In this document: piece by piece, positions 1 to 64,000 of the stretch
Layout of the letters: the number at the start of each line of letters is the position of its first letter
Position numbering within the stretch: position 1 is the first letter of the stretch
Assembly (NCBI RefSeq): GCF_041346945.1
Contig: NZ_CP166850.1
Location: forward strand, 10,152,501 to 10,216,500
Direction: 5' to 3'
Source: Amycolatopsis sp. cg9
Lineage (GTDB): Bacteria > Actinomycetota > Actinomycetes > Mycobacteriales > Pseudonocardiaceae
DNA length: 64,000 nt
Notes under the pieces: generated by a model
Told to the model about the DNA's origin: nothing
Database searches by the model: none
What the model saw: only the letters and a program-made list of their open reading frames with translations
Made by a program: the position numbers and the translations under genes

Positions 1-98
1 TCGGGTTCACCCTCACGGAGGAGGAGGTCGAGTCGCTGCGCCCGCTGGACCGCGGTGAGCGCACCGGCCCGGACCCGGACTCCTTCAACGCCGCCTGA
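1..98 (+). CDS. Aldo/keto reductase, C-terminal fragment
   Basis: Only the last 31 codons are in the window, read in frame from base 3 and ending in TGA at 96-98. The residues LRPLDRGERTGPDPDSFN match the conserved C-terminal tail of NADPH-dependent aldo/keto reductases of the 2,5-diketo-D-gluconate reductase type, where a Leu-Asp-x-Gly-x-Arg-x-Gly-Pro-x-Pro-Asp segment closes over the cofactor. The catalytic Tyr/Lys/His/Asp set lies upstream of the window, so activity cannot be judged. The gene converges on the minus-strand methyltransferase, with a long hairpin between them. The family call rests on the tail motif alone. Confidence 0.72.
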   Translation, partial: GFTLTEEEVESLRPLDRGERTGPDPDSFNAA

Positions 99-102
99 TG
101 TG

Positions 103-149
103 GTGAACGACCCGTTCATGTCGTCAGGCGACATGAACGGGTCGTTCAC
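103..149. terminator. Perfect 21-bp inverted repeat, probable bidirectional terminator
   Basis: Bases 103-123 and 129-149 are exact reverse complements separated by a 5-base loop. The hairpin fills almost the whole gap between two convergent stop codons (98 and 151), the expected place for a shared terminator. There is no U-tract, which is usual in high-GC actinomycetes. It may also belong to a family of mobile palindromes (compare 26014-26047 and 58467-58525). Confidence 0.75.
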
Positions 150-150
150 G

Positions 151-990
151 TCACTGCTTGCGGGCGACTCCGCCGAGCGTGAGGAAGTTCAGCTCGCTGA
201 GCGGGTGCAGGCGCGGGCCGTCCGGCCACCATTCGTGGAGGTAGACCAGCCCCGGCCGCAGCAGCTCGGTGCCTTCGAAGAACGCCTGGATCTGCTCCCG
301 CGTGCGGTGGACGCTGCCCAGGCCGGTGCCCTGGAAACTCGTTTCCAGCAGCCGCGCGAGTTCCTGCCTCGGCGAGTCCTCTTCCGGGTCGAAGTTGTGC
401 GTGAGCAGCAGGTACGAGCCGGGCGCGAGCGCCTGGACGTACTCCCCGACGATCTTCTTCGCGCGGTCGTAGTCGTCGATGTGGTGGACGATCGACGTCA
501 GGATCAGCGCCACCGGCCGGGTGAAGTCGAGGTACTCCTTGACGACGTCGTCGTCGAGGGTGTCGGCCGGGCGGGTCAGGTCGGCGCCCGTCACGTGGGT
601 CAGGTAGTTCTCTTCCAGCAGGGCGCGGCCGTGCACCTGCACGACCGGGTCGTTGTCGACGTACACCACCTGCGCGTCCGGGTTGTACCGCTGCGCCACC
701 TGGTGGGTGTTTTCCGCGGTCGGCATGCCGGAACCCAGGTCGAGGAACTGGTCGACGCCGCGCTTGCCGGCCAGGAACCGCACCGCGCGCACCAGCCAGT
801 CGCGGTGTTCCTTCGCCATGGTGCGGGCGCCGGGCGCGATCGCCAGCAGGCGCCGCATCGCTTCGCGGTCGACCTCGTAGTGGTCGTGGCCGCCGAGCAG
901 CGCGTCGGACAACCGGGCCAGGCTCGCCTTGCTGAAATCGAGCGCGGCGGCGCCGCCCTCAGTTCCGGGCCGCAGGTCGCCAGGCGTCAT
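151..990 (-). CDS. SAM-dependent methyltransferase, DUF574 type
   Basis: Predicted 279-residue S-adenosylmethionine-binding protein of the actinobacterial DUF574 / Methyltransf_19 type. The family signature is present near the N-terminus (LSDALLGGHDHYEVDRE, about residues 27-43), and a Rossmann SAM-binding motif DLGSGMPT lies at 84-91. Further conserved segments are VYVDNDP and ALILTSIVHHI. Length fits the family, which is usually 260-280 residues. I chose the ATG at 988-990 because GGGAG precedes it by 8 bases; the reading frame stays open to an ATG at 1026, which has no comparable ribosome site. Members are expanded in actinomycetes and mostly uncharacterised, so the substrate is unknown. 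The gene stands alone, converging on the aldo/keto reductase. Confidence 0.88.
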   Translation of the reverse strand: MTPGDLRPGTEGGAAALDFSKASLARLSDALLGGHDHYEVDREAMRRLLAIAPGARTMAKEHRDWLVRAVRFLAGKRGVDQFLDLGSGMPTAENTHQVAQRYNPDAQVVYVDNDPVVQVHGRALLEENYLTHVTGADLTRPADTLDDDVVKEYLDFTRPVALILTSIVHHIDDYDRAKKIVGEYVQALAPGSYLLLTHNFDPEEDSPRQELARLLETSFQGTGLGSVHRTREQIQAFFEGTELLRPGLVYLHEWWPDGPRLHPLSELNFLTLGGVARKQ

Positions 991-1099
991 CGGCTGATCT
1001 CCCACTCTGCACGCGGCGGACGGCACCCTGTGCGGGCTTCGCTCACCGTGTCCGGCAACGGACAGTGCTCAGCCTACGACATGGGGTGCACCAAGTGAA

Positions 1100-1118
1100 C
1101 CAGGCCGAAGGGCCTTGG
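1100..1118 (-). terminator. Possible terminator hairpin
   Basis: An imperfect hairpin (AGGCC, GAAG loop, GGCCT plus flanking pairs with one bulge) lies about 11 bases past the stop codon of the minus-strand beta-propeller gene. The stem is short, so this is tentative. Confidence 0.4.
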
Positions 1119-1128
1119 CTGCCAGGGA

Positions 1129-2220
1129 CTATTGCCCGAAACGCAGCTCGCGCCAGGACATTCCGCCGTCCGTGGTGCGGTACACGGCGGAACCGCCTGC
1201 GGCATCCGGCTGACCGTCCACGACGACCCCGGTGCCGCGGCCGGGGAAGTCGAGATCGGCCAGCCCGAGCCCTCGTTCGGACAGCGCCGTCGTCGTCCAC
1301 GTGCGACCGCCGTCGGCCGTGCGGTGCAGGAACCCGGTGCCACCGCCCACCGCCGCGACCGTGACGGACGTCGGCGAAGCGGCGCCGAACCCCTGCGTGA
1401 TCCCGGTGTACGGCGCCGCGTCGCTCCCGCTGAACACGCCGCCGAGCTGCGGGGCGTGCCGCAGCCGCCGTTCGGTCGAGCCGGGCTGCGGCGACCCGGG
1501 GCTGCTGCTGCACAACGCCACGACCTGCCGTTCCCGCACGTTGGCGAGCGAGGCGACCAACCCGGCCGGGCACGGCGGATCGGCCCGGGTGAAGCGGACG
1601 CCGTCGCGGGAGGTCCAGTACTCCTCGGTGCCGTAGTCCGCGCCGAGCGCGACCTGCACACCGCCGCCGACGGAGAGATCGCCGTAGGTGAGGGAGCCGG
1701 TGACCGCGAACCCGGGCACCGGGGCCAGCACCGGCGACCCGGCGGCCGCGGAGTACAGCCGCGTCGAGCCGCGGCCCTCGCCGTAGCTGGTGAGCACCGC
1801 GAACACGCGACCGCCCGTTTCGGCGATCTTCGAGAGGTAGTACGGCTCGCGCGCGCCGATCAGCCCGACCGGGTGCCAGGTCGCACCGCCGTCCCGGGTC
1901 GTGCGCACGTGCACGCCATCGCTGACGTACGCGACGCGGTCGCTGACCCACGTCAGCGCGACGTGGTTGTGGTTGTCCGGCAACGGGACCGGAGGCGCAC
2001 CCAGCCGCCGCCAGTGCGCACCGCCGTCCGTCGTGCCGAGCAGCGCCGGGCACCACGTCTTCGCGCACGGTGCATAGCCGAGGACGTAGCCGGTGTCCGG
2101 CCCGGTCCAGCTCGTCGACGCGGGCCGGAATCCCGCTGGTACCGAGGTTTCCGCCGACGCGGGGAGCACGGACACGGCCAGGAGGGCGAGGACGGACGCC
2201 AGCAGCGCCGGGATTCTCAT
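1129..2220 (-). CDS. Secreted Asp-box (BNR/sialidase-like) beta-propeller protein
   Basis: Predicted 363-residue secreted protein. Starting at the ATG at 2218-2220 gives a typical Sec signal peptide: MRI, a hydrophobic Ala/Leu/Val stretch, and an ASA cleavage site near residue 22. The frame is open upstream to 2400, but that extension is Arg/Gly-rich and would bury the signal. The mature part has at least four Asp-box motifs of the form (T/S)xDGGxxW: TTDGGAHW, TRDGGATW, TADGGRTW and TTDGGMSW, the last near the C-terminus. Such motifs mark blades of sialidase/photosystem-II-stability-factor type propellers. The Arg triad of true sialidases is not evident, so a binding or scaffold role is as likely as glycosidase activity. 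It has no operon partner. Confidence 0.8.
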   Translation of the reverse strand: MRIPALLASVLALLAVSVLPASAETSVPAGFRPASTSWTGPDTGYVLGYAPCAKTWCPALLGTTDGGAHWRRLGAPPVPLPDNHNHVALTWVSDRVAYVSDGVHVRTTRDGGATWHPVGLIGAREPYYLSKIAETGGRVFAVLTSYGEGRGSTRLYSAAAGSPVLAPVPGFAVTGSLTYGDLSVGGGVQVALGADYGTEEYWTSRDGVRFTRADPPCPAGLVASLANVRERQVVALCSSSPGSPQPGSTERRLRHAPQLGGVFSGSDAAPYTGITQGFGAASPTSVTVAAVGGGTGFLHRTADGGRTWTTTALSERGLGLADLDFPGRGTGVVVDGQPDAAGGSAVYRTTDGGMSWRELRFGQ

Positions 2221-2396
2221 GATCACGTGGACGTCCCGCGCGGGACCGGGTTGCCCGCCCCGGCCGGGATTCCGTCGCGCGGCCCAGCGGGCGCCGGGCC
2301 GCCTGGTCCCCCACCGAGGCGGGGAGCCGGTGCGCGACCGCGACCCGCAACCCCGGCGCAACGCACCAGGCAGCGGCCGGCACCCGGCGCCGCAGG

Positions 2397-2825
2397 TCAC
2401 GTCAGGTTCTCGGCCACCGAAGCCACCCAGCGCAGCAGGTCGGCGCCCGCGGCGAGGTCGCCGAGCACGATGATCTTCATCGTGGCGCGCTCCTTGTCGT
2501 AGATGGTCTCCACGCGCAGGGGCCGCTCAGCGCCGTCCCGCGGGCCGTTGACCGAGGCCACGACCATGGTCGAGATCCGGTCCGCCCCGGCCCGGTCGAC
2601 GCCGCCGAGCTCGACGACACCCGACAGCTCCGCCGTCCGCGCCACCGCGGCCCGCTCGGTGACCGGGAGCCCGGTGAAGGCCTCGAGGTCCTCGGCGGTG
2701 ATCCGGTACTGCTTGCCGATCCGGACCGCCTTCAGCCGCCCGTCCCGCACGTAGTTGCGGACCGTCCGGACGTGCAGGCCGAGCTTCGCGGCGACCTGTT
2801 CGACGGAGAAGACGTCCTGCGCCAT
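2397..2825 (-). CDS. Excisionase-family (MerR-like helix-turn-helix) DNA-binding protein
   Basis: Predicted 142 residues. The first 55 or so form an excisionase/MerR-type winged helix-turn-helix: SVEQVAAKLGLHVRTVRNYV, then GRLKAVRIGKQYRITAEDLEAF. The remaining 85 residues (a TMVVASVNGP strand, RVETIYDKERATMKIIVLGD) look like a small alpha/beta domain that I cannot name. I prefer the ATG at 2823-2825; an upstream in-frame ATG at 2837 adds four residues and overlaps the GAGGAGG ribosome site. No integrase or phage gene is nearby, so this is probably a free-standing transcription factor rather than an excisionase. A 9-bp inverted repeat lies just upstream and could be its own operator. Confidence 0.8.
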   Translation of the reverse strand: MAQDVFSVEQVAAKLGLHVRTVRNYVRDGRLKAVRIGKQYRITAEDLEAFTGLPVTERAAVARTAELSGVVELGGVDRAGADRISTMVVASVNGPRDGAERPLRVETIYDKERATMKIIVLGDLAAGADLLRWVASVAENLT

Positions 2826-2838
2826 AACCCTCCTCATG

Positions 2839-2875
2839 TTCCGAAAAAGACCCTATCATCTCAACGTTTTCGGAA
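2839..2875. promoter_or_regulatory. Inverted repeat around the probable promoter of the excisionase-like gene
   Basis: TTCCGAAAA (2839-2847) and TTTTCGGAA (2867-2875) are exact 9-bp inverted arms 19 bases apart, 14-50 bases upstream of the regulator's start. Between them, on the minus strand, lies TAGGGT (2850-2855), a good actinobacterial -10 element. This geometry suits autorepression. The region also lies upstream of the divergent membrane-protein gene at 2977. Confidence 0.55.
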
Positions 2876-2976
2876 GTTTGAGGAACTCGCGGTTCGCTCA
2901 CCCGGGTGACGGGTATTCCCGGTTGCCACCGTACGCCCAGATCCGTCCACATCGGACAGTCGAAAGGACGGCGACG

Positions 2977-3387
2977 ATGCCGTATCCCCCGCCCCAGGAG
3001 CCGTACGAACCGCGCTACGAACCGGCCGCGACGGAAGAAGTCGTGGAGCGGACCCACCCGCGCATCCGGGTCGTCCGCACGATCAACGCCCTGATCCACC
3101 TCGTCTGCGCGGTGTTCGCGCTGGTCCTGGCCGTGCACATCGTGCTGGTCATCGGCGAGGCGAACTCGGCGAACGGCTTCGCGCACCTGATCAGCGAGTG
3201 GTCGTCCGGCGTCTCACTGGGCCTGCGCAACCTGTTCACGCCGGACTCGGAGAAGCTCGCGACGTTCCTCAACGACGGCCTCGCGGCGGTGATCTGGCTG
3301 GTCATCGGGGCGATCCTGACCGACGTGATCGCGCGCATCGGCGTTCCCGGTCCGCGGCGGGTCTGGTACCGGCGCAGCTACCGCTGA
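2977..3387 (+). CDS. Small integral membrane protein, function unknown
   Basis: Predicted 136 residues starting at ATG 2977-2979, with AAAGGA about 9 bases upstream. The N-terminal 30 residues are Pro/Glu/Tyr-rich (MPYPPPQEPYEPRYEP) and probably cytoplasmic. Two hydrophobic helices follow: about residues 38-62 (ALIHLVCAVFALVLAVHIVL) and about 102-120 (AAVIWLVIGAILTDVIARIG). The segment between them (NGFAHLISEWSSGVSLGLRNLF) may be amphipathic. The C-terminus is basic. The frame is open upstream to 2755, but that region is promoter-like and overlaps the divergent gene. I recognise no named family; similar short two-helix proteins are common in actinomycetes. A strong terminator follows. Confidence 0.8.
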   Translation: MPYPPPQEPYEPRYEPAATEEVVERTHPRIRVVRTINALIHLVCAVFALVLAVHIVLVIGEANSANGFAHLISEWSSGVSLGLRNLFTPDSEKLATFLNDGLAAVIWLVIGAILTDVIARIGVPGPRRVWYRRSYR

Positions 3388-3401
3388 CCCGGCCGCGCGA
3401 A

Positions 3402-3433
3402 AAGGCCTCCCCGGCCGCAGCCGGGGAGGCCTT
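3402..3433 (+). terminator. Intrinsic terminator after the membrane-protein gene
   Basis: A perfect 14-bp stem (3402-3415 with 3420-3433, GC-rich, starting AAGGCC and ending GGCCTT) with a 4-base CGCA loop begins 14 bases after the stop codon. It also faces the converging small gene ending at 3448, so it may serve both. Confidence 0.85.
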
Positions 3434-3447
3434 CTTCACGTTCGTGG

Positions 3448-3612
3448 TCAGCCCTGCGGCTGTTCGGCCACCGGCGGCACCGGCTCCGGTTCGTGCTCCG
3501 GCCGGGCCTGGTCGGCGGGTTCGGCGCCGCGGGGTACCGGAACGCCCACGGGGGCGATCGCGTCGAAGTGCTCGCGGCACCAGCGGCCGTAGCGCCTTGC
3601 CTGCACCGTCAT
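3448..3612 (-). CDS. Hypothetical 54-residue protein
   Basis: Predicted 54-residue protein starting at the ATG at 3610-3612, chosen because GAGGAGG sits about 8 bases upstream on the minus strand. The N-terminal third is basic and aromatic (MTVQARRYGRWCREHFDAI) and the rest is Pro/Glu-rich and probably disordered (EHEPEPVPPVAEQPQG at the end). The frame is open to 3711, but the extension lacks a ribosome site. I recognise no family. The good ribosome site, and a stop placed 14 bases before a terminator hairpin, argue that it is expressed. Confidence 0.55.
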   Translation of the reverse strand: MTVQARRYGRWCREHFDAIAPVGVPVPRGAEPADQARPEHEPEPVPPVAEQPQG

Positions 3613-3723
3613 CGCGTCCACCTCCTCTCGCCGGGCGATCCTCGTCACACCCTCAGCGTCCTCCGCCCGGGTGCCGAATGCCAACAAATTTAAGCGGGAC
3701 TTAACACGCACGTCCGGGTGAAC

Positions 3724-3736
3724 GTCTACAAAGGAC
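3724..3736 (-). repeat. 13-base motif just after the PfpI-like stop codon (copy 1)
   Basis: GTCTACAAAGGAC on the plus strand, so GTCCTTTGTAGAC follows the gene's stop by one base on the coding strand. An identical copy follows the next gene upstream (4344-4356). Function unknown. Confidence 0.5.
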
Positions 3737-3737
3737 C

Positions 3738-4280
3738 TCAGCCCGCGAACGAGCGCACGACCTCGCGGCAGAACGCCGGGAGGTCGTCCGGGTTCCGGCT
3801 GGAAACCAGGCCGTTGTCGACCACTACCTCTTGGTCGAGCACGGTGGCGCCGGCGTTACGCAGGTCGGTGCGGATGCTCGGGTACGACGTCAGCCGCCGC
3901 CCTCGTACGACATCCGCTTCGACGAGCGTCCACGGACCGTGGCAGATCACCCCGACCGGCTTGCCCGCCCGGACGAAGTCGCCCACGAACCGGACCGCGT
4001 CCGGGTCGATTCGGAGGTTGTCCGGGTTCATCGTGCCGCCGGGCAGCAGCAGCGCGTCGAAGTCGCCGACTCCGACGTCGGCCACCTTGCGGTCGACCGG
4101 GAAGCGGTCGCCCTTGTCGATGTCGCCGTTCATCGCCTGGATCTCGCCGGTGTCGAGGGATACCAGCTCGACCGTCGCGCCTTCGTCGAGGACGGCCTGG
4201 CGCGGCTGCTCGAGTTCGACCTGTTCGACGCCGTCCGCGGCCAGGATCGCGACGCGGCGCCCGTTCAGTGCGTTCGCCAT
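3738..4280 (-). CDS. DJ-1/PfpI superfamily protein
   Basis: Predicted 180 residues of the class I glutamine-amidotransferase-like DJ-1/PfpI superfamily, which includes intracellular peptidase-like, chaperone and glyoxalase III/deglycase proteins. The nucleophile elbow is intact: VGVICHGPW, with Cys113 followed by His114. The other landmarks are RRVAILAADGVEQVEL at the N-terminus, DALLLPGG about 50 residues before the Cys, and SYPSIRTDLRNAGATVLD after it, all typical of the YhbO/PfpI branch. The start at 4278-4280 is chosen for AGGAG five bases upstream; the frame extends to 4337 without a ribosome site. It is probably cytoplasmic and linked to stress, as this branch often is. It lies downstream of the SpoIIE phosphatase on the same strand, 82 bp away. 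Confidence 0.9.
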   Translation of the reverse strand: MANALNGRRVAILAADGVEQVELEQPRQAVLDEGATVELVSLDTGEIQAMNGDIDKGDRFPVDRKVADVGVGDFDALLLPGGTMNPDNLRIDPDAVRFVGDFVRAGKPVGVICHGPWTLVEADVVRGRRLTSYPSIRTDLRNAGATVLDQEVVVDNGLVSSRNPDDLPAFCREVVRSFAG

Positions 4281-4343
4281 GAGACTCCTGTCATCGGGAT
4301 CGATGCCCGGAGAATTACCCCATCCGCGGGCGGTCAAACCCCG

Positions 4344-4356
4344 GTCTACAAAGGAC
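4344..4356 (-). repeat. 13-base motif just after the SpoIIE phosphatase stop codon (copy 2)
   Basis: Identical to 3724-3736 and again placed immediately (6 bases) downstream of a minus-strand stop codon. The position is conserved in two unrelated genes, which suggests a shared 3'-end or processing element; chance is not excluded. Confidence 0.5.
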
Positions 4357-4362
4357 AGGAGA

Positions 4363-5979
4363 TCACTCGGGGCACTCCACCGCGAGCACCGCGATGTCGT
4401 CGTGGGCCGAACTTCCGAGCCAATCGCGGACGGCCTGCCGCAGCCGCCGCACCACCTCGCGGGCCGGCTCGCCCGCCGCGGCCGTGAGCACCGCGCGCAG
4501 GCGGTCGTCGCCGAAGAGCTCCGTCTGGTCGTGGCGGTTGCGGGCCTCGGTGATGCCGTCGGTGTAGAGCAGGCACATGTCGCCGCGCTCGAGCCGCACC
4601 CCGGCCTCGGCGAACCGGGCCTGCGGCGAGATGCCGACCAGCGTGCCCGGGACGGTGACCTCCTCGACCACGCCCGACCGGCGCACGATCAGCGGCGCCG
4701 GGTGCCCGCCGGAGGCCAGCGTCAGGTCGACGCCGCCGTCCGACGGCTGGGCCGTGCCGAGCACGAGCGTGGCGAAACGGCTGCTGCCGCCGGCGATGAG
4801 CAGCTCGTTGAGCAGCCGCAGCAGCGTGCGGCCGTCGCGTTCGACCATGGCCAGCGCGGTCAGCGCGTGCCGGACCCGGCCGGTCAGCGCCGCGGCCTCC
4901 GGCCCCTTGCCGCAGACGTCGCCGAGCACCAGGAACGCGCTGCCGTCGTCGTGCGGGAGGACGTCGTAGAAGTCGCCGCCGACCGCGAGCACCCCGCCCG
5001 CCGGCTCGTACCAGGTCTCGAACCGGGTGCCCTCGAGCTCGGGCGGGTCGATCGGCCGCAGCGTCGTTTCCAGGCCGCGGGTGGCCTCCTCCTGGCGGGC
5101 GTAGCGCTGGGCGTTGGCCAGCGCCGTCCCGGCCGCCTTGGCGAACTCGACCACCGCACGCGTCTGCTCCGCGCCGAACTCGGGGTCGGCGCGCCGGCCC
5201 AGCAGCAGGGCGCCGGTGACGCCGGAGCCCGCGCCCGGCCCGAGCGAGACCACCGAGACCTCGGCGTGCCCGGCGAACCGGTCGGCGACGACCGACGGGA
5301 GCGTCGCCACCTCCGGCGCGGGCACGGGCGCGAGCTGGGGGCGGCCGGTGGCGCCGAACGTCGCCGCCAGCACCGGCGCGACCTGGGCCGGGACCCGCCG
5401 GATGCGGCCGTGGCCCTGCGCCGCCGGGCCTTCGCAGCTCCACCACTCCCACCGGCCGCGGGTGGTCGGGAGCAGCACGAAGACGGTCTCGGCCAGCGCG
5501 GACGCGGCCAGCTCGGCGATCACCCGCGCGGTGCCGTGGCGCCCGCGCGCACCGGCCAGCCGGGGCCCGGCCTCGGCCAGGAAGTCGCCGACGTGCCGCT
5601 GCGGGACCTCCTCCGCGGGGACGGTCCAGGCGTGCCAGCCGCCCGGGAGGGCCCGGATGCGGGCCGGACGCCGGTGACCTGCCGCCTCGACGTGACCCAC
5701 CGTCGGGTTCGCGGGGATCCGGGTGGCGGAGCCCCCGGCCAGGGACGAAGCCGCCGGTGCCGCCGTCTCGGCGGCCGGGTGCAGCCGCGGCTCGGCGCCG
5801 CCGGTCAGCGTGCGCGCCGCCGGGTTCGCCCAGCGCACCGACCCTTCGGCGTCCTGGAGGAACACCGCGTCGCGCACGTCTTCGAGGACGGCCCGCCCGA
5901 AGGCGTCGAAGCCCGGCGGCCCGTCCTCACCGGTGATCGGCGGCAGGGCCGCCGACGCCGGGGCCGGACGTGACACCAT
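4363..5979 (-). CDS. PAS-GAF-SpoIIE serine/threonine phosphatase (RsbU-like)
   Basis: Predicted 538-residue cytoplasmic PP2C-type phosphatase. Domains in order: a PAS-like sensor at about 20-120 (AVFLQDAEGSVRWANPAA), a GAF-like domain at about 130-300 (FGAEQTRAVVEFAKAAGTAL before the linker), and a SpoIIE/PP2C catalytic domain at about 310-538. Metal-binding motifs are present: GGDFYDVLPHDDG (near residue 335), LGDVCGKGPEAA, CLLYTDGITEAR, and DDIAVLAV near the end. In RsbU-type partner-switching systems such enzymes dephosphorylate anti-anti-sigma factors. No anti-sigma or anti-anti-sigma gene is adjacent. The start is well supported, with AGGAGG about 7 bases upstream. It is divergent from the multi-HAMP histidine kinase across 138 bp, so the two may share signals; that link is inference. 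Confidence 0.93.
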   Translation of the reverse strand: MVSRPAPASAALPPITGEDGPPGFDAFGRAVLEDVRDAVFLQDAEGSVRWANPAARTLTGGAEPRLHPAAETAAPAASSLAGGSATRIPANPTVGHVEAAGHRRPARIRALPGGWHAWTVPAEEVPQRHVGDFLAEAGPRLAGARGRHGTARVIAELAASALAETVFVLLPTTRGRWEWWSCEGPAAQGHGRIRRVPAQVAPVLAATFGATGRPQLAPVPAPEVATLPSVVADRFAGHAEVSVVSLGPGAGSGVTGALLLGRRADPEFGAEQTRAVVEFAKAAGTALANAQRYARQEEATRGLETTLRPIDPPELEGTRFETWYEPAGGVLAVGGDFYDVLPHDDGSAFLVLGDVCGKGPEAAALTGRVRHALTALAMVERDGRTLLRLLNELLIAGGSSRFATLVLGTAQPSDGGVDLTLASGGHPAPLIVRRSGVVEEVTVPGTLVGISPQARFAEAGVRLERGDMCLLYTDGITEARNRHDQTELFGDDRLRAVLTAAAGEPAREVVRRLRQAVRDWLGSSAHDDIAVLAVECPE

Positions 5980-6117
5980 GCACGGACCTCCTGCCTCCGG
6001 ACTGCTGTCGCACGGCTACCGCGTGGTGGGCGGACTGGCTCGAAGTGTAGGGCGAATCATGGCACGCTGGGTCGACGACCATGGCTGGCGCATGCGTGGT
6101 GGAGAGGGTCGGCACAC

Positions 6118-10803
<4,686 letters not shown>

Positions 10804-10885
10804 GGCTCTACCATTGAGCTACACCCGCGTGCCCCCGGAGGTACCCGGGTGCGTGGCCAGCTTAGCGTGACGCGCTAGGCTGATC

Positions 10886-10907
10886 GCACACCCCCCTGGG
10901 GGTGTGC
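10886..10907. promoter_or_regulatory. Perfect 22-base palindrome abutting tRNA-Pro
   Basis: Ten-base arms GCACACCCCC and GGGGGTGTGC around a 2-base centre end at the base immediately before the mature 5' end of tRNA-Pro. A TAGGCT -10-like element lies just upstream (about 10875-10880). The hairpin could be a leader structure for 5' processing or a protein site. Confidence 0.45.
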
Positions 10908-10984
10908 CGGGATGTGGCGCAGCTTGGTAGCGCATCCGCTTTGGGAGCGGAGGGTCGCAGGTTCAAATCCTGTCATCCCGACCA
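10908..10984 (+). tRNA. tRNA-Pro (anticodon TGG)
   Basis: Complete cloverleaf. The acceptor CGGGATG pairs with CATCCCG, the anticodon arm is TCCGC/GCGGA around loop TTTGGGA (anticodon TGG, reads CCA), and the T arm contains GTTCAAATC. The discriminator is A and the CCA end is encoded at 10982-10984. Confidence 0.97.
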
Positions 10985-11015
10985 GATGTTCGAGGCTTCG
11001 CTTCGCGGACGCCTC

Positions 11016-11573
11016 CTACCCTTCCCCCACCCCGGGGGCCGAGTCCCCGCGCCTGCTCAGGTGCGATCCGAGTCGTCTTCGGTAGCGGAACCCGCAGTGC
11101 CGCAATCGCGGGCAGCGGCGATGGTGACGGCCCGCCTCAGACCGCGTCGAAGCCGCCGGGTGCGTCCTGGCCCGACAGGGCCGCCACCATCGCCGCGCGG
11201 TGCCCACTCCGAGTTTCGTGAAGATCCGCCGCATGTGGGCCGAAACTGTGTACAGGCTGATGTCGAGCACCCGGGCGATCGCGCGGTTCGTGCAGCCCTG
11301 CGCCACCATCCGGGCGACCTCGTGCTCCCGGGGGCTCAGCAGGTCGTGCGCCGCCGGCACCACCGGCACGAGCAGGCAGCGGACACCCATCTCCGTCACG
11401 TCCAGCAGCGGCCTCCGCCCCGCCGAGTCCGGGTCCGCCAGTTCGGCGGCCCGCCTGACCAACGCTCTCGCCAGGCCTCGGACGGTCTCGTCGTCCCCCA
11501 CCGCCGGCCTCCTGGCCTCGCGGTGCCGCACCGGCGTGTGCATGGCTGCCACGGCCGACAAACTCGTCGTCAT
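11016..11573 (-). CDS. LuxR-type (GerE helix-turn-helix) regulator, apparently frameshifted
   Basis: As read, the frame gives 185 residues: a short N-terminal region of about 80 residues with no receiver domain, then a GerE-type helix-turn-helix (LLSPREHEVARMVAQGCTNR, ARVLDISLYTVSAHMRRIFT). After TKLGVGT the sequence turns into Arg/Trp-rich text (ARRWWRPCRART) typical of an out-of-frame read. The frame open from 11742 to 11137 continues the family pattern instead (RAAMVAALSGQDAPGGFDAV, stop at 11137-11139). One missing C/G near 11198-11202, in a run of identical bases, would join them into a protein of about 145 residues ending at 11137. Either a sequencing error or a real mutation fits. It is divergent from the five-gene operon at 11742 and is the natural candidate to control it (inference). 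Confidence 0.75.
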   Translation of the reverse strand: MTTSLSAVAAMHTPVRHREARRPAVGDDETVRGLARALVRRAAELADPDSAGRRPLLDVTEMGVRCLLVPVVPAAHDLLSPREHEVARMVAQGCTNRAIARVLDISLYTVSAHMRRIFTKLGVGTARRWWRPCRARTHPAASTRSEAGRHHRRCPRLRHCGFRYRRRLGSHLSRRGDSAPGVGEG

Positions 11574-11741
11574 CGACGTTCCCCCCGCTCCTCCGCTCCA
11601 AGCAAACCCGGAAAACGGCTGCCGCGCATCGTCGATTCGTGTGACAACGACCGACTAGCCGGATCGGGCCCGCCACGGACGTGCGACTACTCGTCCCGGC
11701 CCGGACAGCGTGCACTGGGTGCTCGACGAGAGGGGAACGCA

Positions 11742-12542
11742 ATGAGCCGTCGTTACCCGGCCGTGGATGGCGAGCTGGAAGACGAACTGATCCGGGAGGT
11801 GGAGGCGGAGCTCGAAGACGAACTGGAGACCGGCCTCGGCGAGTTGGAGAGCGAGTTCGAAGACGAAGGCGGATACGGCGAGCTGGCCGGGGAGCTGGAA
11901 GACGAGCTCGAGTACGAGGACGAAGACGAGTACGAAGAGGAGTACGAGGCGGAAGCCGAGTTCGAAGCGGTCGTCCGCGAGCTGGAGGCGGAGTTCGAGC
12001 TCGAGGACGAGGGCTTCAGCAATCCCGCCCGGCGCGTCTACTCCGATGCGGAAATGCTGGCGCAGCTGGCTTTCCAGGCCGAAAACGCGGAGAGCGAGCA
12101 GGAAGCCGAAGCTTTTCTCGCCGCGCTCGCGCCGCTCGCGTTCCAGGCGGCGAAGTGGGCTCTGCCGAAGATCGTCAAGCACGGCCCCCAGCTCATCCGC
12201 GGCGCGGTCAACCTCGGCAAGAAATTGTGGCGCAACCCGGCCACGCGGCACGCCGTCCGCCACGTGCCGCGGATCCTCGGCCAGACCGCGCGCGACGTCG
12301 GCCGCCGTTACGCCGACGGCCGCCCCATCAACGCACGCTACGTCAGCCGGCGGCTGGTCGGTCACGCCGTGGATGCCGCGAGCGGACCGCACCGCGGCCA
12401 CAGCCACGGCCGCGGCGGCCACAGCCAAGGCCACCGGCCGCGCCCGCAGCAGCCGCGACGCCGGCAGCACACCGCTCGGCGGGCCCGGGCGCGCGCCGGC
12501 TCCGGACGGCGCAAGGCGTGCGGCCGTGCACACCGCCGTTGA
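11742..12542 (+). CDS. Hyper-acidic repeat protein with basic C-terminus, function unknown
   Basis: Predicted 266 residues; ATG at 11742-11744 preceded by GAGAGGGGA. Residues 1-95 or so are dominated by Glu and Asp in imperfect ELEDEL / EYEDEDEYEEEY repeats, with no Lys there. Residues about 97-135 (DAEMLAQLAFQAENAESEQE and after) are predicted helix, followed by a hydrophobic and basic helical segment (APLAFQAAKWALPKIVKHGP). The last 110 residues are Arg/His-rich (GHSHGRGGHSQGHRPRPQQP). The polar charge split is extreme. Possible roles are metal binding, a secretion or packaging tag, or a scaffold for the co-transcribed genes; none is shown. It is the first gene of a five-gene operon, and the next gene starts 17 bases before its stop. 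Confidence 0.8.
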   Translation: MSRRYPAVDGELEDELIREVEAELEDELETGLGELESEFEDEGGYGELAGELEDELEYEDEDEYEEEYEAEAEFEAVVRELEAEFELEDEGFSNPARRVYSDAEMLAQLAFQAENAESEQEAEAFLAALAPLAFQAAKWALPKIVKHGPQLIRGAVNLGKKLWRNPATRHAVRHVPRILGQTARDVGRRYADGRPINARYVSRRLVGHAVDAASGPHRGHSHGRGGHSQGHRPRPQQPRRRQHTARRARARAGSGRRKACGRAHRR

Positions 12543-13851
12543 GCCACGCCCCGTCCGAACCGGCGCCGCGGCCGTGCCCACCGGGTTCCGGCGAGCACGG
12601 CCGACGGCCGGGGAAAGCCTGGCGGGGTGGGCGCGGACCCAGGTCACCAACGCGCGCCGGCACACCGCTGCACTGCGGCCGTTCCGGTGGGAGGAGTTCG
12701 GCGACCCGGCGACCGGGCCGAGCCGGGCGCACCTGGTCGCGGTCAACCGGATGATGACGACGCTGCGCGGGCCGCTGCGCACTTCGGTGCAGGCAGTCGA
12801 CCGGGCCGCCGCCGAGCCGGTCGACCCGGCGGAGCTACTGCGCGCCAAGTCGCGGGCGCACCACTGGGTGCGCGCGACCGAGCAGATCTGGAACTTCTAC
12901 CTCGACCTGTTCAACCAGCGGCAGACCGCGTTCGCGCCGTGGCTGGTCGCCTGCGACCGGATCGCGCTGGACTGCTACCAGTACGCCTACCTCGGTCTCG
13001 GGCGCTGGCGGCCGATCCCGACGCCGCCGCCGTTCTGCTACCTGCGGCACGGAGGCGGCCCGGCGACGTCACGGCGCGGGATTCCGTTGCGGCGGCTGGG
13101 AAACCGGCTGAACCCGTTTCCGCTGATCCAGCTGCCGTACCACCGGCTGGTGAACCCCTGGACGCTCGGCGCGGTGCTGCACGAGGTCAGCCACAACCTG
13201 CAGAACGACCTCGGGCTGGCTCGGGCGATCCCCCTGCGGCTGGCGACCCGGCTCACCGAAGCGGGCGTGCCGGCCGAGGTGGTGGCGGTTTGGGTCCGCT
13301 GGAACCGTGAGACGTTCGCGGACTTGGCCGCGGTGTCGTTGGGCGGCCCGGCGGTGGTCGGTTCACTCATCGACGTCATCGGCCGGACCAGCCTGGAAAC
13401 CCTGGGCTTCTCGCCCCGCGCCGTGCACCCGGTGCCGTACCTGCGGGCGAAGCTCTCGATCGAGCTGTTGCGGCGCATGGGTTTCCGCCGGCACGCGGAC
13501 TCCTACGCCGAGCTGTGGCGACGGCTCTACCCGGGCGCAAAGCTGTTCGGAGCTCCGGACGCGCTGCAGGCCACGGCCGCCACAGCGATCCCGGCGGTGG
13601 TGGACGCGATGTGCTTCACGTCGTACCCGTCGCTCGGAAACCGGCCACTGGCCGCGGTACTGCGGTTCGAGCCCAAGGAGCAGGCGATGATCGAAGAAGC
13701 CGCCGAACGCCTCGCCGACGGCGTCTCGCCCGGCGTGGTGCCGGAACGGTTCCTCATCGGCGCGGTCCGGTTCGCGCTCGACCGGCGGATGGCGCCACCC
13801 CGGCGGCTGGTCGGGTTCTTCATGGAGGAGCTCGGAAGGAAGTCACGATGA
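12526..13851 (+). CDS. Putative zinc metalloprotease-like protein (HExxH...ExxAD)
   Basis: Predicted 441 residues from the GTG at 12526-12528, which overlaps the previous gene by 17 bases; a GTG at 12574 is the alternative. A zinc-protease-like signature is visible: LHEVSHNLQ (His219, Glu220, His223), and 39 residues further NRETFADLA, an ExxAD pattern (Glu262, Asp266) like the third-ligand motif of gluzincin proteases such as M48. No signal peptide or membrane helix is evident. Around the motif lie aromatic and Arg-rich stretches (IWNFYLDLFNQRQTAFAPWL; PFPLIQLPYHRLVNPWTLG). I recognise no named family; protease activity is inferred from the motif. The stop overlaps the next ATG as ATGA, indicating translational coupling. 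Confidence 0.8.
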   Translation: MHTAVEPRPVRTGAAAVPTGFRRARPTAGESLAGWARTQVTNARRHTAALRPFRWEEFGDPATGPSRAHLVAVNRMMTTLRGPLRTSVQAVDRAAAEPVDPAELLRAKSRAHHWVRATEQIWNFYLDLFNQRQTAFAPWLVACDRIALDCYQYAYLGLGRWRPIPTPPPFCYLRHGGGPATSRRGIPLRRLGNRLNPFPLIQLPYHRLVNPWTLGAVLHEVSHNLQNDLGLARAIPLRLATRLTEAGVPAEVVAVWVRWNRETFADLAAVSLGGPAVVGSLIDVIGRTSLETLGFSPRAVHPVPYLRAKLSIELLRRMGFRRHADSYAELWRRLYPGAKLFGAPDALQATAATAIPAVVDAMCFTSYPSLGNRPLAAVLRFEPKEQAMIEEAAERLADGVSPGVVPERFLIGAVRFALDRRMAPPRRLVGFFMEELGRKSR

Positions 13852-14303
13852 CATTCCGCGCCGAATTCGCCGGCCTGCGGGCAAAAGTCGCCCTGCTGGC
13901 CGACGCCTGGCACGGTCTCGAACTGGCGGTGTGCGAGGACCGCCCGCCGGGCGACGGGCTCGCCGTGGCCGACCACCTCGGCGACGTCGCCACCGAGGGC
14001 ACCGCCGAACTCCTCGCGGCGGCGCGGACACCCGCCACCGCCGAGGGCCTGTACACCACGGCCACCGCGCTGTTGTGGATCCGCCGCCGGATCGACGACG
14101 AGTACCGGTCCCCCGCCACGGTGACCGCGTTGCTGCGCGGCGCCCGGGAGCGGGAGGCCGAATGGCGCGGGTGGGTGAAGGGCGTCAGGCGTGGCGCCGA
14201 CCGTTGCGTCGACGCGTTGCGGGACGCGGAAGACGCGATGCTGCGGTGCTGGCGAGAAGCAGTGGAACTGGCCGTACTCGACGGATGTGGGGCAGACCGA
14301 TGA
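13848..14303 (+). CDS. Hypothetical helical protein, third gene of the operon
   Basis: Predicted 151 residues. The ATG at 13848-13850 overlaps the stop of the preceding gene (ATGA) and has GGAAGGA upstream; its own stop again overlaps the next start. The composition (Ala, Arg, Glu, Leu-rich; EFAGLRAKVALLADAWHGLE, LLRGAREREAEWRGWVKGV) predicts an all-helical cytoplasmic protein. Two Cys residues near the C-terminus (DRCVDALRDAEDAMLRCW) are ten or more residues apart. There is no signal peptide, membrane helix or known motif. The tight coupling implies a stoichiometric partner of its neighbours. Confidence 0.75.
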   Translation: MTFRAEFAGLRAKVALLADAWHGLELAVCEDRPPGDGLAVADHLGDVATEGTAELLAAARTPATAEGLYTTATALLWIRRRIDDEYRSPATVTALLRGAREREAEWRGWVKGVRRGADRCVDALRDAEDAMLRCWREAVELAVLDGCGADR

Positions 14304-15595
14304 ACACCGAACAAGACCGCGGCGCGCAGCTGCCGCAGGCGCAGGAGGTCGACACGGCGTACCCGTCGTCGGTCCGGCCGTATCCCTCGTCGCCCCCGGC
14401 GGGCAAGCTGGCCGAGCAAGCGATCAGTGACGTCCTCGGCTGGAAGTGGCGCGACGGCGACACGAAGGGCTTCGTCGCCGCGCTGACCGGCAGCTTCGGG
14501 CTGTCCGAGGTCGGGGGGCGCACCCAGGCGAAGTGGACCCCGCGCGGTTACGCGATCCAGGCCGACCTGGGCGCGGTCACCGGCGGTCAGGCGTCCCTGG
14601 CGGCCCGCGCCCGCAGCGCGGCGAAAGACGCGCTCGCGTTGCTCGACGCCCTCCGTCCACTGCGGACGAACGCGGATCCCGACAACGCCGAAGGTCTGCG
14701 GGCCCTCGTCCGGCACGACCTCGAGCAGATCCGCCAAGAACTGGAGAGCCCGCTCATCCGCGTACCCCGCGTCGATCAGCTCTTCGCGCTGCTGCTCGGG
14801 CAGACCGGGCCGTCGAGCGCACCGGATGGCACGGAAGCGGACACCGTGCGCGGCCACATCGGCCGGCTGCGCGACGAGTTCGGCCTGACTTCACGCGAGG
14901 TCAACACGATCGAAGAGGAGCGCATCCAGACCTCCTTCATCACGCTGGTGGACTGGGTGGTGTCGCTGCACCGCGGCTGGCTGGACTCCCGCAGCCGGAT
15001 CGACCCGTTCTCGCAGCCCGCGACCGGGCAGCCGTACTTCGGCCCGGCCGTGGTCGCGCTGTCCCAGCTGCTGGCGGCCACGGCGGCGCAGGTCGACGAA
15101 GTCGTCGCGATGCTGCAGTCGGTGTTCATCCAGCAGGAAGACCTGGAGGTGCTGCGGATCCCCGACACCGACGGCGGCACGATGTCGCTGGGCGGCCTGC
15201 TGCGCTGGGTCCACGACTTCGCCGCCGTCGAGGGCAGCCAGCTCATCGAGTCGGCGGGCAAGGAGGGCGTCGGGTCGGCGTTTCTGCAGGTCGCGACCCA
15301 GCTGCAGCGCCTCGTCGCGAAACTGCCGCGGTCGTGCCCGAACGGCGACAACCGCGACGTGCCCGGCAATTTCCGCGCCACGCTGCCGCCCGGCTTCTTC
15401 AGCAGCCGGGTGCAACGCGCCATCGACGAGCTCGACGACCACCTGCTGGAGGTCGTGCGGATCGCCACGCCGATCGGGGTCCCGGGGCCGTCGCCCGCCA
15501 CCGGATCGCGCGAGCGGAACGACGCCGAGCAGGCCGAACCGCCCGAGGCGGAGACGTCGAAGGCCCAGCAGCCGCGCAAGCGGCCCGGCCAGTAA
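14300..15595 (+). CDS. Hypothetical protein, fourth gene of the operon
   Basis: Predicted 431 residues, starting at the ATG of an ATGA overlap (14300-14303). The first 45 residues are Pro/Gln-rich and probably disordered. A globular middle (about 45-385) is mostly helical with conserved-looking blocks such as TSFITLVDWVVSLHRGWLDS and VDEVVAMLQSVFIQQEDLEV. The tail (about 395-431) is again disordered and charged (EQAEPPEAETSKAQQPRKRP). There is no signal peptide, membrane segment or recognised catalytic motif. Order and coupling suggest a structural or adaptor component acting with the HExxH protein; this is inference only. Confidence 0.75.
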   Translation: MNTEQDRGAQLPQAQEVDTAYPSSVRPYPSSPPAGKLAEQAISDVLGWKWRDGDTKGFVAALTGSFGLSEVGGRTQAKWTPRGYAIQADLGAVTGGQASLAARARSAAKDALALLDALRPLRTNADPDNAEGLRALVRHDLEQIRQELESPLIRVPRVDQLFALLLGQTGPSSAPDGTEADTVRGHIGRLRDEFGLTSREVNTIEEERIQTSFITLVDWVVSLHRGWLDSRSRIDPFSQPATGQPYFGPAVVALSQLLAATAAQVDEVVAMLQSVFIQQEDLEVLRIPDTDGGTMSLGGLLRWVHDFAAVEGSQLIESAGKEGVGSAFLQVATQLQRLVAKLPRSCPNGDNRDVPGNFRATLPPGFFSSRVQRAIDELDDHLLEVVRIATPIGVPGPSPATGSRERNDAEQAEPPEAETSKAQQPRKRPGQ

Positions 15596-15618
15596 CCGAA
15601 CCGCAGGGGAGGGACACC

Positions 15619-16803
15619 ATGGGAACCGAAAAGGAATACCGGGAACTGTTCGACCGCGTCGCGGCGCTGCGCGGGCAGGTGGCCGGCAAGCTGGCGAACG
15701 AGCTGGGCAGCGACCCGAAGCTCGGCGACGCCGTCCTCAAGCAGCTCGACGACATGCTCACCGCGGTCGAGACCGAGCAGCGCACCCGGCCCGGCCCGGC
15801 CGACGGTGGCATCGCGTCGCTGGTCGGGCTCGGCGACGCGAGCGCACCCGACCTCGGGCAGACCAGCATGCCGCCCGGCGTCGACGCCTACGACGAAACC
15901 GTCGCATCGGAGCGCGTCATCGCCGTCGGCGACCTGTACTACCTCTACCAGCACGAGCGGATCGGGGTGTTCCGCGTCGTGCAGAAGCTGCAGGAGCTGT
16001 TCCAGCGGGGCGCGATCCGGCTCTCGGACGGACCGGGCGCGTTCGGGCTCTACCGCTTCGACCGGCGCGACGTGCTGCGCTACACCAAGCGGGACCGGGT
16101 CAGCGCTTACCGGCGGGTGCTCGGCTACGGCCGGGGACCGGGCTCGGCGAACGCGCGGCCCAACACGGACTTCCACCAGCTGTTCACGCAGTTCGGCAAC
16201 CAGGTCGCGCTGTTCTGGCGGGACAAGCGGATTTCCGACGTCCTCCGGGAACGGGCCTACGACCCGAGCTTCGGCAGCGTCGCCGTCGTGCGGCGCAGCG
16301 GGCTGGATCTGCGGAACAACCTGAAGTTCACCTCGTACGGCCACCTGAACGTGCTGCGCGTCGAGGTGATGCAGTTGCTGACCGAGGCGTTCCGGATCCT
16401 GGGCGCGGAAGACGTCCTCGACCTGTTCGGCGCGACGAACGCGTGGGACACCGTCGACGAGGTGCTCATCCGCTACTTCGACGAACGGCTCGTCTCCTCG
16501 CCGCGGCAGCGGATGGCCGTCACCGGGCGGCAGGTGCTGCGCTGGCTCGCCGCCCCGCACATCCTGGAGACGACCCGCTCGGAGTTCGAGGCACTGCTGC
16601 TGGAGATCGCCGAGCCGGCCGAGGAGTGGATCACGTCCGCGCAGTCACTGCGGCTGGCGGAGCGGACGAGCACGCCGGGCGTGCTGCCGATCGACCGGCA
16701 GCACCCGGCCGGGGTCGCGGCGACCGGGTCCGCCCAGCGTCCGGTGACGCCGCGTCGCAACGGCCACCGGCCGGGGGTGGTGGCCCTCGCCCGGCGGAAC
16801 TGA
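15619..16803 (+). CDS. Hypothetical protein, last gene of the five-gene operon
   Basis: Predicted 394 residues starting at ATG 15619-15621 with GGGGAGGG about 7 bases upstream; 23 bases separate it from the preceding stop. An N-terminal coiled-coil-like helix (EYRELFDRVAALRGQVAGKL) and a linker lead to a larger domain with VIAVGDLYYLYQHERIGVFR, LFTQFGNQVALFWRDKRISD and SYGHLNVLRVEVMQLLTEAF. It ends in a basic Pro/Arg tail. No family is recognised. Apparent helix-rich repeats and lack of secretion signals suggest a cytoplasmic scaffold. Transcription ends before the convergent hydrolase, with a small hairpin at 16832-16848. Confidence 0.75.
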   Translation: MGTEKEYRELFDRVAALRGQVAGKLANELGSDPKLGDAVLKQLDDMLTAVETEQRTRPGPADGGIASLVGLGDASAPDLGQTSMPPGVDAYDETVASERVIAVGDLYYLYQHERIGVFRVVQKLQELFQRGAIRLSDGPGAFGLYRFDRRDVLRYTKRDRVSAYRRVLGYGRGPGSANARPNTDFHQLFTQFGNQVALFWRDKRISDVLRERAYDPSFGSVAVVRRSGLDLRNNLKFTSYGHLNVLRVEVMQLLTEAFRILGAEDVLDLFGATNAWDTVDEVLIRYFDERLVSSPRQRMAVTGRQVLRWLAAPHILETTRSEFEALLLEIAEPAEEWITSAQSLRLAERTSTPGVLPIDRQHPAGVAATGSAQRPVTPRRNGHRPGVVALARRN

Positions 16804-16831
16804 CCGTGTCCGACGGTCCGCCACTGCGGCG

Positions 16832-16848
16832 GGGCCGGAGCCCGGCCC
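16832..16848. terminator. Possible bidirectional terminator between convergent genes
   Basis: A 7-bp perfect GC stem (GGGCCGG / CCGGCCC) with a 3-base loop lies in the 67-bp gap between the operon's last stop (16803) and the hydrolase stop (16871). It is short and lacks a U-tract. Confidence 0.4.
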
Positions 16849-16870
16849 GCTGCGCACGGCCTCGGGTCCG

Positions 16871-17650
16871 CTACAACCGGGTCAGCCACTCGGTCACGGT
16901 CTCGGCGATCAGGCCCGGCTGGTCCTCCGGTGTGTGGTGGCCCGCCACCACCGGGTGGTGGGCCACCGCCATCGCCGCGAAGTTCACCGACATCCAGTCG
17001 ATCATCGGCGGGGTCAGCATCGTGTCCGGGCCCGGGTCGAACGTGATCAGCAGCTTCGGGACGTCCGGGGAAGCCGCCAGCCAGCCGTCGAACGCCTCGA
17101 TGCGGGACACCACCTCGGGCGGCTCGCCACCCAAAGGCATCGAACGGGCCCACCGCAGCAACGGGATCCGCGACTCCGGTGTCGGGTACATGGCTTCGTA
17201 CTCCGGTGGGAGCGCCTTCAGAAACATCTCGATCATCGGATCGCCTGCCCCGGGTGTCTTGAGCGCGCGGAACACCTCTCTTCCCGCCTGCGGGAACTCC
17301 TCCCACGTCATCGGCTTCAAGACCGCTTCCGTGAACACCAAGCCGCGGACCCGCGACGGGTGTCGTGCTGCCCAGTCCGCCGCCAGCGCGCCGCCCCAGT
17401 CGTGACCGACCAGGACCACGTCTTCCAACGACAGATCGTCGAACCACTCGGCCAAGTAGCGCGCGTGGTCGGCGAACGAGTAGTCGATCGGCGGCCGCGG
17501 TGAGGCGCCCATGCCGATCAGGTCCGGGGCCAGCCTGCGCTCCGGCACCGCCGAAACCACGTTGCGCCACAGGTGCGATGACGTCGGGTTGCCGTGCAGG
17601 AACACCACCGGCATGCCGGTGCCGACGTCTACATAGGACAACTGGCTCAC
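16871..17650 (-). CDS. Alpha/beta hydrolase, haloalkane-dehalogenase-like
   Basis: Predicted 259 residues from the GTG at 17648-17650, which overlaps the upstream gene's stop (GTGA), a coupling that decides the start. The fold is alpha/beta hydrolase: oxyanion segment VVFLHGNPTSSHLWRN, nucleophile elbow VGHDWGGAL with Asp84, and the C-terminal His region VAGHHTPEDQP. An Asp nucleophile in GHDWG, together with HGNPTSSxLWR, is the pattern of haloalkane dehalogenases; epoxide hydrolases and related enzymes share much of it, so the substrate is open. It is co-transcribed with the NmrA-like gene under the divergent HxlR regulator. Confidence 0.88.
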   Translation of the reverse strand: MSQLSYVDVGTGMPVVFLHGNPTSSHLWRNVVSAVPERRLAPDLIGMGASPRPPIDYSFADHARYLAEWFDDLSLEDVVLVGHDWGGALAADWAARHPSRVRGLVFTEAVLKPMTWEEFPQAGREVFRALKTPGAGDPMIEMFLKALPPEYEAMYPTPESRIPLLRWARSMPLGGEPPEVVSRIEAFDGWLAASPDVPKLLITFDPGPDTMLTPPMIDWMSVNFAAMAVAHHPVVAGHHTPEDQPGLIAETVTEWLTRL

Positions 17651-18426
17651 TTGAACGCCACCGCGTTGCGGGCGGCCCACTCCGCGAAGGAACGAGGTGG
17701 GCGGCCCAGCACCTGCGAGACGTCCTGGCTCACCCGCTGCTCCGCCGGCGACGGCGCACCCAGGATGTCCAGCGTCGCTGCCGCCACCTCGGGCGGCATG
17801 ACGGCCGCGAACGAAGAAAAGGCTTCCTCGCGCGTCTGCGGGACGAACCGCACCGGCTCCCCCAGCGCCTCGCCGATCGCCGCCGCTTGGTCGCGAGGAG
17901 AAATCGGGGCCGGGCCCGTCAGTTCGTACGTCCGGCCCGCGTGCGAGGCGTCCACAAGGGCCGCCGCGGCCACCGCCGCGATGTCCGCCGGGTCGATCAC
18001 CGGCAAGCCGACGTCACCGAAGGGGGCCGCCACTTCCCGCGCGACCCGAACGCTTTCCGCCCACTGCAACGCGTTCGACGCGAAACCGCCGGGCCGCAGG
18101 ATCGTCCACTCCGGACCTGCCGCCCGTACCGCGTCTTCGAAGAAGGCAGGGTGGCGGCCCGTTCCGACGCCCTGCGACGACAGCAGCACCACCCGCGCCC
18201 CGCCGACCTGGTCCAGCACCCGCTCCAACGGCCCACGGAAACCCGGCGGCAGCAGCAGGAACACCGCCGACGCCCCGGCGAAAGCCGGCCGCAACGATGC
18301 CGCGTCCGACAAGTCGGCTCGATCCGGCCCGCCGCGGGACACCGCCCGCACCTCTTCACCCGCCGCCGTCAGCGCCTCCACCAACGGCCGTCCGACATTG
18401 CCCGTAGCTCCGGTGACAACGATCAT
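17647..18426 (-). CDS. NmrA-like NAD(P)-binding oxidoreductase
   Basis: Predicted 259 residues from the ATG at 18424-18426; the open frame to 18702 runs over the divergent gene and is not used. The N-terminus is an atypical short-chain-dehydrogenase Rossmann motif (MIVVTGATGNVGRPLVEAL). Other landmarks are VFLLLPPGFRGPLERVLDQV, RVVLLSSQGVG and EWTILRPGGFASNAL, typical of the NmrA/QOR2 group, which includes quinone reductases and redox-sensing binders lacking the classical YxxxK pair. C-terminal segments YELTGPAPIS and RSFAEWAARN fit this family. It is divergent from an HxlR-type regulator, the usual neighbour of such genes, and overlaps the downstream hydrolase by four bases. Confidence 0.9.
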   Translation of the reverse strand: MIVVTGATGNVGRPLVEALTAAGEEVRAVSRGGPDRADLSDAASLRPAFAGASAVFLLLPPGFRGPLERVLDQVGGARVVLLSSQGVGTGRHPAFFEDAVRAAGPEWTILRPGGFASNALQWAESVRVAREVAAPFGDVGLPVIDPADIAAVAAAALVDASHAGRTYELTGPAPISPRDQAAAIGEALGEPVRFVPQTREEAFSSFAAVMPPEVAAATLDILGAPSPAEQRVSQDVSQVLGRPPRSFAEWAARNAVAFK

Positions 18427-18454
18427 GCGAGCGACGCTACCTTCGCCGGTATAG

Positions 18455-18464
18455 TAGGTACCTA
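18455..18464. promoter_or_regulatory. Palindrome TAGGTACCTA between divergent genes, candidate HxlR operator
   Basis: A perfect 10-bp palindrome lies in the 67-bp gap between the NmrA-like start (18426) and the HxlR start (18494), close to AT-rich promoter-like sequence (GGTATAGTAG). HxlR proteins commonly bind such sites and control both directions. Confidence 0.5.
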
Positions 18465-18493
18465 GAGGAAAGTAATGGCTGGAGGCCCGAAAA

Positions 18494-18859
18494 GTGACCA
18501 GGACCACACCCGAGCTGGCCTGCCCGATCGCGCCGGTGGTGGACATCGTGTTCAGCCGGTGGACCACGCCGATCCTGTGGGCGCTCAACGAGTTCGGCCG
18601 GCAGCGGTTCGTCGAGCTCGAGCGCCGCATCGCCACCATCACGCCGAAGGTGCTCACCCAGCGGCTGCGCCAGCTCGAGCGCGACGGCCTGGTCGTGCGC
18701 ACCTACCACGCCGAGGTGCCACCGCGGGTGGAGTACGAGATCAGCGAGCTGGGCCGCAGCCTGGGTCCGCTGTTCGCCAGCCTCGCCGAGTGGTCGCCCA
18801 ACCTCGACGAAGTGGCAAAGGCCCGCGCGGCCTACGATTCCCGCAGCTCGGCAAGGTAG
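18494..18859 (+). CDS. HxlR-family winged-helix transcriptional regulator
   Basis: Predicted 121 residues from the GTG at 18494-18496; GGAGG lies about 8 bases upstream. The family pattern is complete: CPIAPVVDIVFSRWTTPILW, RFVELERRIATITPKVLTQR, LRQLERDGLVVRTYHAEVPP, RVEYEISELGRSLGPLF. Cys10 in the CPI motif matches the N-terminal Cys that senses oxidants or electrophiles in HypR/QorR-like members. It probably represses the divergent oxidoreductase-hydrolase pair and possibly itself; control by thiol stress is inference from family and context. Confidence 0.93.
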   Translation: MTRTTPELACPIAPVVDIVFSRWTTPILWALNEFGRQRFVELERRIATITPKVLTQRLRQLERDGLVVRTYHAEVPPRVEYEISELGRSLGPLFASLAEWSPNLDEVAKARAAYDSRSSAR

Positions 18860-18895
18860 GCCGCGGCCACTGTTCTCGTACGCCACCCGGAACGG

Positions 18896-20458
18896 CTATC
18901 GCGAAACGTCCAGGTAGTCCAGGTTCGCCGGGCCGTCCGCGGTCGTCGCGGTGAGCCGCACGGTGTGCGCGCCCGCCGCCAGGGTCACCGGACGGGCCAC
19001 CGTGCTCCACGTCGTCCAGGCGCCGGTCGGCGGGAACGGGACACCCGTGGCCACCACCGTGCCGTCGACCGCGACGTCCACCGGGCGCGCCGCCGTCGTG
19101 CCGTTCGCGTAGCCGAACGTGAGCGCCGACGCCGGACCGGCCACCTGCCATTCGACGTAGCTGCCGACGGCGTTGGCGCCGTTCGCGAAACCGGTCCCCG
19201 AGAAGCCCGCGTGGTTCGCGTCCACCGTGCCGCCCGCCGAAAGGGTCGCGGACTCGGCTTCGTAGCGGGAACCCTGGGAAGACAAGCGGTACAGCACCGT
19301 CGCGTGCGAAGGCACCGAAGCGCTGATCGTGCCCGTGGTGCTCCGGACCGCCTTGCTCCACAAGTCTTTCAGCGTGTAGGAAGACGCGCTGCCGATGCCG
19401 GTCGCGGACGCGGTCGTGCCGATCGTCGCCGTCGCGGCGGTTTCGTTGGACAGCGCCACCGCGCGGTCGCCGTTGGCGAGCACCTTGCTGTAGACGACGA
19501 GTCCGCCGTTCGCGCTCAGCACCGTCGCCTGCTTGCCCAGCGGGTCCTGGTCGAGCGCGATCACGTCGGTGTTCTTGAGGATCGCGAAGCTGTCGTCGGA
19601 CACCTTCCGCAGGTCGCTGCCGATGAGCAGGGGCGCCGCCATCATCGCCCACAGGCTGAAGTGCGTGCGGTACTCCGCCGCGGTCATGCCGCCGTTGCCG
19701 ACCTCCAGCATGTCCGGGTCGTTCCAGTGGCCGGGGCCGGCGTACTGGGCGAGCCCGCGGTTGGTCTGCGCCTTGCCGATCATGCTCGACCACTTGTCGG
19801 AGATGTCACCGGTGGTGCGCCACAGGTTCCCGACCGGCGCCGCCCACGTCCACGGCTTGTTCTGGCCCCACTCGCAGATCGAATAGGCGATGGGCCGGCC
19901 GGACTTCGCGAGCGCGTCCCGCATCGCCTTGTACCGCTGCTGCGCGTCGACGCCCTGGTTGTTGCAGTTGTCGTACTTCAGGTAGTCGACGCCCCAGGAC
20001 GCGAAGAGGTTCGCGTCCTGCTGCTCGTGCCCCAGCGCGCCGGGGAAGCCGGCGGTGTTGCACGTCTTCGTCCCCGCGCTGGTGTAGATGCCGAACTTCA
20101 GGCCCTTGGCGTGCACGTAGTCGGCGAGCGCCTTGATGCCACCGGGAAAGCGCGCGGGATCGGGGACGAGGTCACCCGCGGAGTTGCGCGAGGGCAGCGC
20201 CCAGCAGTCGTCGATGTTGACGTAGGTGTAGCCGGCGTCCTTGAGCCCCTTGCTGACGAAGATGTCCGCGATGCCCTTGATCATCGCTTCGGTGAATTCG
20301 GCGCGGCACTGCGTCGAGTTCCAGTTGTTGAAGCCCATCGGCGGCGTCCGCAGCAGCCCGTTTTCGAGGGCCGACGCCGGGGGCGAGCCCAGGACGAAAC
20401 CGCTTGCCGCGATCGCGAGCGCGGCAGCCGCGCTCGCGATGCGCCGGAGTGAGGACAT
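18896..20458 (-). CDS. Secreted GH27 alpha-galactosidase with C-terminal carbohydrate-binding domain
   Basis: Predicted 520-residue secreted enzyme that releases terminal alpha-galactose. A Sec signal peptide covers about residues 1-30 (MSSLRRIASAAAALAIAASG, ending near PPASA). The GH27 barrel (about 35-390) carries the entry motif TPPMGFNNWNS, nucleophile Asp163 in YLKYDNCN and acid/base Asp218 in TTGDISDKW. The 55-residue spacing between them matches the family. The last 120 residues or so (RYEAESATLSAGGTVDANHA to LDYLDVSR) form a CBM6/CBM35-type module. The start at 20456-20458 has GGGAG six bases upstream; the open frame to 20512 would extend past the signal peptide. A palindromic operator lies upstream. 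It follows the PKS on the same strand but looks like an independent sugar-use gene. Confidence 0.95.
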   Translation of the reverse strand: MSSLRRIASAAAALAIAASGFVLGSPPASALENGLLRTPPMGFNNWNSTQCRAEFTEAMIKGIADIFVSKGLKDAGYTYVNIDDCWALPSRNSAGDLVPDPARFPGGIKALADYVHAKGLKFGIYTSAGTKTCNTAGFPGALGHEQQDANLFASWGVDYLKYDNCNNQGVDAQQRYKAMRDALAKSGRPIAYSICEWGQNKPWTWAAPVGNLWRTTGDISDKWSSMIGKAQTNRGLAQYAGPGHWNDPDMLEVGNGGMTAAEYRTHFSLWAMMAAPLLIGSDLRKVSDDSFAILKNTDVIALDQDPLGKQATVLSANGGLVVYSKVLANGDRAVALSNETAATATIGTTASATGIGSASSYTLKDLWSKAVRSTTGTISASVPSHATVLYRLSSQGSRYEAESATLSAGGTVDANHAGFSGTGFANGANAVGSYVEWQVAGPASALTFGYANGTTAARPVDVAVDGTVVATGVPFPPTGAWTTWSTVARPVTLAAGAHTVRLTATTADGPANLDYLDVSR

Positions 20459-20491
20459 GCGTGCTCCCGGAGGTGAGTAGGGCGACCTCCG

Positions 20492-20513
20492 GTTAGTAAA
20501 GGATCCTTCCAAT
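20492..20513 (-). promoter_or_regulatory. Candidate operator of the alpha-galactosidase gene
   Basis: GTTAGTAAA-GGATCC-TTCCAAT is an imperfect inverted repeat centred on the perfect palindrome AAGGATCCTT, 34-55 bases upstream of the start. It resembles TTAGTAAA/TTTCCTAA operators of ROK- or LacI-type sugar repressors in actinomycetes (from memory). A TTGACG -35-like element lies just upstream on the minus strand. Confidence 0.5.
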
Positions 20514-20568
20514 CAAGGCGTCAAGACGCGATGCATCAAACATCAGATATGACGCCACATTTTCCCGG

Positions 20569-29088
<8,520 letters not shown>

Positions 29089-29121
29089 CGTCGTTCACTC
29101 CATGCAGTAGCGGGCGCCGGA

Positions 29122-32100
29122 TCAGGAGATGCCGAACTCTTTGCCGAGGAGGTCGAACATCTCCTCGTCGCTGGCGGTGTCGAGGCTCGGGGCGGCGGCT
29201 TCGCCCGCCCACCCGACCGTGAGCAGCCGCAGCTGCTCGGCGACCCGGGCCCGGTCGGCTTCGCCCAGGCTCGCGCCGAGCCGGCCGAGCTCGTCGAGCA
29301 GCCCGTCGACCCCGCGCGGCGCGGGCTCGTCGCCCACCAGTTCCGCGGTCAGGTGCCGGGCCAGCGCGGCCGGCGACGGGTAGTCGAAGATCAGCGTCGC
29401 CGGCAAGCTCAGCCCGGTGACGCGGTCGAGGCGGTTGCGGAGCTCGACCGCGGTCAGCGACGTGAAGCCGGTCTCGCTGAACGCCCGGTCCGGCGCCACG
29501 TCCGCCGCCCGGCCGTGGCCGAGCACCGCCGCGACGTGCTCGCGGACGACGTCGAGGACCAGTTCGCCCGCATCGGCCGGGGACAGCCCGGTCAGCCGGT
29601 CCGAGAGTCCGGTGTGGACTTCGGCGACCGGGGCCACCGGGGCCAGTTCGGTGTAGAGCGGCCGCGGACGGGCCGCGAGCTGCCCCGGCAGGTAGGTGTC
29701 CCAGTCGATGTCGGCGACGACCTGCGAGCGCGTGATCCGGCCGAGCGCGGCCGCGGCCTCCGCCGGCGGCAGCGGGGTGACCCCGGCGCGCCGCATGCGG
29801 TCGGCGTTTTCGGCGGCCATCCCGTCGCCCGCCCACGGGCCCCACGCGACGGAGACGGCCGCGCGGCCCGTCGCGCGACGGCGCTGGGCGAGCGCGTCCA
29901 GCTCGGCGTTGGCGGCCGCGTAGTTCGCCTGCCCGGCGGCGCCGACCGCGCCGGCGAGCGAGGAGAACAGCACGAAGGCGTCGAGGTCGCCGGTCAGCTC
30001 GTCGAGGACCCGGGCGCCGGTCACCTTGGCGTGCAGGACCTCGGCGAACCGGTCGCCGGTGAGGGTGTCGACGACGCCGTCGTCGAGGACGCCGGCCGCG
30101 TGCACCACCGCCGAGACGGGGTGTTCGGCCAGCAGCGCCGCGACCGCGTCCCGGTCGGCGATGTCGCAGGCGACGACCGTCATGCGCTCGTCCGGTGCCT
30201 CGCCACCGCGGCGGCTCGCGAGCACGACGTGCTCGGCACCGTGACCGAGGAGCCAGCCGGCCACGTGCCCGCCGAGGGCGCCGGTCCCGCCGGTGACGAG
30301 CACGGTGCCCGACGGCGTCCACTGTGGACCGCTGCCGGTGTCGCGGACGAGCCGGCGCGCGAAGACCCCGGCGGACCGCACGGCGACTTCGTCCTCGCCG
30401 CCGGCCGCGAGCACCGCGCACAGCCGCTCGCCGTCCTCGGGCGTGACGGTCTCCGGCAGGTCCACCAGGCCGCCCCAGCGGTTCGGGTGTTCCACCGCGA
30501 CCGTGCGGCCGAAGCCCCAGAACTGGGCCTGGGCCGGGTCCGCGACCGGCTCGCGGTCCGTCGTGGCGACCGCACCGCGGGTGGCGCACCACAGCGGCGC
30601 GGTGACGCCCGCGTCGCCGAGGCCCTGCACCAGCGCGAGGGTCTGCGGGAGCCCGCCCGCCACGGCCGAGCCCGGCGCGCCGGCCGCGAAGGCCAGCAGC
30701 GACAGCGCACCGGCCGGCGCCGAGCCTTCTTCCGCAAGCTTGGCCTCGACCAGCTTGGCGACGGTGACGCGGTCGGCGTCCTCGGGGACCCGGACGACCA
30801 GCGGCCGCGCCCCCGACGTCGCGAAGGCACCCGCCACCGCCGTCACCGCGCCGGGGTCGTCGAGGGTTTCCGGCAGGACGAACAGCCAGTCGCCCGAGAC
30901 GGCGGCCCCGGTTTCGGGCAGCTTGCGCCAGACGACGCGGTAGCGCCAGGAGTCGGCCGGCGAGTCCACCCGGGACTCCCGCCGCCAGCCGGACAACGCC
31001 GGGAGCGCGGTGCCGATCGCGGCGCGCTGGTCGCCGTCGAGGCCGAGCAGCGACCCGAGCGAATCCAGGTCTTCGCCCTCGACGGCCCGCCAGAACTCGG
31101 CGTCCACTCCGGACACCGCGGCCGCGGGTGCGGGCTCGGGCCAGAAGCGCTGCCGCTGGAACGGGTAGGTCGGCAGGTCGACCGCGGCCGCCGGCGGGTA
31201 GAACGCGGCCCAGTCGACGTCCACGCCGTGGACGTGAACAGTGCTCAACGCCGTGAGCAGTGCTCTCTCTTCAGAGCGGTCTCGTCGTAGAGCACTGATC
31301 GCGGTTCCGTCGACCATCGCGCTGAGCACGCCGTCCGGGCCCAGCTCCAGGAACGTCGTCACGCCCTCGGCTTTGAGGGTCGCAATACCGTCGGCGAAGC
31401 GGACCGCCTCGCGCACGTGGCGGACCCAGTAGTCGGCGGTGAACGGCTCGGCGAGAGCACCGCTCACATTCGAGATCACCGGTATCGTCGCAGAGCGGTG
31501 ATCCAGCGACTCGGCGACCGCGCGGAACTCGTCCAGCATCGGGTCCATCAGGGGTGAGTGGAAGGCGTGGCTGACGGTCAGGCGCTTGGTCTTCGGGAAC
31601 TGCGCGGCGATCGCCAGCACGGCAGCTTCCTCGCCGGAGATGACCACCGACTCCGGCCCGTTGACCGCGGCGATCGACACGCCTTCGGTGAGGGTGATGG
31701 CCGACTCGGGGGCCGCGATCGAGACCATCGCACCGCCGGACGGGAGCGCCTGCATGAGTGAGGCGCGCGCGGCGACCAGACGGCAGGCGTCCGCCAGCGA
31801 CAGGACCCCGGCGACGTGGGCGGCCGAGATCTCGCCGATCGAGTGGCCGGCGACGAAGTCCGGGCGCACGCCCCACGCCGTCACGAGGCGGTGGAGCGCG
31901 ACCTCGACCGCGAACAGCGCGGGCTGGGTGTAGCCGGTCCGGTCGAGGCGGTCGCCGCCGTCGAAGACGATGTCGCGCAGGGACGCGTCGAGCAGGCCGT
32001 CGAACTCGGCGCACACGGCGTCGAACGCGTCGGCGTACACCGGGAACCGGTCGTACAGCTCGCGGCCCATCCCGGCGCGCTGCGCGCCCTGGCCGGTGAA

Positions 32101-35100
32101 CAGCACGGCCAGGCGCCCGCCGGGCACCGGGGTGCCGCGGACGGCGTTGTCCAGGTCCGCCAGCCCGGCGAGGAGTTCGCCGGTGCCGTCGCCGAGCACG
32201 ACGGCCCGGTGTTCGAGGGCCGCGCGGCCGGTCGCCAGGGTGCGGCCGACCCCGTCCGCGGGAACGTCGCCGGTGACGGCCAAGCGGAGGCGGCGGGCCT
32301 GGTCCTGCAGGGCCTGCTCGTTGCGAGCGGACAGCGGCCAGAGCGTGAGTCCACTCCGGACGGTGGCCGCCGGCTCGGGTTCCCCGGCTTCGAGGACCAG
32401 GTGGGCGTTGGTGCCGCTGACGCCGAACGCCGACACCCCGGCGCGGCGGGCGCGGCCGGTCTCCGGCCACGGCGTCGGCTCGGTGAGGAGCTCGACGGCA
32501 CCCGCGGTCCAGTCCACATGGGACGAAGGCGCGTCGACGTGCAGGGTCCGCGGGAGGACCCCGTGATGCATGGCCAGCACCATCTTGATCACCCCGGCGA
32601 TGCCCGCGGCGGCCTGGGTGTGGCCGATGTTGGACTTCACCGAGCCCAGCCACAGCGGCGTTTCGCGCTCCTGCCCGTAGGTCGCCAGCAAGGCCTGGGC
32701 TTCGATCGGGTCACCCAAGGTGGTTCCGGTGCCGTGCGCCTCGACCGCGTCGACATCCGAAGTGGACAGACCGGCGTCGGCCAGCGCGGCCCGGATGACC
32801 CGCTGCTGCGACGGACCGTTCGGCGCGGTCAAACCGTTCGAGGCTCCGTCGGAGTTCACGGCTGAGCCGCGCACGATCGCGAGGACCCGGTGGCCGTTCC
32901 GGCGCGCGTCGGACAGCCGCTCCAAGAGCACCAGACCGGCGCCTTCGCCCCAGCCGGTGCCGTCCGCCGCCTCGGCGAAGGCCTTGCAGCGGCCGTCCGA
33001 AGCGAGGCCGCGCTGGCGGCTGAACTCGACGAAGGTGGCCGGGGTGGACATCACGGTCGCGCCGCCGGCGAGGGCCAGGTCGCATTCGCCGCGGCGCAGG
33101 GCCTGGGCGGCGAGGTGGATGGCGACCAGCGAAGACGAGCACGCCGTGTCGACGGTGAGGGCCGGGCCCTCGAGCCCGAACGCGTAGGCCAGCCGCCCGG
33201 ACACGACCGCGGCCGCGTTGCCGGTGCCGATGAACCCGCCGACCTCCTCGCCCGCCGCGCCGAGCAAGCCGGCGTAGTCCTGGCCGTTGGTGCCGGCGAA
33301 CACGCCGGTGCGGCTGCCGCGCAGCGACTGCGGGTCGAGCCCGGCGCGTTCGAAGACCTCCCACGTGATCTCGAGCAGCAGGCGCTGCTGCGGGTCCATG
33401 GCGAGGGCTTCGCGCGGCGAGATCCCGAAGAAGGCCGCGTCGAATTCCGCCGCCGCGTCGAGGAAACCGCCGTCGCGGACGTAGCTGTGGCCGCTCTTGC
33501 CGTGTTCCGGGTCGTAGAGCGCGCCGAGGTCCCAGCCGCGGTCCTCGGGCAGGCCGGTCATCGCGTCGACGCCGTCCGCGACGAGCCGCCACAGGTCTTC
33601 CGGCGTGGCGACCGAACCGGGGAACCGGCAGCCCATGGCGACGAGCGCGATCGGTTCGTCGGTGCGGGCGGGCGCCGGGCCGGTCTCGACCGGTTCCGGC
33701 AGCCGGCCGAGGAGTTCGCGGTGCAGGTGCCGGGCCAGCGCGGCCGGCGTCGGGTGGTCGAAGACGAGGGTCGCGGGCAGGCTCAGCCCGGTCGCCGCGT
33801 CGAGGCGGTTGCGCAGCTCGACCGCGGTCAGCGAGGTGAACCCGCTTTCGGAGAACGCGCGCCCGGCGTCGACCGCGGTGGCGTCGGGGTAGCCCAGGAC
33901 GGCCGCGACGTGCGTGCGGGTCAGGTCGAGGACCTTCCGGCCGCCGTCCTCTTCGGACAGTCCGGCGAGCAGGCCCACCGGTTCTCCGGGCGCCGCCGGG
34001 GTCTCGGCGGTTTCGGCGAACCCGGTGAACAGCGGCCGGGGCCGGACGGCCCGCAGCGCCGGGAGGTAGACGTCCCAGTCGAGGTCGGCCACCACCGCCA
34101 CCGGCGCGTCCCCGCCGGCCTCGGCGGCGAGGGCGTCGAGGGCGAGGCCGGGTTCCAGGGCAGCGACCCCCGCGGCACGCAGCCGGCGCCGCGCTTCGGC
34201 GTCCCCGGCGGCCATCCCGTCGCCCGCCCACGGGCCCCACGCGATCGAGACGGCGGGCAGGCCGGCGGCCCGCCGCTGCTGCGCGAGCGCGTCGAGGTGG
34301 GCGTTGGCCGCGGCGTAGCTGCCCTGGCCCGCCGCGCCGAACGCGCCGGCCATGGAGGAGAACAGGACGAAGGCGTCGAGGTCCGCGGTGAGCGCGGCCA
34401 GGTTCTCGGCGGCGGTCGCCTTCGCGCGCAGGACGGTGTCGAACCGCTCCGGCGTGAGGGACTCGATGACGCCGTCGTCGAGGACGCCGGCGGTGTGCAC
34501 CACCGCGCGGACGTCATCGGGGATCGCGGCGGCCAAGGCGTCGCGGTCGGCGGCGTCGCAGGCGACGATCGAGACCTCGCAGCCGAGCGCGGTCAGTTCG
34601 CTTTCCAGTTCCGCGGCTCCGGGCGCGGCCGGTCCGCGGCGGCTGAGCAGCACCAGCCGCTCGGCGCCGCCGGCGGCCAGCCGCCGGGCGACCTGGGCGC
34701 CGAGCGCGCCCGTGCCGCCGGTGACCAGCACCGTTCCCCGCGGCTGCCAGGCTTCGCCCGCCGTCGCGGCGCGCCGTTCCAGCCGTCGCGCGAAGATCCC
34801 GGACGGGCGCAGCGCGACCTCGTCCTCGGTACCGGCGAGCACGGCGGCGAGCCGTTCGCGGCCCCGGTCGTCCAGCTCGGCGGGGAGGTCGATCAGGCCG
34901 CCCCAGCGCTGGGGGTGTTCCATGGCCGCCGTCCGGCCGAGGCCCCAGACCTGGGCCTGGACCGGCGCTTCGACGTGGTCGGCGCGCACGGCCGCGACCG
35001 CGCCCCGGGTGAGGCACCACAGCCGGCCGCCCGTGCCGAGGTCGCCGAGGACCTGCAGCAGTGTGGCCGTGCCCGCCGCGATCCCGGTGCCGGCGAGGGC

Positions 35101-38100
35101 CAGCAGGGAAAGCACCCCGTCCACTTCGGCATCGCCCAGGGCCCCGCGCACCCGCTCGGCGAACTCCGCGCGAGGGAGCAGCGGGTCGATCCGCACCGGG
35201 GTGATCCGGCCGCCGCGCTCGATGATCGCTTGCGCGACCCCGGCCACGACCCCGGCCTCCCCTGACTCGGGAACGACCAGCAGCCAGTTCCCGGCCGGCG
35301 CGGCGGCGTCCGGCGTGACCGGCCGCCAGGCGATGGCGTACCGCCACGAATCCACAGTGGACTCCTGGCGCCGCCGGCGGTACCAGGCCGACAGGGCCGG
35401 GGTCACCGCCGCGGCGACGTCGTCGTCCAGCGCCAGCTCGGTGGCGAGCTCGCCGCTCGCGACGACATCCCAGAACCCCGAGTCACCGCCGGCCGCGGCA
35501 CCGGGCGCGGTGCCGGGCTCGCCGGCGAGCCAGTAGCGCCGGTGCCGGAACGCGTAGGTGGGCAGATCAACGCGGCGGCCACCGGGGAAGAACGACGTCC
35601 AGTCGACGTCGACACCGTGGACGTGAACAGTGCTCAACGCCGTGAGCAGTGCTCTCTCTTCAGAGCGGTCTCGTCGTAGAGCACTGATCGCGGTTCCGTC
35701 GACCATCGCGCTGAGGACGCCGTCCGGGCCCAGCTCCAGGAACACGCCCACCCCGGCGGCCTTGAGCGTCGACACGCCGTCGGCGAAGCGGACCGTCTCC
35801 CGCACGTGCCGGACCCAGTAGTCCGCGGTGAACGGCTCCGCGAGAGCACCGCTCACATTCGAGATCACCGGTATCGTCGCAGAGCGGTAGTCCAGGGACG
35901 CGGCGACCGCGCGGAACTCCTCCAGCATCGGGTCCATCAGCGGCGAGTGGAACGCGTGGCTGACGGCGAGGCGCTTGGTTTTCGGGAACTGCGCCGCGAT
36001 CGCCAGGACCGCGGTCTCGTCGCCGGAGATGACCACCGACTCCGGGCCGTTGACCGCGGCGATCGACACGCCTTCGGTGAGGGTGATGGCCGACTCGGGG
36101 GCCGCGATCGAGACCATCGCCCCGCCCGCGGGCAGGGCCTGCATCAGGGAGGCGCGCGCGGCGACGAGGCGGCAGGCGTCCTCGAGGGACAGAACTCCGG
36201 CGACATGGGCGGCCGAGATCTCGCCGATCGAGTGACCCGCTACGAAGTCCGGGCGGATGCCGAAGGACTCGACCAGGCGGTAGAGGGCCACTTCGACGGC
36301 GAAGAGGGCGGGCTGGGTGAACTCGGTGCGGTCCAGCAGTTCGGCGTCGGTGAGGGCGTCGCGGAGGCGGGGATCGAAGTGGGTGAGGATCTCGTCGAAA
36401 TCCGTGGCGTAGGCCGGGAAGCGGGCGTAGAGCTCCTGGCCCATCCCGACCCGCTGCGCGCCCTGGCCGGTGAACAGCACCGCCAAGCGCCCGTCCGGGC
36501 GGGCGATGCCGGTGACCGGCGGGTTTTCCAGTGCCGCCAGGAGTTCCGCGCGGTCGCGGCCGAACACCACGGCGCGGTGGTCGAGTGCGGCGCGGGAACG
36601 AGCCAGCGAATGGCCGACGTCGACCGGCGAAAGCTCCGGCCGCGCCTCGACGTGCGTGCGGAGGCGGTCGGCCTGCGCGGTCAGCGCGTCGGCGTCGCGG
36701 GCGGAGAGCAGCCACGGGACCACGCCGGGCTCGGGCTGGGCGACGGGGGCGGCGGGGGCGGCGGCCGGGGCCTGCTCGATGATCGTGTGGGCGTTGGTGC
36801 CCGAGATGCCGAACGACGAGATCCCGGCGCGGCGCGGGTGGCCGGTTTCGGGCCAGCGCCGTCCTTCGATGAGCAGCTCGACCGCGCCGGACTCCCAGTC
36901 GATGCGCGACGACGGCGCGTCCACGTGGAGGGTGCGCGGCAGGACGCCGTGCCGCAGCGCCATGACGACCTTGATCACGCCCGCGACCCCCGCGGCGGCC
37001 TGCGTGTGCCCGATGTTCGACTTGAGCGAGCCGAGCCACAGCGGCTCTTCGCGGTCCTGCCCGTAGGTCGCGAGGAGGGCCTGCGCCTCGATCGGGTCGC
37101 CGAGCGTGGTGCCCGTGCCGTGCGCTTCGACCATGTCCACTTCGGACGGTGCCAGCCCGGCCCCGGCCAGCGCGGCGCGGATGACCCGTTGCTGCGAGGG
37201 ACCGTTGGGTGCGGTCAGGCCGTTGGACGCGCCGTCGGAGTTCACCGCGGAACCCCTTACCACGGCGAGGACTTCGTGCCCGTTGCGGCGGGCGTCGGAC
37301 AGGCGCTCCAGCAGCACCAGGCCCGCACCCTCGCCCCAGCCCGTGCCGTCGGCGGACTCGGCGAACGCCTTGCAGCGACTGTCGGAGGACAGCCCGCCCT
37401 GGCGGTCGAACTCGACGAACATGCCCGGCTGCGCCATCACCGCGACCCCGCCCGCGAGCGCGAGGTCGCACTCGCCGCGGCGCAGGGCCTGGACCGCCCA
37501 GTGCAGGGCGACCAGGGACGACGAGCACGCGGTGTCGACCGAGACGGCGGGGCCTTCGAAGCCGAAGGTGTAGGAGACGCGGCCGGAGACGACGCTGGTC
37601 GCGTTGCCGGTCAGCAGGTGCCCCTCCACGCCGGCGGCGACCTCGGCCACGCCGCTGCCGTAGGCCTGGTGCGCGGCGCCGACGAACACGCCGGTGCTGC
37701 TGCCGCGCAGCGAGCGCGGGTCGATCCCGGCGCGTTCCAGTGCTTCCCACGAGATTTCCAGCAGGAGCCGCTGCTGCGGGTCCATGGCGAGGGCTTCGTG
37801 CGGCGAGATGCCGAAGAACTCGGCGTCGAACCCGCCCGCGTCGTGCACGAACCCGCCCTCGGCGGCGTCCAGGGCGGCGAGGTCCCAGCCGCGGTCGGCG
37901 GGCAGCGCCGTGAGCGCGTCGCGGCCGGTCTCGACCAGGTGCCACAGCTCTTCCGGCGAGGTCACTTCGCCCGGGTAGCGGCAGCTCATCGCGACGATGG
38001 CGATCGGGTCGTCGTCGGTCACCGTCGTGACCACCGCCGGCGTGCTGGTGCCGGCGTCGCCGCCCAGTTCCGCCTGCAGCAGCGCGGCCAGCGCCTGGGG

Positions 38101-41100
38101 GTTCGGGTGGTCGAAGGTGATCGTCGCCGGGAGCCGGAGGCCGGTCACCGCGGTGAGCCGGTTGCGCAGCTCGACGGCGGTCAGCGAGTCGAAACCGAGG
38201 TCCTTGAACGCCTTCGCGGGCTCGACGGCTTCGGCGCCGTCGTGCCCGAGGACGGCGGCGACGTGCGTCCGGACGAGGTCGAGCAGGAACCGGCGGACGT
38301 CGTCCGCGCTGAGCCCGGTCAGCTTCGCGGCCAGCCCTTCGGCGCCCGGCACGGGACCGGCCGCGCGGCGCGTGCGCACGCGGACGAGGCTGTGCCACAA
38401 CGCCGGCAGGTGCTCGGCCTGGGCCCGCAGTGCGCCGAGGTCGACGCGCACCGGGACGACACAACCGGTGCCGGCCACCTGGGCCGCGTCGAACAGGGCG
38501 AGGGCTTCGCCGGTGCCGAGCGCGCCGATGCCCGAACGCGCGATCCGGGAGAGGTCTTCGTCGTCGAGGGTGCCGGTCATGCCGCTGGCTTCGGCCCACT
38601 GGCCCCAGGCGAGCGAGACACCGGGCAGGCCCTGCGCGCGGCGCCGGGTGGCGAGCGCGTCGAGGGCGGCGTTGGCGGCCGCGTAGTTGGCCTGGCCCGC
38701 CGCGCCGGCGACCCCGGCCAGCGAGGAGTACAGGGCGAACCACGCGAGATCGCGGTCGCGGGTCAGCTCGTGCAGGTTCAGCGCGGCGTCGACCTTGGGT
38801 CCCACGACCGCGTCGAGCCGCTCGGGGGTGAGGGACTCGACGACGCCGTCGTCGAGGACGCCCGCGGTGTGCACGACACCGGTCAGGCGCACCGGGTCCA
38901 GCAGTGCGGCGAGGGCGGCGCGGTCGGTGACGTCGCAGCTCTCGACGCGCACGTCCGCGCCGAGTGCGGTGAGCTCGGCGACCAGTTCGGCCGCGCCCGG
39001 GGCGGCGGCGCCGCGGCGGCTGGTCAGCAGCAGGTGCCGGACGCCGTGGGTGGTCACGAGGTGGCGGGCCAGCAGGCCGCCGAGGGTGCCGGTGCCGCCG
39101 GTGACGAGCACCGTGCCGTCGGGGTCCGGGGCGGCGGGGACGGTGAGGACGTTCTTCCCGACGTGCTTGGCCTGGCTGATGAACCGGAACGCGTCCGGCG
39201 CGCGGACGACGTCCCACGCCTTGACGGGCAAGGGGGTCAGCGCTCGGTTTCCGAACAGCGTCAGCAGGTCCCGGAGGATTTCCTGGATGCGGTCCGGGCC
39301 GGGGTCGCCGAGGTCGAACGGGAGGTAGGCGACGCCGTCGCGGGCGGCCGGGTCGCGCAGGTCGGTCTTGCCCATTTCGAGGAACCGGCCGCCGCGCGGG
39401 AGCAGGTCGAACGAAGCGTCCACAAAGGACCCGGTGAGCGAGTTGAGGACGACGTCCACGCCGCGGCCCCCGGTGGCGGCCAGGAACCGTGGCGAGAACT
39501 CGAGATCGCGCGAGGACGCGATGTTCGTGACGCCGAGCGCGCGGACGGCGTCGTGCTTGGCGGGGCTCGCCGTGGCGAACACTTCGGCGTTCTTCGCGCG
39601 GGCGAGCTGGACCGCGGCCATGCCGACCCCGCCGGCCGCGGCGTGGACGAGCACGGACTGGCCGGCTTCGAGCCCGCCGAGGTCGAACAGGGCGTAGTAG
39701 GCCGTGACGAACGCGACCGGCACGGAGGCGGCCTCGGCGAAGGTCCAGCCCTCCGGCACCGGCACGAGCAGCCGGGCGTCGGTCACGGCGGCCGGGCCGA
39801 ACGCGCCGGTGAACAGGCCCATGACGCGATCGCCGGGCGCGAGCCCGGTGACGTCCGGCGCGACTTCGGTGACGACGCCGGCGGCTTCGGAACCGAGGAC
39901 GGCCGCCGGGTCCGGGTACATGCCGAGCGCGATCAGGACGTCGCGGAAGTTGATCCCGGCGGCGCGGACGGCGACCCGGACCTCGCCCTGGCCGAGTTCC
40001 GGCTCGGGTTCCGGGGTGAGGCTGAGGCCGTCGAGGGTGCCGCCGGTGGTGGTGAGCCGCCACGACTCGCCCGGGACGGTCAGGGCACCGCTGTGGGCGC
40101 GGACCAGCCGGGGCGCGGTGAACTTGCCTTCGCGGACGGCGAGCTGGGGTTCGGCCGCCGGCAGGGTGGTGAGGTCGGGGTGTTCGGTGCCGTCGAGGTC
40201 GAGGAGCTGGAACCGGCCGGGGTGCTCGGACTGGGCCGAGCGCACCAGGCCCTGGACGGCGGCCGCGGCGGGGTCGGTGCCGGCGTCGCGGGTCACCACG
40301 ACCAGCCTGCCCGGCCGGTCGGCGGCCAGCCACTCCTGCACCAGTGCCAGTGCCCGGTGGGTGGCTCGCGAGGTCGTGACCGGCTCGTTCTTGACGTTCT
40401 CGGCGAGCACGGTGGCGAAGACGAGGGGTGCGTCGGTGTCCATATCGGACACTTCGGGGAAGCCGAGGCCGAAGGTGTCCGGGCCGAGGACGACCGCGTC
40501 GGTTGCCGGGCCCGCCGGGACCGCGGTCCAGTCGAGCCGGAAGAGGGAGCCGTTCTGGGCCGGGACCGTGGGATTGGCGATCGGGCGCAGGACCAGGGAA
40601 TCCACCGATGCGACGGCGCCGCCGGACTGGTCGTGCACGGTGACGGCGACGGCGTTGTCGCCGGCCGGGGACAGGCGGACGCGCAGGGCCGTCGCACCGG
40701 AGGCGTGCAGGGCGACGCCGCTCCAGGAGAACGGCATGCCGCCGGTGCCCGTCGCCGGGGTGGCCGGCGAGGTGGCGACACCCGACGGCACTCTATCCGC
40801 GCCGGTCGCCGGGGTGGCCGAGGGGGTGGCGAGGCCAGACGGCACGCCATCCACGCCCGCCGCCGGCGTGGCCGGCGAGGTGGCGACACCCGACGCCACG
40901 CCACCCGCGCCCGCCGCCGGGGTGGCCGAGGGGGCGGCGAGGCCGAGCGGGTGCAGGGCCGCGTCCAGCAGGGCCGGGTGCAGGCCGAAGGCGGCCGCGT
41001 CGGGTTGGAACTCCTCGGGCAGCGTCACCTCGGCGAACGTGTCCTCGCCGCGGCGCCACACCGACTGCAGGCCGTGGAACGCCGCGCCGTAGGTGAAGCC

Positions 41101-44100
41101 GAGGGCGGCCAGACCGTCGTAGAGGCCGTCGGTCGGTACGCGCTCGGCGCCCGGCGGCGGCCACTCCGTAAGCTCCGCGGCCGGCGGGGCGCCGGTCGCG
41201 AGGAGGCCGCTCGCGTGCCGGGTCCAGGTGTCGGTGTCCTGGCCGGGGGTGGCGCCGTCGTCCGGGCGGGAGTGCAGGGTGAGTTCGCGGCGGCCGGCGC
41301 CGTCGGCCGGGCCGACGAACACCTGGATCGCGACACCGCCGCGGCCGGGCAGGACGAGCGGGGCTTCGAGGGTCAGCTCGTCGACGAGGTCGCAGCCCAC
41401 CTGGTCGCCGGCGCGGACGGCCAGTTCCAGCAGCGCCGTGCCCGGGACGAGGACCGCGCCGCCGAGCGCGTGCCCGGCGAGCCACGGCTGAGTTTCGAGC
41501 GACAGCCGGCCGGTGAAGACGACGCCGTCGTGGCCCGCCAGGCTGACCGCGGCGCCGAGCAGCGGGTGGTCCAGACCGCCCATGCCGAGCGAGCCGGCGT
41601 CGCCGTGCACCACGCCGCCGCGCGGCCAGAAGCGTTCTCGCTGGAAGGCGTACCCGGGCAAGTCGACGCGGCGGCCGCCCGGGTAGAACTCAGCCCAGTC
41701 GACGTCGACACCGTGGACGTGAACAGTGCTCAACGCCGTGAGCAGCGCTCTCTCTTCAGAGCGGTCTCGTCGTAGAGCACTGATCGCGGTTCCGTCGACC
41801 ATCGCACTGAGGACGCCGTCCGGGCCCAGCTCCAGGAAGATGCGCGCACCTTCGGCTTCGAGCGTGGCAACCCCGTCGGCAAAACGAACCGCCTCCCGCA
41901 CGTGCCGCACCCAGTAGTCCGCCGTGAACGGCTCCGCGAGAGCACCGCTCACATTCGAGATCACCGGTATCGTCGCAGAGCGGTGATCCAGAGACTCCGC
42001 GACCGCGCGGAACTCCTCCAGCATCGGATCCATCAACGGCGAATGGAACGCATGGCTCACCTTGAGGCGCTTGGTCTTGGGGAACTGCGCGGCGATCGCC
42101 AGGACCGCGGTCTCGTCGCCGGAGATGACCACCGACTCCGGGCCGTTGACTGCAGCGATGGAGACGCCGTCGGTGAGGGTGATGGCCGACTCGGGGGCCG
42201 CGATCGAGACCATCGCCCCGCCCGTGGGGAGGGCTTGCATCAGGGAGGCGCGGGCGGCGACCAGGCGGCAGGCGTCCGCCAGGGACAAGACCCCGGCGAC
42301 GTGCGCGGCGGAGATCTCGCCGATGGAGTGACCCGCTACGAAGTCTGGGCGGATGCCGAGAGACTCCACCAGGCGGAAGAGAGCTACCTCGACGGCGAAC
42401 AGCGCCGGCTGGGTGAACTCCGTGCGGTCGAGCAGCTCTGCGTCGGTGAAGGCATCGCGGAGAGCCGGATCGAAGTGGGTGAGGACCTCGTCGAAGGCGG
42501 CGGCGTAGACCGGGAAGCGGGTGTAGAGCTCCTGGCCCATGCCGACCCGCTGCGCGCCCTGGCCGGCGAAGAGGACCGCGAGCAGCGCGTCCGGGTCCGC
42601 CGTTCCGGTGACGGCGTCCTCGATGTGCTCCAGACCGGCCCGCAGCTCCTCGCGATCCGCGCCGAGCACCACCGCGCGGCGGGCGAGGCCGGCGCGGGTG
42701 ACCGCCAGGGAGTAGCCGCCGTCGACCGGGTCGGGGTCGGCCGCCAGCAAGCGCTCCGCCTGCTCGCGCAGTGCCGCGTCGCTCGCCCCGGAGATGACCC
42801 ACGGGAGCAGGCCGGCGGCGGGGGCCGGGGGTTCGAGGGGCTCGGCCGCGGGCGCTTCCTCGACGATGACGTGCACGTTCGTGCCGCTCACGCCGAACGC
42901 GGACACCCCCGCGCGCCGCGGCGACTCGCCGGCCGGCCACGGACGTGCCTCGGTCAGCAGCTCCACCGCGCCCGCCGACCAGTCCACTTCGGACGAAGGG
43001 GCGTCGACGTGCAGCGTGCGGGGCAGCACCTCGTGCCGCAGCGCCATGACCATCTTGATGACGCCCGCGATGCCGGACGCCGACTGCGTGTGCCCGATGT
43101 TCGACTTCAGCGCGCCGAGCCACAGCGGGCGGTCCGCGGGGCGGTCCTGGCCGTAGGTGGCCAGCAGGGCCTGCGCCTCGATCGGGTCGCCCAGCGCGGT
43201 TCCGGTGCCGTGCGCTTCGACCGCGTCGACGTCCGAAGTGGACAGACCGGCGTTCGCGAGTGCCTGGCGGATGACCCGTTGCTGGGACGGGCCGTTCGGG
43301 GCGGTCAGCCCGTTGGACGCGCCGTCGGAGTTCACCGCGGAGCCGCGGATGACGCCGAGGATCCGGTGCCCGTTGCGGCGGGCGTCGGACAGCTTTTCGA
43401 GCAGGACCATGCCGACGCCTTCGCCCCAGCCGGTGCCGTCGGCGGCGTCGGCGAAGGACTTGCAGCGGCCGTCCGAGGCCAATCCTCGCTGGCGGCTGAA
43501 CTCGGCGAACGCCAGCGGGCTCACCATCACGGTGACGCCGCCCGCCAGCGCGAGCCCACACTCGTCCTGCCGCAGCGCCTGGCACGCCCAGTGCAAGGCG
43601 ACCAGCGACGACGAACAGGCAGTGTCCACAGTGACCGATGGGCCTTCCAGCCCGAAGGTGTAGGACAGCCGCCCGGACATGACACTCGGCGCTTCACCGG
43701 TCAGCAGGTAGCCCTCGGAACCGGCGGCCGCCTGCAGCGTGCTGCTGTAGCCGGACGCGTTGGCGCCGATGAAGACGCCGGTCCGGCTGCCGCGCAACGA
43801 AAACGGGTCGAGCCGGCCCCGCTCCAGGAGTTCCCAGGACGTCTCCAGCAGCAGGCGCTGCTGGGGGTCCATGGCCAGCGCCTCGCGCGGGGAGATGCCG
43901 AACAGGCCGGGGTCGAACCGGGCCGCGTCGGGGACGAACCCGCCTTCGACCGCGCGGGCGCCCTCGTCGCCGTACATGCGCTCGACGTCCCAGCCGCGGT
44001 CCTCCGGGAAGCCCGACATCGCGTCGGTGCCGGTCGCGACGAGGTCCCACAGGTCATCGGGCGTGGCGACCCCGCCCGGGTACCGGCAGGCCAGGGAGAT

Positions 44101-44214
44101 GATGGCGATCGGCTCCTGCTCGGCCGCCTCCGCCGCCTGCAGCCGCTGCCTGGTCTGGTGCAGGTCGGCCGTCACGCGCTTGAGGTACTCGAGGAGCTTG
44201 TCCTGCTCTGACAT
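29122..44214 (-). CDS. Type I modular PKS, modules e, f and g
   Basis: Predicted 5030 residues from ATG 44212-44214 (GAGG about 8 bases upstream). Docking helix 1-33. Module e: KS Cys200; AT Ser630, HAFH at 721, malonyl; DH His915 and Asp1084, interrupted by a 54-bp tandem repeat coding about residues 1089-1157; ER about 1385-1692 ([13 protein letters not shown]); KR from 1700 with LDD, B-type; ACP Ser2010. Module f: KS Cys2230; AT Ser2662, HAFH at 2753, malonyl; KR from 3160, LDD; ACP Ser3461. Module g: KS Cys3692; AT Ser4125, HAFH at 4216, malonyl; KR from 4636 with LDD but a shortened segment after SRRGG; ACP Ser4919. C-terminal docking segment ends at [17 protein letters not shown]. Predicted output: one saturated unit and two D-configured hydroxyls. 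Confidence 0.97.
31451..31499 (-). repeat. Malonyl-AT homogenised block, copy in module g
   Basis: Exact 49-base copy; an accompanying 57-base block is at 31228-31284 and identity continues beyond it into the AT ([20 protein letters not shown]). Confidence 0.85.
35840..35888 (-). repeat. Malonyl-AT homogenised block, copy in module f
   Basis: Exact 49-base copy; the accompanying 57-base block is at 35617-35673. Confidence 0.85.
40745..40951. repeat. 54-bp tandem repeat (about 3.8 copies) inside the module e DH domain
   Basis: Units 40745-40798, 40799-40852, 40853-40906 and a partial at 40907-40951. Units 1 and 3 match each other better than units 2 and 4 do, showing a 108-bp higher-order period. 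It codes for Ala/Thr/Pro/Gly/Val-rich repeats ([15 protein letters not shown]) right after [10 protein letters not shown], where the other DH domains have only 8-12 residues. Confidence 0.9.
41936..41984 (-). repeat. Malonyl-AT homogenised block, copy in module e
   Basis: Exact 49-base copy; the accompanying 57-base block at 41713-41769 has one mismatch to the others. Confidence 0.85.
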
Positions 44215-44246
44215 CGCCAACCTCATCCGTTCGTCCAGTCAGGGCG

Positions 44247-47200
44247 TCAGTGCGCCGGCGGCGGGGAAATTCCGAGTTCGTTGTCGATGAAGGCGAAGAC
44301 CTCGTCGGCCGACGCGTCGGCCAGCTGCGCCTTCTGCGGCGCGGGTTCCGCGCTCCAGCGGTTCAGCAGGGACTTCAGCCGCATCTCGACGCGCAGCCGG
44401 AGGTTCTCGTCGGTTTCGAGGTCCCCCAGCGACGCCTCCAGCTGGTCCAGCGCGCCGAACGCCGACTCGCCGGGCGTGCCGCCGGGGGCGATCTCGGCCG
44501 CCAGGAAGCGGGCCAGCGCCACGGGGGTCGGGTGGTCGAAGACGGCGGTGGCCGCCAGCCGCAGGCCGGTGACCTCCCGCAGCCGGTTGCGCACCTCGAC
44601 CGCGGTCACCGAGTCGAACCCCAGGTCGCGGAACGGCCGGGTGCTGCCGATGGCGTCGGCGCCGCGGTGGCCGAGGACGACCGCGGCCTCGGTGCGGACC
44701 AGGTCGAGCACGGCCCGGTCGCGTTCGGCCGCCGGCAGCCCGGCCAGCCGCTCGCGCCAGCCGGCCGCGGCGCCTTCGTCGTAGCGGGCCTGCTCGGCTT
44801 CCAGGCGGTCCAGGACCTGCCGGACCGCGGGCAGGTCCTCGATCAGGGGGCGGCGCCGCGACGCCGTGAAGGCCGGCACGAACCGCTCCCAGTCGACGTC
44901 GGCCACGGCGAGGAAGGTCTCGTCGCGGTCGAGCGCGCCCTGCATGGCCGCCACCGCGCGCTCGGGCGCCATCGGCCGCAGGCCGCGGCGGCGCAGCTGC
45001 TGCTCGCCTTCGTCCTGCGCCATGCCGCCGCCGGCCCACAGGCCCCAGGCCACCGAAGTCGCCTTGACGCCGCGGGCGCGGCGCTGTTCGGCGAGCGCGT
45101 CCAGGTAGGCGTTCGCGGCGGCGTAGGCACCCTGGCCCGCGCTGCCCCAGACGCCGGAGTTGGAGGAGAACAGCACGAACGCTTCGAGGTCGTCGCCGAG
45201 CAGCTCGTCGAGGTGCGCGGCGCCCGCGACCTTGGCCGCGAGGACGTCTTCGAACTCGTGCAGCCCGGTTTCGGCCAGCGTGCTCGACTGCGGCAGCCCG
45301 GCGGCGTGCACGACGGCCGTCGGCGCGTGCTCCAGCCCGGCCAGCAGCTCCTCGACGGCCTTCCGCTCGGCGACGTCGCAGGCGGCGATGGTCACCGCGC
45401 AGCCGAGTCCCCGCAGTTCTTCGGCCAGCTCGGTGGCGCCGGGCGCGGCTTCGCCCCGGCGGCTGGTGAGCACGAGGTGCTCGGCGCCGGACCGGCCCAG
45501 CCAGCGGGCGACGTGCGCGCCCAGCGAACCGGTGCCGCCGGTGACGAGCACGGTGCCGCGCGGCCGCCACGGCTCCCCGGCGGGCGCGGGCCGGGCGGGC
45601 CGCAGCCGGCGGGCGAGGATGCCCGGCGTGCGGATCGCGAGCTGGTCTTCCCCGCCGGGCTCGGCCAGCACGCCGGCCAGCCGGTCGGCGGTGCGGTCGT
45701 CCACAGTGGCCGGCAGGTCGACCAGGCCGCCCCAAAGTCCGGGGTACTCCAGGCCGATCACCCGGCCGAGGCCCCACAGCTGCGCGGGGACGCTCGACGC
45801 CGGGGCGTCACCGGCGCCGGTCGCCACCGCACCGCGCGTGATGATCCACAGTGGAGCGTCGATCCCGGCTTCGGCCAGCGCCGGAGCCAACGCGGCCGTG
45901 GCGGCGACCCCGGACGCGATCAGCGGATGACCGGGCACCGGCGTTTCGTCCGAGCCCAGCAACGAAATCACACCGGCGTACTCGCCCGGCGGAAGGTCGT
46001 CCGCCGTGGCGGTGACGACCTCGGCGCCACGGGTGGCGAGCGCGTCGAGCACCGAGGCTGCGAAGACTCCAGCGGGCGCGAGGGCCAGCCAGCGCCCGGA
46101 AAGCAGCGGCAGGCCCGGTTCGGCGACCGGCGCCCAGCCCACCTCCAGGCACCACGAGTCCACAGTGGATTCTTCGGTGCGGCGGGTGCGCCAGCGCGAC
46201 AACGCGGGCAGCACAGCGTCCAAAGCCGTGCGGTCGACGCCGAGCACACCGGCCAGGTCGTCGGTTTCCTCGAGCGCCGTCCAGAGCCCGTCGTCGGCCG
46301 GGGCCGCCGGGGCCGGGTCGAGCCAATACCGCTGGTGGTCGAAGGCGTACGTCGGCAGCGGGACCAGCCGGGCGCCGTCGCCGAACGCCGGCGTCCAGTC
46401 GACGTCGACGCCGTGCACCCACGCCTCCGCGAACGACGTGTACAGGCGGTCGAGGCCGCCTTCACCGCGACGCAATGTACCCGTGACGACGGCTTCGTCC
46501 ACAGTGTCCTGGACGCTCATCGTGAGCACCGGGTGCGAGCTGCATTCGATGAAGGTGCCGTAGCCGTCTTCGGCCAGCAGCCGGGTGGTCGTGTCGAACA
46601 GCACCGGGTTGCGCAGGTTGGTGTACCAGTAGCCGCCGTCGAGGCCGGCCGTGTCGAGGGGGCCGGCGGTCACCGTGGAGTAGAAGGCGATGTCGGACGA
46701 GCGCGGCGAAACCGGCGCGAGCAGCTCGCGCAGCTCGGCTTCGATCTCTTCGACCTGGGCCGAGTGCGAGGCGTAGTCGACCGGGATCCGCTTGGCGCGC
46801 ACGCCGTCGGCTTCGCAGGAGCGGATCAGCTCGTCGAGGGCGTCCGGCGCGCCGGAGACCACCACCGCGGCCGGGCCGTTCACCGCCGCGACCGACAGCC
46901 CCTCGGTCAGGCGAGCTTCGACGGTCTCGCGGGAGGCGGCCACCGAGACCATGCCCCCGCGCCCGGCCAGTGCCAGGATCGCCTTGCTGCGCAACGCGAC
47001 CACGCGGGCGGCGTCCGCCAAAGACAGCGCACCGGCGACCGCGGCCGCGGCGATCTCGCCTTGGGAGTGGCCGATGACGGCGTCGGGCCGGACCCCGTGG
47101 GCGCGCCAGGCTTCGGCCAGCGAAACCATCACGGCGAACAGCGCGGGCTGCACGACGTCGACCCGCTGCAGCAGGGCTTCGTCACCGAGGGCGTCGGGCA

Positions 47201-50200
47201 GCGACCAGTCGACGAACGGCGCCAGCGCGCGTTCGCAGTCCCGCATGCGGGCCGCGAACGCCGGCGACGTGTCCATCAGGTCCAAAGCCATCCCCACCCA
47301 CTGCGAGCCCTGCCCGGGAAAGACGAAGGCGACCTTGCCCCCGTGGCGGGCGCTGCCCCGCACCAGGCCGGGAACGGCCCGGCCGTGGGCGAGCGCGCCC
47401 AGGGCGTCGTGGCCGCTGCGCTCATCGGCGGCCACGAGCACCGCCCGTTGTTCGAACGTAGACCGGGAATTCGCGAGGGAGTACCCCACATCTGCGGCCC
47501 GGACCCCCTGTGCGGCCCCTACGCGCGCCCGCAGGCGGCGAGCCTGCCCGGCCAGGGAACCGGGGGTCTTCGCGGACAGCACCCAGGGCACCGGGCCGGT
47601 CGCGGCGGGCCCGGACGGCTCCGCCGCGACCGGCTCCGGTGCGGCTTCGAGGACCGCGTGGGCGTTGGTGCCGCTCATCCCGAACGACGACACCGCGGCC
47701 CGGCGCGGGCGGCCGGTCTCCGGCCACGGCAGGTTTTCGCCGAGCAGCCGGACGTTGCCCGCCGTCCAATCCACATGGGACGACGGCGTGCCGGCGTGCA
47801 GCGTGGCGGGCAGCACGCCGTGGCGCAGGGACAGGACCATCTTGATGATCCCGGCGACACCGGAGGCGGCCTGGCTGTGGCCGATGTTCGACTTCACCGA
47901 GCCGAGCCACAGGGGGTGCTCGCGGTCCCGGCCGTAGGTGGCCAGGAGGGCCTGCGCCTCGATCGGGTCGCCGAGGGTGGTGCCGGTGCCGTGGGCCTCG
48001 ACGGCGTCGACGTCGTCGAAGGTCAGCCGGGCGTTGGCCACGGCCTGGCGGATGACCTGCTGCTGGGCGGGGCCGTTGGGGGCGGTGAGGCCGTTGGAGG
48101 CACCGTCCTGGTTGACCGCCGAGCCGCGGATCACGGCGAGGACCTCGTGGCCGTTGCGCTGGGCGTCGGCGAGCCGTTCGACCAGCACGACGCCGACACC
48201 CTCGGCCATGCCCATGCCGTCGGCGTCGTCGGAGAAGGCCTTGCAGCGGCCGTCGGACGCGAGCGCGCGCTGGCGGCTGAAGGCGACGAACGACGCCGGG
48301 GTCGACATCAGCGCCACCCCGCCGGCCAGCGCCATCGTGCATTCGCCGTTGCGCAGCGACTGGCAGGCCAGGTGCAGCGCGACCAGCGACGACGAGCACG
48401 CCGTGTCGACGGTGACCGCCGGGCCGGTGAGCCCGAAGGTGTAGGAGATCCGGCCCGAGACGACGCTGGCCGCGCCGCCGGTGAGCAGGTGGCCCGCCGA
48501 GCTGTCCGGCTGGGCGAGCCCGATGCCGTAGTCGGCGTAGTTGGTGCCGACGAACACGCCGGTGGCGCTCCCCCGCAGGCTCTCCGGGTCGACGCCGGCG
48601 CGTTCCATCGCTTCCCAGGTCGTCTCCAGCAGGAGCCGCTGCTGGGGGTCCATGGTGAGCGCTTCGCGCGGGGAGATGCCGAAGAAGCCCGGGTCGAAGT
48701 CGCCCGCGTCGTGCAGGAAGCCGCCGTGGCGGGTGTAGCTGGTGCCCTCGTGGTCGGGGTCGGGGTCGAACAGCGCGCCGGTGTCCCAGCCGCGGTTGGC
48801 CGGGAACCCGGTGATGGCGTCGCCGCCCGCCGTGATCAGCTCCCAGAGGTCCTCGGGGCTGGTGATGCCGCCGGGGTAGCGGCAGCTCATCGCGACGATC
48901 GCGATCGGCTGGTCGTCGGCGACCGCGACGACGGTCTCGGTGACCGCGGTCGTGGCGCCGAAGAGGCCGTCGAGCAGGAACGCGGTGATCCGCTCGGCCG
49001 TCGGGTGGTCGAAGGCGAGGGTGGCGGGCAGGCTTTGGCCGGTCTCGGCGGCCAGGCGGTTGCGCAGCTCGACCGCGGTGAGCGAGTCGAAGCCGAGTTC
49101 CCGCAGGGCCACGCCGGGGGCGACGGCGTCCGGGCCGTCGTGGCCGAGCACCGCGGCCGCGGTGGCGCGGACCAGCTCCAGGACCGTCCGGGTGCGGTCG
49201 GCCGGGGACTGTCCGGCCAGGCGTTCGCGCAGGCCACCGGTGGCGGCCGGGGCCGGGGTTCCGGTGGTCAGCGCACGGCGCACCTCCGGCAGCTCGTCCA
49301 GCAGGGGGCGGGGCCGCAGGGCGGTGAACACCGGCGCGAAGCGCGTCCAGTCGACGTCGGCGAGCGCGAGGAACGTCTCGTCGTCGGCCAGCACCTGGCG
49401 CAGCCCGGCGAAGGCGAGGTCGGGGTCGAGGAACGGCAGGCCCTGGCGCAGCAGCCGGCTCGCGTCGAAGTCCTGGTTCTCCTTGGCGGTGTCCCAGGGG
49501 TTGACGGCGTTCCAGACGCCCCAGGCCAGCGAAGTGGCCCGGAGGCCGCGGGCGCGGCGGCGCTCGGCGAGGGCGTCGAGGTGGGCGTTGGCTGCGGCGT
49601 AGGCGGCGTGGTCGCCGCTGCCCCAGACGCCGGCGATCGAGGAGAACAGCACGAACGCGTCGAGGTCGCGGTCGAAGACGGCGTCGAGGTTCTCGGCACC
49701 GAGGACCTTCGCACGCGCGACGGCGGCGAACTCGGCGACATCGGTGGCGTCGATCGAGGCCAGCTCGATGAGCGCGGCGGCGTGGATCACCGCGCGGATG
49801 TCGTAGCGGTCGGCGAGGGCCTGGACGTCGGCCCGGTCGGCGACGTCGCAGGCGGCGAAGGTGACGGGGATGTCCAGCGCGGCGGTCAGCTCGGCCGCAC
49901 CGGGCGCCTGGTCGCCGCGGCGGCTGGCCAGGACGACGTGCTCGGCGCCGGCGCTCTCCAGCCAGCGGGCGATCCGCGGGCCGAGGGCGCCGGTGCCGCC
50001 GGTGACGAGCACGGTGCCGCGCAGCGACCACGTGCTGGGCGCGGTCTTCGGCGCGGCCGCGCGGACCAGGCGGCGGCTGAGGACCCCCGAGGACCGGACG
50101 GCGAACTGGTCTTCGTCGCCGCCGGTGGCGAGGATCGCGGCGAGTCGGGCGGCGCCGCGCTCGTCGAGGTCGGCGGGCAGGTCGACCAGACCGCCCCAGC

Positions 50201-53200
50201 GGCCCGGGTGTTCGAGGCCGATGACGCGGCCGAGGCCCCAGATCTGGGCCTGCGCGGGAGACGGCGAGTCCGTGGCGGCGGCGCCCGCGGTCAGCAGCCA
50301 CAGCGGCGCGGTGATCTCCGCGTCGCCGAGGGCCTGGGCGAGCAGCAGCGTGCCCGCGACGCCGGACGGCAGCTCGGGGAATTCCGGGTGCGGCCGTTCG
50401 TCGAAGCCCAGCAGGGAAACCACGCCCGCCGGGTCCGGTTCGGCTTCGCGCAGGCGCGCGGCCAGGCTCTCGCGGTCGCCGGTCACCTCGACCGGCACGA
50501 TCTCGGCGCCGAGTCCGTCCACGATGGACGTGTCCTGGCCCGGCGCGACCACGGCGAGCCAGCGGCCGGAAAGCGTCCCCGCGGGCTCCGGCGCGGGGCG
50601 CCAGCGGACGTCGTACCGCCAGGAGTCCACAGTGGACTTGTCGTGGGCGGCGCGGCGCCACTCGCTCAGCGCGGGCAGCAGTTCGCTCAGCGGGATCTCG
50701 GTGTCGACGCCGAGGGTGTCGGCGAGGGCCTGGAGGTCGCGGCTGTCGACGACCTCCCAGAACCCGGAGTCCTCCGTGGCGGCCACGACGGGCGTGCCGG
50801 GCTTCAGCCAGTAGTGCCGGTGCTGGAAGGCGTAGGTGGGCAGGTCGACGCGGGCCGCGCCGGCGAAGTACGGCGTCCAGTCGACCTTGACGCCGCGTAC
50901 GTGCGCTTCGGCGACCGAAAGCGTGAAGCGGGCCAGGCCGCCTTCGCCACGCCGCAAGGAGCCGAGCGCGACGACGTCGTCCCCGATCGCCATGGTCAGC
51001 ACCGGGTGCGGCGACGCCTCCACGAACGTCCCGAACCCCTCGCGCTTGAGCTGCTCGACCGCGATGTCCAGCCGGACGGTGCCGCGCAGGTTGGTGTACC
51101 AGTACTCGGCGTCGAGGGCGGTGCCGTCGATCCACTCGCCGGTCACGGTGGAGAAGAACGCCGTCTCCCCCGGCTGCGGGGTGATCGGGCGCAGGACGTC
51201 CAGGAGTTCGCCGCGCAGCTGCTCCACCTGGACGGAGTGGGACGCGTAGTCCACCGGGATCCGGCGCGTGCGCACATCTTCGCAGGCGGCCATGAACTCT
51301 TCCAGGGCCTGCGGTTCACCGGAGACGACGGTCGCGGCGGGGCCGTTCACCGCGGCGATCGAGATGCGCTCACCCCAAGGCTGAGCGAGTTCCTCGGTCC
51401 GCTCACGCGAGGCGGCCACGGACACCATCCCGCCCGCGCCCGCCAGCGCGAGGATCGCCTTGCTGCGCAACGCCACCACCCGCGCACCGTCCTCGAGCGA
51501 CAGCGCGCCGGACACCACGGCCGCGGCGATCTCCCCTTGCGAGTGGCCGATCACGGCGTCCGGGCGGACGCCGTGGGCCGCCCACAGCGCGGCGAGGGAC
51601 ACCATCACCGCGAACAGCGCGGGCTGCACGACGTCGACGCGGTCCAGGTCGATTTCGCCGTCCAGCAGGGAGAAGCCGGTGTGCGGTTCGAGGGCTCGCG
51701 CGCACTCCGTGAACCGGGCGGCGAAGACCTCGGAAGTGGCGAGGAGTTCCGTCGCCATCCCGGCCCACTGGGCGCCCTGGCCCGGGAAGACCATCGCGAC
51801 CTTGCCGGCGCTCCCGGCCGTACCCGTGACGACGTTCGGGGCCGGGGCGCCGTCGGCCAGCGCGCGAACCCCGGCGAGCAGGCGCTCCCGGTCCTCGCCG
51901 ACCACGACGGCCCGGTGCGCGAACGCGGAGCGGGCCGTCGCCAGCGAGAACGCGACTCCGGCGGGGTCGGCGTCTACAGTGGACAGCCGGGCCGCCTGCT
52001 CCCGCAGCGCCTCGGCCGACTTGGCCGACAGCACCCACGGCAGCACCCCGGCGGCGGGCTCCGCGGCCGGGGGCTCGTCGGCGGACTCCTCCAGGATGAT
52101 GTGCGCGTTGGTGCCCGAAATCCCGAACGACGACACCGCGCCCCGGCGCGGCCGGTCGGCGGTCCAGTCCCGGCCTTCCTGGAGCAGCTCGACCGCACCC
52201 TCGGTCCAGTCGATCTTCGTCGACGGCGTCCCGGCGTGCAGGGTCGGCGGCATCCGGTGGTTGCGCAGCGCCATGACGAGCTTGATGATGCCGCTGACAC
52301 CGGCCGCGGCCTGCGTGTGGCCGATGTTGGACTTGACCGAACCGAGCCACAGCGGAGCCGGGCGGTCCTGGCCGTAGGTGGCCAGCAGGGCCTGCGCCTC
52401 GATCGGGTCGCCCAGCGCCGTGCCGGTGCCGTGCGCCTCCACCAGGTCGACGTCCACAGTGGACAACCGGGCGTCGGCGAGCGCGTCCCGGATCACGCGC
52501 TGCTGGGACGGGCCGTTCGGGGCGGACAGGCCGCTGCTGGCGCCGTCCTGGTTCACCGCCGAGCCGCGGACGACGGCCAGCACCGGGTGGCCGTGGCGGC
52601 GCGCGTCGGAGAGCCGCTCGACCAGCAGCATGCCGGCGCCCTCGCCCCAGCCGGTGCCGTCGGCGCCCTCGGCGAACGCCTTGCAGCGCCCGTTGCCGGA
52701 CAGGCCGCCCTGGCGCTGCATCTCGGTGAACATGCCGGGGTTGACCATCACCGCGGCGCCGCCGGCGAGCGCGAAGTCGGATTCCCCGCGCCGCAGCGAC
52801 TGCACGGCCAGGTGCAGCGCGACCAGCGACGACGAACAGGCCGTGTCGACGGTGACGGACGGGCCTTCGAGGCCGAGGGTGTAGGAGATCCGGCCGGACA
52901 GGACGCTGGTCGCGGTGCCGGTCATCAGGTGCCCCGCGACCGCTTCGGCGTCCTCCCCCGCCCCGGTGGCGTACCCCTGGTGCGCGGCGCCGACGAACAC
53001 CGCGGACCGGCTGCCGCGCAAGGTCTCCGGCACGATCCCGGCGCGTTCCAGTGCCTCCCACGACGTCTCCAGCAGCAGGCGCTGCTGCGGGTCCATCGCG
53101 AGGGCTTCCCGCGGGGAGATGCCGAAGAAGCCGGCGTCGAACAGGCCCGCGTCGTGCACGAACCCGCCCTCGGCGGCGAAACCGGCGTCGTGGGCGTCGG

Positions 53201-53426
53201 GCCAGCCGCGATCGGCGGGGAACCCGGACATCGCGTCGCGGCCGCTGTCCACCAGCTGCCACAGGTCCTCGGGCGAGCGGACGCCGCCCGGGAACCGGCA
53301 GGCCATCCCGACGATCGCGATCGGCTCGAAGCCGGCGTCCTCCACCTCCTGGATGCGCTTGCGGGCGCGCCGGAGGTCCGCGGTCACCTTCTTCAGGTAC
53401 TCCCGGAGCTTCGCGTCGTTGTCCAT
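44247..53426 (-). CDS. Type I modular PKS, modules c and d
   Basis: Predicted 3059 residues from ATG 53424-53426; the frame stays open far upstream, but that text is out of frame with the preceding PKS gene and the docking helix (MDNDAKLREYLKKVTADLRR) marks the start. Module c: KS Cys197; AT with GHSQG (Ser629) and YASH (727-730), methylmalonyl; KR from 1137 without LDD, with Trp1268, His1273 and Tyr1276, the A2 pattern; ACP Ser1448. Module d: KS Cys1677; AT Ser2121, YASH (2218-2221), methylmalonyl; KR with Trp2760 and Tyr2768 and Gln at Tyr-3, the A1 pattern; ACP Ser2939. C-terminal docking ends DEVFAFIDNELGIS plus a short tail. Both units should carry L-configured hydroxyls and alpha-methyl branches, with opposite methyl configuration. 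Confidence 0.97.
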   Translation of the reverse strand: MDNDAKLREYLKKVTADLRRARKRIQEVEDAGFEPIAIVGMACRFPGGVRSPEDLWQLVDSGRDAMSGFPADRGWPDAHDAGFAAEGGFVHDAGLFDAGFFGISPREALAMDPQQRLLLETSWEALERAGIVPETLRGSRSAVFVGAAHQGYATGAGEDAEAVAGHLMTGTATSVLSGRISYTLGLEGPSVTVDTACSSSLVALHLAVQSLRRGESDFALAGGAAVMVNPGMFTEMQRQGGLSGNGRCKAFAEGADGTGWGEGAGMLLVERLSDARRHGHPVLAVVRGSAVNQDGASSGLSAPNGPSQQRVIRDALADARLSTVDVDLVEAHGTGTALGDPIEAQALLATYGQDRPAPLWLGSVKSNIGHTQAAAGVSGIIKLVMALRNHRMPPTLHAGTPSTKIDWTEGAVELLQEGRDWTADRPRRGAVSSFGISGTNAHIILEESADEPPAAEPAAGVLPWVLSAKSAEALREQAARLSTVDADPAGVAFSLATARSAFAHRAVVVGEDRERLLAGVRALADGAPAPNVVTGTAGSAGKVAMVFPGQGAQWAGMATELLATSEVFAARFTECARALEPHTGFSLLDGEIDLDRVDVVQPALFAVMVSLAALWAAHGVRPDAVIGHSQGEIAAAVVSGALSLEDGARVVALRSKAILALAGAGGMVSVAASRERTEELAQPWGERISIAAVNGPAATVVSGEPQALEEFMAACEDVRTRRIPVDYASHSVQVEQLRGELLDVLRPITPQPGETAFFSTVTGEWIDGTALDAEYWYTNLRGTVRLDIAVEQLKREGFGTFVEASPHPVLTMAIGDDVVALGSLRRGEGGLARFTLSVAEAHVRGVKVDWTPYFAGAARVDLPTYAFQHRHYWLKPGTPVVAATEDSGFWEVVDSRDLQALADTLGVDTEIPLSELLPALSEWRRAAHDKSTVDSWRYDVRWRPAPEPAGTLSGRWLAVVAPGQDTSIVDGLGAEIVPVEVTGDRESLAARLREAEPDPAGVVSLLGFDERPHPEFPELPSGVAGTLLLAQALGDAEITAPLWLLTAGAAATDSPSPAQAQIWGLGRVIGLEHPGRWGGLVDLPADLDERGAARLAAILATGGDEDQFAVRSSGVLSRRLVRAAAPKTAPSTWSLRGTVLVTGGTGALGPRIARWLESAGAEHVVLASRRGDQAPGAAELTAALDIPVTFAACDVADRADVQALADRYDIRAVIHAAALIELASIDATDVAEFAAVARAKVLGAENLDAVFDRDLDAFVLFSSIAGVWGSGDHAAYAAANAHLDALAERRRARGLRATSLAWGVWNAVNPWDTAKENQDFDASRLLRQGLPFLDPDLAFAGLRQVLADDETFLALADVDWTRFAPVFTALRPRPLLDELPEVRRALTTGTPAPAATGGLRERLAGQSPADRTRTVLELVRATAAAVLGHDGPDAVAPGVALRELGFDSLTAVELRNRLAAETGQSLPATLAFDHPTAERITAFLLDGLFGATTAVTETVVAVADDQPIAIVAMSCRYPGGITSPEDLWELITAGGDAITGFPANRGWDTGALFDPDPDHEGTSYTRHGGFLHDAGDFDPGFFGISPREALTMDPQQRLLLETTWEAMERAGVDPESLRGSATGVFVGTNYADYGIGLAQPDSSAGHLLTGGAASVVSGRISYTFGLTGPAVTVDTACSSSLVALHLACQSLRNGECTMALAGGVALMSTPASFVAFSRQRALASDGRCKAFSDDADGMGMAEGVGVVLVERLADAQRNGHEVLAVIRGSAVNQDGASNGLTAPNGPAQQQVIRQAVANARLTFDDVDAVEAHGTGTTLGDPIEAQALLATYGRDREHPLWLGSVKSNIGHSQAASGVAGIIKMVLSLRHGVLPATLHAGTPSSHVDWTAGNVRLLGENLPWPETGRPRRAAVSSFGMSGTNAHAVLEAAPEPVAAEPSGPAATGPVPWVLSAKTPGSLAGQARRLRARVGAAQGVRAADVGYSLANSRSTFEQRAVLVAADERSGHDALGALAHGRAVPGLVRGSARHGGKVAFVFPGQGSQWVGMALDLMDTSPAFAARMRDCERALAPFVDWSLPDALGDEALLQRVDVVQPALFAVMVSLAEAWRAHGVRPDAVIGHSQGEIAAAAVAGALSLADAARVVALRSKAILALAGRGGMVSVAASRETVEARLTEGLSVAAVNGPAAVVVSGAPDALDELIRSCEADGVRAKRIPVDYASHSAQVEEIEAELRELLAPVSPRSSDIAFYSTVTAGPLDTAGLDGGYWYTNLRNPVLFDTTTRLLAEDGYGTFIECSSHPVLTMSVQDTVDEAVVTGTLRRGEGGLDRLYTSFAEAWVHGVDVDWTPAFGDGARLVPLPTYAFDHQRYWLDPAPAAPADDGLWTALEETDDLAGVLGVDRTALDAVLPALSRWRTRRTEESTVDSWCLEVGWAPVAEPGLPLLSGRWLALAPAGVFAASVLDALATRGAEVVTATADDLPPGEYAGVISLLGSDETPVPGHPLIASGVAATAALAPALAEAGIDAPLWIITRGAVATGAGDAPASSVPAQLWGLGRVIGLEYPGLWGGLVDLPATVDDRTADRLAGVLAEPGGEDQLAIRTPGILARRLRPARPAPAGEPWRPRGTVLVTGGTGSLGAHVARWLGRSGAEHLVLTSRRGEAAPGATELAEELRGLGCAVTIAACDVAERKAVEELLAGLEHAPTAVVHAAGLPQSSTLAETGLHEFEDVLAAKVAGAAHLDELLGDDLEAFVLFSSNSGVWGSAGQGAYAAANAYLDALAEQRRARGVKATSVAWGLWAGGGMAQDEGEQQLRRRGLRPMAPERAVAAMQGALDRDETFLAVADVDWERFVPAFTASRRRPLIEDLPAVRQVLDRLEAEQARYDEGAAAGWRERLAGLPAAERDRAVLDLVRTEAAVVLGHRGADAIGSTRPFRDLGFDSVTAVEVRNRLREVTGLRLAATAVFDHPTPVALARFLAAEIAPGGTPGESAFGALDQLEASLGDLETDENLRLRVEMRLKSLLNRWSAEPAPQKAQLADASADEVFAFIDNELGISPPPAH

Positions 53427-53458
53427 CAGGCCCCATCCCGTCGGTGCGTGGCGTCCAT

Positions 53459-56400
53459 TCAGGACAGCCCGAGCTCGTTGTCGATCAGGTCGAAGATCTC
53501 GTCGTCGGTGGCGGTGTCGAGCCCGTCGCCGGCCTCCTCCTCCGCCTGCGTGGCGCGGCGCCGGGCCAGCAGCGTCTCCAGGCGCGCGGTGATCCGCCTG
53601 CTGTCGCCGGCGCCTTCGAGCACGCGCTCGAGCCGGTCCAGCTCGGCCAGGACCGCCGTGTCCGCGTCCGCGTCCGCCGCTTCGGGCGCGAGCCCGGCCA
53701 GCAGGTGCGCCGCCAGGTCGGCGGGCGACGGGTGGTCGAAGATCAGCGTGGCCGGCAGCCGCAGCCCGGTCTCGGCGGTGAGCCGGTTGCGCAGTTCCAC
53801 CGCGGTCAGCGAGTCGAAGCCGAGGTCCAGGAAGCCGCGGCTGCCGTCGACTTCGGCCGTCGAGCCGTGGCCCAGCACGGTGGCGACGTGCCCGCGCACG
53901 ACGTCGAGCAGGAACTCGCCGCGCTCGGCCGCGGGCACCGCACCGAGCCGCTGGGCGAACGGCGGACCGGCGGGATCGCCGTCCGACACCGCTTCGGCGG
54001 TCCGGCGGGCCGGGGCCCGCACCAGCGCCGCGAACAGCGGCGGCAAGCCGGCCTGCGCGCCGAGCGCGGCCGTGTCGAGCTGCAGCGGCAGCAGTACCGG
54101 CTCCGGCCGCGCGGCGGCGACGTCGAACAGGTCGAGGCCGCTTTCCGCGGTGAACGGGACGAACGCGGACCGCTCCAGCTTCGCGCGGTCGGCGTCGCCC
54201 AGCCCGCCGAGCATGCCGTCGGTGGCCCAGGGACCCCACGCCAGCGAACCGGCGGGCAGGCCCCGCGCCGAGCGGTACTGCGCGAGCGCGTCGAGGAACG
54301 CGTTGGCCGCGGCGTAGTTGCCCTGGCCCGGGCTGCCCAGCGTGGCCGCCGCCGAGGAGAACAGCACGAACGCCGCCAGGCCGAGGTCCCGCGTGAGCTC
54401 GTGCAGGTTCAGCGCGGCGTCCACCTTGGGCCGCAGCACCGCGTTCAGCCGCTCGGGGGTCAGCGACGCGACGACGCCGTCGTCGAGGACGCCGGCCGCG
54501 TGCACCACCCCGGTGAGCGGCCGCTCCGGCGGGATCGCGCCGAGCACCGCGGCCAGCTCGCGCCGGTCGGCGGCGTCGCCCGCGACGATCCGGACGTTCG
54601 CGCCCAGTTCCCGCAGGTCGGCGGCGAGTTCGGCGGCGCCGGGCGCGTCCGGCCCGCGCCGGCTCAGCAGCAGCAGGTCGCGGACGCCGTGCCCGGTGAC
54701 CAGCCGCCGGGCGAGCAGGCCACCCAGCGCGCCGGTGCCGCCGGTGATCAGCACCGTGCCGGGGCCGAAGCACGACGGCATGGTGAGTACGACCTTGCCG
54801 ACGTGCTTGGCCTGGCTGACGAACCGGAACGCCTCGGGCGCGCGCCGCACGTCCCAGGTCCGCACCGGCAGCGGGGTCAGCGCGCCGGCTTCGAACAGCG
54901 CGATGACTTCGGTGAACAGCTCGCGGATGCGGTCCGGCCCGGCTTCGACGAGGTCGAACGCCTGGTAGGCCACGCCCGGGTGGGCGGCGGCGACGTCGCC
55001 CGCGTCGCGGACGTCGGCCTTGCCCATCTCCAGGAACCGCCCGCCGCGCGGCATCAGCGCGAAGGAGGCGTCGACGAACTCCTGGGTCAGCGCGTTGAGG
55101 ACGACGTCGACGCCCCGGCCGCCGCTGGCCTCGCGGAACAGCTCCGCGAACCCGGTCGTGCGCGACGACGCCAGGTGCGCGTCGTCGAGCCCGGACGCGC
55201 GCAGGACGTCCCACTTGCCGGGGCTCGCGGTGGCGAAGACCTCGGCGCCGAGGTGGCGGGCCAGCTGGATGGCGGCCATGCCGACGCCGCCGGCGCCCGC
55301 GTGGATCAGCACGGACTCCCCCGCCCGCAGCCCGGCGAGGTCGACGAGCCCGTAGTACGCGGTCAGGAAGACGATGGGGACCGACGCCGCTTCGCTGAAC
55401 GACCAGCCCTCGGGCATCTTCGCCAGCATCCGCTGGTCCGCGACCGACCGCGGGCCGAACGAACCGGGGAAGAAACCCATCACCTTGTCGCCGGGCTTCA
55501 GGCCCCCGACGCCTTCGCCGCATTCGAGCACGACGCCGGCGCCTTCGATGCCCATGATCGGCTCGCCCGGGTACATGCCGAGACCGATGAGGACGTCGCG
55601 GAAGTTCATGCCGGCGGCGCGGATGGCCACCCGGACGTGACCCGGTTCGAGCGTCTCGGGCAGCGGGTTCGGGATCAGCGCGAGGTTTTCGAGCGTGCCG
55701 GGGCCGGTGGTGTCGAGCCGCCAGTTGCCTTCGGCGGGCACGCGCAGCAGGTCGCCGGAGCCGGCGCGCACCAGCCGCGCGGCCAGCGCCCGGCCGTCGC
55801 GCAGGGCGAGCTGCGGTTCCCCGGAGGCGACCGCGCCCAGCAACGCCGCCGAGCGCGGGTCTTCGTCGTCGAGGTCGACCAGCACGAGCCGGCCGGGGTT
55901 CTCGAACTGAGCCGACCGCAGCAGGCCCCACACGGGCGCGGCGGTGAGGTCGGGCACGCGGTCGCCGTCGACCGCGCCGACCGCGCCGCGGGTGACCAGC
56001 ACCAGCCGCGCGGTGCTGAACCGTTCGTCGGCCAGCCAGGCGCGGACCAGGTCCAGCGCGAAACCGGCCCGGTCCTTCGGCTGCGGCGAGTGCCGGATCG
56101 CGGAGAACACGAACTGCGGTTCCTCGCCGGTTTCCGCCGTGCTGCGGCCGAGGTCCGCGAGGTCCACATAGGACTCAACGGTGCCCGCCGAGCCGAGCCC
56201 GGCGACCAGGCCGAGCGGGTCCGGGCCGATGACGGCGTACCGGCCGCCGGCCGCTTCGGGCACCGGGATCGGCGTCCACTCGACGTGGAACAGGGCGTCG
56301 CCGCCGTCCGGGCCGCGCAGCTGCTCGGCCGAAACCGGGCGCAGCACCAGTGCGGCCACCGACGCGACCGGCGCCCCGGTGGCGTCGGCGACGTCGACCG

Positions 56401-58525
56401 CGACCGCGTCCCCGGCACCCGGGCGCAGCCGGACCCGCAGCGCGGCGGCGCCGGTGGCGTGCAGGGTGACCCCGGTCCACGCGAAGGGCAGCCGTGGCCC
56501 GGTTTCGCCGTCGCGGAGCCCGAGAGCGTGCAAGGCGGCGTCGAGCAGCGCCGGGTGCAGGCCGAACGCGCCCGCCTGCTGCGGCTCCGGCAGGGCGACC
56601 TCGGCGTAGATCTCTTCGCCGGCCCGCCAAGCCGCGCGCAGGCCGCGGAACGCCGGGCCGTAGCCGAAGCCGGACGCCGCGAGCGTGTCGTAGAAGCCGG
56701 TCACGTCAACGGGTTCCGCGCCGGCGGGCGGCCACTCGGCCAGCGCCGCGGGGTCCGCCGCGGCCGCCGGCGCCAGCACCCCGGCGGCGTGCGCGGTCCA
56801 CTCGTCCCGGCCCTCCGGGCGGGAGTGGATGGTCAGCTCGCGGCGGCCGTCGGCGTCGGGGCCGCCCACCGCGACCTGGATCGCGACGGCGTCCTGCTCG
56901 CGCAGCACGAGCGGGGCGGCGAGGGTCAGCTCTTCGAGCGCCGGGCAGCCGGCCTGGTCGCCCGCCCGCACCGCGAGCTCGACGAACGCGGTGCCGGGCA
57001 GCAGCACCGTGCCGAGGACGGCGTGATCGGCCAGCCACGGCTGCGCGGCCAGGGACAGCCGTCCGGTGAGGACGACGCCGTCGCCGCCGGCCAGCGGCAG
57101 GGTCGCCGCCAGCAGCGGGTGGGCTGCGTCGGTCAGCCCGGCCGCGCCCACGTCCCCCGCCGCCGTGGCGGAGACTTCCGGCCAGAAACGCCGGTGCTGG
57201 AAGGCGTACGTCGGCAGCGGGACGCGGCGGGCGCCGGCGACCGCGGCCGAGAGGTCGGCCGGAACGCCGCGGACCCACAGCCCGGCGAGCGCGGTGGCGT
57301 ACGTGCGTTCCTCCGGCCGGTCGCGGCGCAGCAGCGGCACCGCCACGACGTCTTCGCCGAGGCAGTCCGCGGCCATGGCGCTGAGCACGGCGTCCGGGCC
57401 CGCTTCGAGGAACGTCCGGACGCCCTGGCCGGCCAGGGTCGCGACGGCGTCGGCGAACCGCACCGACGCCCGGACCTGGCGCACCCAGTAGTCCGGAGTG
57501 GACAGTTCGGGACCGGCGAGCTCGCCGGTCACCGTGGACACCACGGTCCGCTCGGCCGGGTGGTAGGTCAGCCGGTTCGCGACCGCGGCGAAGTCGTCGA
57601 GCATCGCGTCCATCCGCGGGGAGTGGAACGCGTGGCTCACCTTGAGCCGCTTGGTCCGCACCCCGGCGGCCGCGAACCCGGCGGCCAGCTCCAGCACGAC
57701 GTCCTCGTCGCCGGAGACGACGACCGAGCCCGGCCCGTTGACGGCCGCGATGCCCGCCCGGCCGCCGGTCTTGGCCACCTCCGCGGCCACGGCGTCTTCG
57801 CCGGCCCGCAGCGAAACCATCGCCCCGCCGTCCGGCAGCGCGTCCATCAGGCGGCCGCGGGCGGCGACCAGCTCGGCGGCGTCGGCCAGCGACAGGACCC
57901 CGGCGACGTGCGCGGCGACCAGCTCGCCGATCGAATGGCCGGCGAGGTAGTCCGCGCGCACGCCCCAGCTTTCGGCGAGCCGGTGCAGCGCCAGCTCGAC
58001 GGCGAACAGCGCGGTCTGGGTGTAGGCGGTCCGGTCCAGCAGCGCGGCCTGTTCGGTGCCGGGCTCGGCGAAGACGAGGTCCCGGATCGAGTGCTCCAGG
58101 TGCGGGTCGAGGTGCGCGCAGGCCTCGTCGAAGGCGTCCGCGTAGCCGCTGAACCGGGCGTAGAGCTCCCGGCCCATGCCGGCGCGCTGCGCACCTTGCC
58201 CGGTGAACAGCACCGCGAGCGGACCGGTGGCCGCCTCCCCCGAGATCACCTCGGGCGCCGGCGTGCCCCCGGCGAGCGCGGCGAGCCCGGCTCGGAAGTC
58301 CGCGGCCGTGGTGCCGAGCACGACGGCCCGGTGGTCCAGCGCGGCGCGGCCGGTGGCCAGGGAGAACCCGATGTCGGCCGGCGTTCCGTCCACTTCGGAC
58401 AGCCGCGCGGCCTGTGCGCGCAGTGCGGCCACCGAACGACCGGAGACCGGCCACAGCACCAGCCCGGAGCGCCCCAATGTGGCGTTGGGTGCGTCTGACG
58501 CACCGAACGCCACATTGGGGCGCTC
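53459..58525 (-). CDS. Type I modular PKS, AT-DH-ER-KR-ACP of module b (downstream part of interrupted gene)
   Basis: In-frame continuation of the gene at 58246-64000 after a frame break. The frame is open to 58795, but PKS sequence begins only at [11 protein letters not shown] next to the palindrome edge. Domains: AT with GHSIG (Ser codon 57932-57934) and HAFH (57623-57634), malonyl; DH with catalytic His codon 57022-57024 ([11 protein letters not shown]) and [12 protein letters not shown] ([30 protein letters not shown]) about 55700-54780; KR with LDD near 54490, B-type; ACP ([12 protein letters not shown]) near 53808; C-terminal docking ending [16 protein letters not shown] fully reducing extension. 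If the break is real, translation of this part would need reinitiation; if it is a sequence error, the two parts are one protein. Confidence 0.93.
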
Positions 58526-61500
58526 GGGGCCTGCTCGATGATCGTGTGCGCGTTGGTCCCGGAGATGCCGAACGACGAGACCCCGGCCCGCCGCGGCCGG
58601 TCGGTGGTCCACTCGCGGGCTTCGGTGAGCAGCTCGACCGCTCCCGCCGACCAGTCCACGTGGGACGACGGCGTGTCGACGTGCAGCGACTTCGGCAGCA
58701 GCCCGTGCCGCATCGCCATGACCATCTTGATGATGCCCGCGGCGCCCGCGGCGGCCTGCGTGTGGCCGATGTTCGACTTGATCGAGCCGAGCCACAGCGG
58801 CGTTTCCCGGTCCTGGCCGTAGGTCGCCAGCACCGCCTGCGCCTCGATCGGATCACCGAGGGTCGTGCCGGTGCCGTGCGCCTCGACGACGTCCACATCG
58901 GACGGCGCCAGGCCCGCGTTCGCCAGTGCCGCGCGGATCACGCGTTGCTGCGACGGGCCGTTCGGCGCGGTCAGGCCGTTCGAAGCGCCGTCGGAGTTGA
59001 CCGCCGAGCCCCGGACGAGCGCCAGGACTTCGTGGCCGTTGCGGCGGGCGTCGGAAAGCCGTTCCAGCAGCAGCAACCCGGCGCCTTCGGCCCAGCCGGT
59101 GCCGTCCGCCGCCTCGGCGAACGGCTTGCACCGGCCGTCCGGCGCCAGCCCGCGCTGCCGGCTGAACTCGACGAACGCGCCCGGGGTCGACATCACCGTG
59201 ACACCACCGGCGACGGCCATCGTGGACTCGCCCTGCCGCAGCGACTGGCAGGCCAGGTGCAGCGCGACCAGCGACGACGAGCACGCGGTGTCGACCGCGA
59301 CCGACGGCCCTTCCAGGCCGAAGGTGTAGGAGACGCGCCCGGCGATGACGCTCGTGGTGTTGCCGGTCAGCAGGTGGCCCTCGACGCCGGACGCCGAGCC
59401 GAGCATGGTGACGTAGTCCTGGCCGTTGGTGCCGGCGAACACGCCGGTCTTGGTGCCGCGCAGCGAATGCGGGTCGATGCCCGCGCGCTCGAACAGCTCC
59501 CACGCCGTCTCGAGCAGGAGCCGCTGCTGCGGGTCCATGGCGAGGGCCTCGCGCGGCGAGATCCCGAAGAACGCGGCGTCGAACTGGCCGACGCCGTCGA
59601 GGAACCCGCCGTCGCGGGCGTAGCTGCGGCCGCTCTTGCCCGGGTCCGGGTCGTAGAGCGCGCCGAGGTCCCAGCCGCGGTCGTCGGGGAACCCGGAAAT
59701 GCCGTCCCCGCCGTCGCCGACCAGCCGCCAGAGGTCTTCGGGCGAGCGGACCCCGCCCGGGTAGCGGCAGCTCATCGCGACGATCGCGATCGGGTCGTCG
59801 GCGACCTCGGCCACGGTCGCGGGCGCGCCCGGTTCCGGTGCGCCGGCGCCGAAGATCTCGCCGAGCAGGCGGTCGGTCAGGTCCGCCGGGGTCGGGTGGT
59901 CGAACACCAGCGTCGAGGGCAGCGCGAGGCCGGTGTCGGCGGCCAGGCCGTTGCGCAGCTCGACCGCGGTGAGCGAGTCGAAGCCCAGGTCCTTGAAGGG
60001 CCGGACCGGCTCGATCGCCTCGGCGCCGTCGTGCCCGAGGACCGCCGCGGCGCGGGCGCGGACGACGTCGAGGAGCACCCGGCGCCGTTCGGACGTGGGC
60101 AGCCCGGCGAGCCGGGTGGCCAGCTCGGCGGTGCCGCGGGCCGTGGCTCCGCCTTCGGTCACGGCGAACTCGGGCAGCTCGGCCATCAGCGGCCGCGGGC
60201 GGGCGGCCGCGTACGACGGCGCGAAGCGGGCCCAGTCGACGTCGGCGACGACGACGGTGGTCTCGTCCAGTTCGACGGCCTGCAGGAGCGCGCGCAGCCC
60301 CAGGTCCGGGTCCATCGGCCGGAGCCCGCGCCGGCGGAGCAGCTCGTCGCCCTCTTCGGACGCGCCCATGCCGGCACCCGCCCACGGGCCCCAGGCGATC
60401 GCCGTCCCGGCGAGCCCCGCGGCGCGGCGGCGTTCGGCGAGCGCGTCGAGGTGCGCGTTGGCCGCCGCGTACGCACCCTGGTGGCCGCTGCCCCAGACGC
60501 CGGCGATGGACGAGAACAGCACGAAGGCGTCGACGTCGGCGCCGAGCAGCTCGTCGAGGTGGACGGCGCCGTCGACCTTGGCGCGGACGACCTCCGCGAA
60601 GTCCGTTGTGGACGATTCGGCGATCGGCGTGAACCGGCCGTAGCCCGCGGCGTGGAAGACCGCGTTCACCGACCGTCCTTCGAGGACGCCGGCCAGCGCG
60701 GCGCGGTCGGCGACGTCGCAGGCGATGATCTCCGCCTCCGCGCCGAGGTCGCGCAGCTGCGTCGCGAGTCCGGCCGCGCCGGGTGCGTCCGGTCCGCGGC
60801 GGCTGAGCAGGAGGAGGTGCCGGGCGCCCTGCGCGGCGAGCTTCCGCGCGAGCGCGCTGCCCAGTGCCCCGGTGCCGCCGGTGATCAGGGTGGTTCCCGA
60901 CGGGGTCCAGCCGGCGGATTCGGTGCCGGCCGGGGCGCGGACGAGCCGGGGTACGAACGCGCCGGACGCCCGCAGCGCGACCTGGTCCTCGGTCGTGCCC
61001 GCGGCGAGGAGACCCGCGAGCCGGGCGTGGCCGCGGTCGTCGAGGGTGGCCGGCAGGTCCAGGAGGCCGACGTCGCGGCCGGTGAGTTCCAGCGCGGCGA
61101 CCCGGCCGAGGCCCCAGACCTGCGCCAGCGCGGGGTCGGGTGCGGCGTCGGAACGCGCGGTGCGCACGGCTTCGGTGGTGACGCACCAGAGCGGGCCGGG
61201 CAGGTCGGCCTGGAACACCGAGAGGGCTTCGTCGAGGTTCGCGGGGAAGGCGAGGACTCCGGCGGCGCCGGCCACTTCAGGCAGCCGTTCGAAGGGCAGG
61301 GTGACGACGTCCGCGCCCCGCTCGGCGAGGCCCTCGGCGATCCCGGCGTGCTCCGTCCCGAGGATCACCCAGGTGCCGGACAGCCGTCCGGCGGCGATCG
61401 GGTGCGGCCGCCAGGTGACGCGGTAGCGCCACGATTCGAGGGTGCTCGCCTCGCGGTGGCGGGTGCGCCAGGCCTGGAGCGCGGGCTGGATGGCGTCGGC

Positions 61501-64000
61501 GAGGTCTTCGTCGACGGCGAGGTCCCGGGCCAGGTCCCCGTTTTCGACGGCGGCCCAGAACTCGGCGTCGGCGTCGGTGGCGGCCGGTGGGCGAGCGGGT
61601 TCGAGCCAGTAGCGCTGGTGCTCGAAGGGGTACGTCGGCAGCGCGACGGCCCGGCCCGCGGAGCCCGCGTAGAGGCTCTCCCAGTCCAGGTCGACGCCGT
61701 TGACGTGCAGCCGGGCCAGCGCGGTGAACAGGGTCCGTTCCTCGTCGCGGTCCCGACGCAGCGCGGGGATCGCGGTGCCCGGAACCATCCCGCTGAGCAC
61801 GCCGTCGGGCCCCAGCTCCAGGAACACGCCCACCCCGGCGGCTTCCAGCGTCGAGATGCCGTCGGCGAACCGGACCGCCTCCCGCACGTGCCGGACCCAG
61901 TAGTCCGCCGTGAACGGCTCCGCGAGAGCACCGCTCACATTCGAGATCACCGGTATCGTCGCAGAGCGGTGCTCCAGGGACTCGGCGACCGAGCGGAACT
62001 CCTCCAGCATCGGATCCATCAACGGCGAATGGAACGCGTGGCTCACCTTGAGGCGCTTGGTCTTGGGGAACTGCGCGGCGATCGCCAGCACCTCGGCCTC
62101 ATCGCCGGAGATGACGACCGACTCCGGGCCGTTGACTGCAGCGATGGAGACGCCGTCGGTGAGGGTGATGGCCGACTCGGGGGCGGCGATGGAGACCATC
62201 GCCCCGCCGGCCGGGAGGGCCTGCATGAGGGAAGCGCGCGCAGCGACCAGGCGGCAGGCGTCCTCGAGAGACAGAACCCCGGCGACGTGGGCCGCCGAGA
62301 TTTCGCCGATCGAGTGCCCCGCCACGAAGTCCGGGCGGACACCGAACGACTCCACCAGCCGGAACAACGCCACCTCGATCGCGAAGAGGGCGGGCTGGGT
62401 GAACTCGGTGCGGTCCAGGCGCTCGGCGTCGTCGAAGGCTTCGCGCACTTCGGGCGTGAAGTGGGCGAGGACGGCGTCGAACGCTTCGGCGTAGACGGGG
62501 AAGCGGGCGTGAAGAGCGCGGCCCATACCGACCCGCTGCGCGCCTTGGCCGGTGAACAGCACCGCCAGCAGGGCGTCCCGGTCGGCCGTGCCGGTGACCA
62601 CGGCGGCGTCGGTGCCACCGTCGGCGAGGACGCCGAGCGCGCGGTCGACGTCGTCGCCGGACGCGACGAGCACCGCGCGGTGGTCGTGCGTGCCGCGCGT
62701 GAAAGCCAGGGAGTACGCGAGATCCCGCGGTGCCGCGTCGAGCCCCCGGAGCCGGGAAGCCTGCGCCCGCAACGCCGTCGCACTCCGGGCCGACAGCGGG
62801 ACGAGCGGCGGCGTCGCGTCCGGGCCCGCCTGCGGGAGCACCACAGCGTCGGCCTGTTCCAGGACGACGTGCGCGTTGGTCCCGCTCACCCCGAACGCCG
62901 AGACCGCGGCCCGGCGCGGCCCCTCGGAAGCCCAGTCGCGCTGCTCGGTGAGCAGCTCGACCGACCCGGCCGTCCAGTCCACTTGGGACGACGGCGTGTC
63001 GACGTGCAGCGTCCGCGGCAGGACGCCGTGCCGCATGGCGAGGACCATCTTGATCACGCCCGCCACACCCGACGCCGACTGGGTGTGGCCGATGTTCGAC
63101 TTCAGCGACCCCAGCCACAGCGGCCGGTCCCGGTCGCGGCCGTAGGTCGCCAGCAGGGCCTGCGCCTCGATCGGGTCGCCGAGCCGGGTCCCCGTGCCGT
63201 GCGCCTCGACCGCGTCGACGTCCGAAGTGGACAGACCGGCGTTCGCCAGCGCGGCCCGGATCACCCGCTGCTGCGAAGGACCGTTCGGAGCGCTCAAGCC
63301 GTTGGACGCGCCGTCCTGGTTGACCGCCGAACCGCGCACCACGGCGAGGACCGGGTGACCGTTGCGCCGGGCGTCCGACAGCCGCTCCAGCAGGACCAGG
63401 CCGACGCCTTCGCCCCAGCCGGTCCCGTCCGCCGCGTCCGCGAAGGACTTGCAGCGGCCGTCCTCGGCGAGCCCGCGCTGCCGGCTGAACTCGACGAACG
63501 CCGCCGGGTGCGCCATCACCGTGACCCCGCCGGCCAGCGCCATCGAGCACTCGCCCTGCCGCAGCGCCTGCACGGCCAGGTGCAGCGCCACCAGCGACGA
63601 CGAGCACGCCGTGTCGACGGTGACCGCCGGTCCCTCCAGGCCGAACGTGTAGGACAGGCGGCCCGACACGACCGCCGGGGCGCTGCCGGTCAGCAGGTAG
63701 CCCTCGGAGCCGCCGGACTCGTCGCGCGCGCCGACGCCGTAGCCGGACGAAGTCGCGCCGACGAACACGCCGGTTCCGCTGCCCCGCAACGAATCCGGGT
63801 CGATGCCCGCCCGCTCGAACACCTCCCACGACGTCTCGAGCAGGACGCGCTGCTGCGGGTCCATGGCGAGGGCCTCGCGCGGCGAGATGCCGAAGAACCC
63901 GGCGTCGAACTCCGCGGCCGTGGTCATGAACCCGCCCTCGCGGGTGTAGCTGGTGCCGAGCTTCGCCGGGTCCGGGTCGTACAGCGCGGTCAGGTCCCAG
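58246..64000 (-). CDS. Type I modular PKS, module a and KS of module b; 5' end outside window, 3' end frameshifted
   Basis: The N-terminus is beyond 64000; reading starts inside a KS ([19 protein letters not shown]). Module a: KS with active Cys codon 63604-63606; AT with GHSIG (Ser codon 62311-62313) and HAFH (62029-62040), malonyl; KR about 60905-60330 without LDD, Trp codon 60492-60494 and Tyr 60468-60470 with Gln at Tyr-3, A1 pattern; no DH; ACP Ser codon 59974-59976. Module b KS from about 59800, Cys codon 59281-59283. After [10 protein letters not shown] the frame runs into a 59-bp palindrome and then nonsense, stopping at 58246; the true continuation is in the frame ending at 53459. 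The presence of an ordinary extension KS at the edge means more modules lie upstream. Confidence 0.95.
58467..58525. repeat. 59-bp near-perfect palindrome that breaks the PKS frame
   Basis: Arms 58467-58495 and 58497-58525 are 29 bases each with one mismatch and a single central base. On the coding strand it follows GAG CAG GCC CC and precedes C GGG CTG GTG. Deleting exactly the 59 bp yields [13 protein letters not shown], a normal KS-AT linker in one frame; 59 is not a multiple of 3, so its presence shifts the frame. Confidence 0.9.
61922..61970 (-). repeat. Malonyl-AT homogenised block, copy in module a
   Basis: Exact 49-base copy. Unlike the copies in modules e, f, g and i, the neighbouring 57-base block is not conserved here, so the exchanged tract is shorter. 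Confidence 0.85.

Follow-up and report, generated by a model that had tools for sequence, protein, structure and literature searches.

A REP-like palindromic element of Amycolatopsis that probably also serves as a replaceable linker in polyketide synthases

Results and discussion

We found a family of palindromic repeats in Amycolatopsis whose copies lie mostly behind the ends of genes, share a reading frame in nearly all of the synthase linkers that contain them, and are present in some genomes but absent from others at orthologous linkers. Comparison of these copies indicates that the element is REP-like and that it also serves as a replaceable interdomain linker that is probably translated. 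One copy occurs in the window, by which we mean the whole 64,000-nucleotide stretch of the Amycolatopsis sp. cg9 genome that was analysed, within a modular polyketide synthase gene that is split between its ketosynthase (KS) and acyltransferase (AT) domains. It is very probable that this hairpin is a copy of the family that is read in frame as a KS-AT linker, and that the frame is broken by an adjacent run of C nucleotides that is one base short.

In the explanation that we propose, the hairpin belongs to a REP-like family of a subset of Amycolatopsis, in which units 30 bp apart carry either AATGTGGCGTT or AACGCCACATT and are joined by a self-complementary core. Most copies reside just behind the 3′ ends of genes, and many of them have convergent genes on either side. 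The modular polyketide synthases that contain the element have it instead of the short segment of variable sequence that otherwise separates the ketosynthase from the KS-AT linker domain, and its one fixed frame there encodes a linker rich in Ala, Asn and Gly. Because the unit comprises ten codons and is part of a palindrome, the gain, loss or inversion of units would preserve both the frame and the kind of peptide, which is presumably tolerated as a loop.

The copy in the split synthase gene

The element in the window is a two-unit palindrome of 29+1+29 nucleotides (58467..58525, no strand assigned) whose arms have one mismatched pair; our measurement agrees in every respect with that of a preliminary description of this DNA. 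Its left unit word, AATGTGGCGTT (58476..58486, plus strand), and its right unit word, AACGCCACATT (58506..58516, plus strand), are separated by the 30 bp that are usual in the family. The ends of the element, RAGCRCCCC and GGGGYGCTY, are the same in most other copies in the genome. In a repeat search, the arms lengthen to 34 nucleotides at 94% complementarity (58462-58495 and 58497-58530). RNA corresponding to 58445-58545 has a predicted folding energy of -74.2 kcal/mol (z = -9.8), compared to a mean of -42.0 for shuffled sequences, none of which (0/200) was as good. A known RNA family was rejected as an identity for the hairpin: Rfam 15 lists 17 matches with E<=1 in 58200-58800, all of them below the gathering score. 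Elsewhere in the window, a lone, partnerless unit word with one mismatch lies between two genes (20551-20561; G000:C1:10173051), and is either a remnant or a chance occurrence.

The affected module has the domain order KS-AT-DH-ER-KR-ACP on the minus strand, and the element is located between its KS and AT. The KS domain (58678..59796, minus strand; Pfam PF00109/PF02801) corresponds to residues 1402-1774 of an open reading frame (ORF) of 3477 amino acids in all (58246..63999, minus strand), which runs past the end of the window and, at its other end, passes through the element before reaching a stop at 58246. The AT domain (57281..58210, minus strand; Pfam PF00698) is in another frame, and corresponds to residues 196-505 of an ORF that contains the AT, DH, ER, KR and ACP domains and ends at 53459 (53459..58795, minus strand). 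These two ORFs bear out the preliminary statements that KS and AT lie in different frames on either side of the palindrome, that the difference in frame is what 59 bases would cancel, and that the gene as given is unable to make a continuous module. Since the gene ends at 53459 and the following gene has its docking domain from about 53417 onward, no second frameshift is needed there; the overlapping ORFs that could have indicated a second, downstream frameshift were resolved as two genes.

The change of frame occurs at a run of nucleotides that are C on the gene strand (58526..58529, minus strand) and that border the element on its upstream side. This run has one C fewer than in the orthologue of genome G050, which is 94% identical and in frame. 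The gene in the window thus loses its frame through one missing base in the C-run beside the element, whether by mutation or by sequencing error. Among the cluster's 8 giant genes in the window's genome, this one alone is split. In a second cluster, the 8 giant genes are near those of genome G004 in length. Both statements rest on the stop-to-stop length of ORFs of at least 1300 codons. Among the 120 hits listed of 1904 in a protein search, 8 are 91-98% identical to the KS segment; these proteins have lengths of 4972-5088 amino acids, and one of the 8 has the element. Some of these 8 come from genomes already compared, so they are not all independent.

Copies and placement of the family

In the window's genome, which comprises 10.6 Mb in 2 contigs, the element is matched 145 times when both strands are counted, with 40 of 152 candidates scored. 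The exact two-sided core pattern occurs in 82 places, and its reversed control in none. These numbers imply that the palindrome does not arise by chance. Two types of core are present, with 54 and 120 matches. We gathered 109 elements, which is a lower bound since it includes 100 of the 120 matches of one core, and 108 of these have at least two unit words; the one with a lone word was not counted further. As judged by length, three units are spanned by 86 of the 109 elements and two units by 15. The family's unit is 30 bp, or ten codons, successive unit words usually being 30 bp apart, and RAGCRCCCC adjoins the first word in most copies. The preliminary description had proposed searching the genome for copies of the 59-mer with shared boundaries, and such copies are indeed numerous, with the common ends RAGCRCCCC.

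In the window's genome, 92 of the 108 copies are intergenic, and in 75 of these 92 the 3′ end of a gene is at most 35 bp from the outer word. Convergent gene pairs flank 51/92 intergenic copies versus 10/186 control pairs (p=1.4e-20), where the controls are other pairs from the same regions whose genes are 60 bp or more apart. All of these placement counts use gene calls made by our own codon-score script. A constant target duplication was not seen by eye in the flanks of the 108 copies, and at linkers the old sequence is replaced such that no exact empty site is found. A parent transposon was not identified in this analysis.

The unit pattern is found in 27 of 80 genomes of the genus. At the level of the order, 4 of 397 genomes, including the window's own, have the pattern; three belong to the genus and one to another genus of the family. 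With a longer pattern applied to the class, the window's own genome was the one positive among 394. The genome from the other genus (G323) has five matches to the unit pattern. Of the 397 genomes searched in the order, it is the only one outside of the genus to have any, and its matches possibly arose by horizontal transfer. Genome G088 has the most unit-pattern matches of the 80 genus genomes (196 + 175), yet has no match to the linker form at E <= 1e-15. Abundance of the units and their use in synthases are therefore not tied to one another.

In-frame reading within genes

Eight stretches, drawn from six genomes of the one genus, provided the 153 KS-AT linkers that we read. Linkers were located by a motif at the KS end, so KS domains that do not have this motif were missed. 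Among these linkers, 31 contain the element, and in 30 of the 31 a single frame, the same in all, runs straight through; the window's copy is the exception. However, these in-frame copies share descent and might have been copied between modules, so they do not amount to 30 independent tests. They contain 2 to 5 units, a count that rests on exact words and thus underestimates diverged units. When the 80 genus genomes were searched at the protein level, 6 of them yielded 43 matches in all. Stop-free frames of 1767-8152 codons contain 41 of these matches, whose surrounding domains were not each checked, and the remaining two have a stop, with frames of 569 and 210.

Of the 108 copies in the window's genome, 16 are inside genes, and two polyketide synthase clusters account for 12 of them, all in KS-AT linkers. 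Of the remaining four, three share the frame of the linkers: one is in the AT-ACP linker of another synthase, one is in a non-ribosomal peptide synthetase (NRPS) between a methyltransferase domain and an AMP-binding C-terminal domain, and one is where a caspase-domain protein is rich in Pro and Ala. The fourth (G000:C1:4527587), near the C terminus of an ORF of 435 amino acids, is read in a different frame, and may lengthen the protein beyond a former end. Every one of the 108 copies is open in three or more of the six frames, so stops alone do not account for the common frame. In all likelihood, judging from these frames, the peptide encoded by the element is made.

Orthologous linkers in related genomes

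The DNA beside the window's element has orthologues at 91-94% identity in five genomes. In G050, the orthologous linker has three units, and in G004 it has five units and an extra segment; both are in frame. The orthologous linkers of G043, G069 and G082 are ordinary and element-free, with 13-14 residues between EQA and LVPWP. Database records that occur at the orthologous site are named Amycolatopsis sp. A133, Amycolatopsis sp. CA-128772 and A. eburnea GLM-1. Linkers that are filled by the element are missing part of the ordinary linker. The extra proline codon is absent from the G004 orthologue, which leaves some doubt about how long the sequence beside the element was ancestrally.

When the G050 orthologue is aligned to the solved structures 11sz_A and 7s6b_A, the element falls into a gapped, variable stretch between the end of KS and the linker domain. 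In such structures, this stretch is generally a surface loop, which may be why the element is tolerated there.

Origin of the frame break

The preliminary description held that the palindrome was inserted into the gene, thereby knocking out the synthase, and that its exact excision would rejoin KS and AT. A recent insertion of a 59-bp hairpin would account for the difference in frame, which is of the size that 59 bases cancel, and the element does belong to a repeated, probably mobile family. However, G050 and G004 both have the orthologous linker filled in frame, and the same element is in frame in all but one of the element-bearing linkers that were read; the preliminary description had itself named in-frame orthologues with the same hairpin as evidence against its proposal. 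Moreover, in element-free orthologues the flanks are not simply joined, but are separated by an ordinary linker of the length given above rather than by the two residues that excision would leave. Exact excision as a history of this site is contradicted by these orthologues, and we consider a gene-breaking insertion to be very improbable. Even less credible is that the ribosome shifts frame at the hairpin or bypasses it, such that the gene would be functional as it is. Although a strong hairpin is situated exactly at the change of frame, the 30 other element-bearing linkers can be read straight through in one frame and have no need of such a mechanism, and bypass of 59 bases would give a linker shorter than those seen in orthologues. 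We therefore rejected programmed frameshifting and bypass.

The explanation that fits is one that the preliminary description had offered as an alternative, namely that the hairpin is an in-frame linker insert and that one C was lost from the adjacent run, which is one base shorter than in G050. The shortfall could be an error of sequencing or assembly, with the gene intact in the organism, and this is moderately probable: the C-run is at the foot of a 34-nucleotide stem in RNA with a folding energy of -74 kcal/mol, and the gene is the only split one among the 16 giant synthase genes of the two clusters, as assessed by length. On the other hand, this same low rate of breaks suggests that the assembly is generally good. 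A real mutation by slippage beside the hairpin, which would inactivate the module in this strain, is a substantial possibility, if a less probable one. A hairpin next to a run of one base is a context in which slippage would be expected, and a silent cluster would presumably tolerate the loss, but the cluster's other seven giant genes are whole by length and so give no sign of general decay. Overall, we lean slightly toward an assembly error. In either case, the site is a warning that runs of a base flanked by hairpins can make synthase genes appear broken.

Relationship to known palindromic repeats

Palindromic elements that are in frame within protein-coding genes, typically in non-structured segments, are described for Rickettsia (RPEs), Wolbachia and Methanocaldococcus in the portions of the literature consulted [PMC2996958, PMC10969869]. 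The Amycolatopsis element resembles RPEs in that repeated palindromes are in frame in genes for apparently functional proteins (30/31 linkers and 3/4 other in-gene copies). This likeness is one of description and mode of working. The same portions state that RPEs are about 150 bp and occur in unrelated genes [PMC2996958, PMC10969869], whereas the Amycolatopsis element is an array of 30-bp units that is mainly behind gene ends and that, within genes, is concentrated at one joint of polyketide synthases. With it, the range of in-frame palindromes, which covers intracellular bacteria and an archaeon, comes to include a genus of antibiotic producers. PARCEL repeats, as far as the consulted part of their description goes, are palindromic, amphipathic coding units in tandem that form long tracts in Mollicutes and other microbes [PMC2996958]. 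The present element likewise consists of palindromic units that code for protein in tandem but, unlike the long PARCEL tracts, mostly has two or three units that replace a linker.

REP and BIME sequences are described, in the part of the source seen, as high-copy, paired inverted units downstream of genes or between convergent genes, with some copies inside genes, perhaps as linkers or loops [PMC3733652]. Our element is like REPs in this general sense, as it has many copies that are mostly extragenic and downstream of genes. It is unlike the GTAG/CGTC REP super-families, in that neither GTAG nor CGTC is at the ends of the element, whose consensus over both ends of the 92 intergenic copies is RAGCRCCCC; CGTC is present in the central core instead. 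Its near-perfect stem of 29 bp also differs from the 5-13 bp of the REPs tabulated in the part of the source consulted [PMC3733652]. A REP driven by a RAYT was rejected because the Y1 transposase domain (PF01797) has no matches in the window's genome, while the control was positive in 5 of 14 genomes. Given that CGTC REPs are said, in the same part of that source, to have no dedicated transposase [PMC3733652], the missing Y1 domain counts against the GTAG type only. The element also resembles MITEs in being short, scattered and inverted-repeat, with no gene of its own. The preliminary term of a REP/MITE-like hairpin remains apt as regards a REP-like repeat with many copies and common ends, but not as regards a 59-base insertion that breaks genes. 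We found no report of this element among the top matches in the open-licence PMC literature. New here are the host, the frame-neutral unit and the turnover by presence and absence at one synthase joint.

Turnover of elements among linkers

In the first cluster (compared in the window's own genome, G004, G043, G050 and G082), 5 of 22 linkers are filled by the element in one or more genomes, and every one of the five is empty in at least one other, with one G050 linker left out of the count. In the second cluster, 9 of 16 linkers are filled in the window's own genome, and 6 in G004, all of which are among those 9. The mean identity of elements is 0.931 between orthologous linkers (19 pairs), 0.935 between different linkers of one genome (105 pairs) and 0.927 for the rest (341 pairs). 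The two filled linkers of G043 share a variant, APKAALG..APKATLG, that is absent from the other filled linkers read, although G004 has the related ATKAALG. These comparisons suggest that elements are frequently replaced or copied among linkers.

The sequences flanking the linkers were also compared. In the 12 nucleotides before the linker, identity is 0.846 in 13 filled/empty pairs versus 0.950 in 15 empty/empty pairs (p=0.02). In the first 50 nucleotides after the linker, it is 0.874 versus 0.907 (p=0.04), two of the empty pairs being wrongly anchored, and in the 50 nucleotides before the linker it is 0.932 versus 0.951 (p=0.09). The rank tests used rounded values, and pairs share members and so are not independent, which makes this a weak test. 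Two of 15 filled/empty pairs, both with the window's copy, were dropped for want of a downstream anchor. The wrong anchors affect the empty pairs own1_10215369 and own2_422585, the latter being also misaligned further upstream, as well as some filled linkers in the list of lengths. Anchors were sought in the KS frame only, so length differences are multiples of 3 by construction and are not evidence.

It is an even question whether the element spread by gene conversion from linker to linker between modules, rather than by direct insertion from elsewhere. Conversion is consistent with identity that is no higher between orthologous than between different linkers, with the variant common to the two filled linkers of G043, and with the lower similarity of filled/empty pairs in the 12 nucleotides before and the 50 nucleotides after the linker. 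However, the identity result also fits fresh insertions from a homogeneous family, and the pairs are not independent. Moreover, the 50 nucleotides before the linker differ little, and there was thus no sign around filled linkers of a long conversion tract coming from another module.

One could speculate, with considerable doubt, that the element is a mobile, orientation-blind and frame-neutral coding cassette, i.e., a gene-end repeat turned into a swappable megasynthase linker that actively comes, goes and changes in size at the KS-AT joint. In this view, the near-identical stretches of 60-90 bp that it places at one and the same joint in many modules might be a homology handle for domain exchange between modules. 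Related species differ in the presence and the number of units at the same linker, and thus provide a natural series of linker replacements at the ketosynthase/acyltransferase joint. With this series, one could test to what extent a modular synthase withstands altered linkers, and whether domain exchange is seeded by repeats.

Two of the arrays in G004 contain a nested segment of about 66 bp (between unit words at G004:C1 4018853 and 4018937, and near 3434800-3434860), which is in opposite orientations in the two arrays and in frame in both. This segment may be a second coding element.
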